From: Crocosphaera watsonii WH 8501
GTDB taxonomy: Bacteria > Cyanobacteriota > Cyanobacteriia > Cyanobacteriales > Microcystaceae
Length of the DNA stretch: 64,000 bases
Direction: 5' to 3'
Assembly (NCBI RefSeq): GCF_000167195.1
Contig: NZ_AADV02000002.1
Span: 1-64,000, forward strand
Position 1 is the stretch's first letter. Every line of letters starts with the position of its first letter. Shown piece by piece: positions 1-64,000 of this stretch. Made by a program: the position numbers and the translations under genes. The notes under the pieces were generated by a model. That model made no database searches. It was not told where the DNA came from and worked only from the letters and a program-made list of their open reading frames with translations.

Positions 1-604
1 ATATTACGCTTAATGGTTGATAAAGATAATCTATTATTCTTTCTGTCTCAATTCTGGCTTGATTTAATATGCCTAAATCCGTTGGGTATTTGATGTCTGC
101 TGGCGCACAAGTCGCATCTAAAATTAGTTTACCTTTATTTTTTATTTTTTCTCCTTTTTCTTGGAGACAATCCTTTTTTTTTACTTCTTTATCACTCTTG
201 TCTATTTCTCTTTTTACTATTTTTTTATTGATTTTGTTTATCAATTCTCCATCAATTCTTTTCCTAAAATGAACTAGCATTGAAGATTCCAGTGGTGGCT
301 CTTGTTGATAACAATTTAAACCTATAAAGTATTGTAGATAGGGATTTTCTCTAATCTGTTCTATAGTTTCTCTATCACTTGTTCCTAATTTTTCCTTAAT
401 AATTAATGTCCCTAATGCCATTCTAAATAGTTTGGCTGGCGCACCTTTTTCTGCTGAAAAAAGTTTAGCATATTCTTCCTCAAAATCATCCCAAGGTATC
501 AACTCTGCCATGATTACCCAACGATTATTGGGGGACAATTTGCCCTCGAAAGGTAATTCAAATTTTTCTGGGGGCGGTAAAGGTTGCTCCTCTTTTCGAT
601 ACAT
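1..604 (-). CDS. IS5/IS1182-like DDE transposase, N-terminal part (partial at window edge)
   Basis: The N-terminal about 200 residues of the 508-aa transposase are encoded on the minus strand from the ATG at 602-604. The start is MYRKEEQPLPPPEKFELPFE, as in the complete copy at 52152. Unlike the copy at 19480-21006, it keeps the GAA codon that became TAA there, so it is open as far as can be seen. The N-terminal segment resembles the DUF772-type domain that precedes the DDE catalytic domain in IS5/IS1182-type transposases. The remainder lies outside the window. Confidence 0.8.
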   Translation of the reverse strand, partial: MYRKEEQPLPPPEKFELPFEGKLSPNNRWVIMAELIPWDDFEEEYAKLFSAEKGAPAKLFRMALGTLIIKEKLGTSDRETIEQIRENPYLQYFIGLNCYQQEPPLESSMLVHFRKRIDGELINKINKKIVKREIDKSDKEVKKKDCLQEKGEKIKNKGKLILDATCAPADIKYPTDLGILNQARIETERIIDYLYQPLSVI

Positions 605-742
605 TTGTTCTTGACCAACAACTGGGAGGTGTTTCTACCAATTATAGCGGTTTGTAGCCGACAAAGCTGATCTTTTTTGCGATCGCGAATATGGGTGTAA
701 CCTTTTAAAGAATAGGGTTTTGCTTTTATTCAGCAAACCCTA
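1..742 (-). mobile_element. 1695-bp IS, copy 1, cut by the window edge
   Basis: This is the left-end half of the element that is complete at 52014-53708 and 19450-21144. The terminal sequence TAGGGTTTGCT is seen inverted here, ending at 742. The flanking trinucleotide at 743-745 is ATT, which matches the AAT duplication of the complete copy read on the other strand. The element has landed inside an IS1380-type transposase gene, which resumes at 743. Confidence 0.9.
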
Positions 743-934
743 ATTAGAGAAAAATGGTCAGAGACTCATATCCTACTTAGGGGTGATAGTGCCTATGCCC
801 GTGAAAAAATCTTCTATTTTTGTGAAAATCAGCCTTTAGTTGATTATGTTATAGCTATGGGAACAAATGGCGTTCTTAAGTTACGAGCGGATGATGTAAT
901 TGAAAAAGCCAAACATGAATATGAAAAAAAACTA

Positions 935-2312
935 GTGCAGCTTGGCGAAAGTAATCCACCAGATTTTTACAGAAACTTTCGTGACTAGCCACGACAATGT
1001 GTTTCAATGAAACTAACGGAAGAATCTCGAAGTTGATGTCCATGATAAAAGCATTGCCAATTAACCTCTCCAACCTACAGAAAACAGTACTCCAACAAAT
1101 AGTGAGAGGGACAACAAACCCCTATCGCCTTGTTAGACGAGCCAAGCTAATCTTAGCCGCAGCATCAGGAGAGAGCAATAGTTCGATTAGTCGAAGATTA
1201 GAATTAGACCTAGTACAAGTGCGTCAGTGGCGATCGCGATGGTTTGAGGAGAGAGAAAAACTGAGTGCCGCCGAAGAACAACAGGTAACGGAGAAAGCAT
1301 TAATGGTCTTGATCAAAGGAATTTTAAGCGATCGCCCAAGACCTGGAACAACAAAATCCTTTACGGTCGAACAAGTAGTCCAGATTGTAGTGATCGCTTG
1401 TGAAGAATGTGAAAAATCAGACAGACCAGTGAGCCATTGGACACCTTCAGAGTTGGCGGATGAAGCCATAAAAAGAGGAATTGTCGAAAAGATTTCCCCC
1501 CGTAGTGTGGGGCGTTTTTAAAAAAGAAGCGACATTACAACCACATCTCGTTCGTTACTGGTTAAATGCCAAAATTGATGATCCCTTAAAATTTAAAAAG
1601 CAAGTCAAATATATCTGTGAACTTCATCAAGAAGCTAAAACTTTGTTAGAACAAGGAATTCATTTAATTAGTACAGATGAAATGACAGGGATTCAAGCTC
1701 TTGAGAGATTATTTCCGAACAAAAGAATCAAGCCTAAACAAGTAGAAAAAATCGAATTTGAATATGAAAGACACGGAACTTTAAGCTTGATTGCGAACTG
1801 GGATGTGGCAAGAGGAAAAGTTGTTAGTCCCTCTATTGGACCGACAAGAACAGAACAAGATTTTTCTGAACATATCCAGAGAACGATTAAGATTGATGAA
1901 AAAGCAGAATGGATTTTTATTGTAGATAAACTCAACACTCATAAATCGGAAAGCTTAGTCAAATTAGTAGCAGAAAGCTGTGGAATTACTATTGATTTGG
2001 GGAGAAAAGGAAAGGAGGGGATTTTGCAATCTATGGACAGCAGAGCAGATTTTTTATCAGATGAATCTCATCGAATTCGCTTTGTTTATATTCCCAAACA
2101 TACATCGTGGCTTAATCAAATTGAGTGTTGGTTTTAGATCTTAGTCAGGCGTTTACTCAAAAGAATTACTGTCCGTTCAACTGAAGAACTATCCCAAAAA
2201 ATTCTCAATTTTATTGATTACTTTAATCAACATTTTGCTAAGCCGTTCGTTTGGAAATTTAAGGGCTTTAAAGATCATAAGTGACTGGTGGATTATTTTT
2301 GCTAAGCTGCAC
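935..2312 (+). mobile_element. IS630-family element, copy A (1378 bp)
   Basis: Imperfect terminal inverted repeats begin GTGCAGCTTGGCGAAAG at 935 and end in CTAAGCTGCAC at 2312. The pairing extends to a shared TAATCCACCAG block. The TA dinucleotides at 933-934 and 2313-2314 are the duplicated target, and the original site reads CTAG. The element splits an IS1380 transposase reading frame exactly. Confidence 0.95.
1036..2284 (+). pseudogene. IS630 transposase, copy A, nonsense-disrupted
   Basis: The gene has two overlapping frames. The first (from ATG 1036) encodes an N-terminal helix-turn-helix region, including RAKLILAAASGESNSSISRRLELDLVQVRQWRSR, and ends at 1521. The second (to 2137) encodes the DDE part, with STDEMTGIQALERLFPNK, FIVDKLNTHKSESL and HTSWLNQIECWF. 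The frame junction is a T5A6 run at 1514-1524. A TCG to TAG change gives a stop at 2135-2137, about 49 codons before the end used by copies B and C. The catalytic Asn of DKLNTHKS differs from copies B and C (DQLNTHKS) by one residue, K for Q. This copy is probably inactive. Confidence 0.9.
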
Positions 2313-3119
2313 TAGCTCCAATAACTGAATTAATGGATAGTTTATTTCAGAAAAAAGAAGATTTAGAAGAAGTTAAAAAATTAGTACCAATTTCTACTTG
2401 GTATCGCTCTATTCGTTATAAAACAGAAAAGTCATGGAGTTGTCAAAGAAGAGTAGTGACAAAAGTTTGTTATGGAAGTGATGGCTTAAAAATGCGCCAT
2501 GTGGTGACATCTTTGCCCGCTTCAAAAATTCCACCCTCAAAACTTTATACAAAAAAATACTGTCCGAGAGGCGAGATGGAAAATCGGATTAAAGAACAAC
2601 AATTAGACTTGTTAGCTGATAGAACTTCAACTCAAACATTTCAAAGTAATCAACTAAGATTATGGATACATTCCTGGGCTTATGTTCTCATAAATGCTTT
2701 TCGTCAACACTGTTTAAAAAAACTTCATTGGCTAAAGCAACTGTGGGAAGAATACGTCTAAATCTTCTTAAGTTGGGAGCCAGAATAAAGATTAGTTGTA
2801 GAAGAATTATTATCGCTATAGCTAGTGCTTGTCCTTATCAAGATATTTTGTCTATTGCTAACAAAAGAATTAAAACTATTCCTAATACTGGATAAGTAGA
2901 ATAAGTTGTTTTTTAAAAAAGATATCTATCATAAGTTGTTGACTGACTGATACTTTCATTTAGTCTTATTTATCGTGGAGAAAATCAAAAGTTAATATAA
3001 TTATTCCCTCTTAAACTCAATTTTTGGATAATCAAAGTCAATTTTTTTATTCATCTATATTCAAAATTTCTATTAGTCCTAAAAATTATCATTTTTCATC
3101 TCTGGATTAGGCTTTCAAA

Positions 3120-3521
3120 TTAATTTGTGAGAAATCCGGGTACTGCACCATATTTAACTCTTAGGTGATCGATGCGAGGACGGGGAATATCGCGATAGAT
3201 GTAGTACTTCGCTTGTAAACCCAGTTCAAGGTTGGAGGGTTCGTTAATTCCCTCGGGAGTAATTTCGCCGATTAAAGCAAATGTTCCATATTCATAGCGA
3301 TAGGCTAGTTGCTTCCGATTTATGCTTGCTAGTGTTGTAACTGCTTCTGTTTCTCTAGAACGAGCTACTTGGACTAACAAACTGGGTATGGTTAAAGCCG
3401 CCAAGATACCCATAATTACAACAGTAATCATAAGTTCTAGGAGGGTAAACCCGAAAGGAATTGATCTGTTTTTTTGGCAACACTTGACTATTATTAAGCC
3501 AAAAAGCTTACTATTCTTCAT
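3120..3521 (-). pseudogene. Type IV pilin-like protein, 3' end truncated by an IS1380 terminus
   Basis: The 133-aa product has a class III prepilin signal: a basic leader, then G24|F25-TLLE29 and the hydrophobic stretch LMITVVIMGILAALTIP that forms the N-terminal pilin helix. Such proteins are cleaved and methylated by PilD and assembled into type IV pili or pseudopili at the inner membrane. The C-terminus PGFLTN followed by the stop is encoded by TACCCGGATTTCTCACAAA. That is nearly the same sequence as the terminal repeat of the MITE in hsdR, which likewise encodes PAFLTN there. So the last residues are probably IS-derived and the native C-terminus is lost. It may still be made as a shortened pseudopilin. 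Confidence 0.75.
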
Positions 3522-3627
3522 TCTTCCTATGGGTTAGACTTAATATAGAATGTGTTCATAAGATACCCAGAAAGTTATCTTTATCTATCATCTGTAATAT
3601 TACGTAATAAAAATGGGATGCTCCGAA

Positions 3628-3840
3628 TTATTCCTTCTCTATCAACCTAATCTTTCCTGATTCCAATCCTTGAAAAATATCAGTAATTCCCGTTAATTCC
3701 TCTTGTGTAATAGGTTGATTACACAGCATTGCATCTAGAAAATATTTTTCATCCACTGAGGTTAACTTTCCTTGTTGAAGCACTCGTTTGATTTGAGTAA
3801 TGAGATAAGAATGAGAATGGGTATAACTTAAATGGTACAT
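3628..3840 (-). CDS. Small hypothetical protein (70 aa)
   Basis: The start ATG is preceded by AAGGAAATTGTA, a plausible ribosome binding site. The product is soluble-looking, with alternating charged and hydrophobic residues predicted as helices (LITQIKRVLQQGKLTSVDEKYFLDAML, then ITQEELTGITDIFQGLESGKIRLIEKE). I do not recognise the family. It stands alone between the pilin gene and a 60-bp tandem duplication. The clean ribosome binding site and ordinary composition suggest a real gene. Confidence 0.55.
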   Translation of the reverse strand: MYHLSYTHSHSYLITQIKRVLQQGKLTSVDEKYFLDAMLCNQPITQEELTGITDIFQGLESGKIRLIEKE

Positions 3841-3966
3841 TACAATTTCCTTGTATTTATCACATTTTTCTCAGCTTCTAATTGCTAAAAAGTTGTAATC
3901 AAAAAGAATTATCATGACTCAATGATAACAATCTTAAGAGTGGGTTAATTGTGATATCAGGAAAAT

Positions 3967-4086
3967 ATAGATGTGATCCTGATCAATTTTGCTTTTCTCA
4001 GGTGGGCAACTATTGCAGATTTGATCATAGACGTGATCCTGATCAATTTTGCTTTTCTCAGGTGGGCAACTATTGCAGATTTGATA
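3967..4086. repeat. 60-bp tandem duplication
   Basis: Two 60-bp units (3967-4026 and 4027-4086) share GTGATCCTGATCAATTTTGC and GGTGGGCAACTATTGCAGAT, with a single T/C difference near the start. They lie in the 307-bp gap between the hypothetical gene and gltX. No other feature is visible in that gap. The second unit runs into GCCCACCCTAC (4111-4121), a short motif common in this genome. Confidence 0.9.
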
Positions 4087-4147
4087 ATCGTTTTAAATGA
4101 GTATCTGCTTTGCCCACCCTACAGTGTAAGAGAAGATTTTGAGGGGA

Positions 4148-5599
4148 TTATAATAAATCTAAGCCATGACTCAAACGACTTTTATCCCACCCTTTTTGAT
4201 TAAGTAAAAGCCAAGATTGAATTAAATCAGGTCCGTGTAATTCACCCATTAAACCAGCACGAAGCGATCGCATCACTAATCCTTTTTTTACTTTGAAGTT
4301 TTTTGTCACTTGTTTGAGGGTATCTTTGGCTTCGTCTTCTGTTAACTGAGAAGATTCAGCAATCTTCTCTAAAACAGCTTGCAAAACCTCTTTGACCCCT
4401 TCTTGGCGCATTTGGGCTATAGCTTCTTCACTGTAGTCCACCCTGTCACCAAACAATAAGACACTTTCTTTAACCCCGTCACTCAAACGGGTAAGACTGG
4501 GTCCTATTAAGGTAGCCATTTGTTCTAACCAAGGGCGATCGCCGTCTACATCGACAGGATAACCCGCTTGTTGCCAATAGGGAACCAAGAGATCCACTAA
4601 TTCCTCCCCTGACATTTTGTGTAAATATTGACTATTAATCCAATCGAGTTTATCCCAATCAAACTTAGCCCCGGGCTTATTAACCCGTTCTAAGTTAAAC
4701 TGCTCGGCAGCTTGCGTCAAGGTGAAAATTTCTTCAGTGGAGTCTGGGGGAGTCCATCCCAAGAGGGTCATATAGTTAGCTAAAGCTTGGGGTAAAAAGC
4801 CCATTTTACGGAAGTCATCGATGGAAGTTACCCCACCTCGTTTTGACAACTTTCGTCCTTCCTGGTTCAAAATTAAGGGAGTGTGGGCAAAGTCTGGGAC
4901 TGTTGCCCCAAAAGCCTCATATAAGAGAATTTGTTTAGCTGTGTTAGCGATATGATCTTCTCCTCGGATAACCTGGGTGATTTTCATATCCATATCATCC
5001 ACCACCACGGCTAAGTTATATAAAGGTTGTCCAAAAGGTTGCTCAGGGTTATCAGCAATACGAGCGATTACCATATCTCCGCCGAGATCACTTCCTTTCC
5101 AGGTAACTTGACCTCGGATGAGATCCTGCCAAACAATTTCGCGATCGTCATCGATCATAAAGCGGATGACTGGTTTTCTCCCTTCTGCTTGAAAAGCAAG
5201 ACGTTGTTCTTCCGTGAGATGACGATGACGGTTATCATAACGAGGGGCTTGATTTTTAGCTTTTTGGGACTCTCGCATCTGTTCCAGTTCTTCTGGAGTA
5301 CAATAACAGCGATAGGCACAACCTTTGTCTAGTAGGGTTTGAATGGCTTGACGATAGAGATCGAGGCGTTGGGTTTGAAAGAAGGGGCCTTCATCCCAGG
5401 TTAAACCTAACCAGGCTAATCCTGATTTAATATTCTCTGTGTATTCAGGCCGCGATCGCTCTTGATCTGTATCTTCCACTCTGAGGATAAACTGGCCTTG
5501 GTTATGATGGGCAAATAACCAGTTAAAAACGGCGGTTCTGGCGGTTCCTATGTGTAAATTCCCTGTAGGACTAGGGGCGATCCGAACTCTAACTGTCAC
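4148..5599 (-). CDS. gltX: Glutamyl-tRNA synthetase
   Basis: The enzyme charges tRNA-Glu with glutamate using ATP. In cyanobacteria it is usually non-discriminating and also charges tRNA-Gln, which is then amidated. Glutamyl-tRNA also feeds tetrapyrrole synthesis. The 483-aa length is typical. The class I motifs are visible: HIGT at residues 16-19 in [15 protein letters not shown], and KLSKR at 250-254. The anticodon-binding helical domain follows, with a normal C-terminus. The start [13 protein letters not shown] is the family's usual N-terminus. The gene is complete and stands alone. Confidence 0.97.
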
Positions 5600-5774
5600 A
5601 AAATTTTCCCTGTAGTCAATGTTATTAAGTCCAACTTATCATCATAATTGATTTTAGGTTAACTCATTTTGAAACATTCAGGCCCCCAATCCCCCTTTAA
5701 TAAAGGGGATTAGCTGGAAAAACCTGATGAAGCAAGAATCCCACACACTTCTACTCGTGAGACAGAGAAGTGAT

Positions 5775-6101
5775 CTAAGCTCTTTCAACCAAAAAGGGCA
5801 GAGATAAGCGGTAGAATATCCATCCAACAAAAGTAGTAATTAAAGCTATAGCACTAGTGATCCAAAACCCTGTAAGATTAGTAATCTCCCCAGTGGTTAT
5901 TAAGTCTCTTGTGGTTACCAATAGGGGAGTAACAGGATTAATGGCCACTAAAATTCCCCAGAGTCCCTCTGTAAGTTGAGGATAGATCACAGGAGTGACG
6001 AATATCCAGAACCGATTGACAAAACCGATTCCCCTATTAACATCACCATACAGACAAGAAAAAGGGCTTAATATTAATCCCATCCCTGTACCCAACATTA
6101 C
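5775..6101 (-). pseudogene. ABC-2 type polysaccharide-export permease, C-terminal fragment
   Basis: About 108 residues remain, from VMLGTGMGLILSPFSCLYGDVNRGIG to SLPFLVERA. They carry the conserved YGDVNRGIGFVNRFWIFVTPVIYP region and two or three membrane helices of TagG/Wzm-type permeases, which export O-antigen or other glycans with an ATPase partner. The N-terminus is replaced by IS630 copy B. The sequence on the far side of that element (7484 onward) does not continue the permease. So the gene was lost by rearrangement, not by simple insertion. The first 47 codons of the apparent ORF at 6242 are antisense IS sequence. Confidence 0.8.
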
Positions 6102-6103
6102 TA

Positions 6104-7481
6104 GTGCAGCTTGGCGAAAGTAATCCACCAGATTTTTACAGAAACTTTCGTGACTAGCCACGACAATGTGTTTCAATGAAACTAACGGAAGAATCTCGAA
6201 GTTGATGTCCATGATAAAAGCATTGCCAATTAACCTCTCCAACCTACAGAAAACAGTACTCCAACAAATAGTGAGAGGGACAACAAACCCCTATCGCCTT
6301 GTTAGACGAGCCAAGCTAATCTTAGCCGCAGCATCAGGAGAGAGCAATAGTTCGATTAGTCGAAGATTAGAATTAGACCGGGTACAAGTGCGTCAGTGGC
6401 GATCGCGATGGTTTGAGGAGAGAGAAAAACTGAGTGCCGCCGAAGAACAACAGGTAACGGAGAAAGCATTAATGGTCTTGATCAAAGGAATTTTAAGCGA
6501 TCGCCCAAGACCTGGAACAACAAAATCCTTTACGGTCGAACAAGTAGTCCAGATTGTAGCGATCGCTTGTGAAGAATGTGAAAAATCAGACAGACCAGTG
6601 AGCCATTGGACACCTTCAGAGTTGGCGGATGAAGCCATAAAAAGAGGAATTGTCGAAAAGATTTCCCCCCGTAGTGTGGGGCGTTTTTTAAAAAGAAGCG
6701 ACATTACAACCACATCTCGTTCGTTACTGGTTAAATGCCAAAATTGATGATCCCTTAAAATTTAAAAAGCAAGTCAAATATATCTGTGAACTTCATCAAG
6801 AAGCTAAAACTTTGTTAGAACAAGGAATTCATTTAATTAGTACAGATGAAATGACAGGGATTCAAGCTCTTGAGAGATTATTTCCGAACAAAAGAATCAA
6901 GCCTAAACAAGTAGAAAAAATCGAATTTGAATATGAAAGACACGGAACTTTAAGCTTGATTGCGAACTGGGATGTGGCAAGAGGAAAAGTTGTTAGTCCC
7001 TCTATTGGACCGACAAGAACAGAACAAGATTTTTCTGAACATATCCAGAGAACGATTAAGATTGATGAAAAAGCAGAATGGATTTTTATTGTAGATCAAC
7101 TCAACACTCATAAATCGGAAAGCTTAGTCAAATTAGTAGCAGAAAGCTGTGGAATTACTATTGATTTGGGGAGAAAAGGAAAGGAGGGGATTTTGCAATC
7201 TATGGACAGCAGAGCAGATTTTTTATCAGATGAATCTCATCGAATTAGCTTTGTTTATATTCCCAAACATACATCGTGGCTTAATCAAATTGAGTGTTGG
7301 TTTTCGATCTTAGTCCGGCGTTTACTCAAAAGAATTACTGTCCGTTCAACTGAAGAACTATCCCAAAAAATTCTCAATTTTATTGATTACTTTAATCAAC
7401 ATTTTGCTAAGCCGTTCATTTGGAAATTTAAGGGCTTTAAAGATCATAAGTGACTGGTGGATTATTTTTGCTAAGCTGCAC
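6104..7481 (+). mobile_element. IS630-family element, copy B (1378 bp)
   Basis: The element has the same length and termini as copies A and C, with GTGCAGCTTGGC at 6104 and GCTAAGCTGCAC ending at 7481. Target TA dinucleotides lie at 6102-6103 and 7482-7483, within CTAG. The flanking sequences do not rejoin into one gene. This copy has no visible nonsense codon in either frame, so it is the best candidate for an active source. Confidence 0.95.
6205..7453 (+). CDS. IS630 transposase, copy B, two frames joined at a T6A5 run
   Basis: Frame 1 runs from ATG 6205 to 6747 and encodes the helix-turn-helix DNA-binding half. Frame 2, at +1 relative to frame 1, runs to the stop at 7451-7453 and encodes the DDE half (STDEMTGIQALERL, IFIVDQLNTHKSESL, KHTSWLNQIECWFSILVRRLLKR). 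The frames meet at T6A5 (6683-6693) in SPRSVGRFLK; removing one base would give a continuous protein of about 415 residues. All three copies carry an 11-nt T/A run here. Production of full-length transposase by slippage or frameshifting is therefore plausible, but this is inference. Confidence 0.85.
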
Positions 7482-7564
7482 TAGGTCAATTTGGTCTCAT
7501 TTTTATTTGAATAATCAAAATTGTGTACAGATTCCTTTTGCTATACAATTAGACTACAAAAATC

Positions 7565-7884
7565 ATGAAACAACATAAAGGATTTGGCGAACCTAAAAAA
7601 ACAGTATCCATCAAGTTAATTGAAAGAGAAAAAGTAACCGATAAGGGATTAATTGATATAATTGAAGAACATAATTTGAAATGGTTTGCTAAGGTAAAAA
7701 AAATGGAGTAAAACAGCAATGTGGACTAATTCCTGTTAATCATTCAAAGACAAAAAAAATTAAACTAACATTTTATTTAATCTTTGGTTATCCTTTTAAT
7801 ATTAAGTTAACCCAGCAGGAAACCGATGAATTGTCAACAAAAGTGACCAAACAGATATTAAGACAACTAGATATTATTAATTGA
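7565..7884 (+). pseudogene. Hypothetical protein with an apparent frameshift in an A8 run
   Basis: Translation from ATG 7565 gives 48 residues (MKQHKGFGEPKKTVSIKLIE to KVKKME) and stops at 7709-7711. If one base is added to the A8 run near 7696-7703, the frame continues as NGVKQQCGLIPVNHSKTKKIK and stops at 7882-7884, giving about 106 residues. The continuation has protein-like composition. I do not recognise the family. It could be a broken gene, a slippage-expressed gene or a base-calling error. It lies just downstream of IS630 copy B and upstream of glgX. Confidence 0.45.
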
Positions 7885-8003
7885 ATTATGGCATTTTTTC
7901 TCAAATTTACTTTAATCTAAAAACATCGTAAAAAATTGGGATGATAGAAGTAATCTGAGGTAAGGTTTTGATAATATTAGACAAGAGTTACTAACCACAT
8001 CTC

Positions 8004-10121
8004 ATGACCCTCAAAACCCTTCCAGGCGAAAGTTATCCCATCGGCGCAACAGTAGAAAAAGATGGAAAACATGGGGTAAATTTTTGTATTTTCTCCAAAG
8101 AAGCGACTTTTATAGAATTACTATTATTTGCAGGGCAAAATGACCCCCAACCCTCCCATACTATCCCCTTAGATACTAAAACAAATCGTACCCATTATTA
8201 TTGGCATATTTTTGTAGAGGGACTCAAAGCCGGACAAATCTATGCTTATCGGGTGCATGGTCCCTTTGATCTCAGTCAAGGCCATCGCTTTAACCCTGAA
8301 AAAGTATTACTAGACCCCTACGCTAAAGCCATTGTGGGATCTTCTATTTACAATCGAGAAGCCGCCAAACAACCAGGAGACAACTGCGCCCAAGCCTTAC
8401 GTGGTGTGGTGGTAGACACAGAAACCTATGATTGGGAAGGGGACTGGACACAAAAACCTCGTTTACGCCAACCCTATTCTAAAAGTGTCATCTATGAGAT
8501 GCACGTGGGAGGGTTTACCCGTCATCCCAACTCTGGGGTGGCCCCAGAAAAAAAAGGCACCTTTGCTGGATTAATTGAACCAGAAAAAATTGCTTATTTA
8601 AAAAGCTTAGGAATAACTGCCGTTGAACTATTACCCATTCATTACTTTGATGTAGAAGATGTCAAACCGGGACTTCAAAATTATTGGGGATATAGTACCA
8701 TCGGATTTTTTGCCCCTCACAGTTACTATAGTTCCGATCAAAGTCCTCTTGGCCCCGTTAATGAATTTCGGGACATGGTGAAAGCGTTACATAAAGAAGG
8801 CATAGAAGTCATTTTAGATGTTGTCTTTAACCACACCGCAGAAGGCGACGAACGGGGGCCAACCCTTAATTTTCGGGGGATCGATAACTCAACCTATTAC
8901 ATCCTAGAAGAAGACCATTCACAGTACAAAAATTATGCCGGTTGCGGTAATACTTTTCGGGGAAATCATCCCATTGTGGGTCGTTTTATCTTAGACTGTT
9001 TGCATTATTGGGTCACAGAAATGCACGTGGATGGATTCCGTTTTGATCTGGCTTCGATTCTGTCCAGAGATTCATCAGGAACCCCCTTAGAAGACTTGCG
9101 AGGAACAACTCCAGATATTTTATGGATTATCGAATCTGACCCCGTTTTAGCAGGAACAAAATTGATTGCAGAAGCTTGGGATGCTGCCGGATTATACGAT
9201 GTGGGAAGATTTGTAGAGTTAGCAGACTGGTTTGCTGAGTGGAATGGACCGTTTCGGGATGATGTGCGTTGTTTTGTCAAAGGGGATGACGGGATGGTTC
9301 CCCGTTTAGCCAGTCGTATTCTTGGTAGTCCCGATATTTATCACCGTGAAGATGTTGATATTAATCGTAGTATTAATTTTGTCACTTGTCATGATGGTTT
9401 TACCCTCAATGATTTAGTTTCTTATGATGAAAAACATAACGAAGGAAATGGGGAGGATAATTGTGATGGAGATAATCATAATAATAGTTGGAATTGTGGG
9501 GTAGAAGGGGAAACAAATGATTCAGTAATTAATACATTGCGACTGCAACAGATTAAAAATTTCTTCACCATTCTCTTTTTATCCCAAGGAACTCCAATGA
9601 TATTAATGGGGGATGAAATAAAACGCACCCAAAGAGGTAATAATAATGTTTATTGTCAGAATAATGAGTTAAGTTGGTTTAATTGGGATGGGGTGGAAAG
9701 CGAATATGATTTATGGTGTTTTCTTCGACGTTTAATTTACTTTACTCAAGGGTTGGAATTATTTAATCAAGAGGAAAGGTTAGAGGTTGCTTATAATAAT
9801 CCTAATCATCCTCATATTAGTTGGCATGGGGTAAAATTAGGAGAACCAGATTGGTCAGATTATTCCCACTGTTTGGCTTTTAGTTTACGTCATCCTGAAA
9901 AAAAAGAGTATCTTCACGTAATGCTTAATGCTTATTGGGAACCTCTAGAATTTGAATTACCTTGGTTGGGAGATGACGAGCATTGGTATCGTGTTGTAGA
10001 TACTTCTTTACCCATCGATAAAACCATTTGTGAATTAGACGTTGCGGTTGAAGTAACTACGGGAAATTATACAACCAATGGACGATCTTGTGTGGTTTTA
10101 ATGGCTAAAGCAAAACATTAA
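8004..10121 (+). CDS. glgX: Glycogen debranching enzyme, isoamylase type (GH13)
   Basis: The enzyme hydrolyses alpha-1,6 branches of glycogen, which this kind of organism builds by day and uses at night for respiration and nitrogen fixation. The 705-aa length fits GlgX. An N-terminal CBM48-like domain (YPIGATVEKDGKHGVNFCIFS) precedes the TIM barrel. GH13 motifs in order are ILDVVFNHTAEG (about 270-280), DGFRFDLASI with the nucleophile Asp near 348, IAEAWD with the acid/base Glu near 390, and FVTCHDGFTLNDLVSY near 459-474. It is complete, monocistronic and followed by a convergent fragment. Confidence 0.96.
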   Translation: MTLKTLPGESYPIGATVEKDGKHGVNFCIFSKEATFIELLLFAGQNDPQPSHTIPLDTKTNRTHYYWHIFVEGLKAGQIYAYRVHGPFDLSQGHRFNPEKVLLDPYAKAIVGSSIYNREAAKQPGDNCAQALRGVVVDTETYDWEGDWTQKPRLRQPYSKSVIYEMHVGGFTRHPNSGVAPEKKGTFAGLIEPEKIAYLKSLGITAVELLPIHYFDVEDVKPGLQNYWGYSTIGFFAPHSYYSSDQSPLGPVNEFRDMVKALHKEGIEVILDVVFNHTAEGDERGPTLNFRGIDNSTYYILEEDHSQYKNYAGCGNTFRGNHPIVGRFILDCLHYWVTEMHVDGFRFDLASILSRDSSGTPLEDLRGTTPDILWIIESDPVLAGTKLIAEAWDAAGLYDVGRFVELADWFAEWNGPFRDDVRCFVKGDDGMVPRLASRILGSPDIYHREDVDINRSINFVTCHDGFTLNDLVSYDEKHNEGNGEDNCDGDNHNNSWNCGVEGETNDSVINTLRLQQIKNFFTILFLSQGTPMILMGDEIKRTQRGNNNVYCQNNELSWFNWDGVESEYDLWCFLRRLIYFTQGLELFNQEERLEVAYNNPNHPHISWHGVKLGEPDWSDYSHCLAFSLRHPEKKEYLHVMLNAYWEPLEFELPWLGDDEHWYRVVDTSLPIDKTICELDVAVEVTTGNYTTNGRSCVVLMAKAKH

Positions 10122-10148
10122 TTATTATAGGGAAAAATTTGCTTACAT

Positions 10149-10433
10149 TTATTGATTGAGACGTTTTTGCCAGTTTATTTTAGTTTCTTGTGCAATTGAG
10201 TAAATTTGACTATTATCTGGTATTAAATCAATGCTTTGAATCGCTAGATTTAACTGTCCTTTTTCCGCCTGCTCTTGAGCTAATTTGTAAATATTTTCAC
10301 TTAGTTCTTCGATTAGTTTCTGGGCGTGATTGTAAGCTAATTCTTCTTTTTCTATCTCCTTTAAAATCCTAATGGCTTGCTTATATGATGAGGCTTGGTG
10401 TGCGATTCGTTGAGCTAGAAAGTTTGGAAACAA
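10149..10433 (-). pseudogene. C-terminal fragment of an IAP/caspase-associated repeat-type protein, cut by a group II intron
   Basis: The 94 visible residues are helical (KQAIRILKEIEKEELAYNHAQ, GQLNLAIQSIDLIPDNSQIY, ETKINWQKRL). The A-x-x-A-I, LIP-x-x-x-x-x-Y and W-x-x-x-L spacing is very like the C-terminal region of the caspase-fold protein at 50577-52013 (GDFQGAIAAVKLLPQDNKRLYELGQKRLKEW). Its first codon is a TTG immediately next to the 5' end of the group II intron at 10436. The open frame continues into that intron sequence, so the start is artificial and an N-terminal part has been lost. Nothing homologous appears past the intron. Function unknown. Confidence 0.5.
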
Positions 10434-10435
10434 GC

Positions 10436-12872
10436 GTGTAGCTCGTTCAGAACATTGAAATCTGAATAACTGTTGATTTGTTGGCTAATGGAGCCACACT
10501 CGGAATCAAAGGAGAAAATCCTAAGAGTGACGACATAACCCTCCGTTTTGGACTTAGTAAACCCAGGATGGAAGCAGGGTTAGAAGGGGAACCCGTCATG
10601 AAGCAGCATGGTAAGTCGCTCCCCAAGTCAATCGGTCATGGTTAAACATTACGTTGAATCATCGACATGAACCCTCAAAACCGCCAAGTAGCCAAATATG
10701 TTTGATAGGCTGCGTTCAAAAGAACAAGGTAAAAAGTGGAGTTTTTCCATGAGCATCCACACAGATTCCTAAAAGTAACCTGGGGGAAAGATGAAACCTA
10801 AAACCGATATACCCAAATCAACGGAACGAATTAAGTCCATGATTGCTCTTACCACCGGTCGAGTAGGTAAGTAGGGACAAACTGAACCGCAAGGGTCATG
10901 GATGTGAGAAGCAATTAAGTTGCTAATGCCCACTTGTAATGAGTACGGATAAGCTGACGTATTGCTGGTTAATTAGAAGAAATAGTCTCTATTAGAGGTG
11001 AATATGTCGAATGCGAGTATAACCAAGACTACGCCAGAGTGGAACACAATTAACTGGGCAAAAGTCCAGAGAAAGGTGTTTAAGCTTCAAAAAAGAATAT
11101 TTCAAGCTGTTAAATCAGGTAATAAAGTTAAAGCTAAAAAGCTTCAGAAGTTACTGTTAAAGTCACATTACGCAAAGCTCTTAGCCATACGCAAAGTAAC
11201 CCAAGACAACCAAGGCAAAAAAACTGCTGGCGTTGATGGGAAAAAGGCATTACGCCCCAACCAAAGATTAAAGTTAGCCAAAGAACTAGCTTTAAAAGGT
11301 TACAAAGCAAAGGCACTCAGACGGGTTTGGATTCCCAAACCTGGAAGAGAAGAAAAACGTGGTCTGGGAATTCCCACAATGAAAGATAGAGTAATGCAAG
11401 CCTTGGTTAAATCAGCCTTAGAGCCATATTGGGAAGCCCAATTTGAGGGAACATCTTACGGTTTTCGTCCAGGCAGAAGCGCACAAGACGCTATACAAAG
11501 GATATACACGGTAATCAATTCAAAAGCCAAATATGCTCTAGATGCCGATATATCCAAATGTTTTGATAAGATTAACCATGACCACCTACTGTCCAAATTA
11601 GATTGTCCTAATAACGTCAAAATAGTCATTAAACAATGGCTAAAATGCGGTGTTATGGACAAGGGTATATTTGAGGAAACCGATTCAGGAACTCCCCAAG
11701 GCGGTGTAATAAGCCCTTTATTGGCTAATATTGCACTACACGGATTGATTAATGATATAAGAAACCAATTTCCTGCAAATAAAAAGAGGAAAGATGGTAG
11801 CTACAAAACAGGATACCAACCTGCAATCATCCGTTATGCCGATGATTTCGTAGTTCTCCATGAGGACTACGACGTTATTCTAAAATGTAAAAATCTAATT
11901 GCACAATGGTTGAAACAAGTCGGACTGGAACTAAAACCAGAAAAGACTTCCATCAGACATACTCTAAAAAGTATTGAACACGACGGAAAAACCATTGACC
12001 CTGGTTTCGATTTTCTTGGATTCAACATAAAGTCCTACCCCGTAGGGAAATACCACTCTGGGAAAACACCCCATCGTGAGATACTTGGATTCAAAACTAT
12101 AATCAAACCAAGCAAAAAGAAAATACTAGCTCACCATGAGGCGATCAAAAAGGTCATAAATGCCAACAAGAATGCCCCACAAGCAGCATTAATTGCAAAA
12201 TTAAACCCCATAATAAGAGGATGGTGTAATTATTACCGAACTGTATGCAGTAAGGAAACGTTCGACACCGAAGACCACATATTATGGAATATGCTGAGAG
12301 CCTGGACAGTCAGCAGGAAAAAGAATAGGACCCCACTGATTGAAGCCCTCAGAAAATATTTCTCATACGGAAGACGCGGAAAATGGACATTTCAAACAAA
12401 TGGAATGGTCCTTTACTACCACGCCGAAACGGAAATAAAAAGACATCAATTGGTTAGGGCCGAAGTCTCACCATATGACGGAAACTGGACATACTGGAGC
12501 AAAAGACGGGGAATATACACTGGAACACCAATGAGAGTGTCAAAACTCTTAAAGAAACAAAAAGGTATCTGCCCTATCTGCAAGCAACACTTTACACCCG
12601 ATGACTTGATAGAAGTTGACCACATAATCCCAAAATCGAAAGGTGGAAAGGACAGGTACGACAATCTACAAGCTCTACATCGTCACTGTCATGATGCTAA
12701 AAGCAAAAATGACTATCTCTATGATTGGTTAGATAATGGCTATGAATGGAAAGACGACGTTTTAACAGTACCCACGACAAGGGACTAATTGCCGAGAGCC
12801 GTGTGAGGTGAAAGTCTCACGCACGGTTCGGAATGGGAGTCGTGGTAGGTGACTACCACTTCGACCCCTAAT
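10436..12872 (+). mobile_element. Group II intron with a maturase/HNH ORF
   Basis: The 5' region (10436-11003) is structured non-coding RNA and begins near GTGTAGCTCG. The ORF occupies domain IV. Domain V is at 12796-12829 (GAGCCGTGTGAGG-TGAAAGT-CTCACGCACGGTTC), a textbook stem with the conserved bulge. Domain VI is the hairpin around GTGGTAGGTGACTACCAC, and the element ends near CGACCCCTAAT at 12870-12872. The 5' boundary is estimated to within a few bases. It interrupts whatever gene supplied the fragment at 10149-10433. Confidence 0.88.
11004..12788 (+). CDS. Group II intron-encoded protein: reverse transcriptase/maturase/HNH endonuclease
   Basis: The protein splices its host intron and inserts it into DNA by target-primed reverse transcription. 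The ATG at 11004 follows AGAGG at 10994-10998, which is why I prefer it to the GTG six bases upstream. Visible parts in order are the RT fingers and palm (AGVDGKKALRPNQRLKLAKEL; SGTPQGGVISPLLANI; YADD at about 278-281), the GIIM maturase domain (NPIIRGWCNYYRTV), then the C-terminal HNH nuclease (CPICKQHF, LIEVDHIIPKSKGGKDRYDNL, HRHCHD). The 594-aa length is typical of HNH-bearing cyanobacterial introns. All key residues are present, so it may be active. Confidence 0.95.
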   Translation: MSNASITKTTPEWNTINWAKVQRKVFKLQKRIFQAVKSGNKVKAKKLQKLLLKSHYAKLLAIRKVTQDNQGKKTAGVDGKKALRPNQRLKLAKELALKGYKAKALRRVWIPKPGREEKRGLGIPTMKDRVMQALVKSALEPYWEAQFEGTSYGFRPGRSAQDAIQRIYTVINSKAKYALDADISKCFDKINHDHLLSKLDCPNNVKIVIKQWLKCGVMDKGIFEETDSGTPQGGVISPLLANIALHGLINDIRNQFPANKKRKDGSYKTGYQPAIIRYADDFVVLHEDYDVILKCKNLIAQWLKQVGLELKPEKTSIRHTLKSIEHDGKTIDPGFDFLGFNIKSYPVGKYHSGKTPHREILGFKTIIKPSKKKILAHHEAIKKVINANKNAPQAALIAKLNPIIRGWCNYYRTVCSKETFDTEDHILWNMLRAWTVSRKKNRTPLIEALRKYFSYGRRGKWTFQTNGMVLYYHAETEIKRHQLVRAEVSPYDGNWTYWSKRRGIYTGTPMRVSKLLKKQKGICPICKQHFTPDDLIEVDHIIPKSKGGKDRYDNLQALHRHCHDAKSKNDYLYDWLDNGYEWKDDVLTVPTTRD

Positions 12873-13440
12873 CAGTCAGCAGGACAAAGAAAAAGACACC
12901 ATTGACTAAAGCTCTAAGAAAATATTTCTCATACGGAAAATACGGACTATGGACATTTCAAACAAAAGGTAATGTCCTCTATAATCACGCCGAAACGGAA
13001 ATTAAGAGACATCAACTGGTCAAGCCTGAAGCATCACCATTAGACGGAAACTGGACGTACTGGAGCATACATACGGGGTACATATACTGGGACACCAACT
13101 AGGGTCGCAAAACTCTTAAAGAAACAAAAAGGTATATGCCCTCAATGTAAGCAACACTTTACACCCGAAGACTTGATAGAAGTTGACCACATTATCCCAA
13201 AATCGAAAGGTGGAAAGGATACCTACAACAATCTTCAAGCTCTACATCGTCATTGTCATGATGTTAAAAGCAAAAATGACTATCTCTATGATTGGCACTT
13301 ATAATGGCTATGAATGGAAGGACGATGTACTAACAGTACCCATGACAAGGGACTAATTGCCGAGAGCCGTGTGAGGTGAAAGTCTCACGCACGGTTCGGA
13401 ATGGGAGGAGAGGTAAGCGATTACCTTTTCGACCCCTAAT
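12873..13440 (+). pseudogene. 3' remnant of a second, diverged group II intron
   Basis: Directly after the first intron's CCCTAAT the sequence restarts inside the maturase ORF (SRTKKKTPLTKALRKYFSYG). It runs through a frameshifted HNH region and a complete domain V at 13364-13397 and domain VI to CGACCCCTAAT at about 13440. It is about 85-90% identical to the 3' third of the first intron but carries independent changes (LVKPEASPLDGNWTYW against LVRAEVSPYDGNWTYW). The first 1.9 kb of this second copy is absent. Confidence 0.88.
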
Positions 13441-13476
13441 CGCTCACCAAAAAAAAAAGATTGATTTTCTAATCCT

Positions 13477-14217
13477 ATGACCCTCTATCAACCGTTCTTA
13501 GACTATGCTATTTCTCTAATGCAAGACCAACTTTCCTTGCAACCCTATCCCATTCCTGAAGGGTTTGAGAGAAAAGAAGAGATGACAGGGAAGGGGAAAA
13601 GGCAGCAAAGGGTTGTCACTAGCAGCTATGCTTTTAAATCTCCCAAACTAAGACAAATTCGAGCCGCTCATGTTCAAGGGGGTAGTTCCCTACAAGTTCT
13701 TAATTTTGTCATCTTCCCACAGTTAACTTATGATTTGCCCTTTTTTGGCGCAGATTTAGTCACGTTGCCTGGGGGACACCTCATTGCTTTGGATATGCAG
13801 CCACTATTCCACGATAAAGCTTACCAGCAGCAATATACAGAGCCTATCTTGCCCCTTTTCAAAAGCCACCAACAGCATTTACCCTGGGGGGGAGATTTTC
13901 CAGAAGAAGCCAAACCTTTCTTTTCTCCAGCTTTTTTATGGACTCGTCCCCAAGAAACAGAAGCGGTAATTACACGAGTTTTCTCAGCTTTTAAGGACTA
14001 TCTCCAAGCTTATTTGAATTTCGTGGAGCAAGCCAAACCGATTACTGATAGTCAAAGACTCGAAGATATCCTCCAAGCACAAAGGCGTTACATCGCCTAC
14101 CGTGCGGACAAAGATCCGGCACGAGGAATGTTTACTCGTCTCTATGGACAAGCATGGACAGAGGAGTATATTCATGGATTCCTGTTTGATTTGGAACGCC
14201 AAATGGTAACGGTTTAG
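13477..14217 (+). CDS. pebB: Phycoerythrobilin:ferredoxin oxidoreductase
   Basis: PebB reduces 15,16-dihydrobiliverdin to phycoerythrobilin with electrons from ferredoxin, the last step in making the phycoerythrin chromophore. The 246-aa product shows the ferredoxin-dependent bilin reductase pattern: [59 protein letters not shown], then [23 protein letters not shown] and the C-terminal [21 protein letters not shown]. This is the PebB pattern and not PebA. Its usual partner pebA is not upstream; the intron remnant ends 36 bp before the start. cpeZ and the broken cpeY lie nearby on the other strand, so this is a remnant phycoerythrin locus. Confidence 0.92.
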
Positions 14218-14280
14218 TGCCTCGTTGAGAAGCCGTTTCTGCCTCCTGAACCGAAATGGTTGAATGGTTAATTGACACTC

Positions 14281-14325
14281 CTCGACCTAAAGGTACGAGG
14301 ATTCTTCAATCAACGACTCGTCTTG
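14281..14325. repeat. IS200/IS605-type right-end hairpin
   Basis: CCTCG-acctaaaggta-CGAGG (14281-14301) followed by ATTCTTCAATCAACGACTCG is the imperfect hairpin typical of the right end of IS200/IS605 elements. It lies immediately 3' of the TnpB remnant and would be the TnpA1 transposase recognition site and the source of guide RNA sequence. Confidence 0.6.
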
Positions 14326-14870
14326 CTAATGCAGGATTGCTCCAACAAAAGTAGAGGACAAGTCTCCTGAAGTGTTCGGATCTAAGATCCAGGTTCCTGT
14401 ATGCCCTACAGTACCCAAGGCTCGATTAAGAATATTAATGGCTGCGTTTTCGTCTCTATCTAATCGACATCCACAAGCACAAACATGAGTCCTTGTAGAT
14501 AAGGATTTTTTAACGACAGCCCCACAATTAGAACAAATTTGGCTTGTATAAGCAGGATTAACTGCAACAGTTACTCTGCCCATTTTTTTTCCAAAATATT
14601 CTAACCATTTTCGAGCATTGATACCAACCAGCATCATTAATAGACTTGGCTAAACAATGTTTTTTCACCGCCGACCCACCTTGAATTGAATTCAAGGCGT
14701 GGAATGCGCTGCCGACCCTGCTGGATTTGAAATCCAGCAGGGTCGGCAGTGGAAAGCGGCGGTGCATTCCGCACTAAGTTTTTAATTCTCAAATCTTCAT
14801 AGGCGACCAAATCTAAGAATTGGATTACGCAACGGGCAAGTCTTTTTGCGTGTTCTTCACGTTGCCTACT
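14326..14870 (-). pseudogene. TnpB (IS200/IS605 RNA-guided nuclease) remnant with palindromic insert
   Basis: Pieces in order are SRQREEHAKRLARCVIQFLDLVAYEDLRIKNLVRN, then an insert of about 100 bp rich in inverted repeats, then KHCLAKSINDAGW, a frameshift, and ARKWLEYFGKKMGRVTVAVNPAYTSQICSNCG with the zinc-binding CSNC...CACGC and the DRDENAAINILNRA RuvC motif. TnpB proteins cut DNA guided by RNA from the element end. This one lacks its N-terminal half, carries an insert and is frameshifted near 14620-14640, so it is dead. Its 5' side abuts a 31-bp solo end of the 1695-bp IS at 14870-14900. Confidence 0.85.
14664..14775. repeat. Palindromic repeat inserted in tnpB (copy 1)
   Basis: The segment contains three inverted repeats: CCTTGAATTGAATTCAAGG (14680-14698), CTGCCGACCCTGCTGGATTT paired with AAATCCAGCAGGGTCGGCAG, and the GTGGAAAGCGGCGGTGCATT block. 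It starts with ACCGCCGAC and ends near CATTCCGCAC. A shorter homologue sits at the same point of a different TnpB at 22525-22600. It looks like a small non-autonomous mobile or REP-type element. Confidence 0.75.
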
Positions 14871-14900
14871 TAGGGTTTTGCTTTTATTCAGCAAACCCTA
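14870..14900. repeat. 31-bp solo end of the 1695-bp IS
   Basis: TTAGGGTTTTGCTTTTATTC followed by AGCAAACCCTA is identical to the outermost bases of the left end of the ISs at 1-742, 19450-21144 and 52014-53708. It is itself an imperfect palindrome with TAGGGTTT at one end and AAACCCTA at the other. It joins a truncated TnpB to a truncated IS1634 transposase, so it probably marks a recombination or excision scar. Confidence 0.8.
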
Positions 14901-15282
14901 TTTAATCAAAATATCCTCAGAACTTAATTGACTTTCTTCAAGTTCATTGGTAGCTAAAATAAATCTTCCTGCTTTCATAAAGTTTGTCCATTACTCTACC
15001 AATCTTGTCATCGTTTAAATATTCAGCTTTTATCCCTTCTCCGATTAAATGTTCTGTCGCTTTATCTTCAAAAAACTTAGGGAATAAGTACAGAGGTTGG
15101 GAAGTAAATCCTAATCCGTTAAGAAGAATCCCTTTTACGACTTGACCTGATGTTATCAATTCTCTGGGGTCAGAGCCAACAACTTCATTAATAATTTGTT
15201 CAAGACCAATATCATCAATAATTCCGGCAACTAATCCTAAGTGGTTGATAGTTTGAATCGAGTTTTCTTGTGATGATAACAT
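14901..15282 (-). pseudogene. IS1634/DUF4277-type transposase remnant with internal deletion
   Basis: The first 90 or so residues (INHLGLVAGIIDDIGLEQIINEVVGSDPRELITSGQVVKGILLNGLGFTSQPLYLFPKFFEDKATEHLIGEG, in pieces) match the DUF4277 N-terminal domain of IS1634-family transposases. After LNDDKIGRVMDKLYE the reading jumps, in another frame, to GRFILATNELEESQLSSEDI, which belongs near the C-terminal end of this family. So the catalytic middle has been deleted, and the 3' end is cut by the solo IS end at 14900. The gene is dead. Confidence 0.75.
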
Positions 15283-15591
15283 CGTCTAAGCTTATTGAGA
15301 ACTTTATCTTATTATCTCTTTTTTGACGAATCTTGTCTACAGTTGAAAAACTGTTTATTCCAATTGAAAACGAATTAACTCTCACACTTTTATCTTGTCA
15401 GGTTGAGATTATGTCTTGCAACCCCGTTATGAGTTCATTTGTTTGCCCACTGAGTTCTAGCGGGGTTCCAAGCCATAATCTTTTTTGCGACGAAAGATGT
15501 GCGGAATGTGGGTTGTAAAGTTGAAAGTACCAAATAAATATTTGTATAATATTGGCAGATATTTGAGCGGTGAAGGAAGAATTCCTCGCTT
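15283..15591. other. Intergenic stretch (309 bp) between IS1634 remnant and cpeZ
   Basis: No convincing gene is present. It contains a stretch around 15415-15485 in which AACCCCG at the left and GCGGGGTT at the right form a loose inverted repeat, which may be what remains of the IS1634 terminus. The small plus-strand ORFs here have no coding character. Confidence 0.4.
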
Positions 15592-16206
15592 TCAGCGACG
15601 GGACTTGTCAAAGTTGATTACTAAATCCAAACGAGATAAAGCACTTATAGCTGATTCGCGTACATAGGAATCCACCGATTCATCATTGGCAAATGTTGTG
15701 AGGACTTCAGCACACTTCGGATCTCCAATGGAAGCGAGTGCGTTGACAATTGCCACCTGCACTGCTATGTTTTCTGTTGTCTTCAACGACTCCACTAAAA
15801 TGGAGTATGCAGCTGAACCCATTTGACCTAATGCCATTACTGATGCAATATGAACCACCGGATTTGGGTCATTGATAGCAGCCTTCAATCCCTGCAAACC
15901 AGTAGAAGGAAAAGGTAAATCGGGATAATTAACAGCAATCTGTGCCAAGGCTTTAGCTGCACTTCCTCGTACCGTTACATTGTCACTATGCAGCAAGGAT
16001 TCAACTACCAATGGGACGGCATCGATACCAATTACTCCTAGTGTTTTTACGGCTGCCCGACGATAAGTTGTATCTTCTTCATCCAAAATACTCATCAGAT
16101 AAGGAATGGTGTTTTCATCGCGGGACTCGGCAATTTCCAACATTGCTTGCTCCCGTAGATGGGGGTTGGGGTGTTTTAGTTTGGCAAATAAGGAATCTGT
16201 GGTCAT
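15592..16206 (-). CDS. cpeZ: Phycoerythrin chromophore lyase subunit (HEAT repeats)
   Basis: CpeZ works with CpeY as a bilin lyase or chaperone-like partner that attaches phycoerythrobilin to phycoerythrin subunits. The start MTTDSLFAKLKHPNPHLREQ (ATG at 16206) fits the family better than the ATG five codons upstream. The product of about 204 aa is made of HEAT/PBS-lyase repeats: PHLREQAMLEIAE, TTYRRAAVKTLGVIG, VTVRGSAAKALAQIA, PVVHIASVMALGQMG, IAVQVAIVNALASIG and SYVRESAISALSRLD. Full length and intact. It lies downstream of the disrupted cpeY, in the usual cpeY-cpeZ order. Confidence 0.88.
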   Translation of the reverse strand: MTTDSLFAKLKHPNPHLREQAMLEIAESRDENTIPYLMSILDEEDTTYRRAAVKTLGVIGIDAVPLVVESLLHSDNVTVRGSAAKALAQIAVNYPDLPFPSTGLQGLKAAINDPNPVVHIASVMALGQMGSAAYSILVESLKTTENIAVQVAIVNALASIGDPKCAEVLTTFANDESVDSYVRESAISALSRLDLVINFDKSRR

Positions 16207-17144
16207 AGGATTACAAATCAAAGAAATGGGAAAAATTGACCCTAATTAATTACTCGATAAGCGCGTTTGTCGTCGATTAATTAATTAATTAGAGTGGATT
16301 GGAGTTGGGCTTTTGCTTGAATCAACCAGTCAGAGTCGTTGAGTGCGATCTCATGACCATTCCTGCAGCCAAGTTTTTCAAGTGCCATCAATGTAGCGTA
16401 TTTTAAAACCCAGTTTTTTGATGAGAGGGTGGCTTTTAGAACTGGAATAGCCTTTGAAACCCCCAGTTCCCCTAATGCGATCGCAGCAGCGGCCCGTGAT
16501 TTCTGATATTGAGGTTGAAGATTATGCAAGGCTTCTAGTAGTAAATCATAAGCTGGAGCATATTTCAACCAGCCTAATAGTTTGATTACATGAAAATGCG
16601 CTCCATAATCACTCTTCACTTCTTCCTCATAATTCGCCAATAGGGCCGATGCGGCGGTGTCTGCATAATGGTCGAGAATCGTTTTACTGGCCAGATAACA
16701 TTTTCCAAAATCGGTTTCGTATAAGGTTCGTACTAAAACTGTTAAATCTGGCGTTGTCTCATAGCTATGCACTAAACCGAAATCATCGGGATGATCTCTA
16801 ATGGTTTGCTCTAAAGGGGGTTGAATCATTTCAAAAGTGATTTCTTCGCTCTTCATACCTGCTTCTGCTAACATCCGAATACCTCGTAAGCGAAACACCA
16901 ATGAGACAGGACATCGGGCTATATCCGGAATTGCATTGTAGTAACGAGCATCGATCAAATCCTGAATAGACAACCGCCTTGCTAAGACATTTTGGTGCTG
17001 CAACATGACTATCACTTTCCCCATCTGAGAATAATCCTTGCTAAAACGGCAAACTGAAGTAATGGCAGCACTAGCAATAAGAGGGTCAAGATCATTTATA
17101 AATTGGCGAATTCGGTCTATTGGACTTTGGACAAAAAAAGTTTG

Positions 17145-17165
17145 TTAGCGTATATTTTACGCTAA
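17145..17165. promoter_or_regulatory. 21-bp palindrome, left copy
   Basis: TTAGCG, nine bases, CGCTAA. It lies 25 bp inside the left end of the IS701-like element and is matched by copies at 18712-18732 and 19251-19271. Likely a transposase or regulator binding site. Confidence 0.7.
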
Positions 17166-17247
17166 ACTAAAATCCCAAAATATCGGCTCTGTATCAGTCA
17201 ATAAAATTGGCTGACAAATAGGGCTAATCTATAGATTCTGAGGAAAA

Positions 17248-18687
17248 CTAAGGAGCTTTTAAGTTTTCAGTTGATTTTTTGCTCCCTTTCTTGATAACAT
17301 CATGACGAGTTCGTGGGGCTTTTTTGTAACCTTTAATACGTCCGGAAGAAAAACCTCGACGTTTGGGAAATTTGGCGAAAGTCCCCAAGGTCGTAATTAT
17401 TCTTGAAAAGTCTCTTTGAACTAGACTAGGGGTGATTTTGATGGATTTATTAGTCTTCAAATACTGTTCCCAATCACGGGGTAAAACCACAGCTAATTTT
17501 CTGGCAGCCCACAAATTTACATAAGAAGGAAGTGTTAGTTTAAACCAATTTTCTTCATGATGTACATCGGGAGTTAAATAAGATGTCATCAATAATCTTT
17601 GTTTACCAAATCGAAAAAGATGTTCCATGTCATAACGTTGTCGATAACACTGATAACAATCAACTAAACTTAACTCATCGCGCCGAGAACCAATAACAAT
17701 AAGCCACATAGGTTTCCAAATACTATTTCTTTCTTGAGCTCTGACAACAATCTGGAGTAAAGTAAAGGGGTGATTGTTCATTTTATAGTTTTTAGTTCCT
17801 CTCATTAACATCTGTTTCCATCCCGAAATAGTCACTGTTAATTGACGACCTTTTTTCGTTGTAAAGGGAACATGATGAACTTCATCAGGTTCAGTCCAAG
17901 TTTGGTCATCTTTAAGGTCAAATTTATCCCCATACCAACGGGGATGTCCCGAAGTTTTGGCTTGATTTTGGTCCCGAATAAATTGACGATAAAAAACTCG
18001 GTCACTTCTAACTCTTGTAATAGTAACTACGTCTTCATGCTTAACTTGTTCCCCAATAAAATCCTTTTGGCTGTAGTCACTATCAGCCACTAAGACAGAT
18101 AATTTATCAGAAAATAAAGAACTTTGCCAGATTTTTTTTAGTTGTTGATTGCCTTGATTTACTCCTTTATGTTTAGAGGGGACTCGCTCTCCTGATAAGG
18201 GGACAGCCCAAGGGACTTTTTCTGTGTCTATTTGGTCAGGTAAAGCGCAGATAACGGAATAACAATGTCCAATATTAATGGGTTTATTTCCCTTAATTGG
18301 ATTGGGGTAATGAATAAAGGTTTTATCCGCTAACGTTTCGGCAAACCGTCGTGGACAGGGAGTTGTGTCAATACCAAATAAGTTATAATGTTTTGAAGTG
18401 GGAGGAATTGTTCTCGATACCGCTGAAAATAAAGTCTCAATTCTCTGTTCATAATTAGGGTCAGTTTGAGTGGGTAAAAACTCTTGAATTCCTCTATATA
18501 AACTGTTATAATCTCTTCTAAATAAAGGATTGAGAGACAATTTAACGACTGAGTGAGCTTGTTGGTTACTGGAGAGAGCCTCGAGTAATTCTATAATAGT
18601 TTCTTTTCTAGCTTTTAGTTCTTGGAAGAGGTTAGACCTCCACACCAGGAATTCCTCGACAGACGTAGCCGTTTCATTTTTGGTCAT
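17248..18687 (-). CDS. IS701-like (NF041680-type) DDE transposase
   Basis: The 479-aa transposase is the main gene of the element inside cpeY. Candidate catalytic blocks are FGIDTTPCPRRFAETLAD (first Asp, about 147), LVADSDYSQKDF (second Asp, about 222) and YRQRYDMEHLFRFGKQRLLM (Glu, about 370, in the YREK-like block). The C-terminus is very basic (KRRGFSSGRIKGYKKAPRTRHDVIKKGSKK), as expected for DNA binding. The frame is complete. Its start faces the accessory gene across a palindromic site at 18712-18732, which suggests autoregulation. The family name is recalled, not computed. Confidence 0.8.
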   Translation of the reverse strand: MTKNETATSVEEFLVWRSNLFQELKARKETIIELLEALSSNQQAHSVVKLSLNPLFRRDYNSLYRGIQEFLPTQTDPNYEQRIETLFSAVSRTIPPTSKHYNLFGIDTTPCPRRFAETLADKTFIHYPNPIKGNKPINIGHCYSVICALPDQIDTEKVPWAVPLSGERVPSKHKGVNQGNQQLKKIWQSSLFSDKLSVLVADSDYSQKDFIGEQVKHEDVVTITRVRSDRVFYRQFIRDQNQAKTSGHPRWYGDKFDLKDDQTWTEPDEVHHVPFTTKKGRQLTVTISGWKQMLMRGTKNYKMNNHPFTLLQIVVRAQERNSIWKPMWLIVIGSRRDELSLVDCYQCYRQRYDMEHLFRFGKQRLLMTSYLTPDVHHEENWFKLTLPSYVNLWAARKLAVVLPRDWEQYLKTNKSIKITPSLVQRDFSRIITTLGTFAKFPKRRGFSSGRIKGYKKAPRTRHDVIKKGSKKSTENLKAP

Positions 18688-18711
18688 TTTTAAAATTTAT
18701 TACCTTATAAA

Positions 18712-18732
18712 TTAGCGGAATATATACGCTAA
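18712..18732. promoter_or_regulatory. 21-bp palindrome between divergent IS genes
   Basis: TTAGCG, nine bases, CGCTAA, located 25 bp upstream of the transposase start and 35 bp upstream of the accessory ATG at 18767. It is the same motif as at both element ends. Its position between divergent start codons fits an operator controlling both genes. Confidence 0.7.
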
Positions 18733-18766
18733 CATCAAAAGAGGTTGTTTGTTACAGTTAAGGCTA

Positions 18767-19096
18767 ATGTCATCACATTCCGAACTTAAGACCAGTCAAG
18801 ATGTCCACCTGAGAGCCAAACAAATTAAGAGTCTAATTCGCTCTCTTAAACAGAAAATAAAGAAAATTGAACGGGAAGGGGAAGTAGCACCAGCTAATTG
18901 TCATATTATTCGTTATCAGGTTAATGGAAAGGGAACAATCTACTGGTATTATAAACTACAGGCTGCTGAATCAATTTTTCCTATGGCCACTAATAATGAG
19001 AAAAAAACCAAATATAAATATTTAGGACGAGCCGGAAGTTCTGCTCATATTGATGCTGTAGAAAAACTCACTAGAAGAAATCTCATTGATGAATGA
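18767..19096 (+). CDS. IS accessory protein, basic N-terminus (unknown function)
   Basis: This small protein of about 109 aa is encoded divergently from the transposase within the same IS. I take ATG 18767 (MSSHSELKTSQDVHLRAKQI) over the one at 18749; the choice is uncertain. It has a basic coiled-coil-like helix (IRSLKQKIKKIEREGE) followed by a compact domain with YQVNGKGTIYWYYKLQA and KKTKYKYLGRAGSSAHIDAV, which suggests a nucleic-acid-binding beta fold. After the TGA at 19094-19096 the same frame continues as ERVIQSLTESYLDIYIGTETE to a second TGA at 19160-19162, so the gene may be shortened by a nonsense change. Function unknown. Confidence 0.7.
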   Translation: MSSHSELKTSQDVHLRAKQIKSLIRSLKQKIKKIEREGEVAPANCHIIRYQVNGKGTIYWYYKLQAAESIFPMATNNEKKTKYKYLGRAGSSAHIDAVEKLTRRNLIDE

Positions 19097-19250
19097 GAAC
19101 GAGTCATTCAATCTCTAACTGAAAGCTACTTAGATATCTATATTGGAACCGAAACTGAATGAAGCTATTTAATATTTAAAATCCCCTAAAAAGATGGAAA
19201 GAGAGTTTTTAAAATCACCTTAATTCTCTATTTTAGCTCTGGAGATATGT

Positions 19251-19271
19251 TTAGCGTAAAATTTACGCTAA
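19251..19271. promoter_or_regulatory. 21-bp palindrome, right copy
   Basis: TTAGCG, nine bases, CGCTAA, lying 25 bp inside the right end of the IS701-like element, the mirror position of the left copy. Confidence 0.7.
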
Positions 19272-19449
19272 CAATTGTTTTTTATCCAAAGTCCAAGGTC
19301 TAGGGCCGGTTCATAATTTAACTTAGTTAGGGTGTGGATAATAACGCGGTAAGTTTGCCCAGGTTTGTCAAGTAATTGAGCAATATCTTCAAGAATATTT
19401 AGATCACTGGTGCCAATTTCTCCCACTGCCCAAACAGCATTTTCTACTG

Positions 19450-21144
19450 TAGGGTTTGCTGAAAAAGTTTCTCCAAAATTTATGCCACTTTTGACCAAGA
19501 ATTTTCTGACAAATCAATAAGTTTTAGTACATAAAAATTGTTTAAAGTATAATCAAAATTAATGAAAGGCGGTTTGACGAGTTCCCCTGTTCTATTATTA
19601 GTAAATAAGGACAAAAAAAGCGACAAAAACTGCCTCAGAAGTTTAGAAAGATTGACAACTAAAAATGTAATAGCAATAGATGTAATGGAGGTTTCAGGGA
19701 GTTTTGTCATCACGAGATTTAGGCTACATCTTCGTTTAGCTTGTCCAAACTTTCCCTCAATAGCATTACGGAAGCATTCATCGGAGTGGGCTTGTTTCTT
19801 TTCTTCTTCACTGACATTTTTCGGAGGTCTTCCTAACTTCGGACCACTGATTCTTATCCCTCTTTCCTTACACCAATTTCTGTTTTCCCTAGTTCGATAA
19901 ATTTTATCTACATGGACGGATTCGGGATAATAGCCAAACGTTTCTTTATACTTTTCTACTTGTTCTTTTAAATGACAAGATTCATTGAAGTTTTCCCAAC
20001 TTATTTTGTATAGAAACACATAGTTATCTACACAGCTTACTGAGAGTTTAGCTCCAAACTCTATTGGTTTTCCTGCTTTTCCCCTCACTATTGGACGAAT
20101 ATGCCGTTGAGTTAAACTTACAATTCTTTGAGGAACACTCTGGGTCTTATTCTCCCACATTGACTGTTGTTGTTCATAAACTTTTTTGATAGTCTCTAGA
20201 CAATTTTTCTGTCTTTTACTCAGATTTTCCTGGGAAGCCCCAGCTTGAATTAAGTCTTCTATATTTCCTAAATTTTTCTTAAGGTATTTTAACTGTTTCC
20301 CGATAGCTTTTCTTCTTTCTTGATAAGATACTTTTCGTTTTTTAGCTACTTTTAAGTATTCCTTTCTAGCAATTTTTCTAGAAGTTCTCGGCTTTTTTCT
20401 CAATTTTACTCTTAATGGTTTATAAAGATTATCTATTATTCTTTCTGTCTCAATTCTGGCTTGATTTAATATGCCTAAATCCGTTGGGTATTTGATGTCT
20501 GCTGGCGCACAAGTCGCATCTAAAATTAGTTTACCTTTATTTTTTATTTTTTCTCCTTTTTATTGGAGACAATCCTTTTTTTTTACTTCTTTATTACTCT
20601 TGTCTATTTCTCTTTTTACTATTTTTTTATTGATTTTGTTTATCAATTCTCCATCAATTCTTTTCCTAAAATGAACTAGCATTGAAGATTCCAGTGGTGG
20701 CTCTTGTTGATAACAATTTAAACCTATAAAGTATTGTAGATAGGGATTTTCTCTAATCTGTTCTATAGTTTCTCTATCACTTGTTCCTGATTTTTCCTTA
20801 ATAATTAATGTCCCTAATGCCATTCTAAATAGTTTGGCTGGCGCACCTTTTTCTGCTGAAAAAAGTTTAGCATATTCTTCCTCAAAATCATCCCAAGGTA
20901 TCAACTCTGCCATGATTACCCAACGATTATTGGGGGACAATTTGCCCTCGAAAGGTAATTCAAATTTTTCTGGGGGCGGTAAAGGTTGCTCCTCTTTTCG
21001 ATACATTTGTTCTTGACCAACAACTGGGAGGTGTTTCTACCAATTATAGCGGTTTGTAGCAGACAAAGCTGATCTTTTTTGCGATCGCGAATATGGGTGT
21101 AACCTTTTAAAGAATAGGGTTTTGCTTTTATTCAGCAAACCCTA
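19450..21144 (-). mobile_element. 1695-bp IS, copy 2, no target duplication
   Basis: The termini are TAGGGTTTGCTGAAAAAG at 19450 and CAGCAAACCCTA ending at 21144, exactly the same length as the complete copy at 52014-53708. The flanks are CTG on one side and AGT on the other, so there is no direct repeat. The left flank is cpeY and the right flank is unrelated. This points to recombination between IS copies, or loss of one neighbour, after insertion. Confidence 0.92.
19480..21006 (-). pseudogene. IS5/IS1182-like transposase, nonsense mutation at codon 149
   Basis: Residues 1-148 are open from ATG 21006, then a G to T change turns GAA into TAA (bases 20560-20562 on the plus strand). The rest is intact to the stop at 19480, including the catalytic-region blocks LSVSCVDNYVFLYKISWENF, YPESVHVDKIYRTRENRNWC and SDECFRNAIEGKFGQAKRR. 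Compared with the 508-aa copy at 52152 there are only a few substitutions, so the inactivation is recent. Confidence 0.9.
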
Positions 21145-21364
21145 AGTAGTTATAGCGTTATTCTTTAATTTTGCGCAGCAAACCGTGAGCCTTGAAAGAT
21201 AGCAACAAAGATGAAAAATTTATAGATGCTATTTTAAGAAAGACACAGTTTTATATTGGTCTAGATGATCATTACTGGCAGCAGAAAATAAAGGTTTCCT
21301 CTATGCCATCAACTCTCGAAACCAAAGAGCATTCATACAAGTTTGAATGTAGGAGAAGGCTAAA
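21145..21364. other. Flank between IS copy 2 and MITE; possible short ORF
   Basis: A plus-strand frame from 21192 encodes MKDSNKDEKFIDAILRKTQF and more, and runs into the MITE at 21365. The part before the MITE (about 58 codons) has protein-like composition but I do not recognise it. It may be the 5' end of a gene truncated by the MITE. Nothing here resembles the missing start of cpeY. Confidence 0.35.
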
Positions 21365-21540
21365 CCCGCATTTCTCACAAACTGATCAGTAATCAGCTAG
21401 AGGTTAGATGTGGCTTATTTTTCAAGCGATCGCTTAAAATGGCACACTGTTATTTTTTACTCGCCCCTCAAATCAAGGTTAAACTCAGACTACATAATGG
21501 TTTGAAGTTTAGCGATCGCAGAATTTGTGAGAAATGCGGG
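21365..21540. repeat. 176-bp MITE, copy 1
   Basis: The ends CCCGCATTTCTCACAAA and TTTGTGAGAAATGCGGG form 17-bp perfect inverted repeats. The interior contains two GCGATCGC sites and no gene. It is essentially identical to the 176-bp copy at 35554-35729 inside hsdR. There is no clear target duplication here (CTAAA on the left, TCGCG on the right). The same terminus, with one mismatch, is found at 3124-3140 beside an IS1380 remnant. Confidence 0.92.
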
Positions 21541-21644
21541 TCGCGCCTCTCGCGACGTGAGGTTCAATGAAATAGAAGGAAGATTAGGGATGAATAGCGA
21601 CATCAGGATAAAATAATTATCGATATTTACAGGGGGCAACACAT

Positions 21645-21920
21645 ATGAACTTCACTCCAGACTCTACACCAGTCAGTTCTCAAGGAACTCAAGATAATGG
21701 GAAACCAGTAACTGCAGAAGACCTAACAGAAGTCATTGAAGAATTTGAACAATATCGAGAGCGACTCCTCTCCGAAACAATGGCAACGGCTAAACGAGCT
21801 AAATTGCCTAAGAAAACAGCCATGGCTCAAATAGAACCTGAACTAGCCAAAATTGACGCAACACTCTTAAGTCTCCGCCAACAACAGGCCAGTCTAACCG
21901 CCAAAAAGGATATTACGTGA
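21645..21920 (+). CDS. Conserved cyanobacterial hypothetical protein (91 aa)
   Basis: The ATG is preceded by CAGGGGGCAACACAT, a reasonable ribosome binding site. After a disordered N-terminus (TPDSTPVSSQGTQDNGKP) come two long helices, likely a coiled coil: AEDLTEVIEEFEQYRERLLSE and EPELAKIDATLLSLRQQQAS. There is no membrane segment or known catalytic motif. It is followed within 10 bp by a strong stem-loop terminator, so it is probably a single transcription unit. Function unknown. Confidence 0.7.
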   Translation: MNFTPDSTPVSSQGTQDNGKPVTAEDLTEVIEEFEQYRERLLSETMATAKRAKLPKKTAMAQIEPELAKIDATLLSLRQQQASLTAKKDIT

Positions 21921-21928
21921 CGTTCTCT

Positions 21929-21970
21929 CCCCGTTAACCGCTTAGGCGGTTTAACGGGGGCTTCTAAAAT
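21929..21970 (+). terminator. Stem-loop terminator after the 91-aa gene
   Basis: CCCCGTTAACCGC-ttagg-CGGTTTAACGGGG (21929-21959) forms a stem of about 13 bp, followed by GCTTCTAAAAT. The U-tract is weak but the stem is strong. Confidence 0.7.
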
Positions 21971-22125
21971 AGAGATAGCTGAACATACTCTTTTTCAGAA
22001 GTTTCCTGCTTCACAGGCTGTCCATCGACTAAGCCTCCACAGGCAGACAGGGTGAGTGTAAGATTTAGTGAGAGGTGGATCTACAAGACTTAATCGGGAA
22101 TTTGAATCTGGATATGTTTCGTGAA

Positions 22126-22165
22126 CTACCCCAACTAATTGCAAGCAATATAGTTGGGGCTTCCA
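22126..22165. repeat. Hairpin at the 3' side of tnpB remnant 2
   Basis: CCCCAACTA-attgcaagcaata-TAGTTGGGG forms a 9-bp stem just beyond the TnpB stop at 22169. It may be the right-end hairpin of the IS200/IS605-type element or a terminator. Confidence 0.5.
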
Positions 22166-22524
22166 ATCTCATCTTCGTGTTGCGTCTAAGAGGTAAGAAA
22201 TCTTCCCTCCTAGCCGTCTTACACTCCCTCCCTTGGCAGTATCGCTAGTTCCTAACGACAATATCCGTAAGGCTTCATTTCTAATGTTTATTGAGGCGTT
22301 TATGTCGCGGTCATGGTTTGTATAACAATGTTCACAAGTCCAGTTTCTAATATCAAGAGGTAAGCTTTCCACTTGATAACGACAGACATGACAAGTCTTA
22401 GAACTAGGAAAAAACCTATCAACTTCAACATAAGTTTTCCCTTCCCTTTCTGCCTTGTATTTAAGCATTGTACAAAACATTCCCCAACCACAATCACTAA
22501 TAGCCTTAGCTAATTTGTGGTTTT

Positions 22525-22602
22525 TAACCGCTTTCCACCTTGAATTAAATTCAAGGCGTGGAACGCGGCAGTGGAAAGCGGCGGTGCATTCCGCACCATT
22601 CC
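22525..22602. repeat. Palindromic repeat inserted in tnpB (copy 2)
   Basis: ACCGCTTTCCACCTTGAATT, AATTCAAGGCGTGGAACGCG and GCAGTGGAAAGCGGCGGTGC follow one another, ending in CATTCCGCAC. It is a shorter form of the insert at 14664-14775 and lies at the same position of the TnpB coding sequence, directly after the codons for MVRN/LVRN. Confidence 0.75.
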
Positions 22603-22771
22603 CTTGAAATTGACGAGCGACCCCGCGCCGTCGTACGGCGCACCTGGTAGCGCGAGGAGATTTTCTACAGCAATAACTTGGTTTTCGTTGACTATCTTAC
22701 GGGATAGTTTGTGTAGAAAATCTCCTCGACATCTAGAGATTTTGGACTGGACTTTGGCTACTAACCGTCTA

Positions 22772-24149
22772 GTGCAGCTTGGCGAAAGTAATCCACCAGA
22801 TTTTTACAGAAACTTTCGTGACTAGCCACGACAATGTGTTTCAATGAAACTAACGGAAGAATCTCGAAGTTGATGTCCATGATAAAAGCATTGCCAATTA
22901 ACCTCTCCAACCTACAGAAAACAGTACTCCAACAAATAGTGAGAGGGACAACAAACCCCTATCGCCTTGTTAGACGAGCCAAGCTAATCTTAGCCGCAGC
23001 ATCAGGAGAGAGCAATAGTTCGATTAGTCGAAGATTAGAATTAGACCGAGTACAAGTGCGTCAGTGGCGATCGCGATGGTTTGAGGAGAGAGAAAAACTG
23101 AGTGCCGCCGAAGAACAACAGGTAACGGAGAAAGCATTAATGGTCTTGATCAAAGGAATTTTAAGCGATCGCCCAAGACCTGGAACAACAAAATCCTTTA
23201 CGGTCGAACAAGTAGTCCAGATTGTAGCGATCGCTTGTGAAGAATGTGAAAAATCAGACAGACCAGTGAGCCATTGGACACCTTCAGAGTTGGCGGATGA
23301 AGCCATAAAAAGAGGAATTGTCGAAAAGATTTCCCCCCGTAGTGTGGGGCGTTTTTTAAAAAGAAGCGACATTACAACCACATCTCGTTCGTTACTGGTT
23401 AAATGCCAAAATTGATGATCCCTTAAAATTTAAAAAGCAAGTCAAATATATCTGTGAACTTCATCAAGAAGCTAAAACTTTGTTAGAACAAGGAATTCAT
23501 TTAATTAGTACAGATGAAATGACAGGGATTCAAGCTCTTGAGAGATTATTTCCGAACAAAAGAATCAAGCCTAAATAAGTAGAAAAAATCGAATTTGAAT
23601 ATGAAAGACACGGAACTTTAAGCTTGATTGCGAACTGGGATGTGGCAAGAGGAAAAATTGTTAGTTCCTCTATTGGACCGACAAGAACAGAACAAGATTT
23701 TTCTGAACATATCCAGAGAACGATTAAGATTGATGAAAAAGCAGAATGGATTTTTATTGTAGATCAACTCAACACTCATAAATCGGAAAGCTTAGTCAAA
23801 TTAGTAGCAGAAAGCTGTGGAATTACTATTGATTTGGGGAGAAAAGGAAAGGAGGGGATTTTGCAATCTATGGACAGCAGAGCAGATTTTTTATCAGATG
23901 AATCTCATCGAATTCGCTTTGTTTATATTCCCAAACATACATCGTGGCTTAATCAAATTGAGTGTTGGTTTTCGATCTTAGTCAGGCGTTTACTCAAAAG
24001 AATTACTGTCCGTTCAACTGAAGAACTATCCCAAAAAATTCTCAATTTTATTGATTACTTTAATCAACATTTTGCTAAGCCGTTCGTTTGGAAATTTAAG
24101 GGCTTTAAAGATCATAAGTGACTGGTGGATTATTTTTGCTAAGCTGCAC
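22772..24149 (+). mobile_element. IS630-family element, copy C (1378 bp)
   Basis: The termini and length are identical to copies A and B. TA at 22770-22771 and 24150-24151 are the duplicated target within CTAG. It is inserted in a TnpB remnant. Confidence 0.95.
22873..24121 (+). pseudogene. IS630 transposase, copy C, nonsense-disrupted
   Basis: The two-frame structure is as in copy B, with the T6A5 junction at 23351-23361. In the second frame a CAA to TAA change gives a stop at 23576-23578, early in the DDE half, after ALERLFPNKRIKPK. The remainder is open to 24121. This copy is probably inactive in cis but could be mobilised by copy B. Confidence 0.9.
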
Positions 24150-24354
24150 TAGGAAAAGGATAACTTGCCGCCATGATATATTCTGACTCTAAACTACACC
24201 GATCTATTGGACACTTCCTCGAAGCAATCCAGTCTTTTAGCTCCCGCAAAGCATAGTTATAAGAACGGCGACAAATTTCTAGCCATTGGTCTAACATTGC
24301 CTCTTGTTTGCTGTCAGGGTAGATTCGGTACGAGTAGTTGAGTGTTAGAGTCAT

Positions 24355-24593
24355 GACAATATGTTAGCACAAAAATAATAAAGTGGTAACATAAGTCATC
24401 TAAGCAAGGTTGTGCTGTCGCACGTTAATATATTGATCGGGCTTTATCCGCACGCTAAAACCTTGGCGAGCGACCCCGGCGAATCGCATTCGCGCTCGTG
24501 AACGCGCGAGCAGGTACTCACCTACGGTTCGATGCGTCCCCCTCGTTTATAGCGTGGGACTTAGCCCGACATTAAAGTTAACGGGGGAATATG
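24355..24593. other. IS200/IS605 left-end region with GC-rich palindromes
   Basis: This 239-bp gap upstream of the TnpB start contains GCGAGCGACCCCGGCG (24468-24483), AATCGCATTCGCG and CGAACGCGC-like inverted stretches, and CCCACGCTATAAACGAGGG on the minus strand. It probably includes the left end of the TnpB element. A related GAGCGACCCCGCGCC stretch lies inside the TnpB remnant near 22616. No gene is seen. Confidence 0.45.
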
Positions 24594-25592
24594 TTAATCG
24601 AACTCTGAACAAGTTCCCCCCAGTCCATTCACGATGGTACAGGTGTTGTAAACCAGCATACCTTGATAGCTTCCAGCGGAAGTGTCCTTTTCCCCAATGC
24701 CGTCGGCAATCAGCACATCCTCTGAAATAGTTACCCCTGCCTCATTGGCGACAGTTTGCAGTACCTTGTCGTTGGCGGTGAGTTCTGCAAACAGCACGGG
24801 AACGCCAACTGTCTTAATCCCCTCCGATAGTGATTTAACTTTGGCTGCTGTGGGTGTTTCCTCCGTTGAGAGTCCCAACAGGGTACCTTCCACGGTCAGG
24901 CCATAGGCTCTGGCGTAATAGCTCATGGCGTCGTGGGTAGTAATCAGACGGCGCTGATTTTCTGGAATGGTAGCAATTTGTTCGGGAATCCAAGCGTCCA
25001 ACCTTTCTAACTTACTGGTGAGGGCATCGGCATTGCTGGTGTAGGTGTCGGCATTGTCGGGGTCGATTTTAACCAGGGTTTGCTTAATTACCTCTACCAT
25101 GCGAGTGCCGTTTTCAATGTCGTGCCAAATATGGGGGTCAGGCTCCACTTCCCCTTCTTCCTCAATTTCAATCACGTCCTGGACGGCTTCATCGTGTACC
25201 GCTACTTTGGGAGCAGGGGTGGTAGTCGCTTCTGCCATCTCAATAATCGAAGGCTCAAAGTTCATCCCCCCATAGAACACCGCATCCGCAACCTCGATCG
25301 CCTGTCGGTCAGACGGTTTGGCTTCATAGGTGTGTGGATCTTGGTCATAACTGATCAGGCAGTTGGGTTCAAACACCCCCTCTGCAACTTGCTCTACCAT
25401 GTCGCAAACGACACTGTAGGAAGCGACGACATTTATGGTTTCACCATCACTAATGACTTCCCCAGGATTTTCCCCTGGTTCTGGGTCGGTGGTGGTTTGG
25501 GAACTGCTACCACAGGCCGCCAAACCAGTTACGAGGGCTAAAGCGGCGAAAGTGCTGGCAAAACGACGCTTTGACTGAAAGAAAAAATTCAT
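24594..25592 (-). CDS. mntC: Manganese ABC transporter substrate-binding lipoprotein
   Basis: MntC binds Mn2+ in the periplasm and delivers it to MntAB; manganese is essential for photosystem II. The 332-aa product has a signal peptide ending in lipobox LAAC (Cys27). Cluster A-1/ZnuA-like metal ligands are His87 (DPHTYE), His154 (DPHIWHD), Glu270 (FAELTAND) and an Asp near 298 (ADGIGEKD). An acidic but not His-rich loop (EIEEEGEVEPD) favours Mn over Zn; I cannot exclude Zn. Cysteines at about 63 and 78 could form a disulfide. It is divergent from mntA across 354 bp, unlike the one-direction mntCAB operon known in Synechocystis. Base composition is clearly richer in GC than its surroundings. 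Confidence 0.85.
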   Translation of the reverse strand: MNFFFQSKRRFASTFAALALVTGLAACGSSSQTTTDPEPGENPGEVISDGETINVVASYSVVCDMVEQVAEGVFEPNCLISYDQDPHTYEAKPSDRQAIEVADAVFYGGMNFEPSIIEMAEATTTPAPKVAVHDEAVQDVIEIEEEGEVEPDPHIWHDIENGTRMVEVIKQTLVKIDPDNADTYTSNADALTSKLERLDAWIPEQIATIPENQRRLITTHDAMSYYARAYGLTVEGTLLGLSTEETPTAAKVKSLSEGIKTVGVPVLFAELTANDKVLQTVANEAGVTISEDVLIADGIGEKDTSAGSYQGMLVYNTCTIVNGLGGTCSEFD

Positions 25593-25946
25593 AGAATTTT
25601 CTTAATATGTTGGGTATCTAATCGAGAAATAATCTCACTATAGTTTAGATCATGATTATTGATAGTTTAAGGGACTGTTTATAAATAAAATATAAAGAAA
25701 TTAAGTAGCACAAATTCCTGATTATAAAACTATAATTCTTAAAAACTAATAAACTTGTTACAGGTTTATTGGGGATGATTTTCTGGTAAAAGTTTCTTAA
25801 TTTTCTTTTTACAAGCAGTCTCTAAAAGGTCTGTTCCGTCTAGGTAGCAAAAAGCCGTTGATTTTTGAAAAAGATTTGCACTATGCTTATTTCATAATTG
25901 CATCATTTTCTGTTCATTGTCTATTCACTTTTCTCGGAGGCAGGCT
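25593..25946. promoter_or_regulatory. mntC-mntA divergent intergenic region
   Basis: This 354-bp AT-rich stretch separates the divergent transporter genes and must contain both promoters. No clear metal-responsive operator could be recognised by eye. It is strikingly AT-rich compared with the genes on either side. Confidence 0.5.
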
Positions 25947-26666
25947 ATGCTCCTAGTTCAAAACTTGTCCGTGAGTTACCGCAGTTTTACAGCACTCAAC
26001 AATGTGAGTTGTACCTTCGACCCTGGCCAATTGGTGGGCATCTTTGGCCCAAACGGGGGGGGTAAAAGCACCTTGGTCAAGGCCATGCTGGGGCTGATTA
26101 AGTCTGCCACGGGGACAGCCCTATTAAAAGGTAAGCCTCTGACACAGCAGCTTTCTCAGGTTGCCTATGTACCCCAGCGATCGCAAATTGATTGGGACTA
26201 TCCTATTACCGTCTGGAATGTGGCCATGATGGGCTGCACCCTGCAAACCGGGCTGTTTCGTTGCCCCAGTCGCCAGTCCCGTGAACTGGTTAAGGCCGCG
26301 CTACAACGGGTTGGTATGTATGAAAACCGCGATCACAGTCTTAGTAACCTGTCCGGCGGGCAGCAGCAGCGAGTATTTTTAGCCCGCGCCCTTGCCCAAG
26401 AAGCGGAACTCCTGATTTTGGATGAACCCTTCAACGGAGTGGATCAGAAAACGGAGTCCATCATGTTTGACATTTTTAGGGAGCTTAAAGCCCAGTCCAA
26501 AATTTTGTTCGTCATCAGCCATGACCTCAGCGAAACTCTCGATAACTACGATCAGCTGCTATTACTGAACAAGCGGGTCATCGCCCAGGGAGCGCGCCAC
26601 GAAGTAATGACTAAAGATAACTTGCTGGCAGCCTACGATGCCCCGGTGTGGTCTATTGCTCCATAA
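25947..26666 (+). CDS. mntA: Manganese ABC transporter ATP-binding protein
   Basis: This is the ATPase of the MntABC importer. I choose ATG 25947 (MLLVQNLSVSYRSF) because TCGGAGG lies 8-10 bases upstream; an in-frame TTG at 25917 is unlikely. The 239-aa protein shows Walker A GPNGGGKST (about 34-42), a Q-loop near AYVPQRSQIDWDYP (typical of Mn/Zn ATPases), signature LSGGQQQRVFLARAL, Walker B LLILDEPFNGVD and the switch His in VISHDLSE. It is followed directly by mntB. GC-rich like mntC and mntB, so the block was probably acquired together. Confidence 0.92.
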   Translation: MLLVQNLSVSYRSFTALNNVSCTFDPGQLVGIFGPNGGGKSTLVKAMLGLIKSATGTALLKGKPLTQQLSQVAYVPQRSQIDWDYPITVWNVAMMGCTLQTGLFRCPSRQSRELVKAALQRVGMYENRDHSLSNLSGGQQQRVFLARALAQEAELLILDEPFNGVDQKTESIMFDIFRELKAQSKILFVISHDLSETLDNYDQLLLLNKRVIAQGARHEVMTKDNLLAAYDAPVWSIAP

Positions 26667-26706
26667 GGTCTCGGGTGTTCATTTTAGTAAAACGGAGTGT
26701 ATTGGT

Positions 26707-27582
26707 TTGAACTGGTTAATTGAGCCCTTGGGCTTTGAATTCATGCGTAATGCCCTGACTATGGGAGTCCTGCTGGGGGTTTTGTGCGCCGTCGTGGGCA
26801 GCTACATGATCGTGCAGCGCATGAGCATGATGGGTGATATGATTGCTCACTCTGTCCTGGCCGGGTTGCCGGTGGCTCTATTTCTGGGGTTGCCCCTATC
26901 GTTGGGGGCGCTGGTAGCGGGGGTAGTGAGTGCGGTCGTGTTGGCTGGCATTGAGTCCCAATCTAAGCTCAAGATGGATGCCGTGATGGCGTTGATCTTG
27001 GCATCATTTCTGGCCATCGGTACAACCTTGGTAACGGTGCTGCCAGGAGCCAACCGCATCGATGTGATTCATGTGTTGTTTGGCGATATCCTGGGGGTCA
27101 CCCGGGGCGATCTGATGCTAACCTTCGGCGTGGCGTTAATCATTTTGATTAGCGTCTGGCTGTTTTACAAAGAGCTTTTGTTTTACACCTTTGACCCCAT
27201 TGGGGCGCAGGCGAGTGGACTGCAGGTGCGCTGGTATTACCTGGGCATCGTCACCGCCATTAGTCTGACCATAGTTGCCAGTCTGCAAACTGTGGGGGTA
27301 TTACTGGTGATTGCCATGCTGGTAGCTCCTGGAATGACGGCTTATCTGCTGGTCAAAGAGCTACACCAGATGATGATTTTGGGGGGCTTTCTGGGGGCAT
27401 TTGCCAGCATTGCCGGAATGTATATGAGCTTCTATCTGGACATTCCTTCGGGATCGGCCATTGTGTTGGTGGCCTTTGGGCTGTTTTTGCTGGCGTTCTT
27501 CTTCAGTCCATCCCAGGGAATTTTGACCCAATCCGGCTTAGTTAAAGGCATCCTTCTGAAGTCGTCTAGAGGCTCCAGTTGA
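26707..27582 (+). CDS. mntB: Manganese ABC transporter permease
   Basis: This is the membrane subunit of the MntABC importer, ABC-3 family. The TTG at 26707 (LNWLIEPLGFEFMRNAL) with GGAG at 26694-26697 is the best start; the longer frame from 26638 lies inside mntA. The 291-aa product has about eight hydrophobic segments, including LTMGVLLGVLCAVVGSYMIV, DMIAHSVLAGLPVALFLGLP (the conserved AHSxLAG motif of this family), LMLTFGVALIILISVWLF and GSAIVLVAFGLFLLAFFF. The gap to mntA is 40 bp. Complete. Confidence 0.9.
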   Translation: MNWLIEPLGFEFMRNALTMGVLLGVLCAVVGSYMIVQRMSMMGDMIAHSVLAGLPVALFLGLPLSLGALVAGVVSAVVLAGIESQSKLKMDAVMALILASFLAIGTTLVTVLPGANRIDVIHVLFGDILGVTRGDLMLTFGVALIILISVWLFYKELLFYTFDPIGAQASGLQVRWYYLGIVTAISLTIVASLQTVGVLLVIAMLVAPGMTAYLLVKELHQMMILGGFLGAFASIAGMYMSFYLDIPSGSAIVLVAFGLFLLAFFFSPSQGILTQSGLVKGILLKSSRGSS

Positions 27583-27624
27583 ACCTCTATCTTGCCAGGA
27601 TCGTGGCCTAGCACTTCATCAAAA

Positions 27625-27662
27625 GCCCCACCTCAATGAGAAATCATCGGGTGGGGAAAATG
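27625..27662 (+). terminator. Stem-loop after mntB
   Basis: GCCCCACCTCAATGAG and ATCGGGTGGGGAAAA can pair over CCCCACC/GGTGGGG downstream of the mntB stop. The loop is long and there is no strong T-run, so this is only a candidate terminator. Confidence 0.45.
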
Positions 27663-27692
27663 TTGTCAATGATAGGTTTAATGGCAGATTTT

Positions 27693-28010
<318 letters not shown>

Positions 28011-28149
28011 TTACCCACTGAACAAAGACTTAAGAATATCTTAATGTGTCTATTGTAAAACATAGTTAGGCTTAAGGGTTAGTTTACCTCAGTACGAGGG
28101 TCTATCACTACAAATTGTTATAGAACTTTAATTTATGTAACAAAATATT

Positions 28150-28536
28150 TCAATCGGGATCATCAAATTGTCTAACCGAGACATCAACCACTTCAACGTC
28201 AACGATTCCTGGGGGTGTAATCCTTTGAAACTTGCCGTTTTTCACTTGTAGAGCTTCACCACAGTTGGGACAGGAAGAATTGACCCCTTTGAACCCTGTA
28301 AATTCATAGCCACACACAGGACATTGATCTTCGATTAGGTTGCGCTGAACCCACCACCGTAAGATCCATAATCCGATTATGGGGGTAACAATAATAACCC
28401 CCAATAAAATCAAAAATCCATTAACCAGCCATCCTAAACCCAGGGAGACCAATAAAATGCCCAATAGTAGCAAGTTTAGGAAACATCCTAACCCCGATCT
28501 GTTAAGCCATAGTAGTTTTGGAGAATAATTATTCAC
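28150..28536 (-). CDS. Membrane protein with C-terminal zinc ribbon (128 aa)
   Basis: Two hydrophobic segments (GCFLNLLLLGILLVSLGLGW and FLILLGVIIVTPIIGLWILRWW, residues about 17-60) are followed by a rubredoxin-like zinc ribbon CPVCGYEF...SCPNCGEAL (about 72-95) and an acidic tail. This is a widespread cyanobacterial hypothetical. The ribbon may bind zinc on the cytoplasmic face. The specific function is unknown. It stands alone between psaC and the HU gene. Confidence 0.75.
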   Translation of the reverse strand: MNNYSPKLLWLNRSGLGCFLNLLLLGILLVSLGLGWLVNGFLILLGVIIVTPIIGLWILRWWVQRNLIEDQCPVCGYEFTGFKGVNSSCPNCGEALQVKNGKFQRITPPGIVDVEVVDVSVRQFDDPD

Positions 28537-28784
28537 AATTTCTCTGTGTTGGTTGCTTTGTTTTTGGACTTATATTTTCCTATGTTATCCAAAAAATTTA
28601 TATAAATTACTGTTTTCAGGGATCTATAGGGGACAATTCGTCTTAGAATAATGCAGTGAAACATTTAGTCTATGGGTATTTTGGGGATTTAAGTTTATTA
28701 ATGTAACTGATCATCCATCCTTTTTTAATTGGGATTAGCCAAAACGACATAGGACAGAAAACACCATACTAAGGAGATTATTCG

Positions 28785-29066
28785 ATGAATAAAAGTGAAT
28801 TAATTGATGCAGTAGCGAATAAGGCTGAAGTTACCAAAAAACAAGCAGAAATGGTTATTAGTGCCACCATTGACACCATAATGGAGGCAGTGGCCTCAGA
28901 TGATAAGGTGACTTTGGTGGGTTTTGGCTCTTTTGAATCACGGGATCGCAAAGCCCGTGAAGGTCGTAACCCTAAAACCAACGAAAAAATGAACATCCCT
29001 GCTACCAAGGTTCCTGCTTTCTCCGCCGGAAAGAAATTTAAAGAAGCGGTTGCCCCTAAAGAGTAG
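28785..29066 (+). CDS. hup: HU-family DNA-binding protein
   Basis: This is a nucleoid protein that bends DNA as a dimer. The 93-aa product matches HU along its length: MNKSELIDAVANKAEVTKKQAE (helical dimerisation part), VTLVGFGSFESRDRKAREGRNPKT (beta arms with the RxGRNPxT tip that intercalates DNA, with Pro at the tip) and VPAFSAGKKFKEAV. AAGGAGATTATTCG precedes the ATG, a strong ribosome binding site. Cyanobacteria normally have a single HU gene, so this is likely the essential copy. Confidence 0.96.
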   Translation: MNKSELIDAVANKAEVTKKQAEMVISATIDTIMEAVASDDKVTLVGFGSFESRDRKAREGRNPKTNEKMNIPATKVPAFSAGKKFKEAVAPKE

Positions 29067-29082
29067 TTACCTTAATCGGCAG

Positions 29083-30144
29083 ATGAAACAACCCATTCAT
29101 GGTGGTAATTTAGTCTGGGCAGCAGAGCAAATAGGCTGTCCAGTTTCTTCTATTTTGGATTTTTCTGCTAGTATCAATCCCCTGGGTCCCCCTCAATCTG
29201 TCTTAACCGCCATTCAATGGGCTTTAAGCACTGTTCAACACTATCCTGACCCTAACTATACAGAACTGAGGCAAGCCCTCTCAGAATGGCATCAACTGCC
29301 CTCTGAGTGGATTTTGCCAGGGAATGGGGCAGCAGAATTATTAACCTGGGCTGGCTGTGAGTTGGCACGGCAAAAAGAAACTTATGTCATGATTCCTGGA
29401 TTTAAGGATTATTGGCGAGGGTTACAAGCTTTTGGGGCGAATATTATCCCCGTCTCTTTTCCTTGGCAAAGTTCTGATGCTCTTAAATGTGTCTATAATG
29501 TTGGGGAAAATGATGCTGGTATTATTATTAATAATCCCCATAATCCTACGGGTAAGTTATTCACTAGAGAGACTTTATTGCCTTTATTAGAACGGTTTAG
29601 TTTGGTGGTGGTGGATGAGGCTTTTATGGATTTTGTTGACCCTGCTCAAGAAGAGAGTTTAATCTCTGTTATTGCTGATTATCCTAATTTGATTATTGTG
29701 CGATCGCTGACTAAGTTTTATAGTCTTCCGGGTCTGCGTTTAGGTTATGCGATCGCCCATCCCCAACGTATACAAAAATGGAAATCTTGGCGCGATCCTT
29801 GGCCAGTTAATAGTTTGGCGGTTCAAGCTGCGATCGCTGCTATAGAAGATAAAGAATTTACAGAACAAACTAGGGAATGGTTATCAGTATCTCGTCAACA
29901 ATTATTAACGGGACTATCACAAATTAAAGGTTTAAATACTTTTCCTAATTACGTTAATTTTATTTTGGTTGAAACCGAGATCCCTGGTCCTAAACTACAA
30001 CAAAAATTATTACAAAAGTATCATATTTTGATTCGAGATTGTTTAAATTTTGAAACTTTAGGCGATCGCTATTTTCGCATTGCGGTTCGTACCTCCGAGG
30101 ATAATAATAAATTACTTGAAGGTTTATCAGATATTTGCGGTTAA
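29083..30144 (+). CDS. cobD: Threonine-phosphate decarboxylase-like PLP aminotransferase
   Basis: A 353-aa fold-type I PLP enzyme of the HisC/CobD group. CobD decarboxylates L-threonine phosphate to the aminopropanol phosphate used in cobalamin nucleotide-loop synthesis. I use ATG 29083 (MKQPIHGGNLVWAAEQIG), since the longer frame overlaps the HU gene. Features are HGGN near the start (typical of CobD, replacing HisC's LNxNEN), LDFSASINPLGPP, IIINNPHNPTGKLF, VVDEAFMDF and the Schiff-base lysine in RSLTKFYSLPGLRLGY. HisC remains an alternative, but HGGN and DFSASINPLG favour CobD. Confidence 0.8.
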   Translation: MKQPIHGGNLVWAAEQIGCPVSSILDFSASINPLGPPQSVLTAIQWALSTVQHYPDPNYTELRQALSEWHQLPSEWILPGNGAAELLTWAGCELARQKETYVMIPGFKDYWRGLQAFGANIIPVSFPWQSSDALKCVYNVGENDAGIIINNPHNPTGKLFTRETLLPLLERFSLVVVDEAFMDFVDPAQEESLISVIADYPNLIIVRSLTKFYSLPGLRLGYAIAHPQRIQKWKSWRDPWPVNSLAVQAAIAAIEDKEFTEQTREWLSVSRQQLLTGLSQIKGLNTFPNYVNFILVETEIPGPKLQQKLLQKYHILIRDCLNFETLGDRYFRIAVRTSEDNNKLLEGLSDICG

Positions 30145-30154
30145 AAATATATAG

Positions 30155-30226
30155 TAGGGTGGGTTAGACAGCTATAATTTAGGTTTTAACCAGAACAGAA
30201 AAATCTGTCTTAACCCACCATCTTAG
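30155..30226. repeat. Dispersed GTAGGGTGGGTTAGAC repeat, copy 1
   Basis: GTAGGGTGGGTTAGACAGCT followed by ATAATTTAGGT recurs in the opposite orientation near 33495-33525 (with AGACGG in place of AGACAG). At 30203-30222 the stretch CTGTCTTAACCCACC gives a partial inverted repeat with the start. It lies between cobD and hupW. Confidence 0.6.
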
Positions 30227-30338
30227 TTAAAGTATCAGCGAATATTTTTCAATCGTAAGATAATAATTTTCTTTTAATTTTATTTATATAATAAGGACAA
30301 TTATAATGGTTAATAATCTAAGAAAAAAATAATCAGAT

Positions 30339-30824
30339 ATGTTAACAGTTATTGGTTGCGGCAATCTAAACCGATGTGATGATGCAGTTGGGGTTATTAT
30401 TGCTCAGAAATTACAAGATATTTTTAAGGATAAAAAGTTGACTGATTTACACATTTATGACTGTGGAACCGCAGGAATGGAGGTCATGTTTCAAGCAAGG
30501 GGAAGCACAAAATTAATTATTATTGATGCTTGTTCTACAGACTCAGAACCAGGAACTATTTATAAAGTACCAGGACAGGAATTAGAAGAATTACCGGAAG
30601 CTAGTTATAGTTTACATGACTTTAGGTGGGATAATGCTTTAGCAGCAGGAAGAAAAATATTTAAAGAGGAGTTTCCTGAAGATGTTACTGTGTATTTAAT
30701 TGAAGCAGAAAATTTAGGATTAGGGTTAGAAATTAGTCCCATTTTAAAAGATTCTGTTGAAAAAGTTATTGATTATATTCAACAAGAAATTAATGATTTT
30801 TATCCGAAAGTTAATAGAGAATAG
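30339..30824 (+). CDS. hupW: Uptake hydrogenase maturation protease
   Basis: A 161-aa endopeptidase of the HybD/HycI family that trims the C-terminus of the [NiFe] hydrogenase large subunit (HupL) after nickel insertion. The nickel-sensing acidic residues are visible: GCGNLNRCDDAVG (the family's GxGNxxxxDDGxG, here DDAVG), LHIYDCGTAGMEVMFQA and IIIDACSTDSEPGTIY, with SLHDFRWDNALAAG providing the conserved His-Asp. HupW is tied to uptake hydrogenase of nitrogen-fixing cyanobacteria, so its presence suggests a diazotroph. hupSL is not in the window. Confidence 0.88.
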   Translation: MLTVIGCGNLNRCDDAVGVIIAQKLQDIFKDKKLTDLHIYDCGTAGMEVMFQARGSTKLIIIDACSTDSEPGTIYKVPGQELEELPEASYSLHDFRWDNALAAGRKIFKEEFPEDVTVYLIEAENLGLGLEISPILKDSVEKVIDYIQQEINDFYPKVNRE

Positions 30825-30865
30825 TAATATCATTTTCATAAATTTAGACTACAGATATTAACATT

Positions 30866-30893
30866 GTAGGGGTCAACGGCCGTTGACCCCTAC
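30866..30893. repeat. Perfect 28-bp palindrome, copy 1
   Basis: GTAGGGGTCAACGG followed by its exact reverse complement. Related copies are at 35326, 37979, 43429 and, degenerate, 56632. The surroundings (ACTACAGATATTAACATT before, GGAAATTGGTA after) are also shared among several copies, so the mobile or repeated unit is about 80-90 bp. Confidence 0.85.
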
Positions 30894-30937
30894 GGAGATA
30901 TTTTAGGAAATTGGTAGAATTAAAACAAGTTTAAAGT

Positions 30938-32629
30938 TTAGGCTGCTAATAGTTGATAAATAGCGGTTTGTATCAGCTTTTTTCTATATTCTATTCCTTG
31001 GGTTAGTTGCTGTTCTAAATCATCACAATATTTCATTAATTGGTCAACTTTTTTAACTATTCGGTGTTGTTCATTTAGGGATGGTAGTCCAATTACAAAA
31101 GCATTGATCAATTCTTTTCTAACACCTGTTTGTCCAGCCGTTCTTTCTGATTCTGCAATCACTATTTTTTGTATTCTAGGTTCTTGAAGTAAATAATATA
31201 GATAATCTTTTGATATTAATAAGTGAATGGGATCAGCTTTCATTAACGCTACGTTATAAGTTCCTTCTAAACCTCGTAATATTTGAAAAACTGGAGGGCC
31301 ATATCTTCCTATCATTACATCATCTTTTGAAAAAGGACGATTAGCATATTGATTAGGAACAAAAGTTTTAAATTCTTCAGACTTAAAATCTCTAATTTGA
31401 ATTAATCTTGTATATCCTTTCTCTTCATGATAAATAAATTTTTTTTTTGGAGGCTGACTACCTCCTATAAAATTAACTATATTTCCTAACCTAACCCATT
31501 CCCAACCAACAGGTAAATTATAAGGAATTTCATCATCAGTAATAGGGGGTAAAGGTTTAGATTTTTTAATCTTTTTATCCTTGACTAATTTAGCTTTTTC
31601 GGACTTTATTTTCTCCAACAAAATAGAAGCAGGTTCATCACTTTTATCCTGGGGAACTAACTTACCCATCACCGCTAATTGTAGAATAGTTTGACGTAAC
31701 TGTTTAATATTTTCGGGGGTACTATAGATTAACTCAAAGTTTTCTTGAATCTGTTGCCAATTATTCTTAAAATCCTCTTCTTTGGTCTTAGTTAATTTAT
31801 TAGTTGCTGTTTCTCCTAGTAATATTAGTTGCTTTTTTTGCTCTGTTTTTTTATTTTCTAATTCGTCGCAATATTTCATTAATTGAGCAACTTTTTTAAC
31901 TATTCGGTGTTGTTCATTTAGGGGTGGTAGGGGAGTAACAAAATTTTTGATGTGTTTTAGCACTAAATTTTTATTACCAACCCCTTGAGTATTTTTTGCT
32001 GATTTTTCTTTGACTAAAGGTGAGTTAATTAGTAACTCTAAATAATAAGTATAAATCAAAGATTTATTGAACTTTAATAAAGCTAAACTAACAAAAATAC
32101 TAAACTCGATATCAATATCAATAACCTTAGCAATTCCAGTTGTCTCAACTTTAGTTAATAAAATATCATTGAACTCTGGATGACATCTTTTAATTAATTT
32201 TTGATGTGTTTCTTCAGATATAAAGCGTGTATTTGCTAGATTAATAAAACCACTAGAAATATCTTTCACTGATAAAAAAGGAACTCCTGAAAATCTATAA
32301 GTTGGAGTATGATGTGCGCCATCTGTAATTAATAAGGTAATATCATCTAACCTAACCCATTCCCAACCAATAGGTAAATTATAAGGAATTTCATCATCAG
32401 TAATAGGGGTTAAAGGTTTAGATTTTTTAATCTTTTTATCCTTGACTAATTTAGCTTTTTTTGCTTTTATTTTCTCCAATAAAATAGAAGCAGGTTCATC
32501 ATTTTTATCTTGGGGAACTAATTTACCCATCACTGCTAATTGTAAAATTAATTCCCTTAATTTCTGCACTCCATTGGGTGCATCAGCTAATAATTCAAAG
32601 TGATTAAAAAATGTTTCTAGATTCATCAT
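30938..32629 (-). CDS. hsdS: Type I restriction-modification specificity subunit
   Basis: HsdS recognises the bipartite target and docks HsdM and HsdR. The 563-aa protein shows the usual internal duplication. LRELILQLAVMGKLVPQDKNDEPASI near residue 24 is repeated as LRQTILQLAVMGKLVPQDKSDEPASI near 310, and the conserved helices LNEQHRIVKKVAQLMKYCDELE (about 237) and LNEQHRIVKKVDQLMKYCDDLE (about 523) follow two different target recognition domains. Intact. It is last in the minus-strand locus, 4 bp after the DUF5615 gene. hsdM and hsdR upstream are broken, so its product has no visible active partners here. Confidence 0.93.
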   Translation of the reverse strand: MMNLETFFNHFELLADAPNGVQKLRELILQLAVMGKLVPQDKNDEPASILLEKIKAKKAKLVKDKKIKKSKPLTPITDDEIPYNLPIGWEWVRLDDITLLITDGAHHTPTYRFSGVPFLSVKDISSGFINLANTRFISEETHQKLIKRCHPEFNDILLTKVETTGIAKVIDIDIEFSIFVSLALLKFNKSLIYTYYLELLINSPLVKEKSAKNTQGVGNKNLVLKHIKNFVTPLPPLNEQHRIVKKVAQLMKYCDELENKKTEQKKQLILLGETATNKLTKTKEEDFKNNWQQIQENFELIYSTPENIKQLRQTILQLAVMGKLVPQDKSDEPASILLEKIKSEKAKLVKDKKIKKSKPLPPITDDEIPYNLPVGWEWVRLGNIVNFIGGSQPPKKKFIYHEEKGYTRLIQIRDFKSEEFKTFVPNQYANRPFSKDDVMIGRYGPPVFQILRGLEGTYNVALMKADPIHLLISKDYLYYLLQEPRIQKIVIAESERTAGQTGVRKELINAFVIGLPSLNEQHRIVKKVDQLMKYCDDLEQQLTQGIEYRKKLIQTAIYQLLAA

Positions 32630-32633
32630 TTTA

Positions 32634-32981
32634 CTAAAGATAACGTACTTGGTTTTTCATCTCATCAGCCGTGACATGATTAAGAATAACTAACAGTCGC
32701 CTCGCAATTTCATGAGGAGGATGACGAACAGCAAAAATGACCCCATAATGTTCCCTATCTTCCTCAAAATACTGCTGCACTAATAACTCAAAATCTACTC
32801 TATTATGAGTTACTATTGTACTCTTTAAACTCACAGCATATTCTAACTGCTCCTCATCACTTTTTTGTAATTGATTTTCGTCCCTTGCTGTGGTTGTCAT
32901 AAACCCTTTTGCCTTCACTAACTCAGCTACCAAAACATGAACATCTTCATCTAAATATAGTGTGATAAATAAATTATTCAT
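32634..32981 (-). CDS. DUF5615 PIN-like toxin candidate
   Basis: The 115-aa protein has the PIN-like DUF5615 pattern: YLDEDVHVLVAELVKAKGF (first acidic cluster), TARDENQLQKSDEEQLEYAVS and TIVTHNRVDFELLVQQY. These are Asp/Glu positions expected to bind metal in a ribonuclease-type site. Such proteins are usually encoded with a DUF433 antitoxin, as here: its ATG overlaps the stop of the upstream gene at 32981. Its placement inside an hsd operon is notable. Toxicity is inferred from family pairing. Confidence 0.78.
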   Translation of the reverse strand: MNNLFITLYLDEDVHVLVAELVKAKGFMTTTARDENQLQKSDEEQLEYAVSLKSTIVTHNRVDFELLVQQYFEEDREHYGVIFAVRHPPHEIARRLLVILNHVTADEMKNQVRYL

Positions 32982-33259
32982 TACTCTTTAAATAACGGAT
33001 CAATTAACTCATCAGGAATACGATTTAACTCAATATAATAATTAATTTCTGTGTGATGATCACTGTAATAAGACAGAGCATCAAATACTTGTGCTAAAGT
33101 TAAATGAGGCATTCCTTGGGGTATTTCTTCAGGAGAAACACCCCTACGCCACGTTTCGACAATTGCTCTTACAGGAGTGCGTGTTCCTTTAATAATTGGT
33201 TCTCCATTGAGAATTTCTGAGTCAGTTATAATATAACAATGTTCGGTTTTGTTTACCAT
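32981..33259 (-). CDS. DUF433 antitoxin
   Basis: The 92-aa protein has the DUF433 core ITDSEILNGEPIIKGTRTPVRAIVE, with GEPIIKGTRTPV the hallmark, then SPEEIPQGMPHLTLAQVFDALSYYSDH, a helix-turn-helix-like DNA-binding fold. It probably represses its own operon and neutralises the DUF5615 partner. Its last base overlaps the downstream start, a translational coupling arrangement typical of toxin-antitoxin pairs. Confidence 0.82.
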   Translation of the reverse strand: MVNKTEHCYIITDSEILNGEPIIKGTRTPVRAIVETWRRGVSPEEIPQGMPHLTLAQVFDALSYYSDHHTEINYYIELNRIPDELIDPLFKE

Positions 33260-33603
33260 TTTATACCTCTATTAATTTTAATTTAACAATCCTGATTTGT
33301 ACTGTTTTTACTTATTCTAAATATTGTAAATATTCATCAGATATGTAATTTTTACCTTGATTAACTTTATCAGTAAATTCTGTCATTGACATAATAATTT
33401 TCCTATCTTCAATAAAACATTAAATAGTGGATTGTTTTGACTAACATGGTGGGTTACGACGGATTGTTATATTCTTGTGATAACCTACCTAAATTATAGC
33501 CGTCTAACCCACCCTACTCTTTTAAGCCCCCCTTAGTAAGGGGGGTTGGGGGGATTATCCAAGAGTGATAATTTGCCCACCCTGGTTTTTATAGCCCCCC
33601 TTG
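33260..33603. repeat. Repeat-rich intergenic segment between hsdM and DUF433
   Basis: It holds the second copy of the GGTGGGTTAGACGG family (33440-33526, inverted). Two similar hairpins follow, CCCCCCTTAGTAAGGGGGG (33524-33542) and CCCCCCTTGCTAAGGGGGG (33596-33614), each followed by TTGGGGGGAT, and the last one reaches into the old hsdM 3' end. A 26-codon minus-strand frame (MSMTEFTDKVNQGKNYISDE and more, 33314-33391) is present but I cannot support it as a gene. Confidence 0.6.
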
Positions 33604-35056
33604 CTAAGGGGGGTTGGGGGGATCATCTAAGGCTGATTTTAACTCATTTTTTAACAATTGTTGTGTGTTGGATATTTCGTTAATTAATCCTTGATACTCT
33701 TCTAACATTGTACCTAAATCTCGATGTTTTTCCCTTTATTGGTAAGGATTCTTAATATCTAAATTATAGCCATTAGCTTTAATTTCTTCTATGGAAACAC
33801 ACCAAGCAAACTCATTTTCTTCTCGATTATTCCACCATGCCTTTTCCGCTGCGAATTCCTCAATTTTTATCGGTTTAGTTTTAGAATAAGATTTATAACC
33901 AGGGGGATAAGGATGTTCATGAAACCAGATATTTTTTGTTGATTCACCCTTGGTAAAAAAGAGTAAATTAGTCTTAATACTGGTATAAGGATTAAACACC
34001 CCATTAGGTAGCCTCACAATAGTATGTAAATTACATTCTGATAACAATTTTTCCTTAATTCTTGTCTTTACTCCTTCCCCAAATAATGTTCCCATCAGGT
34101 AACACAATACCTCCTCGTCCCCCTACTTCTAATAAGTGTATAATTAACACTAAAAATAAATCAGCAGTTTCCTTAGTTTGATAAGCTTTAGGAAACCCCC
34201 CTTCAATCCCATCTTCTTCCTTCCCTCCAAAGGGTGGATTAGTCAAAATAACCTCTACCTTATCCGAGGGTTGATAATTTCTTAAAGGATTAGCTAAAGT
34301 ATTATCACGGCGTACTTTGGGCGCATCAATTTCGTGTAACAAAAGATTAGTAATACAGAGTAAATGGGGTAAAGGTTTCTTTTCTACTCCCATAATTAAA
34401 TGACTTAATTTTTCCCTTTCTTCAACGGTTTTAACTTGCTTTCTGAGATGATTTAAAGCACAAGTTAAAAAGCCACCAGTTCCACAAGCAGGGTCAAGAA
34501 TTCTCTCTCCTAACTGTGGTTTAATCATATTTACCATAAATTGAGTTACAGCACGAGGCGTATAATATTCCCCTGCATTTCCTGCATTTTGTAAGTCCTT
34601 TAATATTTTTTCATAAATTTCCCCAAAGAGATGTTTATCTTGAGAATTATTGAAGTCAATCTCATTAATTTTATTGATAACTTGACGGATCAATGTGCCA
34701 TTTTTCATAAAATTGAATCCGTCTTCAAACGCTTCTTTTAAAATTCTTGACTTAGGATTATTGCTTGTTGACAAATCAAGATTTTTGAGACTTTTAAACA
34801 GTTTACTATTCACAAAATCTAATAAAGTTTCCCCTGTCATACCCTCATCATTAGCCGCCCAATCTCGCCATCTTAAACCCTCTGGCATAGCTGAAATATA
34901 ATCATCTTCAAATAATTCTGCTTCCATTTCTCTATCATCAAAAATCTTGAGAAATAGCATCCAAGTTAATTGACTAATACGCTGGGCATCTCCATCTACC
35001 CCCTCATCAATTCTCATAATATCTTGGATAGCTTTAACAGTAGTAGAAATGGACAT
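33604..35056 (-). pseudogene. hsdM: Type I restriction-modification methyltransferase, frameshifted and truncated
   Basis: HsdM methylates adenine in the HsdS target. The first part, from 35056, has the helical N-terminus (STTVKAIQDIMRIDEGVDGDAQRISQL), the SAM motif DPACGTGGFL, the catalytic NPPF (TNPPFGGKEEDG) and YYTPRAVTQFMV. At 34091-34093 a GGG run in GATGGGAACA shifts the frame after VLPDG; deleting one G gives the expected VLPDGTLFGEGVKTRI. The continuation runs to a TAA at 33736-33738 after NPYQ, yet the same frame then goes on REKHRDLGTMLEEYQGLINE to 33604. Two lesions make loss of function likely, unless slippage on the G run rescues the first. Confidence 0.9.
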
Positions 35057-35101
35057 AAAATTAAAAGGACAAATTAAGTTAAAATGACAGATATATAAAT
35101 T

Positions 35102-35269
35102 ATGCCAGAAAATATATTCATTATGAAAAAAAGAAACATAAATATTTTATCTAAAACTGAAGCTTTACGTCGCGCTCAAAAAATTGTTGCTCGTTACGCT
35201 AAAAATTGCTCGTTAGCCAGGGAATTAATTTCAGAACGTCGTCAAGAAGCTGAGGCTGAAAACACATAA
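35102..35269 (+). CDS. Small basic hypothetical protein (55 aa)
   Basis: Encodes MPENIFIMKKRNINILSKTE, ALRRAQKIVARYAKNCSLAR, ELISERRQEAEAENT. An internal ATG at 35123 is an alternative start. The pattern LS-x-x-EALRRAQKIV-x-x-Y and ELI-x-ERRQEAE is shared by many small cyanobacterial proteins that often lie beside PIN-type toxins, so an antitoxin role is possible. It is transcribed opposite to the hsd genes, between hsdM and hsdR. Confidence 0.6.
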   Translation: MPENIFIMKKRNINILSKTEALRRAQKIVARYAKNCSLARELISERRQEAEAENT

Positions 35270-35325
35270 ATATTAATTGATACAAAGGAAAAAAATCTCT
35301 AATTATTCTCATTGTTGTTCATATT

Positions 35326-35353
35326 GTAGGGGTCAACGGCTGTTAACCCCTAC
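35326..35353. repeat. 28-bp palindrome, copy 2
   Basis: GTAGGGGTCAACGGCTGTTA followed by ACCCCTAC. One arm has two changes relative to the perfect copies. It lies between the small plus-strand gene and the hsdR 3' end. Confidence 0.8.
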
Positions 35354-35368
35354 GGAAATAGGATAACA

Positions 35369-37883
35369 TTAAGAAACCCCATAAAGTTCCCTTGCTAACT
35401 CTTGAATAGCTGCTAAATATTGCTTTTTCCCCCCAAAATGTTTAATAATTTCCATCGGGGTTCCCAACCTATCAAAAGGTGCAACAGTTAACACTTTCAA
35501 ATCTTCAATGGACTCTATTCCCTCATCTGCATACTTATCTAAAAGTGCCTTAACCCGCATTTCTCACAAACTGATCAGTAATCAGCTAGAGGTTAGATGT
35601 GGCTTATTTTTCAAGCGATCGCTTAAAATGGCACACTGTTATTTTTTACTCGCCCCTCAAATCAAGGTTAAACTCAGACTACATAATGGTTTGAAGTTTA
35701 GCGATCGCAGAATTTGTGAGAAATGCGGGCTTAAGCACTTTCCTAGCCTTTTCCCCATATTTTGTGAAACAATTGCGCTTTTTCACTTCATTTGCCCTCT
35801 CAAGACGACTTAAAGGCGGTTGATCAAACGCCACATGACAAATGAGATCAAACGCATCAAACTCCTTACCAACCTCCTGCATTAACCCTTCAAAAATGAC
35901 CCCTCTCTCCTGTAAAGCATCAATAATGACCTGTTTTTTGGTAGCCTCACCCCATTGCCTCAAAAAGGCATCCATTGACCTATATTCCTTATTAACCGTC
36001 TTTTTCGTGTAATATTTCAAAGATTCGGTGATTAATCTCCCCTCCTTATCGTAATACTGCACCCTCTCCCTGATAACCGATGTTTTCACCGTCTCTTTAC
36101 CCAGATAATATTTAGTCCGTTTCTCCCTAACCACTGGTGAAGGGTTGGCCATTTGGTACGGTTTATCCTCTTCTAAGACAATGGGATCATCCCCTTTCGG
36201 TTCGTAAACTTGTACTGGATCGCCATCAAAGTTGGGGTCAGCAAATAATTCCGTGGCCTTCTTAAAATCCATGATAGTAAAGTAAGATTTACCAAACGCC
36301 TCATTAATACGGGTTCCGCGCCCAATAATCTGCTTAAACTCCGTCATAGACTTAATAGAACGGTCTAAGACAATTAATTGACAAGTTTGAGCATCTACCC
36401 CCGTCGTCATCAACTTAGAAGTGGTTACCAACACAGGATAAGGACTATCGGGCAGAATAAAATTATCTAACTCTTCTTTGCCAATTTTGTCGTCTCCTGT
36501 TATTTTTAGCACATAACGGGAATTTTGCGCCACTAAATCGCTATTTGCTACCACTAACGCCCGACGCATCCGTTCTGCATGGTCAATATCTTCGCAAAAA
36601 AGAATAGTTTTCCGAAAACGGTTCGTCCTTTTGAGAAATGCTGTGATTTTTTGGGCCACCAAAATATCCCGATTTTCGAGTACCAGGGATCTATTCATAT
36701 CCATTTGATTATAGATTCTATCCTCGATAAATTGCTGATATTTATCTATTTGTCCCGCTTTCGGTCGCCAGCCCAACAAATCCTTATCAATATCGATTCT
36801 TATCACCTTATAGGGGGCTAAAAAACCATCTTCAATTCCTTGTTTCAGGGAATAGGTGTAAAGGGGTTCGCCAAAATAGTCGATGTTAGAAATATCTTTG
36901 GTTTCCTTGGGGGTGGCCGTCAAACCGATGTGAGTAGTACTGCTAAAATAATCAAGAATTTCACGCCATGCTGAATCTTCTGCTGCGCTTCCCCGATGAC
37001 ATTCATCTACAACGACTAAATCGAAGAAATCGGGGGAAAATTGCTTATAAATGTTTTTTTCTTCCTCATTCCCTGTGACTGCTTGATATAAAGCCAAATA
37101 AACCTCATAGGACTTATCTATCTGACGCTTCTTAATTTTGGTCATGGCCTGACCAAACGGCTTAAAATCATTGGTTTTGGTCTGATCCACTAAAATATTG
37201 CGATCGGCTAAAAATAAAATCCTTTGTTTGGTGCGAGATTTCCATAAACGCCAAATAATTTGAAACGCAGTGAAGGTTTTTCCCGTTCCTGTAGCCATTA
37301 CCAATAAAATTCGCTCTTTTCCCTTGGCAATAGCTTCAACGGTGCGATTAATGGCATTTAATTGATAATAACGGGGACGTTTGCCTCGACCATCACTATA
37401 ATAGGGTTGGGTGATAATCTCGTTTTCTTCCTCCTCTATGCCCTTCCATTGGCGATAACGCTGCCATAATTCGTCAGGGGAAGGAAATTCATCTAAAGAG
37501 ATTTCTCGTTCTATCAGGGCATCATTACGGGTAAAATCGTGTTCAATGAAGCCATCCCCATTGGAACTATAAGCAAAGGGAACGTCTAAAATCCTAGCAT
37601 AGTCCATCGCTTGCTGCATTCCGGCACCCATACTGTGGTTATTGTTCTTGACTTCCATGACGGCAATGGGTAGATTAGGACGGTAGTAGAGGATATAATC
37701 AGCCCGTTTTCCTTTCCCTCGACTGGTTAGTTGGCCTCTAACTAATATTCGACCATCGGTAAAAGTGACTTCTTCTCGAATTTAGATGTTAAGATCCCAT
37801 TTATTATTTTTAACTAAGGACGGAGTGATATATTTTGTGCAAATATCCCGTTCACTGAAACTTTTTTTATTAATGTTGGTCAT
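35369..37883 (-). pseudogene. hsdR: Type I restriction endonuclease subunit, nonsense codon plus MITE insertion
   Basis: HsdR translocates and cuts DNA. Starting at ATG 37883 the frame reads MTNINKKSFSERDICTKYIT and PSLVKNNKWDLNI, then TAA (37782-37784, codon 34), and continues in frame as [20 protein letters not shown] and on through [10 protein letters not shown] (nuclease motif), [13 protein letters not shown] (Walker A), [10 protein letters not shown] (DECH box) and GRGTRINE (motif VI). Near the 3' end a 176-bp MITE (35554-35729) with 5-bp CTTAA duplications splits the gene; the last 61 codons (VKALLDKYADEGIESIEDLK to LARELYGVS) lie beyond it. A re-start at ATG 37658 could give a protein lacking the N-terminal part of the nuclease domain. 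Most likely inactive. Confidence 0.93.
35554..35729. repeat. 176-bp MITE, copy 2, inserted in hsdR
   Basis: Inverted ends CCCGCATTTCTCACAAA are flanked by CTTAA at 35549-35553 and 35730-35734, a perfect 5-bp target duplication. It is essentially identical to 21365-21540. It fuses [16 protein letters not shown] to the hsdR reading frame before a stop. The terminus matches the presumed IS1380 end at 3124-3140, so the element is probably mobilised by an IS1380-family transposase. Confidence 0.95.
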
Positions 37884-37978
37884 GGGCAACATAATCATAA
37901 CTTACTGTTAGTTTGCCCAAATCTTAGGGAAAATAAACAAAAATTTCCTGAAATAATTTGTCATAGTGATTTCATAAT

Positions 37979-38006
37979 GTAGGGGTCAACGGCCGTTGAC
38001 CCCTAC
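37979..38006. repeat. 28-bp palindrome, copy 3
   Basis: A perfect copy of GTAGGGGTCAACGG and its reverse complement. The flanking CTACAGATGTGGACTTT and TTTTCATCAACTTGGA (read on the minus strand) match the longer unit seen at 30830-30910 and 43393-43470. It lies between hsdR and the DUF29 gene. Confidence 0.85.
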
Positions 38007-38044
38007 AAAGTCCACATCTGTAGTCCAAGTTGATGAAAATGAGA

Positions 38045-38509
38045 TTAGTTGGGATACCAAGTCTCATCAAGAATCTGTTCAAAAGTAAAAGGACATTTTT
38101 CGGGATACTCAGATTCATCTCTTTTAATAACTTTGCGTCCATCAGCACGTTTACCTTCTTTTATGGCTAAATCCCTAGCATCTGGATAGGCATTTTCTAT
38201 AGCAGTTGGCAAATATTTTTTAATTGGTTTATACTTTCGTTGCGCTTTAAGAACTCGTTTTCTGTGTTCATCAATAGAATTATACCAACTATTGGTCATC
38301 CAATCAGGAGCATCTTTTTGCACAGCAAGTTTTAAAAGATGAGCAATCAAAATAATGAGATTACTTTCAACTGTTTCTTTGGGATCTCCCATCTCTAAAT
38401 TCTCGATTAAATGCTCAAAATCTATGTTTTTCAAATCTTGTGCTTTCAATGCTTCAATTTGCGATCTTGTCCATTGAGCATAATATGTATCATATAAATT
38501 ATTAATCAT
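38045..38509 (-). CDS. DUF29 family protein
   Basis: About 154 aa from ATG 38509 (MINNLYDTYYAQWTRSQIEA). The match to DUF29 covers the whole length: LKNIDFEHLIENLEMGDPKE, ESNLIILIAHLLKLAVQKDA, WYNSIDEHRKRVLKAQRK and the C-terminal PEKCPFTFEQILDETWYP. DUF29 proteins are abundant in cyanobacteria and of unknown function. The longer frame to 38578 overlaps the neighbouring gene and is less likely. Confidence 0.85.
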   Translation of the reverse strand: MINNLYDTYYAQWTRSQIEALKAQDLKNIDFEHLIENLEMGDPKETVESNLIILIAHLLKLAVQKDAPDWMTNSWYNSIDEHRKRVLKAQRKYKPIKKYLPTAIENAYPDARDLAIKEGKRADGRKVIKRDESEYPEKCPFTFEQILDETWYPN

Positions 38510-38537
38510 AATAATATGCTTGATCACTGTTAAAAAT

Positions 38538-39239
38538 CTATTGTACCCCGACGCTTCTTCCATTAGAACCAAAAACAATGGGGGTTTCTTGTTTTAAAGG
38601 TTCCCATCCCACATTATAACCTGCTTTCCAAGCTTGTTTTCTAGCTGCTCTAAAGGCAGAAAAACTATCTGGACGCACCAGAAAAGCTAAATAATCTGTG
38701 TTCGGATCGAAGTTTTCTAGGATCTCATTAAAGTTTGAATCCGTTTGTGCAATGGTTTGATAAGATTCTCCTGTTTCGGGGGTTAAAGGTTCATAAATTA
38801 GTGCATCTACATCATAAAATTTAACTTTATAATGTTTTGTTTCTCCCTTAAAGCGTCGAAAACTTTGAATAGTTTGCCCTCGACACTTTTCGTATTCTTG
38901 AATACGATTAAGATATAACTGATAAGTATAATTATCTAAGTTTTGGGGTATTTCGGGGACAGAACATTCTGGTAAATTTTTGGTTAAAATGGCAATCTGA
39001 CGATCCACTTCTTCATCGTCAATATAAGATATTTTGTTATTCCGAACTTCAAAAAACCTCGGCTTTTTCTCGGTATTAGAAACCAAGGGAGTTGTCACAA
39101 TGGTACTCGAATCCACTGCAACAACGGTGATAAATAAACTAATAAACATTAATACACCGACGGTATTAGTTAGAATGTCTAAAAAAGAATCTAGGTTTTG
39201 ACTAGGTGAGTTTAGCTGACGGTATCTTCTAGTTCTCAT
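38538..39239 (-). CDS. ExbD/MotB-like single-pass membrane protein (233 aa)
   Basis: The N-terminus SFLDILTNTVGVLMFISLFITVVAVDSS (about 18-45) is a membrane helix with the D-x-x-x-N-x-x-G-x-x-M/L-F pattern of ExbD/TolR/MotB, in which the helix Asp (here FLDIL) carries protons. The periplasmic part contains two Cys (ECSVPEIP and YEKCRGQ, possibly a disulfide) and a final domain with NTDYLAFLVRPDSFSAFRAARKQAWKAGYNVGWEPL. That domain parallels the sister gene's LIVVLRPQGIDVFQQVRDIVEKRGIDIGYEPI. It overlaps the 39229-39705 gene by 11 bases, so it is in the same operon. Exact role unknown. Confidence 0.75.
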   Translation of the reverse strand: MRTRRYRQLNSPSQNLDSFLDILTNTVGVLMFISLFITVVAVDSSTIVTTPLVSNTEKKPRFFEVRNNKISYIDDEEVDRQIAILTKNLPECSVPEIPQNLDNYTYQLYLNRIQEYEKCRGQTIQSFRRFKGETKHYKVKFYDVDALIYEPLTPETGESYQTIAQTDSNFNEILENFDPNTDYLAFLVRPDSFSAFRAARKQAWKAGYNVGWEPLKQETPIVFGSNGRSVGVQ

Positions 39240-39705
39240 TGTTGTTTAATTCTTCTATTTTTAATGTCCAATCTTCATCAATGGGTTCGTATCCAATATC
39301 GATCCCTCGTTTTTCTACTATGTCTCTAACTTGTTGAAACACATCGATTCCTTGGGGACGGAGGACAACAATTAAATACTGTTTATCTTTGTTTTTTTCT
39401 ACCTCTCTAATTAATTGATTTAAAGGCGATCGCCGATTGTTAATGTCAGATTTGGGGACAAAAACTTGACTAGGATGTAATAAAACTCCATCCTCCCGAC
39501 ATTCTACATATCTAGGTATTTTACCTTGATTTTCTCCTGCGGTTTCTTGTTTGGCAATAATGGTAATTGCTCGTTCATCTTTTAGTAGTTGGGTGGTTAA
39601 AACAATGATTAATAAAATGAGCGTACCAATGGTACAAGCTAAAATGGAGAGAAAGGGAAATAACTCGACTTCTAGGGAATTTTTGGCAAAAGAACGACGA
39701 CGCAT
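39229..39705 (-). CDS. ExbD-like membrane protein (158 aa)
   Basis: The membrane helix VELFPFLSILACTIGTLILLIIVLTTQLL (about 13-41) is followed by a periplasmic region ending in DKQYLIVVLRPQGIDVFQQV, RDIVEKRGIDIGYEPIDEDW, the same C-terminal domain as the 38538-39239 protein. It fits the ExbD/TolR role of coupling proton flow to a periplasmic partner, but the usual helix Asp is not obvious here. It follows the ExbB-like gene by 3 bp and overlaps the next gene, so all three are one operon. Confidence 0.75.
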   Translation of the reverse strand: MRRRSFAKNSLEVELFPFLSILACTIGTLILLIIVLTTQLLKDERAITIIAKQETAGENQGKIPRYVECREDGVLLHPSQVFVPKSDINNRRSPLNQLIREVEKNKDKQYLIVVLRPQGIDVFQQVRDIVEKRGIDIGYEPIDEDWTLKIEELNNNEN

Positions 39706-39708
39706 AAA

Positions 39709-40887
39709 TTAAAGTTCTTCGGAATCGGTAAAGGTTATCAAACGGGGTTTACTTAACTTTTCTAGAATCGGTTGAATGTGTTTTATTTCTGTGATCATAG
39801 ACTGGGAAAGTTGTCGATTGACGTTTACTTGTTGGTCTAATGTTTCTAAGAATTTACTCTTTTCTTCTAGACTCATGTTATTAATTTTCTCTATTTGTTC
39901 CATCAAATTACCACTTAATTGTTGTAACTTTCCTATTTCTGTGATAAAGCTTTGAGAAAAATTTTCTACTGCTTGTTTAGCATACATTTCTGCTGGTTGT
40001 ATTAACGCTTCTGGGTTTGGTAAATAGTCTTGAAATGCCTGACGAACCGATTGATTAATGCCATCATAATCTAAGTTTTCACCCTTCTCTTTGAAACGAG
40101 GTAAGACGAAATCATTGATATAAATATCGATTCTTAGCAGTAAACGAGATTCCATTCTTTCTACTAAAACCAAAGGAATCATCACCAAAACACTCAACAA
40201 TAAAGCTAATAAAGTTGTATCAAAAGCCACTGCTAAACCACTGGTAACAGTCCCAATACCTTCTTTAATTTGTTCGATTTCTCCTGCTTGTTCCAGGAAA
40301 CTAGAAAACCCGTTTACCGCTTGACTAATACCAATAACTGTGCCAATAAATCCTAATAAGGGAATTGCCCAAACTAGAACACGGGGAAAGGTATAAGAAG
40401 TCTCTGTTGCACTTAAATAAAACGTAGAATCATCTAGGGCTAATTCCGAAGCAACTTTACGACTTCCCGACTGAATATATGCTCCTAAAATACGACTACA
40501 ACGAATAGGTAAAAGTTGATTCTGTTTGGTTAAATTGTTTTGTAAGGTCAATAAATCTCGGGATCTTGGATTATCAAAGGTAACAGTTTGGGGAACCCAA
40601 GAACGACGCAATGCTACAGATTCTTGTTGTAATTTAATTAGTTTAATTACTGTCAAAGAAACCACAAAACAAGCTAAATAGATAACCAAAAATTGGGTGA
40701 ATCCTCTTTCATACAGAAGCACCCCAACAAAAGTCGGTCTTAAAAATAATAGGGTTAGGGTATAGATAGCGATAAATAGCAATAACCCCATTAAAGAGAT
40801 CAGCCAGAAATTAACATCTAATTTCTGACGTTCAGCATCTCCCGATAATAATAAATATTTGTTAGATTCTTTAGTTGTTGTTGTCAT
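39709..40887 (-). CDS. MotA/TolQ/ExbB proton channel family protein (392 aa)
   Basis: This is the likely stator channel subunit of an energy-transducing complex. Two N-terminal membrane helices (about 29-50 and 65-82) are followed by a cytoplasmic region, then the TolQ/ExbB signature WAIPLLGFIGTVIGISQAVN (about 168-187), with GTVTSGLAVAFDTTLLALLL (about 207-226) and VLVMIPLVLVERMESRLLLR. A C-terminal coiled-coil-like tail follows (about 290-390). It is longer than ExbB or TolQ and shorter than ZorA, and no MotB/OmpA peptidoglycan-binding partner is present. First gene of the three-gene operon. Confidence 0.82.
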   Translation of the reverse strand: MTTTTKESNKYLLLSGDAERQKLDVNFWLISLMGLLLFIAIYTLTLLFLRPTFVGVLLYERGFTQFLVIYLACFVVSLTVIKLIKLQQESVALRRSWVPQTVTFDNPRSRDLLTLQNNLTKQNQLLPIRCSRILGAYIQSGSRKVASELALDDSTFYLSATETSYTFPRVLVWAIPLLGFIGTVIGISQAVNGFSSFLEQAGEIEQIKEGIGTVTSGLAVAFDTTLLALLLSVLVMIPLVLVERMESRLLLRIDIYINDFVLPRFKEKGENLDYDGINQSVRQAFQDYLPNPEALIQPAEMYAKQAVENFSQSFITEIGKLQQLSGNLMEQIEKINNMSLEEKSKFLETLDQQVNVNRQLSQSMITEIKHIQPILEKLSKPRLITFTDSEEL

Positions 40888-40960
40888 CCTAAATTAAGTA
40901 TGAAAATAGGGAATAGAGAATGACTTAAAGTTATCACAAATATTCCAATATTAAACCCGA

Positions 40961-42382
40961 TCACGACACAGGGAAAAGAATGGTGAAAGTTGTGCCTTGG
41001 TTGGGTTGGGAAATAACTTTAATGGTCCCTTCCATCCCTTCTACCAAAGTTTTGACGATAGATAAACCTAGTCCGGTTCCCCCAATGTTACGACTTCTCG
41101 CCTCATCAACCCGATAAAACCGCTCAAAAATGCGAGTTTGATGGGTTAAAGGAATACCTACACCCCGATCGCACACTTGGATATTGGCCTGTTGTTTTTC
41201 TTGAGAGAGTTTCAGCAAAATGGGTTCAGAAGAATGGGAATATTTAACAGCATTATCGACTAAATTCAAAAACACCTGTTTGAGGCGATTTTTATCCCCT
41301 TTTATCTTAACTAACTGATCAGGAAGAGAAATCTTAACAGGAGTTGGGTATTGATCCACCATTCCCTCAATTTCAGTCAATAACTCGTTAAGAACAACGG
41401 TTTCTAAATGAAAATACATCCGTCCATTTTCTGCCCTGGCTAAATCTAACAAATCCTGTAATAATTGGATAGTACGCTCAGCCTCTGAAGAAGCGGTTTC
41501 TAAGGCTTCCCGTTGGATATCGGTTAAATTATTGCCCCTGCGTAGGGTACTCTGCAAATAACCAGAAACCACCGTTAACGGGGTGCGTAACTCATGGGAA
41601 ATATTGCTAACTAACTGACGTTGATCTTCCCAAGCGTGGGAAAGATCCGTTAGGGTGGTTTGTAGGGTTTGGGCTAATTCTTTGACCTCACTGGGAGCAT
41701 TTTCTAACTCAATTTGTACCTTGCCTAGAGTTTCAGGAGAAATGTCTTTTGTCGTCTGACTCATGCGTTTTAATGGTTGTAAGGCGTTTTGAATATACCA
41801 GGCGATCGCTGCTGTCATCAAAATAGTTACAATCAAACCCACCAGCAAAAGACTGCTCATAATACTCAAAAACATGGTTTGATCCTTGGTGATATCTTGC
41901 GCAATATAAAATTCTCCAAGATGAACCCCTTTAACCACTAATTTTGTGGCACATAACAACCAATAACGATTATTAATCCGTTGTAACTCTGGTTGAAGAG
42001 GAATATCCGTCAAAGAAACTAAATTTTTTCCTCTCATTCCCATTTTTAAAGCTTCAGACTGGGCCAAGATTTCTCCTTGGGGACCTTTCACCCATAATAA
42101 GGTTTGGGGGTTAGAAAGGTTATCAATGGCCCTTTGTGTTCCCTCTTCCAAGGAAACCATATCGCTATATATCTCCACATCAGAAGGAAAACGGCCTGCA
42201 ATGTAGCGTGTATTGTTTTTATGGGTGACAACTAAAATACTCTGCATTTGCCAACAGATCCCAGTAACAACCCCACTCAACCCTAAAATAGACATCGCAG
42301 CAATACCTACCGTTAGTCGCACTCGTAGAGAAGTTAGATGAGATAGTTGTTTCACACTAGGGAAGGATTTGATTAGGAACAT
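40961..42382 (-). CDS. Membrane-bound sensor histidine kinase
   Basis: I use ATG 42382, three codons inside the TTG-initiated frame. Order of parts: membrane helix about 24-46, periplasmic sensor about 50-170, second helix about 174-198 (LLLVGLIVTILMTAAIAWYI), HAMP about 200-255, HisKA with the phospho-acceptor His in SNISHELRTPLTVV (about 263), then HATPase_c with N box NLVDNAVKYS, G1 DRGVGIP and G2 GGTGLGLSIV. The kinase is complete. No response regulator gene is adjacent, so its partner is encoded elsewhere. Architecture resembles cyanobacterial kinases such as ManS or RppB; I cannot tell which. Confidence 0.9.
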   Translation of the reverse strand: MFLIKSFPSVKQLSHLTSLRVRLTVGIAAMSILGLSGVVTGICWQMQSILVVTHKNNTRYIAGRFPSDVEIYSDMVSLEEGTQRAIDNLSNPQTLLWVKGPQGEILAQSEALKMGMRGKNLVSLTDIPLQPELQRINNRYWLLCATKLVVKGVHLGEFYIAQDITKDQTMFLSIMSSLLLVGLIVTILMTAAIAWYIQNALQPLKRMSQTTKDISPETLGKVQIELENAPSEVKELAQTLQTTLTDLSHAWEDQRQLVSNISHELRTPLTVVSGYLQSTLRRGNNLTDIQREALETASSEAERTIQLLQDLLDLARAENGRMYFHLETVVLNELLTEIEGMVDQYPTPVKISLPDQLVKIKGDKNRLKQVFLNLVDNAVKYSHSSEPILLKLSQEKQQANIQVCDRGVGIPLTHQTRIFERFYRVDEARSRNIGGTGLGLSIVKTLVEGMEGTIKVISQPNQGTTFTILFPVS

Positions 42383-42557
42383 GACAGACAATTTATTATG
42401 AGTCTATCTTTATCTTTTCACAATTAACTAAACCATAAATGATAAAAAGCTGAGTTTTGCCCGAAAATCTCACTGCGATCGCATTTCAAAGACCATAGCA
42501 CAAAGGTAAGGATTTTTGATAATCTTGAGAAGAGGATTTATTCTTACACAAAAAACC

Positions 42558-43376
42558 ATGCCAGAACCATTTAGATTTAGTAGTGGTCATCTTGCCCATA
42601 CGGTAGCAGATTTAATCGGAGTTTGCCATCAGTCTCCACAAGAAGTTATATCTTATTTAAAAAGCGGGGATTTTGAAAAATGGTTATCCTATATCGGGGA
42701 AACAGAAATCTCTAAAAAAGTTGAAGAACTTAGGAAAATATTATTTATAGAAGAAGAACAGTTAAAACAGTTTATCCAAGTTTTACAACCTCCTGAAACT
42801 TCTGCCACAGAAACTATTGAAACTGAACAATCTCTAGAAACTCCTGAAACTTCTACAATAGAAGAACCTGAAACTGCACAATCTCTAGAAACTCCTGAAA
42901 CTTCTACAATAGAAGAACCTGAAACTGAACAATCTCTAGAAACTCCTGAAACTTCTGCAATAGAAACTACTGAAACTGAACAATTTCTAGAAACTCCTGA
43001 AACTTCTGCAATAGAAACTACTGAAACTGAACAATCTCTAGAAACTACTGAAACTGAACAATCTCTAGAAACTTCTGAAACTTCTGCTACAGAAACTACT
43101 GAAACTGAACAATCTCTAGAAACTCCTGAAACTTCTGCAATAGAAACTACTGAAACTGAACAATCTCTAGAAACTTCTGAAACTGAACAATCTCTAGAAA
43201 CTTCTGAAACTTCTGCAATAGAAACTCCTGAAACTTCCGAAGTTGCCGAAGAAAGCAAAGAAGCTGAAAAAATCATTGCTCCAATTAATGAGTCTTCTGA
43301 TGAAGTTACCGAGGCAAAAAGTTTCTTTGCTAAAGCAATTCAAGGTTTTAAGTCTAAATATATTAGTCAGGGATAA
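42558..43376 (+). CDS. Low-complexity acidic repeat protein (272 aa)
   Basis: Start chosen at ATG 42558 (MPEPFRFSSGHLAHTVADLI); the upstream frame begins with a TTG. A folded N-terminal region of about 70 residues (LIGVCHQSPQEVISYLKSGDFEKWLSYIG) is followed by an array of about 140 residues built from ETTETEQSLETPETSAI-type units with variants, then a short charged tail. At DNA level the units are 24-36 nt, with GAAACTCCTGAAACTTCTGC recurring. The array is Glu/Thr/Ser-rich and should be disordered. The N-terminal part resembles a DUF-type domain that scores residues around a Phe-Glu-Lys-Trp motif; I cannot name it. Repeat number is likely variable. Confidence 0.75.
   Translation: MPEPFRFSSGHLAHTVADLIGVCHQSPQEVISYLKSGDFEKWLSYIGETEISKKVEELRKILFIEEEQLKQFIQVLQPPETSATETIETEQSLETPETSTIEEPETAQSLETPETSTIEEPETEQSLETPETSAIETTETEQFLETPETSAIETTETEQSLETTETEQSLETSETSATETTETEQSLETPETSAIETTETEQSLETSETEQSLETSETSAIETPETSEVAEESKEAEKIIAPINESSDEVTEAKSFFAKAIQGFKSKYISQG
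42821..43245. repeat. Coding tandem repeats in the acidic repeat protein
   Basis: About ten units sharing ACTGAACAATCTCTAGAAAC and GAAACTTCTGCAATAGAAAC. Units differ by insertion or loss of whole sub-blocks of three-base multiples, so the frame is kept. The array looks prone to length change by slippage or recombination. Confidence 0.85.
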
Positions 43377-43428
43377 TTTATTGTTGATGATATCATTTTC
43401 ATCAACTGAGACTAAAGATGTTAAGGTC

Positions 43429-43456
43429 GTAGGAGTTAACGGCCGTTAACCCCTAC
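43429..43456. repeat. 28-bp palindrome, copy 4
   Basis: GTAGGAGTTAACGGCCGTTA followed by ACCCCTAC. It preserves pairing in the centre even though the arms have changed (GTTAACGG/CCGTTAAC). TTTCATCAACTGAGACTAAAG before and AGGAAACTGGTATTAT after match the longer repeat unit. Confidence 0.8.
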
Positions 43457-43505
43457 TTTAGGAAACTGGTATTATTTTGTAAGCTAGTTAGGAGAAAATT
43501 AACTC

Positions 43506-44411
43506 CTAACGATTCAACCCAAAATAACCTAATCCTGCCCCTATTACTTCGGCTAAAATACTAATTATTCTGAAAATAGCAATGGTTGTTAAAACGACTT
43601 CGATGGGTAAGGATGATGTTTCTAATAAACCAATAATTGTTGCTTCAAAAACCACCAACCCCCCGGGCGCACCAGGAATTACTAAACCTAACAACCAAGC
43701 GAAACTAAAGGCACTAACTATCATTGGTATTTGTTGAAGTGTGATAGATACAAATGCCATTAAAGCTAAAATAAATCCTGAACTTCTTAATAGTAAAAAA
43801 ACAATCTCTTCCAATAAAATAATACCAGGATATTGCTGTAAATAAATATTTTCTCTATCTTGATTTTTCTCCTTTTTTATAAAATGAATAACTCTATTGA
43901 TAACGAAAGGGTGAATACCTACTAAAACACTAATTAATAAAAAACATTGTAAGAATAATATGTTAAGATTTTTCGTTGTTTCAATTAAGCCAATACTATG
44001 ACTTAATAAAGCAATTAACAAGGCAGCAGCAGCCATTAATAAAGGTTCTAGTAGTACACTTAAACTGGCAATAGATAAAGAAGCTCCTTGTTTAGAAATA
44101 GCAGAAATTCTAGCATAAAAATGACCAACATTTCCAGGTAAATATTTATAAATATTAGTCACTAAATATATTTTTAATCCCCATTGATACTGACAAGACT
44201 GTTTAAACAATTGTAGAATTTTTATCCAAACAATAGCCGACCAGATATGTGCAAATAAAGTTACAGTTAAAGCTAATAATAACAATAACCATCCCTGAGA
44301 ATTAATTTTTATTTCCGTAACAGCTTGCCAATGATTTTTAAAAGTTGCAATTATAAAAAATAAGGTAACTCCTAAAACTATCCATTTTATGTAAGCTTTA
44401 ATTGATGACAT
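43506..44411 (-). CDS. UPF0104 / lysylphosphatidylglycerol synthase-like membrane protein
   Basis: About 301 aa from ATG 44411 (MSSIKAYIKWIVLGVTLFFI); the ten upstream codons are in simple repeat-like sequence. It has about seven or eight membrane helices. The family pattern is visible in YLVTNIYKYLPGNVGHFYAR (the conserved N-x-Y-K-x-L-PG-x-x-G motif), VSAFSFAWLLGLVIPGAPGGLVVFEA (the PGGLGxxE-like motif) and AIFRIISILAEVIGAG. Related proteins flip or synthesise modified lipids (aminoacyl-phosphatidylglycerol, hopanoid), but the catalytic domain is absent, so the substrate is unknown. Confidence 0.78.
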   Translation of the reverse strand: MSSIKAYIKWIVLGVTLFFIIATFKNHWQAVTEIKINSQGWLLLLLALTVTLFAHIWSAIVWIKILQLFKQSCQYQWGLKIYLVTNIYKYLPGNVGHFYARISAISKQGASLSIASLSVLLEPLLMAAAALLIALLSHSIGLIETTKNLNILFLQCFLLISVLVGIHPFVINRVIHFIKKEKNQDRENIYLQQYPGIILLEEIVFLLLRSSGFILALMAFVSITLQQIPMIVSAFSFAWLLGLVIPGAPGGLVVFEATIIGLLETSSLPIEVVLTTIAIFRIISILAEVIGAGLGYFGLNR

Positions 44412-44470
44412 AATGACAATTATCCATGATCCATTGTTCATTATCCATTGTTAATCTTCTCAACAACAAA

Positions 44471-44494
44471 GGAGCAAGAGTTAAAGCTTGCTCC
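44471..44494 (-). terminator. Stem-loop downstream of tRNA-Glu
   Basis: GGAGCAAG, 8-base loop, CTTGCTCC, read on the minus strand just 6 bases after the tRNA and followed by TTTGTTGTTG. It fits an intrinsic terminator with a weak T-tract. Confidence 0.65.
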
Positions 44495-44500
44495 TTTTGA

Positions 44501-44573
44501 TACCCCCAAGGGAAGTCGAATCCCTGTCGCCTCCGTGAAAGGGAGGTGTCCTAGGCCACTAGACGATGGGGGC
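44501..44573 (-). tRNA. trnE: tRNA-Glu (anticodon TTC)
   Basis: A 73-nt tRNA on the minus strand. The acceptor stem is GCCCCCA/TGGGGGT, the anticodon stem-loop is CCTCCCTTTCACGGAGG with anticodon TTC, and the T arm is AGGGA-TTCGACT-TCCCT. The 3' CCA is not encoded. Besides translation, glutamyl-tRNA feeds chlorophyll and bilin synthesis. The T loop has TTCGACT where TTCGAAT is usual, a tolerated change. Confidence 0.95.
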
Positions 44574-44753
44574 TTGTTTTTTCTAGACCTTTATTAATAT
44601 AACAAGAGTTTTTATCCGTGTCAACCATTTTGAGAAATTTTTTTTTGACCAACTCATGGTAGAGTTAAGATTGCAGGTTAAATGGATAGATATTAACCTC
44701 CACAGCGTGAGATTAGCGATCGCTCACTAAACAAATAAATGAAGAACTGAACT

Positions 44754-45839
44754 ATGACGAGGCAATATCGCATTACCCTACTGCCAGGGGATGGCATTGG
44801 CCCTGAGATTTTAGCTGTTACCGTTGATATCCTCAAAGTTGTTGGTAAGCAGTTAGAGATTGATTTTCAATTCCAAGAAGCCCTGATCGGCGGGGTAGCC
44901 ATTGATGAAACAGGCAAACCACTGCCAGAAGCAACCCTGAAGATGTGTCGTAGTAGCGACGCTGTCTTATTAGCTGCCATCGGCGGTTATAAATGGGATA
45001 ATTTACCCCGTGAAAAGCGACCGGAAACAGGTTTATTAGCCATCCGTGCCGGACTAAACCTTTTTGCTAACCTACGGCCAGCTACCATTCTACCTCAACT
45101 CATCAATGCTTCTTCCCTGAAACCAGAGATCGTTCAAGGGGTAGATATTATGGTGGTTAGGGAGTTAACCGGGGGGATCTATTTTGGCAAACCCAAAGGC
45201 ATTTTTGAGACAGAAACCAAAGAAAAACGAGGGGTCAACACTATGGCTTATACCGAGTCAGAAGTTGATCGCATCGCTAAAGTAGCCTTTGAAACCGCTC
45301 AGAAACGCGGTGGCAAGCTTTGTTCTGTAGATAAAGCAAATGTCCTCGATGTTTCTCAACTATGGCGCGATCGCGTCACCTTGATGGCGGAAAAGTACCC
45401 CGATGTAGAACTTTCTCACCTCTATGTAGATAACGCAGCAATGCAGTTAGTCCGAGAACCCAAACAATTTGATACCATCATCACAGGTAATTTATTTGGG
45501 GACATCCTCTCCGACGCAGCAGCCATGTTAACCGGTAGTATTGGGATGTTACCTTCTGCTAGTTTGGGCTTAGAAAAACCAGGGTTATTTGAACCCGTTC
45601 ACGGTTCGGCCCCCGATATCGCAGGAGAAGACAAAGCTAACCCCTTAGCCCAGGTTCTCAGTGCAGCGATGATGCTACGCTATGGCTTAAACGAACCAAA
45701 GGCAGCTACTAAGTTAGAAAAAGCTGTTTTAGAAGCCTTAGCCCAAGGATATCGTACAGGAGATATTATGTCTGACGGCATGAAAGCAGTGGGATGTAAA
45801 GGGATGGGAGAAGTTTTGTTAAGGATATTGGAATCATAG
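44754..45839 (+). CDS. leuB: 3-isopropylmalate dehydrogenase
   Basis: Oxidises and decarboxylates 3-isopropylmalate to 2-oxoisocaproate with NAD+, in leucine synthesis. The 361-aa product matches LeuB throughout: [16 protein letters not shown] at the start, [28 protein letters not shown] (catalytic Tyr), the Lys region [41 protein letters not shown] (metal-binding Asp) and [12 protein letters not shown]. Complete; no partner leu genes adjacent. Confidence 0.96.
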
Positions 45840-45926
45840 TTAAAGATTTTTCCGTCCTTTGATGTGTATTCTTTGCATTAATATAATAAAGACAAACCTC
45901 GATAACTTTGTGAGGAGATCATAGTT

Positions 45927-46184
45927 ATGGCTTATGCACATCAAATACACGAGTCCCAACCCCAGGGTATGGACTCTACCATTATTTTAGACCCAAGTTT
46001 ATTACGGGCGGCACAAAGGACCTACCGTACCTATTGTATGTTACATCCGAGAAACTCCAAGCGACCCTATGGTATCGCCATTCATCGCAAAAGTTATCGA
46101 GGCCAATTAATTTTTCGTAATAACCCGGTTCTTTTGCCGGGGGAATGTTTTGTGCCAACCAAGCAGCTAGAAGTTGAAATCTAA
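45927..46184 (+). CDS. Conserved cyanobacterial hypothetical protein (85 aa)
   Basis: GTGAGGAGATCATAGTT precedes the ATG, a strong ribosome binding site. Recognisable parts are STIILDPSLLRAAQRTYRTY, CMLHPRNSKRPYGIAIHRKS and RGQLIFRNNPVLLPGECFVP. No motif suggests an enzyme. Basic central segment. The gene sits 24 bp upstream of the exporter ATPase gene and might be co-transcribed with it. Function unknown. Confidence 0.7.
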   Translation: MAYAHQIHESQPQGMDSTIILDPSLLRAAQRTYRTYCMLHPRNSKRPYGIAIHRKSYRGQLIFRNNPVLLPGECFVPTKQLEVEI

Positions 46185-46208
46185 TAATATATACGCTTTT
46201 TAATATAC

Positions 46209-47231
46209 ATGATTGAAGTCGAACACTTAAGCAAAATTTATGGTTCAACTGCTGCTGTCGAGGATGTAGATTTTTCAGTTGAAAAAGGGGAAATTCTCGG
46301 TTTTCTCGGACCTAATGGCGCAGGAAAAACAACCACCATGCGTATACTGAGCGGTTTTATCCCTGCCACCGCAGGAACCGCTAAAATTGCCGGATATGAC
46401 GTTCATGAACAGTCTTTAGAAGTTAGACGCAATATCGGTTATCTTCCGGAAACTCCCCCCCTGTACCCAGATATGACAGTGGAGGGTTTTTTGCAGTTTG
46501 TGGCTAGAATTAAAGGAGTAGCCCGCAAAAATCGCCAATCTCGGGTAGACTGGTCTCTGGAACGCTGTCAATTGGAAGATAAACGTAAAGTTTTGATTCG
46601 GAAGCTATCTAAGGGTTATAAACAAAGGGTTGGTATTGCTCAAGCGATCGTCCACGATCCCCCCGTGATTATACTAGACGAGCCTACTGTTGGCCTCGAC
46701 CCTAAACAGATTATCGAAGTTCGCAACCTAATTAAGAGTTTAGCTGGGGAACATACCCTACTTTTATCTACTCATATTTTACCAGAAGTAAGCATGACCT
46801 GCGATCGGGTGACAATCATTAACGGTGGTAAAGTTGTGGCCACGGATACCCCTAATAATTTAATGTCCCATTTAACAGCAAAAGGAGGATATGAAATTGA
46901 AATTGTAGGGGATATCTTTAGTTTAGAACCGATGTTAAACGATCTACCTGGAATTAGTCAATTAGAAATTATATCCAATAGTGAAACTAAACATCATACT
47001 TTATTATTAACCACTGATTCCCATCAAGAAATAGGCAAAGATATTGCTGCTTTAATTATTAATCAAGGGTTAGACTTATACGAAATGAAGCGCACTCGTG
47101 CTACTTTAGAAGATGTTTTCTTAAATGTGATTACAGAAGAAGCGGCAACGGAAGGGAAAGCTCCTATTTTGGGAGAAAAATCATCTTTGGAGTTTGACGG
47201 GGAGACGGGGGGACAGGGAGACGGGGAGTAA
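46209..47231 (+). CDS. ABC transporter ATP-binding protein (GldA-like)
   Basis: The ATPase of an ABC-2 exporter, encoded with the permease and Gld-type proteins that follow. The 340-aa product shows Walker A GPNGAGKTT (about 35-43), signature LSKGYKQRVGIAQA, Walker B VIILDEPTVGLDP and switch His STHILPE. The long C-terminal domain (about 220-320) is typical of GldA/NatA-type exporters. The last residues (GETGGQGDGE) come from a GGGGAGACGGG low-complexity stretch and may be dispensable. Substrate unknown. Confidence 0.88.
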   Translation: MIEVEHLSKIYGSTAAVEDVDFSVEKGEILGFLGPNGAGKTTTMRILSGFIPATAGTAKIAGYDVHEQSLEVRRNIGYLPETPPLYPDMTVEGFLQFVARIKGVARKNRQSRVDWSLERCQLEDKRKVLIRKLSKGYKQRVGIAQAIVHDPPVIILDEPTVGLDPKQIIEVRNLIKSLAGEHTLLLSTHILPEVSMTCDRVTIINGGKVVATDTPNNLMSHLTAKGGYEIEIVGDIFSLEPMLNDLPGISQLEIISNSETKHHTLLLTTDSHQEIGKDIAALIINQGLDLYEMKRTRATLEDVFLNVITEEAATEGKAPILGEKSSLEFDGETGGQGDGE

Positions 47232-47345
47232 ATTTATCCGATAAAATATTATCAAAAAAGGATAAAAAAGCAACTTTGGGATTTTCCCATCAGAAGAGTC
47301 TTTAGAGACTACCGACAATGAATCAACTTTATAACTATTATTGAA

Positions 47346-48131
47346 ATGATACTAACCAATTTATATGCTATTTTTCGTAAAGAATTTCAAAGTTATTTTG
47401 CTTCTCCTTTTGCCTATATTATCGCTGCCGTTTTTTGGTTAATTGGGGGCTTCTTTTTTAGTGCTATTCTAGAAGAAATATTACAAACCCTTTCCTTTTT
47501 TGAACAAAGTGGTCAATTATCTGTTCCCGTTGATGTTGCTGGTCAATTTATCGATAGTTTTTTTGCGGTAATTATCTCTTTATTATTAGTGTTATTACCT
47601 GCTCTATCTATGGGACTTTATTCAGAGGAAAGAAAACGGGGAACCCTAGAATTATTAGCAACTTCTCCCGTAACAAACTGGGTTGTTGCTGTGGGAAAAT
47701 TGTTAGGGGTTTTAGCATTTTTTATCGTTTTAATGATGCCGTTTTGGATTTATGAAATCATAATTTTTAGTAACGCAAGTCCACCAATTAACCTCAATAT
47801 TATACTATTATCTCATGGTGCTTTAATTTTAGTTGCCACTGCTATACTTTCCTTGGGAATGTTTATTTCTTCCCTAACCGATAGCGGAATTTTGGCTTAT
47901 ATTTTGACCTTTATTTTAATCTTATTTTTATGGATAATGGATGCGATCGCTGCTAATCTACAAGAACCTTTTAAAAGTATTTTATCCTATCTTTCGCTGT
48001 TTGATCGCTATACAGATTTAGTTAGTGGAGTGTTAGATATTAGTAGTATAGTTTTGTTTACAAGCTATATACTATTAGGAATTTTCTTAACTGCACAATC
48101 TATTGAAGCTTTACGATATCAACGTTCTTAA
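47346..48131 (+). CDS. ABC-2 type permease (GldF-like)
   Basis: A 261-aa membrane protein with six segments: YIIAAVFWLIGGFFFSAIL, FFAVIISLLLVLLPALSMGL, LGVLAFFIVLMMPFWIYEII, ILVATAILSLGMFISSL, ILAYILTFILILFLWIM and IVLFTSYILLGIFLTAQSI. It begins with FRKEFQSYFASPFAYI and contains YSEERKRGTLELLATSP, the conserved loop of ABC-2 exporters of the NosY/GldF type. It pairs with the ATPase upstream. Confidence 0.87.
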   Translation: MILTNLYAIFRKEFQSYFASPFAYIIAAVFWLIGGFFFSAILEEILQTLSFFEQSGQLSVPVDVAGQFIDSFFAVIISLLLVLLPALSMGLYSEERKRGTLELLATSPVTNWVVAVGKLLGVLAFFIVLMMPFWIYEIIIFSNASPPINLNIILLSHGALILVATAILSLGMFISSLTDSGILAYILTFILILFLWIMDAIAANLQEPFKSILSYLSLFDRYTDLVSGVLDISSIVLFTSYILLGIFLTAQSIEALRYQRS

Positions 48132-48146
48132 AATTATTATAAACAA

Positions 48147-49910
48147 ATGCAGAAAATAAACAACTATAAAATAATCCTCAAATATCTTTTTGTTCCTGGA
48201 CTGATTTTAACCGTTGCTGGTTTAGTTCCGATCTTTCTTACCCAAACCCAAACTATCCTCTATCTAACTTTAGTGATTGTAGGAAGCGTTTTTTTATTTA
48301 TTTGGTTAGTCTATTTGTTGGTTACGGGGCGAAGTTTTTGGCAAAAAAGATCAACTCAAATAGGTACAAATGCGTTTATTTCTACTCTGTCTTTACTAAC
48401 CATTTTAGCCTTAATCAACTTTATTGCTGTTCGTTATTCCCCTCGTATTGACTTAACGGAAAATCAACTATATACCTTATCATTACAAACCCAAGAAATT
48501 ATCAAAAATCTTGATAAACCAACCAAAGTTTATGTTTTTGATAAAGAAATAAACCCACGAGATGAAGACTTATTAGAAAACTATCAACGTTACAATGATA
48601 ACTTTAAATTTGAACTAGTTGATCCAGATAAACAAGTTGCACTCACCCAACAGTTTAATGTTCAATCATTAGGAGACGTTTACCTAGAATACGAAGATAA
48701 AAAACAATTAGTACAAACCTTGATCTCTTTTAATCAAAGGGAACCCTTATCAGAGATAGAATTAACTAATGCGATCGCAACCATTCAAAAAGACTATATC
48801 CCAAAAATTTATGTATTACAAGGTCATGGAGAATATTCACTGGAAGCAAATCCCGAAGGAAGTTTATCAGAAGCAAGCAAAAGTCTTGAAAGTAAAGGAT
48901 ATGAAATAAAAACCTTAAATATAGTAGAAAATGGAGGTATTCCCGATGATGCAAATGTGATTATTATTGCTAGTCCAAAACGGGAATTATTTGACCAAGA
49001 AGTAACAGCACTACAAGAATATTCAAAGCAAGGAGGTAACTTATTACTCTTACTTGATCCTAACATAGACCCAGGCTTAGATCCCATACTAAAAGACTGG
49101 GGAATTAAGTTAGATAATCGTATAGTTATAGACGGTTCGGGGGCCGGAAATATTGTTGGTTTAGGTCCTACTACTCCCTTTATTACCAATTATGGAAACC
49201 ATCCTATCACAGAAGAATTTACTAATAGTATTTCCTTCTATCCCTTATCTCGTCCTGTGGATACTATTGAGGTTGAAAATGTCCAAGGAACCTCCTTATT
49301 AGTCACCAGTGAACAAATGTGGGCCGAAAGTAATTTAGACTCAGAAGAAGTTACATTTGATCCCCAAGAAGATATATCTGGCCCCTTTGATTTAGGGGTT
49401 GCACTAACCCGTACTATTCCCTCAGAAACAGTTGAGAATCAAGTAAAAGAAGATAATAAAGCAGAAGCAGAAAAAACTGATAATAATCAAGAAAGTTCAG
49501 CTAAAAATAACGATGATATAGATAATACTAACAAAAACGAAACAGAAAAGAATAATGATTCTCCACCAAAAGAAACTGATAAGGTAACTGATTCAAACAA
49601 AGATGAAACAGAGAATAATAATAATGTTAATAAAGACAAAATAGAATCTCGCTTAGTGGTGATTGGTAATTCAACCTTTGCAACCAATAATTTATTTAAT
49701 CAACAATTAAATGGAGATGTCTTCCTAAACTCTGTACAATGGTTAAGTAATCAAGACGAACAAACATTATCAATTCGTCCTAAACAAGCAAAAGATAGAA
49801 GACTCAATTTATCCCCCTTCCAAGCTACTATAGTCCCTATATTGTCATTAGCTGTTTTTCCCTTATTAGGTTTAATTGCTGCTGGGATAACCTGGTGGCG
49901 AAGAAGATAA
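48147..49910 (+). CDS. GldG-family ABC exporter component (587 aa)
   Basis: Three N-terminal membrane helices (about 10-30, 37-60 and 76-95) are followed by RIDLTENQLYTLSLQTQEII, the GldG/ABC-type auxiliary domain start, then a thioredoxin-like/IFT52-like periplasmic domain (KIYVLQGHGEYSL, GGNLLLLLDPNIDPGLDPIL). An Asn/Glu/Lys-rich disordered insert (about 435-500) precedes SRLVVIGNSTFATNNLF, and a last helix lies near the C-terminus. It starts 15 bp after the permease gene, in one operon. In bacteroidetes GldG works with GldA/F in gliding; here the role is unknown. Confidence 0.85.
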   Translation: MQKINNYKIILKYLFVPGLILTVAGLVPIFLTQTQTILYLTLVIVGSVFLFIWLVYLLVTGRSFWQKRSTQIGTNAFISTLSLLTILALINFIAVRYSPRIDLTENQLYTLSLQTQEIIKNLDKPTKVYVFDKEINPRDEDLLENYQRYNDNFKFELVDPDKQVALTQQFNVQSLGDVYLEYEDKKQLVQTLISFNQREPLSEIELTNAIATIQKDYIPKIYVLQGHGEYSLEANPEGSLSEASKSLESKGYEIKTLNIVENGGIPDDANVIIIASPKRELFDQEVTALQEYSKQGGNLLLLLDPNIDPGLDPILKDWGIKLDNRIVIDGSGAGNIVGLGPTTPFITNYGNHPITEEFTNSISFYPLSRPVDTIEVENVQGTSLLVTSEQMWAESNLDSEEVTFDPQEDISGPFDLGVALTRTIPSETVENQVKEDNKAEAEKTDNNQESSAKNNDDIDNTNKNETEKNNDSPPKETDKVTDSNKDETENNNNVNKDKIESRLVVIGNSTFATNNLFNQQLNGDVFLNSVQWLSNQDEQTLSIRPKQAKDRRLNLSPFQATIVPILSLAVFPLLGLIAAGITWWRRR

Positions 49911-49934
49911 AAATTAACAATAAAGAGGTCAATC

Positions 49935-50495
49935 ATGAAATTACAAAAAAACACTTTTATTTTATTAGGAATTGCTACGATTTTGGGAGTAGGAGTTTAT
50001 GTTTACGAATTACAAATTAATCCCCAAAAGCAAGAAATTGCAACCCAAAGTAAACAATTATTCACTTTTGAAGAAAAAGACATCAAAGTATTAACCATTG
50101 AAACCAAAGATACAACCTATAAATTCGAGAAAACCAGCGACGAGAAACAACCTTGGCAAATGAAAAAACCCCAAGAAACTGTAGCAAACGATGCTATTAT
50201 CGCTTTTTTAACCAATCTTTTAGTTAATAGTGAAACTGCTAGAACTTTAACAGTTCCTAATAATCAAAAAAAAGAGTACGGTTTAGATAAACCATTAGGA
50301 ACAATTACTATTGAACTTGAGAATAAAAAACAACATAAAATTATTTTAGGTAAACCAAACTTTCAAGGAGAATTATTATATGCTCACATTGATCCTCTTC
50401 CCTCATCACAACAAGAAATTACCATTGACTTAGTACCGAAAAATTTTCAGTATGCAGTAGATAGACAACCAGACGAATGGACTAAAAAGAATTAA
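49935..50495 (+). CDS. DUF4340-family protein
   Basis: A 186-aa protein with an N-terminal helix (TFILLGIATILGVGVYVYEL) and a periplasmic part containing DUF4340 features: LFTFEEKDIKVLTIETKDTT, WQMKKPQETVANDAIIAFLT, YGLDKPLGTITIELENKKQH and KIILGKPNF. DUF4340 genes regularly follow GldG-like genes in cyanobacteria. It starts 24 bp after the GldG gene with AAGAGGTC upstream and is the last gene of the operon. Function unknown. Confidence 0.82.
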   Translation: MKLQKNTFILLGIATILGVGVYVYELQINPQKQEIATQSKQLFTFEEKDIKVLTIETKDTTYKFEKTSDEKQPWQMKKPQETVANDAIIAFLTNLLVNSETARTLTVPNNQKKEYGLDKPLGTITIELENKKQHKIILGKPNFQGELLYAHIDPLPSSQQEITIDLVPKNFQYAVDRQPDEWTKKN

Positions 50496-50576
50496 TTTAT
50501 CTAAACACAAAATAGGGAACGGGATCTTTGTTTAAACAGTCTTAATAATTAAGACGAGAAAATAATAATAGTATCT

Positions 50577-52016
50577 ATGAATAATTTTTGGGCTATATGT
50601 ATAGGAATAGAAGAATATTTACATTATCAACCTTTAAGAGGTGCTGAAAATAGAGCACAAGCACTGTATCGTTATTTTTTTGCAGAATCTAATCTTCCCT
50701 CTGATCAATTATTATTACTCACTGATACCTCTCCCTCCCCAGGAAAACGCTCAACTTATCCTAACCACAATAATATTTTAGAGTGGATTAATGATATTCC
50801 TGTCAATATAGAATATTGTTGGTTTTTCTTTCAAGGATACGGTATCAACTATCAAGGAGAAGATTATTTATTACCCATTGATAGTAATATCAATACAGTT
50901 ACCCAAACAGGAATAAAAGTGCGATCGCTCTTTGAAAAATTGCAAACCCGTAGTAAAAACCTCTTAGTTATTTTAGATTTACAAAACCCTTTAAAAGACG
51001 GTAAACTAGGACAAGTAACCTTAAAAATAGCCCAAAAAAAAGGAATTTCTTTGATTTCTTCCTGTCGTTCCCTTTTTTATCGAAGCATTAATCTAGAAAA
51101 AAGTCCTTTAATTAATGTCTCAACGGAAGGTTTACGTTATTATCAAAATGATCTTACCCTTGCTAAATTAGACTTTTACTTAAGAAAAAAATTAAACCCT
51201 TCTGAGCAAAGTAAATTTCCTGCAATCGCCCTTCCCATTATTATTAGTCGTTATAAGACTCGTCATCAACCCCTATTCCCCAAGCATCAGAAGCAGTTAG
51301 TTAATAATCAAGCAAAATATACCCCATCTTTCAAGATAAAAAAAACGTCATCCCATTTCCCTCAAAAACAGTCCATAAATACCGTCATTTTACCCAAGCT
51401 ACCACAACCATCATTTAACCCGACACTCTCTTTAAATATCCCTACTGCAAAAACCCCTACTGCAAAAACAAATATTCAACCCGTTGTTGCTACTGCCTCA
51501 CCCCCTTCAACCTCAAAAAAAAGTAATAAAACCCCAAAAAAATTATGGATCATACAAGATTTATTATGGATAGGAGCAATATTAGGAATAATAGGTGTGT
51601 TGTGGTGGATGTCTCTTAAAATACGTCAACATCTCAACAAGATCAATTATCAAAGCATCCAGGAGAATCAACAAATATTAGATTATGGTAAGATAAGACT
51701 AAATATACAACAAGCATCACGGTTTAATGAAGCCATTAGTTATGCTCGTCAAATTCAACCCCATACACCTCTCTATAAAGAAGCACAAAATAATATTAAT
51801 CAGTGGAGTCAGATAATTTTAGATATTGCTCAGGGACGAGCTATTTTAGGAGATTTTCAAGGAGCGATCGCCGCAGTAAAATTACTTCCTCAAGACAATA
51901 AAAGACTATATGAATTAGGGCAAAAACGCTTAAAAGAATGGCAAAGTTTAAGTCAGAAACAAGACAATAATCAGGTTTTCATCGAAGCAGCCCTATATTT
52001 AATTCAACCTAATTAG
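50577..52016 (+). CDS. Caspase-fold (orthocaspase-like) protein, catalytic residues lost, 3' end truncated by an IS
   Basis: The N-terminal 220 residues have the caspase p20 fold: FWAICIGIEEYLHYQPLRGA, then FFFQGYGINYQGEDYLLPID, where GYG (87-89) replaces the catalytic GHG, and LVILDLQNPLKDG, where Q136 replaces the catalytic Cys of the usual D-x-C. So it should be an inactive pseudo-orthocaspase. A Pro/Thr-rich linker (about 225-320), a membrane helix (about 328-347, LLWIGAILGIIGVLWWMSL) and a helical C-terminal domain (about 355-470) follow. The final codons read QPN then TAG, and the TAG belongs to the IS that begins at 52014, so the native C-terminus is missing. The C-terminal part resembles the fragment at 10149-10433. 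Confidence 0.85.
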   Translation: MNNFWAICIGIEEYLHYQPLRGAENRAQALYRYFFAESNLPSDQLLLLTDTSPSPGKRSTYPNHNNILEWINDIPVNIEYCWFFFQGYGINYQGEDYLLPIDSNINTVTQTGIKVRSLFEKLQTRSKNLLVILDLQNPLKDGKLGQVTLKIAQKKGISLISSCRSLFYRSINLEKSPLINVSTEGLRYYQNDLTLAKLDFYLRKKLNPSEQSKFPAIALPIIISRYKTRHQPLFPKHQKQLVNNQAKYTPSFKIKKTSSHFPQKQSINTVILPKLPQPSFNPTLSLNIPTAKTPTAKTNIQPVVATASPPSTSKKSNKTPKKLWIIQDLLWIGAILGIIGVLWWMSLKIRQHLNKINYQSIQENQQILDYGKIRLNIQQASRFNEAISYARQIQPHTPLYKEAQNNINQWSQIILDIAQGRAILGDFQGAIAAVKLLPQDNKRLYELGQKRLKEWQSLSQKQDNNQVFIEAALYLIQPN

Positions 52017-53708
52017 GGTTTGCTGAATAAAAGCAAAACCCTATTCTTTAAAAGGTTACACCCATATTCGCGATCGCAAAAAAGATCAGCTTTGTCGGCT
52101 ACAAACCGCTATAATTGGTAGAAACACCTCCCAGTTGTTGGTCAAGAACAAATGTATCGAAAAGAGGAGCAACCTTTACCGCCCCCAGAAAAATTTGAAT
52201 TACCTTTCGAGGGCAAATTGTCCCCCAATAATCGTTGGGTAATCATGGCAGAGTTGATACCTTGGGATGATTTTGAGGAAGAATATGCTAAACTTTTTTC
52301 AGCAGAAAAAGGTGCGCCAGCCAAACTATTTAGAATGGCATTAGGGACATTAATTATTAAGGAAAAATTAGGAACAAGTGATAGAGAAACTATAGAACAG
52401 ATTAGAGAAAATCCCTATCTACAATACTTTATAGGTTTAAATTGTTATCAACAAGAGCCACCACTGGAATCTTCAATGCTAGTTCATTTTAGGAAAAGAA
52501 TTGATGGAGAATTGATAAACAAAATCAATAAAAAAATAGTAAAAAGAGAAATAGACAAGAGTGATAAAGAAGTAAAAAAAAAGGATTGTCTCCAAGAAAA
52601 AGGAGAAAAAATAAAAAATAAAGGTAAACTAATTTTAGATGCGACTTGTGCGCCAGCAGACATCAAATACCCAACGGATTTAGGCATATTAAATCAAGCC
52701 AGAATTGAGACAGAAAGAATAATAGATAATCTTTATAAACCATTAAGAGTAAAATTGAGAAAAAAGCCGAGAACTTCTAGAATAATTGCTAGAAAGGAAT
52801 ACTTAAAAGTAGCTAAAAAACGAAAAGTATCTTATCAAGAAAGAAGAAAAGCTATCGGGAAACAGTTAAAATACCTTAAGAAAAATTTAGGAAATATAGA
52901 AGACTTAATTCAAGCTGGGGCTTCCCTGGAAAATCTGAGTAAAAGACAGAAAAATTGTCTAGAGACTATCAAAAAAGTTTATGAACAACAACAGTCAATG
53001 TGGGAGAATAAGACCCAGAGTGTTCCTCAAAGAATTGTAAGTTTAACTCAACGGCATATTCGTCCAATAGTGAGGGGAAAAGCAGGAAAACCAATAGAGT
53101 TTGGAGCTAAACTCTCAGTAAGCTGTGTAGATAACTATGTGTTTCTAGACAAAATAAGTTGGGAAAACTTCAATGAATCTTGTCATTTAAAAGAACAAGT
53201 AGAAAAGTATAAAAAAACGTTTGGCTATTATCCCGAATCCGTCCATGTAGATAAAATTTATCGAACTAGGGAAAACAGAAATTGGTGTAAGGAAAGAGGG
53301 ATAAGAATCAGTGGTCCGAAGTTAGGAAGACCTCCGAAAAATGTCAGTGAAGAAGAAAAGAAACAAGCCCACTCCGATGAATGCTTCCGTAATGCTATTG
53401 AGGGAAAGTTTGGACAAGCTAAACGAAGATTTAGCCTAAATCTCGTGATGACAAAACTCCCTGAAACCTCCATTACATCTATTGCTATTACATTTTTAGT
53501 TGTCAATCTTTCTAAACTTCTGAGGCAGTTTTTGTCGCTTTTTTTGTCCTTATTTACTAATAATAGAACAGGGGAACTCATTAAACCGCCTTTCATTAAT
53601 TTTGATTATACTTTAAACAATTTTTATGTACTAAAACTTATTGATTTGTCAGAAAATTCTTGGTCAAAAGTGGCATAAATTTTGGAGAAACTTTTTCAGC
53701 AAACCCTA
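52014..53708 (+). mobile_element. 1695-bp IS, copy 3, complete with AAT target duplication
   Basis: Ends TAGGGTTTGCTGAA (from 52014) and TTCAGCAAACCCTA (to 53708) are 14-bp perfect inverted repeats, flanked by AAT at 52011-52013 and 53709-53711. It has truncated the caspase-fold gene. It carries an intact 508-aa transposase and is the reference copy for those at 1-742 and 19450-21144. Confidence 0.95.
52152..53678 (+). CDS. IS5/IS1182-like DDE transposase, intact
   Basis: The 508-aa protein begins with a DUF772-like N-terminal domain (LPPPEKFELPFEGKLSPNNR, LIPWDDFEEEYAKLFSAEKG, FRMALGTLIIKEKLGTSDRE, IRENPYLQYFIGLNCYQQEP). First catalytic Asp is in KLILDATCAPADIKYPTDLG, the second in FGYYPESVHVDKIYRTRENR, and the Glu in DECFRNAIEGKFGQAKRRFS. 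The spacer is Lys/Arg-rich. No frame damage is seen, so this copy could be active and move the others. Family assignment between IS5 and IS1182 is uncertain; the 3-bp duplication suits the ISL2 group of IS5, the length suits IS1182. Confidence 0.88.
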   Translation: MYRKEEQPLPPPEKFELPFEGKLSPNNRWVIMAELIPWDDFEEEYAKLFSAEKGAPAKLFRMALGTLIIKEKLGTSDRETIEQIRENPYLQYFIGLNCYQQEPPLESSMLVHFRKRIDGELINKINKKIVKREIDKSDKEVKKKDCLQEKGEKIKNKGKLILDATCAPADIKYPTDLGILNQARIETERIIDNLYKPLRVKLRKKPRTSRIIARKEYLKVAKKRKVSYQERRKAIGKQLKYLKKNLGNIEDLIQAGASLENLSKRQKNCLETIKKVYEQQQSMWENKTQSVPQRIVSLTQRHIRPIVRGKAGKPIEFGAKLSVSCVDNYVFLDKISWENFNESCHLKEQVEKYKKTFGYYPESVHVDKIYRTRENRNWCKERGIRISGPKLGRPPKNVSEEEKKQAHSDECFRNAIEGKFGQAKRRFSLNLVMTKLPETSITSIAITFLVVNLSKLLRQFLSLFLSLFTNNRTGELIKPPFINFDYTLNNFYVLKLIDLSENSWSKVA

Positions 53709-53716
53709 AATATTAG

Positions 53717-53755
53717 TAATACCACACCAAAATCTTTGATTTTGGTGTGGTATTA
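53717..53755 (-). terminator. 18-bp perfect hairpin after the host-attachment gene
   Basis: TAATACCACACCAAAATC, a TTT loop, and its exact reverse complement, ending 3 bases before the stop of the minus-strand gene. It may be an intrinsic-type terminator, bidirectional, or an unrelated repeat. No clear T-run follows on either side. Confidence 0.6.
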
Positions 53756-53757
53756 CA

Positions 53758-54252
53758 TCAAAGCACCACGGCTTTGCGAGCAGGGACTAAATTTTTATGG
53801 GCTAAATATTCATGAAGTTCTAGAGGTTTTAATTTACAAAGGTCTTTGGCTAATTCTTCAAGTTTGATGTTTCTGGATAAATGAGGCATCAGGGACTCAC
53901 GCACAAATCCTAACATTTGAGGTTCAGCTACCAAAAGAATTAAATGAGACTCCCATTGACTGAGAAGTTCTGCAATTTTGTGGCTAATATCCTTAGCAAA
54001 ATGACGTTCATATTCGCTGATATGGTTTTGACGATGATCGTCATAGCCATGGCCTTGACTGCGAGAGCCTCGGTTTCGCCCTGTTTTCGTATTCGCCCAG
54101 AGTTCCTTGCCGGCCATTTCCTTGGCCGCATTGGTTAAACATTGATGTTCAATTAGATTAGGACTTGACTGATATTCAGGAAAATCTGCCTCTTCTAGGG
54201 TAAAAAAGCGGGCTTTGGTACCATCCATAACAGCAACGACAGCTTGATTCAT
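53758..54252 (-). CDS. Host attachment (baeRF-like) family protein
   Basis: About 164 aa from ATG 54252 (MNQAVVAVMDGTKARFFTLE). The family pattern includes AVVAVMDGTKARFF, a central GRNRGSRSQGHGYDDHRQNH, then HFAKDISHKIAELL and LILLVAEPQMLGFVRESLMP, matching the Pfam host attachment protein family, which is distantly related to release factor eRF1 domains. The 52 extra upstream codons in the open frame (MHLSSNYTRVGQ) lack conserved sequence. The name comes from an Agrobacterium gene; the real function in cyanobacteria is unknown. Confidence 0.78.
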   Translation of the reverse strand: MNQAVVAVMDGTKARFFTLEEADFPEYQSSPNLIEHQCLTNAAKEMAGKELWANTKTGRNRGSRSQGHGYDDHRQNHISEYERHFAKDISHKIAELLSQWESHLILLVAEPQMLGFVRESLMPHLSRNIKLEELAKDLCKLKPLELHEYLAHKNLVPARKAVVL

Positions 54253-54436
54253 AGGACTTTCTGATAGAATTCTCGAGATCCCCATCTTAGCAGCCAAGTT
54301 TGTATAGTAGAACACTTTGGCATAAAGCTTAAAATTTGCAGTAAAACAACTTAACAATCTTTTCTTAACCTTCTGCCCAACCCTAGTGTAATTACTGGAG
54401 AGATGCAAATTGGGGCGATCGCATTTCTCGTTATCG

Positions 54437-54808
54437 TTAAGATAATGGTGTAATTGTTACCGATCCTCCAGCAATACCCTGAATTTTCAATTCATACCCT
54501 TCAAGTAATCCCATCCCAATCAACGGATCTGTTTCAGATTCGTTTACTTCGACGGATCTAACCTGTCCATCCCAAATTATGGAAGCTTCATATACATTAA
54601 ATAAACATAAACTCCCATCCCCTAAAATCCCTTCTTATTCCATGTACCAAATCAATCCTAGTTTTGTGATAATAGCAGATGGCAAGGTGAGAAAGCCTGT
54701 ATATCCCGTATCGATTACTGCTTTAATTCCCTGATTTACTTTATTTTCACCAAGCACAGCTAACTTGATAATTGCCTCTCTATTCGTATTTACATAACCA
54801 ATAATCAT
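54437..54808 (-). pseudogene. Clan AA aspartic protease with an internal stop codon
   Basis: Reading from ATG 54808 gives MIIGYVNTNREAIIKLAVLG, then IKAVIDTGYTGFLTLPSAII (the DTG active-site motif of single-domain aspartic proteases), KLGLIWYME and then TAA at 54635-54637 (codon 58). The frame continues as EGILGDGSLCLFNVYEASII, WDGQVRSVEVNESETDPLIG, MGLLEGYELKIQGIAGGSVT, ending at 54437. A single nonsense change inactivates an otherwise complete 123-aa gene. Its ATG overlaps the end of the next gene by four bases, so it was translationally coupled. Confidence 0.85.
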
Positions 54809-55080
54809 GTTTGTGTATTAGAAGAAGAAAAACCAAAGCGATGAACCGCAGGATAGCCAATACGAATACCAAAAATTTGTGCATCAGGATGATGTTTTAG
54901 TAATTGTTTGGCCGCCGTTAAGCTATCATTAGCAACTTCAAAGGTTCCGCTTTCAATGTCAATAGCAACTATTTTACCGTGATTATTTGCCTCAACTTGA
55001 GAACGAATCTGAGAGTCATAGAGTTGATGACCACGTTTTGCTAATTCTTCTTTGCTATAACGGGGTTGTCGAATTGTCAT
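54805..55080 (-). CDS. Conserved hypothetical protein coupled to the aspartic protease (91 aa)
   Basis: MTIRQPRYSKEELAKRGHQL, GKIVAIDIESGTFEVANDSL, LLKHHPDAQIFGIRIGYPAV. The pattern D-I-x-S-G-x-[FY]-E-[IV] and P-D-A-x-I-[FW]-x-x-R-I-G-Y-x-A-V is a frequent cyanobacterial family encoded just before aspartic-protease-like genes, as here with an ATGA overlap. It may form a two-gene module with the protease, but its function is unknown. Intact while its partner is broken. Confidence 0.72.
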   Translation of the reverse strand: MTIRQPRYSKEELAKRGHQLYDSQIRSQVEANNHGKIVAIDIESGTFEVANDSLTAAKQLLKHHPDAQIFGIRIGYPAVHRFGFSSSNTQT

Positions 55081-55268
55081 GGATTTACTGATCTTGTCTT
55101 ATTTCTTAATTTTAGCTTTGAATGAAGAAGGAAGATGAATAGGTTATCGAGTAATTTCCTTATTCTTCTACTTCAACTGAAAATTCACGATAAATTGCTA
55201 AAGGAGATAATGGATAATTAATTAACAAATAACCAACATATCTTATCGCCACCTAACCCACCCTACAA

Positions 55269-56549
55269 CTAACTTTCGGTCTGTATGTTACGTTTAGGAT
55301 CACCTAATTTAACTGGTTGTGTTGCTTTAACTGGAGAAACTACTGGGGTTAAATTCCAATGATTAGCTAATCTTTGTAAGAAGCGATCTTGTTCTACTCG
55401 AAAGCGATCAATATTTGGTCCATGATTGATAATAGCAAACCAGACTGGCCCCCTTTCTTTGGTAGGAATAACCCCAGCTAAGGCACTAACCTGGGCTAGG
55501 GTTCCGGTTTTAACGGCAACTCCATCGGGAAGATTTCGCCATTGAACTGTTCCTGTTTTATCTCGTCCCCCCATAGGAAATAAGTCGGCAACATTTAAAG
55601 GATTATCTTGTAATTTTTCTTCCATTGCTATTAACATTCCTACTGAAGCCCTGGGAGAAATACGGTTTTCTACCCCTAACCCCGATCCGTTGATTAATTG
55701 GATTTCATGGCTATCAACTTTAGCTGCTTTGGCTGCCACTTCTGAGACAACGGCCGCCCCTCCCACAGAGTCAGCAATCATCTCGGACATGACATTATTA
55801 CTATAAATATTCATTTGTTTGAGGAGTTCCGCCATGGTTAAAGATTGATGTTTCAGTAACCTTTGTGCTGTTTCAGGGACATTATTTTCAACTTTAACTG
55901 TGCCTTGAATGGTAATTTGCGGTTTAGGAGTGTTGGGGGGTAAGGTTTGATATTGTTTTTTAATTAAGGGAGTCCAACGAGAAGAATTAAAAGCTAATTG
56001 TAATAATTGTCCTGATTTTTGGCGATCGCTTTTAAAATTCATGGCAAAATTATCCACAATAATCAGATTGCCACTAACTTGTTTAATACCCAGTTCATTG
56101 AGTTTATTTCCCACTGCGATCGCTTCTTCCCGAACAAATAAGGGATCACCGCTACCTTTAACGATTAAATCCCCCTTCAAAACTCCATTTTCGACGGTTC
56201 CAACCTTTAAAAATTCTGTTTCAAAACGATGTCCAGTTCCCCAAGTTTCCAAGGCTGCTAAAGAGGTAGCAATTTTGGTTAAAGAGGCGGCGGATAAGGG
56301 CGTTTTGGCTTGATGATCTCCTAAATAAGCCCAGTCTGATTGTAGCCAAATGGCTTGTCTATTACTAGAAAACCCTAAGGAGGACAATCTTTGCAAATAA
56401 TCCGCAATGATAGACTCTACCACGGGATCGGATTGGGTGGGAACATCAAACACTTTTGCTTCTTGCCAAGCTACCACGGGAACCACCTCAATAGGAGGGG
56501 GTGTTTTTCCTAATAAGTTACCTAAAATTAAAGCTAATAGATCCAACAT
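55269..56549 (-). CDS. dacB: D-alanyl-D-alanine carboxypeptidase/endopeptidase (PBP4 family)
   Basis: An S13 peptidase that trims or cleaves peptidoglycan cross-links in the periplasm. The 426-aa product shows the penicillin-binding motifs: SxxK at residues 89-92 (SAASLTKIATS), SNN in YSNNVMSEMIAD (about 246), and KTG in VAVKTGTLAQVSALAG (about 351). INGSGLGVENRISPRASV matches the family. The N-terminus (LDLLALILGNLLGKTPPP) resembles a signal peptide. The gene is complete. Confidence 0.93.
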   Translation of the reverse strand: MLDLLALILGNLLGKTPPPIEVVPVVAWQEAKVFDVPTQSDPVVESIIADYLQRLSSLGFSSNRQAIWLQSDWAYLGDHQAKTPLSAASLTKIATSLAALETWGTGHRFETEFLKVGTVENGVLKGDLIVKGSGDPLFVREEAIAVGNKLNELGIKQVSGNLIIVDNFAMNFKSDRQKSGQLLQLAFNSSRWTPLIKKQYQTLPPNTPKPQITIQGTVKVENNVPETAQRLLKHQSLTMAELLKQMNIYSNNVMSEMIADSVGGAAVVSEVAAKAAKVDSHEIQLINGSGLGVENRISPRASVGMLIAMEEKLQDNPLNVADLFPMGGRDKTGTVQWRNLPDGVAVKTGTLAQVSALAGVIPTKERGPVWFAIINHGPNIDRFRVEQDRFLQRLANHWNLTPVVSPVKATQPVKLGDPKRNIQTES

Positions 56550-56631
56550 TTTTAAAACTCCTCACTGATCAATCTTTTCTGGAAAAAACTCCAACTCCGC
56601 GCCTCCGAACTCAGGTTACAGATGTTCATAC

Positions 56632-56671
56632 TATAGGGGTCAACGCCGAGGGCAGTCGAAGTGTTCACCCC
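56632..56671. repeat. 28-bp palindrome family, degenerate copy 5
   Basis: ATAGGGGTCAACGCCGAGGG followed by CAGTCGAAGTGTTCACCCC. The arms GGGGTCAACG and GTTCACCCC remain but the centre contains a different CGAGGGCAGTCGAAGTG segment. ACAGATGTTCATACT before and GAAATTGGTATAAG after match the longer repeat unit. Confidence 0.65.
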
Positions 56672-56701
56672 GAATGAAATTGGTATAAGAATCCTGTCTT
56701 T

Positions 56702-57574
56702 CTACGAAGGTGTGGGTAAGCCTTCCAGATAACGAAGAAATTCTAATAATTCCCCATCAGACAGCACCTGACGCGATCGCTTTCCATAAGTTTTGACTAA
56801 ATATTCCCGACCTTGTTCCGTTGTCCATTTTAATCGTTTTAATTCTACATTAGAACGGGCTATAATTTCGGAAAAGTCAAGCAATTCTTCTTCTACGGGA
56901 GGTTTTTCTTCTATTTCTGGTTCTTCGGTAATTTCAGAAATAGGAAGAGAGGTTTCCTCTATTTCTGGTTCCTGTGGGGTTTCAACAATAGGAAGGGGTT
57001 TTTCTTCTATTTCTGGTTTCTGTGAAGTTTCAACAATAGGAAGGGGTTTTTCTTCTATTTCTGGTTCCTGTGGGGTTTCAACAATAGGAAGGGGTTTTTC
57101 TTCTATTTCTGCTTGTATTGATGGTGATTGCTTAGAGTTGGTTGTAGTTTTAACTCGCTTTTTAGATGATTTAGTTGGGGTTTCAGTTTTGATTTTAATC
57201 GGTGCTTCAGGTTCTGTTTCTATCTCTTTAATTTCATTTTTAGTAACAACTGGTTCAACGGTTTTTTCTGGGGGAGGAGATGAGTATGCAACCGTTGATT
57301 TTGGTTGAGTGATTTCTGGAGGAGAGGGTGATGGTTGAACCGCAATTTTCTCCGTCACTGCAACAGGTTTAACCTCTAATTGTAAATTATTTAATGCTCG
57401 TTCGATCGCCCGATCTTCTGCGGCTTCAATTTTCTCATCTGCTGCTAATCCCGTACTTAATGTTACATTATCATTCTGTAGTAATACCCTAACAATATAT
57501 TTCCCATGATCGATGCTCACTAACTCACTAACTAAACTTCCTCCCGGATAATGTTTTCGGAATTGGTTTAACAT
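56702..57574 (-). CDS. Hypothetical protein with Glu/Pro-rich repeats (290 aa)
   Basis: ATG 57574 (MLNQFRKHYPGGSLVSELVS) is preceded by AGGAATATTGATT. An N-terminal domain of about 85 residues (SIDHGKYIVRVLLQNDNVTL, LAADEKIEAAEDRAIERALN) resembles a small double-stranded RNA-binding or nucleotide-editing fold. A long disordered part then contains four units of PEIEEKPLPIVETPQE type (about 155-225). The C-terminal domain of about 60 residues (DFSEIIARSNVELKRLKWTT, EQGREYLVKTYGKRSRQVLS, DGELLEFLRYLEGLP) looks like a conserved helical module found at the ends of cyanobacterial proteins. Function unknown. Confidence 0.75.
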   Translation of the reverse strand: MLNQFRKHYPGGSLVSELVSIDHGKYIVRVLLQNDNVTLSTGLAADEKIEAAEDRAIERALNNLQLEVKPVAVTEKIAVQPSPSPPEITQPKSTVAYSSPPPEKTVEPVVTKNEIKEIETEPEAPIKIKTETPTKSSKKRVKTTTNSKQSPSIQAEIEEKPLPIVETPQEPEIEEKPLPIVETSQKPEIEEKPLPIVETPQEPEIEETSLPISEITEEPEIEEKPPVEEELLDFSEIIARSNVELKRLKWTTEQGREYLVKTYGKRSRQVLSDGELLEFLRYLEGLPTPS

Positions 57575-57819
57575 AATCAATATTCCTCTATTACTATTCC
57601 TATTAATAAGTTATATTGTACTATAATAACAACAATACAAGTTTGTAGTCAAGGCTTTAGCCTTGATCATGACCATCTTTATCGTCTGTTAGGACTGACG
57701 ACAAACTTACTTTCAAGTTTGCCTACCTACTTAGAATAATGGATAATTGATGGACTCGGGTAAACCCTTGGCCTTTCAAGGATGAGTTTTTCTGCCCATT
57801 CTACATTATCCATTATGGA

Positions 57820-58806
57820 TTAACTATTGAGTAATTGCTTCAAGGTTTCTGTTTCCAAACGAGGACCATAACAAGTAACAATGCGAGAAGAAGCGCGGGA
57901 AGCTAAATCACCAGCTTGAGCATAACTCATGCCGTGGGTAACTCCATATAAAAAGGCTCCAGCGTACATATCTCCGGCACCTACAGTATCAACAGCTTCC
58001 ACAGGATAAGGGGTGATTTCTATTAATTCTTGACCATCGAAAACTACAGATCCCTGTGATCCCCTGGTAATAGCAAACCCTTGAGATAAGCTTTTCAAAT
58101 AATTAACCGCCTCAGAAAAGTCTTCTGTATCAGCCATTTTTAGAGCTTCTGACTCGTTAGCAAAAATAAACTCAATTTGCTCTCCAATGATTTCTAATAA
58201 TCCCTCTTTAAAAAAAGAGACCATATTGGGATCAGACAAAGAAAATGTGGTTTTTACTCCCGATTCTTGAGCAATTTCTCTGGCTTTAATAGCTGCTGCT
58301 TTGGCGGTGGGAGAAGTGACTAAATACCCTTCCATGTAGAGATATTCCGAATCAGCGATCGCCCCAGGCACCAATTCTGTTTCCGATAAACTGCCACTGA
58401 TCCCCAAAAAAGTATTCATAGTGCGATCGGCATCGGGAGTCACCATAACTAAACATTTGCCTGTGGTACCATCCACTTCTTTTTCGTCGTGAACATTGGT
58501 ATCCAAACCACAATTTTGTAAATCTTCTAAGTAAAAAAATCCAGCTTCATCCTTAGCTACCTTACAAGAATAAAAACCACTTGCACCCAATTGACTCAAG
58601 GCCACCATAGTATTAGCTGCGGAACCGCCACCACTTTGTTTACAAAGATTACCATTAAACTTAGCGATGATTTCCCCTTGACGGGACTCATCCACCAAAG
58701 TCATAACACCTTTATCAATCTGTAATTCTTGTAGCAACTCAGGAGTCACTCTAAACTCCATGTCAACTAAGGCATTACCGACACCGTAAACGTGATACTT
58801 TTTACC
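57820..58806 (-). CDS. PfkB-family carbohydrate/nucleoside kinase
   Basis: I use ATG 58806 ([20 protein letters not shown]), five codons inside the longest frame. The 328-aa sugar kinase shows PfkB signature 1 [20 protein letters not shown] (about 59-78) and signature 2 [20 protein letters not shown] (catalytic Asp near 279). Adenosine kinase or a ribokinase-like substrate preference is likely, judging by [11 protein letters not shown] and the strictly conserved NESEALKMA, but the exact substrate cannot be told from sequence. Complete, single gene. Confidence 0.88.
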
Positions 58807-59040
58807 CATGCTAATTCCCAAGTGATTACTTAATTTTAACCCCGTCCTTAATTACGAGGTCTCATCCTCACGATAATACAACATTCAATCAGGTTAATAC
58901 TACTTAATTTTTGCTAGTGGATAGCTAGACGTATGGAGTATGTGGGGTTTATCATTAAAGGAAATGGTTGAACTAGAAGGAAAAGTCAAGGGACTGATAT
59001 TCCTTCATCTATCATTAACTGTTGTCCTGAACCCCCTTTA

Positions 59041-59724
59041 ATGGAAACTCAAGCAATTGTCGAGCTATTCCCGTTGTTTAGTGTAGCGAATCCAGAAACC
59101 CTAGAATGGATATTGTCTGTTATTGATGAAGAGAGTTATGAACAGAATGAAGAAATTATAAAAGAGAATGACTGGGGAAAAGCGGTTCACTTTATTGTAT
59201 CGGGTTGGGTTAAAGTGCGTTCTCACTATAACAATCAGCAAACGGTGTTAGAAATCCTCGGTAAAGGGGATTTTTTCGGAGAAATGGAGGTTTTAGACGA
59301 GTCACTTAAGTATGTGGATGTTATTGCCCTGTCTGATGTTCAATTACTGAGTATCTCCGCACAACGTTTTTTACAGATGCTATTCAAAGATCCTCAAGTC
59401 CATCACAAAATATTGCAACTCAGTGTCAGAAGATTTCGTCACCTATACCGTCGCTTTCAACTATATCAACAAACATCAAAAATCAAGCTGATTAAAACGT
59501 TAATTAAGTTAGCAGAAAACTATGGTAAATCAATCGAAGAGGGAGCAGAGATACTACAAATACCTCATCAAGACTTAGCCGATGTTGCTGATATCTCTTT
59601 GGATGAATGTGAGCAAATCATTACCCAATTAAAACACCAAGGTTGCCTAGAAAGTGACCCCTCTCGTCAACTTCTGTTTCTGACGAATCTTAAACAGCTA
59701 AACCATTTTGCTAAACAAATTTAA
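59041..59724 (+). CDS. Cyclic nucleotide-binding (Crp/Fnr-type) regulator-like protein
   Basis: The 227-aa protein has an N-terminal cNMP-binding jelly roll (LFPLFSVANPETLEWILSVI, GDFFGEMEVLDESLKYVDVI, LLSISAQRFLQMLFKDPQVH), then a long dimerisation helix and a C-terminal helical region (IKLIKTLIKLAENYG, IPHQDLADVADISLDECEQI, ITQLKHQGCLES) with the shape of a winged HTH. The phosphate-binding cassette (GEMEVLD) lacks the Arg-Ser typical of true cAMP binders, so it may sense another ligand or none. It lies 2 bp upstream of the M61 peptidase gene, so co-transcription is likely. Confidence 0.82.
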   Translation: METQAIVELFPLFSVANPETLEWILSVIDEESYEQNEEIIKENDWGKAVHFIVSGWVKVRSHYNNQQTVLEILGKGDFFGEMEVLDESLKYVDVIALSDVQLLSISAQRFLQMLFKDPQVHHKILQLSVRRFRHLYRRFQLYQQTSKIKLIKTLIKLAENYGKSIEEGAEILQIPHQDLADVADISLDECEQIITQLKHQGCLESDPSRQLLFLTNLKQLNHFAKQI

Positions 59725-59726
59725 GA

Positions 59727-61505
59727 ATGATTAGATCAATTAATACGGAATTCAAAAAACTTAATTATCCCCTACCCAGCTTAACCTATTTTGTGAAAAT
59801 GACTAACCCTAGTTCTCATCTCTTTGAGGTAGGGTTCCAAATTGAACATTGGCCAGACCCGGTTCTTAACCTAAAAATGCCAGTTTGGACACCAGGTTCT
59901 TATTTAGTGAGAGAATATGCTCGACATATCCAAGATTTTAGAGCAGTATCAAAAGATAAACAAACAAAACTCCTCAGTCAAAAGCTTGGGAAAAACCATT
60001 GGCAAGTAGAAACCAAAGAAGTTGATAATATACTGATAACCTATCGAGTTTTTGCCAACGAATTAACGGTCAGAACTAACCATTTAGATGATACTCATGG
60101 TTATTTCAATGGGGCTGCTTTATTCTATTTCATTCCAGGCTTAGAAGCAACTCCCGTTACTGTGGAAATTATTCCCCCTAATTCTAGTTGGAAAGTTAGC
60201 ACAGGTTTACCAGAGGTTTCTGGAAAAGTTAATCAATTTTATGCCAAAGATTTTGACACATTAGTTGATAGTCCTTTTGAAATTGGTAATCACGGAGTTT
60301 ATTCCTTTGAAGTCTTAGGAAAACCCCATCAATATGCTATTTGGGGAACTGGTAATATTCAACCTAGCAAACTAATAGAAGATACTAAAAAAATTATCGA
60401 AACAGAAGCCCAATTATTCGGTGGACTACCCTACGATGATTATTTGTTTATTCTTCATCTCACCCACAAGAGTTTTGGGGGACTAGAACATAAAAATTCT
60501 TGTTCTTTGATCTATTCTCGTTTTTACTTTAAGGATACAGAAAAATATAACCGTTTCATACAATTAGTCGCCCATGAATTCTTCCATCTATGGAATGTAA
60601 AACGTATCCGTCCCAAAGCCTTAGAAACCTTCAATTACGAACAGGAAAATTATACCCCTTCTTTATGGTTTTCTGAAGGAACAACCAGTTATTATGATCT
60701 GCTGATTCCTCTGAGAGCGGAAATCTATGATCCGAGAAAGTTCTTGGAACTTTTAGGCAAAGAAATTACCCGTTTCTTAATGACTCCAGGTCGAAAAGTT
60801 CAGCCCTTAAGTGAGTCTAGTTTTGATGCTTGGATCAAGCTATATCGCCGAGATAACAACAGTGATAATTGCCAAATTTCCTATTATCTAAAAGGCGAAT
60901 TAGTCTCCCTTCTCTTAGATTTATTGATTAGGGCTAAGCATCAAAATAAACGGTCTTTAGATAACGTTCTAGTTCAAATGTGGGAACAATACGGAAAATC
61001 GGAAACTGGTTTTACTCCCCATCAACTACAACGGGTGATTGAATCTGTTGCGGATATGGACTTACAAAGCTTTTTCAATTTATACGTTGATAGCACAGAA
61101 GAATTACCCTTTAATAAGTATTTAAACCCCTTCGGTTTAGAGCTTAAAGCGATTCTGGAAGAAGATAATATTCCCTATTTAGGCATCAGAGTTGCCTCAG
61201 AAAATAATAAAGAAATTATTAAATTTGTTGAGAAAGGATCACCAGCTGCTGTAGAGGGAATTGATCCAGAAGACGAATTATTAGCCATTAATGGGATCAG
61301 GGTGACGGCCGCACAATTAAAGGGACGTCTGAAGGATCACCAAACAGAAGAAATCATTTCTGTGACAGTATTCCACCAAGATGAATTAAAAACCTTCTCT
61401 GTCACCTTAGGAAAACCCCAACCCAGTCGATATGAGGTGGTAGAAATGGAAAATCCTTCACTGCTTCAACAAGAAAATTTAAGGGGTTGGCTTGGAAAAA
61501 TTTAG
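59727..61505 (+). CDS. M61-family metallopeptidase with PDZ domain
   Basis: A glycyl-aminopeptidase-like zinc peptidase (592 aa). The N-terminal beta-rich domain (about 10-160) precedes the catalytic domain with HEFFHLWN near 283-290 and the third zinc ligand Glu in LWFSEGTTSYYDLLI (about 316). The C-terminal PDZ domain (about 470-560) contains PYLGIRVASENNKEIIKFVE, GSPAAVEGIDPEDELLAING. No signal peptide is evident, so it is probably cytoplasmic. Two bases separate it from the regulator upstream. Complete. Confidence 0.9.
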   Translation: MIRSINTEFKKLNYPLPSLTYFVKMTNPSSHLFEVGFQIEHWPDPVLNLKMPVWTPGSYLVREYARHIQDFRAVSKDKQTKLLSQKLGKNHWQVETKEVDNILITYRVFANELTVRTNHLDDTHGYFNGAALFYFIPGLEATPVTVEIIPPNSSWKVSTGLPEVSGKVNQFYAKDFDTLVDSPFEIGNHGVYSFEVLGKPHQYAIWGTGNIQPSKLIEDTKKIIETEAQLFGGLPYDDYLFILHLTHKSFGGLEHKNSCSLIYSRFYFKDTEKYNRFIQLVAHEFFHLWNVKRIRPKALETFNYEQENYTPSLWFSEGTTSYYDLLIPLRAEIYDPRKFLELLGKEITRFLMTPGRKVQPLSESSFDAWIKLYRRDNNSDNCQISYYLKGELVSLLLDLLIRAKHQNKRSLDNVLVQMWEQYGKSETGFTPHQLQRVIESVADMDLQSFFNLYVDSTEELPFNKYLNPFGLELKAILEEDNIPYLGIRVASENNKEIIKFVEKGSPAAVEGIDPEDELLAINGIRVTAAQLKGRLKDHQTEEIISVTVFHQDELKTFSVTLGKPQPSRYEVVEMENPSLLQQENLRGWLGKI

Positions 61506-61591
61506 GGGAAATATTAGGCAAATTTCGGGTTATAATAGGGGTCTGGGATAGCAAACTATCTAAAAACCGCTAAAGGATAACGGAATACAAG

Positions 61592-62512
61592 ATGCACAAT
61601 TTTCTGCCAATTGCTTATTTTGAGAACCAATTTGTCCCCTTTGAAAATGCTAAAATTTCTATAGCGACCCATGCCCTACATTATGGTACAGCGGCTTTTG
61701 GCGGAATGCGTGGCATACCTGATCCCGAAAACCCCCAACAAATTCTCTTATTCCGTTTAGATCGTCATTGTCAACGTTTATGTCAAAGTGCCAAGTTTCT
61801 CAATTATGAATTATCTCCAGAGAAACTAGAACAAATTATTATTGATTTTGTCCAGAAAAATCAGCCAACCAAGTCCTTTTATATTCGTCCTTTAGTTTAT
61901 AGTTCAGGATTAGGAATTGCCCCCAGGCTACACAACATTGAAAAAAACTTTTTTGTCTATGGTTTAGAAATGGGAGACTATCTTTCCCCTGATGGGATTA
62001 GTTGTCGTATTAGTTCTTGGACTCGTCAAGAAGATCGGAGTTTTCCCTTAAGAGGAAAGATCAGTGCTGCTTATATTACCTCTGCTTTAGCCAAAACAGA
62101 AGCAGTAGAGTCAGGGTTTGATGAAGCCATTTTAATGAACTCTCAAGGGAAGGTTTGTGAAGCCACAGGAATGAACGTTTTTATTGTGAGAAAAGGCAAG
62201 TTAATAACCCCTGGATTTGAACAAGATATCCTAGAAGGAATTACAAGAGATAGTGTTTTGACCATAGCTAAAAATTTAGGTATCCCCACCATCGAACGTC
62301 CCATTGATAAGTCAGAATTATTGATCGCTGATGAGGTGTTTTTATGCGGAACAGCAGCAAAAATAGCCCCAGTCAAGCAAATAGAAACCTTTAAACTCCC
62401 TGAAAATCGTCCCATTACCGAACAGTTAAAAGAGAAGTTATCAGGGATTACTGAAAATAAAGACTCTGATTATAAGAACTGGATTTATGTTATTCCTTTA
62501 GAAGGGAAATAA
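61592..62512 (+). CDS. ilvE: Branched-chain amino acid aminotransferase
   Basis: PLP fold-type IV enzyme of 306 aa that makes or degrades valine, leucine and isoleucine with glutamate. Motifs: YGTAAFGGMRGIPDPE, RPLVYSSGLGIAPRL, RGKISAAYITSALAKTEAVE (Lys region), FDEAILMNSQGKVCEATGMN (class IV signature), LIADEVFLCGTAAKIAPVKQ. It is upstream-spaced from the M61 gene by 86 bp, with AAAGGATAACGGAATACAAG before the ATG. leuB lies elsewhere in the same window. Confidence 0.95.
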   Translation: MHNFLPIAYFENQFVPFENAKISIATHALHYGTAAFGGMRGIPDPENPQQILLFRLDRHCQRLCQSAKFLNYELSPEKLEQIIIDFVQKNQPTKSFYIRPLVYSSGLGIAPRLHNIEKNFFVYGLEMGDYLSPDGISCRISSWTRQEDRSFPLRGKISAAYITSALAKTEAVESGFDEAILMNSQGKVCEATGMNVFIVRKGKLITPGFEQDILEGITRDSVLTIAKNLGIPTIERPIDKSELLIADEVFLCGTAAKIAPVKQIETFKLPENRPITEQLKEKLSGITENKDSDYKNWIYVIPLEGK

Positions 62513-62562
62513 TTGTAATCAGCTTGAAGCAAAAAAGAATGAAAAGTGTCACTAAAATCAAT

Positions 62563-63504
62563 TTAGAACCATAAGTTAGAAATTAAGTCGTAATAACCAG
62601 CCTGTTGAGAAGGATAGTCTCCAGCTTCAATTTTTTCAATGATTTTAGGTAAAGCTTTTATAAATGCAGGACTACGATCTATAGGGTGTAAAGTCCAGGC
62701 TTTAGGGTTCATTAAAGTTCCTCTAAAATAGCTAGTTTCCTCTAATTTCTTCGATACCATAATTTCCCAAGAATCCAATTTTCCCTTACCCGTAATTTGA
62801 TTGAGAACATTTTTTAGGGGTACTGACAATTGATTCATAAACTCCCGCTTATAAGAACGCCAAACAATTGGTAAAGGCAGTAAGAGATCGAAGTGTTTAC
62901 AGTTAACCAAATATGCTCGACTTCCAAAAAATTTAGATTTGTAGAATTTGTCCGATTCTTTTTCGTCAACCCTACTTTGGTAAATCGTTCCATCTTCCGT
63001 TGGCGGGCCTGTTAACGGTCTGATAAACATCATCTCAGGATACTCCTGCATTAGTTCAACGCCATCTGTAATCCAATCATAATCTGGTTGTTGGTGTAGT
63101 AACATATCGCTGTCGAAGTGAAGCATATAGTCGCTTTTGCATTCTTCGATCTTCAAAATCGACCCTAGTATTGGATACCCTTTATAGTTGTGGGTGCAGC
63201 GAAGCGAGGTACCAAAGTGCTTGCCGTAAACTTGCCGACGATAATTAGGATTATAATTAATATCGACAATCCTATCGACAATATTAGCCTTGAGTAGCTG
63301 TTGGGTACATTCTTTAAGTTCCTGCATGGTTCCGATCCCAGGACGGCGTACTTTATCCCCAGTCAAGGGGGCAGTATCAATGACCAAAACCTTCTCCTCA
63401 AAGGGAAAATGGTTCATTCTCACTAGGTGAGGAATGGTGTGCATCATAAAGGAAACATCTGTACGAGCAACGAACATCCATAGGGAACAGCTTGGCCGTG
63501 CCAT
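62563..63504 (-). CDS. Glycosyltransferase-like protein (313 aa)
   Basis: A GT-A-like sequence: MARPSCSLWMFVARTDVSFM, VDINYNPNYRRQVYGKHFGT, and DYMLHFDSDMLLHQQPDYDW, where DSD (about 150) is the DxD metal/nucleotide-sugar motif. Further segments are FYKSKFFGSRAYLVNCKHFD and LDSWEIMVSKKLEETSYFRG with HPIDRSPAFIKALPKII. No membrane segment is seen. The family is common in cyanobacteria and has no defined sugar substrate. Stands alone on the minus strand. Confidence 0.72.
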   Translation of the reverse strand: MARPSCSLWMFVARTDVSFMMHTIPHLVRMNHFPFEEKVLVIDTAPLTGDKVRRPGIGTMQELKECTQQLLKANIVDRIVDINYNPNYRRQVYGKHFGTSLRCTHNYKGYPILGSILKIEECKSDYMLHFDSDMLLHQQPDYDWITDGVELMQEYPEMMFIRPLTGPPTEDGTIYQSRVDEKESDKFYKSKFFGSRAYLVNCKHFDLLLPLPIVWRSYKREFMNQLSVPLKNVLNQITGKGKLDSWEIMVSKKLEETSYFRGTLMNPKAWTLHPIDRSPAFIKALPKIIEKIEAGDYPSQQAGYYDLISNLWF

Positions 63505-63816
63505 CTAGATTGCCTCTTTTTATTGAAATATTTGCTTTGAAACAGATTAGATTATTGTTTATGATACTAGAAAACTGTACAGTTATCAAAATTTTAAACT
63601 CAGAAATCGGCGCTCGCAAATTAGAAGATGGCGAGGTCAAGTTACTACTCGAATCAAAAGAATCTTGTCGATAGGGTAGCCTTTTGACGCTCTCCTGGCT
63701 GAAGCGCAGGAGATTCAGAACGAATCCAAGCACGGGATGGTTATTTTCTTGATTAAACTGATTCCTTTAAACAATGCTTGACTGAGTTGGGATACAAAAT
63801 TAATTTCTAGAATTCT
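63505..63816. other. 312-bp intergenic stretch with a hairpin
   Basis: No gene is supported. CTCCTGGCTGAAGCGCAGGAG (63692-63712) forms a 6-7-bp stem hairpin, and sequences of this kind occur at ends of IS200/IS605 elements. The small plus-strand frame at 63492 has no convincing start signals. Confidence 0.4.
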
Positions 63817-64000
63817 TTAAAAATGCCGAGGGTTATTCAGCAGTTGGCAACACTGTAATACAACTTGACTAACAATAACTTCTGTTTCTTGATTTAACAT
63901 GAGGCGGAAATATCCTCGAATCTGCTTTGCTTGAATTGGTGTTAACTGTTTTTTTTCTATAAGATTAAATAAATTTTCTACAGCAATTAATCTTTTTAAA
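63817..64000 (-). CDS. C-terminal end of an unidentified protein (partial at window edge)
   Basis: The minus-strand frame entering at 64000 reads LKRLIAVENLFNLIEKKQLT, PIQAKQIRGYFRLMLNQETE, VIVSQVVLQCCQLLNNPRHF and stops at 63817-63819. Composition and length are consistent with the helical end of a real protein. No family is recognised, and the start lies outside the window. Confidence 0.5.
   Translation of the reverse strand, partial: LKRLIAVENLFNLIEKKQLTPIQAKQIRGYFRLMLNQETEVIVSQVVLQCCQLLNNPRHF

Follow-up and report, generated by a model that had tools for sequence, protein, structure and literature searches.

The window, by which we mean the whole 64,000-nt stretch of DNA analysed here (G+C 38%), carries a gene for a type I restriction subunit R (hsdR; profile NF046051) that is interrupted by a 176-bp repeat (Table 1). 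The 659-aa ORF on one side of the interruption spans profile positions 68-711 and the 63-aa ORF across the element positions 711-767, the two pieces abutting in the profile. Positions 110-163 of the 163 in the EcoEI_R_C profile fall beyond the element, and where the 659-aa ORF should have this domain end it has a tail derived from the element; with the domain end lost, the insertion looks like a gene break. We infer that the products of hsdR and of the other interrupted genes are non-functional. The neighbouring hsdM (window 33736-35056, minus strand) consists of two overlapping frames that match N6_Mtase 2-190 and 186-303, and since hsdM is also split, beside an interrupted hsdR, the whole type I restriction system looks decayed, with both subunits broken.

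Table 1. Positions of the MITE copies, the IS1380 pieces and the interrupted hsdR in the window, with internally deleted IS copies from relatives
Feature	Position	Strand	Basis or remark
IS1380 piece, IS nt 975-1170	740..935	+	alignment; IS630-like frame separates it from the 3' part
3' part of IS1380 copy, IS nt 1166-1996, tip CCCGGATTTCTCACAAA on minus strand	2311..3140	+	
Second full-length MITE, identical, without target duplication	21365..21540	+	alignment
Severed C-terminal piece of hsdR, 63-aa ORF	35369..35560	-	NF046051 positions 711-767
Left CTTAA of target duplication	35549..35553	.	flank reading
MITE, 176 bp, full-length copy	35554..35729	+	sequence repeat and identity to second copy
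Left 17-bp terminal inverted repeat of MITE	35554..35570	+	17-mer search
N-terminal part of interrupted hsdR, 659-aa ORF, element-derived tail at its end	35679..37658	-	ORF and profile
34-bp right end, MITE 143-176, 91% identical to IS1380 5' end	35696..35729	-	alignment
Right 17-bp terminal inverted repeat of MITE	35713..35729	-	17-mer search
Right CTTAA of target duplication	35730..35734	.	flank reading
Deleted IS copies in relatives	L087, 958 bp; L088, 931 bp; L089, pieces IS 1-258 and 1389-1996		

The interrupting repeat has the form of a miniature inverted-repeat transposable element (MITE). The copy in hsdR opens with CCCGCATTTCTCACAAA, its other tip being the exact reverse complement of this sequence, and it is identical over the whole 176 bp to the copy at 21365-21540, whose flanks (CTAAA / TCGCG) show no target duplication. 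The initial annotation had described 17-bp inverted ends around 176 bp, a second copy at the latter position and a 5-bp duplication in hsdR; the 17-mer search and the 176-bp identity confirm the first two, and CTTAA on either side of the hsdR copy confirms the third. Within the window, the 17-mer has four exact matches and one with a single mismatch (in a search that tolerated three mismatches), at a chance expectation of 0.21, and none of 100 shuffles reached five. The match with one mismatch, at 3124-3140, which had earlier been placed beside IS1380 sequence, indeed marks the 3' end of a broken copy of IS1380. Between 740 and 3140, only nt 975-1170 and 1166-1996 of this split copy were found, and the IS630-like transposase frame lying between the two pieces (997-1521) scores 32 bits against NF033545, below the cut-off of 100. 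A pilin-like ORF (window 3120-3521, minus strand; N_methyl, PF07963) has its C-terminus, PGFLTN, at the IS1380 tip.

When the six frames of the MITE were listed, the longest comprised 58 codons, and the 176 bp hold no transposase gene. One of the six frames is stop-free through all 58 codons, and 176 + 4 = 180 would preserve a host frame; the same frame contains a stop in the 79% identical copy of a relative (G004, read by eye), so its openness here is probably due to chance. GATC sites are found at nt 20, 64, and 150 of the MITE and at nt 24 and 70 of the IS1380 5' end, four of the five inside GCGATCGC. GATC occurs close to either end of the MITE and to the 5' end of the IS, and is absent from the last 120 bases of the IS. 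That GATC methylation controls transposition would be a guess.

The MITE family and its insertion sites

In the genome surveyed, a 6.24-Mb draft in 323 contigs, a similarity search (40 scored of 363 candidates) revealed 15 full-length MITE copies, of which 11 match the query at every base and four deviate from it by one or two differences, as well as six partial matches at E 1e-8 or better. An exact scan for the 17-mer returned 35 perfect ends, all of which by our own count lie on MITE copies or fragments, one fragment matching at only 89% over 46 bp; with up to one mismatch allowed, the 17-mer occurs 97 times per strand genome-wide, and the reversed-pattern control not once.

Target duplications flank 13 of the 15 full-length copies, twelve of 4 bp and one, that in hsdR, of 5 bp. 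Of the two copies with none, the one at C322:394742 directly abuts nt 429 of an IS1380, the first 428 bp of which are gone, and because the MITE sits against IS nt 429, its missing duplication is likely due to a deletion. The locus as a whole (L185 743-2483; G000:C322, ~394742-396482) comprises the MITE and the IS1380 from nt 429, and the outer flanks carry no duplication.

Empty sites were found for three of the insertions. Where the MITE lies in an IS66 transposase gene (PF03050), the joined flanks align along their entire 300 bp with IS66 paralogues at each of 40 places scored in the same genome (148 candidates), and the site in a cytidylyltransferase gene (PF02348) is unbroken in six of the eight relatives, two having given no match. 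The hsdR flank was found at full length in two of the eight relatives, over 109 bases only in a third, and unmatched in five; in both full-length relatives the alignment crosses the site without an insert, and in G006, the relative in which the frame was checked, the site lies within 816 consecutive codons that have no stop. Together, the target duplications and the empty sites demonstrate insertion of the MITE. A further copy (L035; G000:C322:268609-268784) interrupts the gene for a NACHT-domain protein (PF05729), perhaps a defence gene. With insertions in hsdR and in the NACHT gene, both maybe involved in defence, the MITE probably contributes to gene loss.

Among the eight other genomes of the genus, three contain diverged MITE copies: a full-length one with 79% identity and two partial ones with 92% and 84% (four of nine genomes positive at E 1e-7 with the own genome included; at most 16 candidates scored per genome). 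Internally deleted IS1380 copies that retain both ends and have lost much of the transposase gene are present in relatives G004, G006, and G008 (Table 1). Since relatives hold diverged MITEs and deleted IS copies, the MITE/IS family predates this genome, in which the identical copies suggest a recent burst. None of 41 other genomes of the family has a match to the MITE at E 1e-7 (at most 16 candidates scored per genome), nor does the whole MITE match at E 1e-5 in the plasmid and phage collections. Spread on phages or plasmids was considered and rejected, the occurrence of the 16-base end pattern in 25 viral contigs being about what chance gives (an estimated, not a computed, expectation). An environmental contig labelled as a Crocinitomicaceae MAG (L080) carries an identical copy of MITE nt 1-140 (L080 1-140). 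Its stretches past the MITE have no match in the own genome and short, weak ones in three of the eight relatives, with no empty site shown, although a negative in this search carries little weight; the Crocinitomicaceae label may reflect misbinning.

IS1380 as the probable partner element

The candidate partner is an IS of about 1996 bp encoding a 494-aa transposase, which scores 410.4 bits against NF033539 (cut-off 180) and 513.9 bits against PF13701, both scores clearing their cut-offs by a wide margin. At E 1e-30 the transposase has at least 131 matches in the own genome among those listed (163 candidates, 150 scored), and by our own count 22 of the listed matches are full-length (residues 1-494) stop-free frames. 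The IS terminates in CCCGAATTTCTCACAAA at the 5' end and CCCGGATTTCTCACAAA at the 3' end. Members of the IS1380 family duplicate 4 to 5 bp of target. Among the 44 copies of the own genome for which the loci include both ends (47 rows minus three from relatives), only 10 have a 4-bp duplication and the other 34 have none. Some IS flanks are repeated beside more than one copy, the same right flank occurring in L060 and L077 and another in L062 and L139, and the copies without duplication are perhaps assembly joins within a 2-kb repeat or products of recombination between copies; the MITE, whose 176 bp can be spanned by one sequencing read, retains its duplication in 13 of 15 cases.

At both ends, MITE and IS agree in 16 of the 17 bases, with base 5 the sole difference. 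Beyond these 17 bp, one MITE end resembles the IS 5' end (34 bp at 91%), the other clearly shares the 17 bp only, and the best similarity of the core to the IS is weak (MITE 1-58, 67% identical). Judged by sequence, the MITE may have descended from an old, internally deleted IS1380; as clear sharing is limited to the 17 and 34 bp and the core is weakly similar, this descent is not proved.

MITE and IS also prefer the same target. The sequences read outward from 30 MITE ends and from 82 distinct IS ends in this genome yield the same motif, T-W-W-A-G-Y, with closely corresponding values for MITE and IS, respectively (T1 0.67/0.63, A4 0.67/0.61, G5 0.70/0.60); across the empty site the motif is the palindrome GC-TWWA-GC. 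Of all the evidence, this common preference argues most strongly, in our view, for a single kind of transposase serving both elements. The initial annotation had proposed a non-autonomous family linked to IS1380, a link that full-length IS1380 copies with different termini would have contradicted; the full-length copies have the same 17-bp end except at base 5, and the common ends and target preference support the proposal.

The element is short, has inverted ends, encodes no transposase, exists in near-identical copies flanked by duplications, and shares its ends with a resident IS. We therefore hold with high confidence that it is a type I MITE, most likely moved in trans by an IS1380-family transposase; encoding no transposase, it is not itself an IS1380. 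From the observed structure, copy number, common ends, common target preference, duplications, and empty sites we infer which transposase moves the MITE. The transposase would bind the MITE ends, the bound MITE would be cut out or copied, and it would then enter GC-TWWA-GC sites, duplicating 4 bp or, rarely, 5 bp of target. The common target motif, the empty sites, and the sister genomes with internally deleted IS copies make the MITE/IS1380 pairing well supported.

Within this reading, and not exclusive of it, the real driver might be, or have been, an IS1380 whose end is exactly CCCGC, a form now lost here that the MITE has outlived. Such a form exists in the sister genome G003, whose IS is 89% identical at the nucleotide level and has a 5' end that equals the MITE 17-mer at every base, and no full-length IS1380 seen in this genome has the CCCGC end, all 35 exact 17-mers being on MITEs or their fragments. 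Against this, the resident IS has the same target motif, the 11 identical MITEs suggest that a functional transposase was probably present not long ago, and the resident transposase has its 22 open copies among the listed matches; we consider the variant unlikely, if still worth bearing in mind.

C-terminal tails, reading frame, and comparison with known elements

Six MITE insertions were read in their host frames: those in hsdR, the NACHT gene, the cytidylyltransferase gene, the IS66 transposase gene, an OrfB-type gene, and L034. The cytidylyltransferase frame ends in PAFLTN, hsdR and the NACHT gene end in the same 16-residue tail, and the IS66 transposase in a 10-residue tail. The OrfB-type frame (L015), which has 36 codons before the MITE and did not pass the ORF rule, has the same 16-residue tail as hsdR; the MITE in L034 adjoins an IS1380 remnant, and the open frames there are short. 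On the environmental contig, a protein of more than 2,600 aa (L080 120-8000), surface-type as judged by eye, has the terminus SASPAFLTN at the MITE.

The ORF-length rule allowed 29 of the 110 IS and MITE flanks to be scored, the other 81 being unscored. The host frame enters the element in frame 0 at 17 of the 29 junctions (IS, 13/24; MITE, 4/5, where the frame of one of the five, L033, is of low complexity and may not represent a gene), which departs from a flat expectation of one third (P 0.0045). However, when the target motif was slid over 71,634 bases of long ORFs, it predicted 58.7% frame 0, and 17/29 does not differ from that value (P 0.58); the motif values used were hand-entered, rounded averages from the same insertions as those tested, reading frame having had no part in making the motif. 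The motif prefers frame 0 because codon pairs such as GCT AAN fit it. As the motif alone predicts the observed frame bias, the tails follow from target choice and selection for them is not needed, the insertions looking like gene breaks. The earlier proposal that the family adds new C-termini (PAFLTNS) to host proteins is thereby divided: PAFLTN tails do arise, but a function in adding them is not supported, the frame bias being what the motif predicts. More generally, a preference for certain targets is by itself enough to imitate selection for specific C-terminal tails.

Two stronger readings of the tails can be set beside this account. According to one, the IS1380/MITE ends are fitted to their own target: GC-TWWA-GC falls mostly at codon boundaries in host genes, the frame entered is mostly frame 0, and one end of both IS and MITE supplies a six-residue tail and a stop (P-G/A-FLTN*), an end shaped for clean protein cuts; we regard this combination as improbable. 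According to the other, the family supplies proteins with C-termini, and insertions have been kept since the PAFLTN tail is tolerated or useful. The frame-0 junctions of IS and MITE and the SASPAFLTN terminus of the giant surface-type protein on the environmental contig would fit it, but the absence of any excess of frame 0 over the motif prediction and the loss of a conserved domain end in hsdR speak against it, and we judge it very improbable. A third reading, in which selection has spread the repeat as a structured RNA or a regulatory element and no transposon is involved, deserves next to no credence. As a single strand the repeat does fold well (DNA z -5.96), and its core, stripped of the terminal repeats, also outdoes most shuffles (RNA z -2.46; 3 of 200 shuffles as good), but much of the fold is owed to the terminal repeats, the sole Rfam match at 35300-35900 (E 0.17, at 35318-35402) lies outside the MITE, no promoter or terminator match was found at 35400-35900, and the target duplications and empty sites show insertion, which refutes a full RNA explanation.

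The preferred reading, a type I MITE served by an IS1380-family transposase, can be compared with several known systems. The palindromic elements of Rickettsia, as outlined in a section of the MITE review PMC10969869, are similar in being about 150 bp long, often inside genes, and in changing the product; they differ as in-frame inserts that encode a conserved peptide, whereas here the host frame ends inside the MITE at five scored junctions. A term search of the text of the same review found no occurrence of 'IS1380', and no IS1380-derived MITE came up in searches of open-licence papers, a scope too narrow to prove that none has been published.

In the part of PMC10813416 that describes them, piggyBac elements have ends mostly starting with CCC and a 4-bp duplication, a few reading TTAG, TAAA, CTAA, or ATTA, and IS1380 serves there as an outgroup to piggyBac. 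The CCC tips and the 4-bp, W-rich duplication are a mere resemblance, the systems being set side by side by description only; piggyBac is eukaryotic with mostly TTAA targets, and the MITE/IS1380 motif, GC-TWWA-GC, is looser. With the IS1380 family itself the likeness lies in a partner transposase that matches the family model, in the CCC tips, and in the 4-bp duplications of the 10 IS copies that show one, and the difference in the MITE encoding no transposase.

The distinction between type I and type II MITEs is given in a passage of PMC3542288, which also classes the MITEs of Anabaena sp. 90 as type II, without an IS partner. Like type I bacterial MITEs, the element described here is short and multicopy, lacks a transposase gene, has perfect ends common to a resident IS, duplicates its target, and disrupts genes; it differs in that its partner is IS1380. 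As a genomic hitch-hiker it belongs to a kind already known, of which it is a clear, if ordinary, case.
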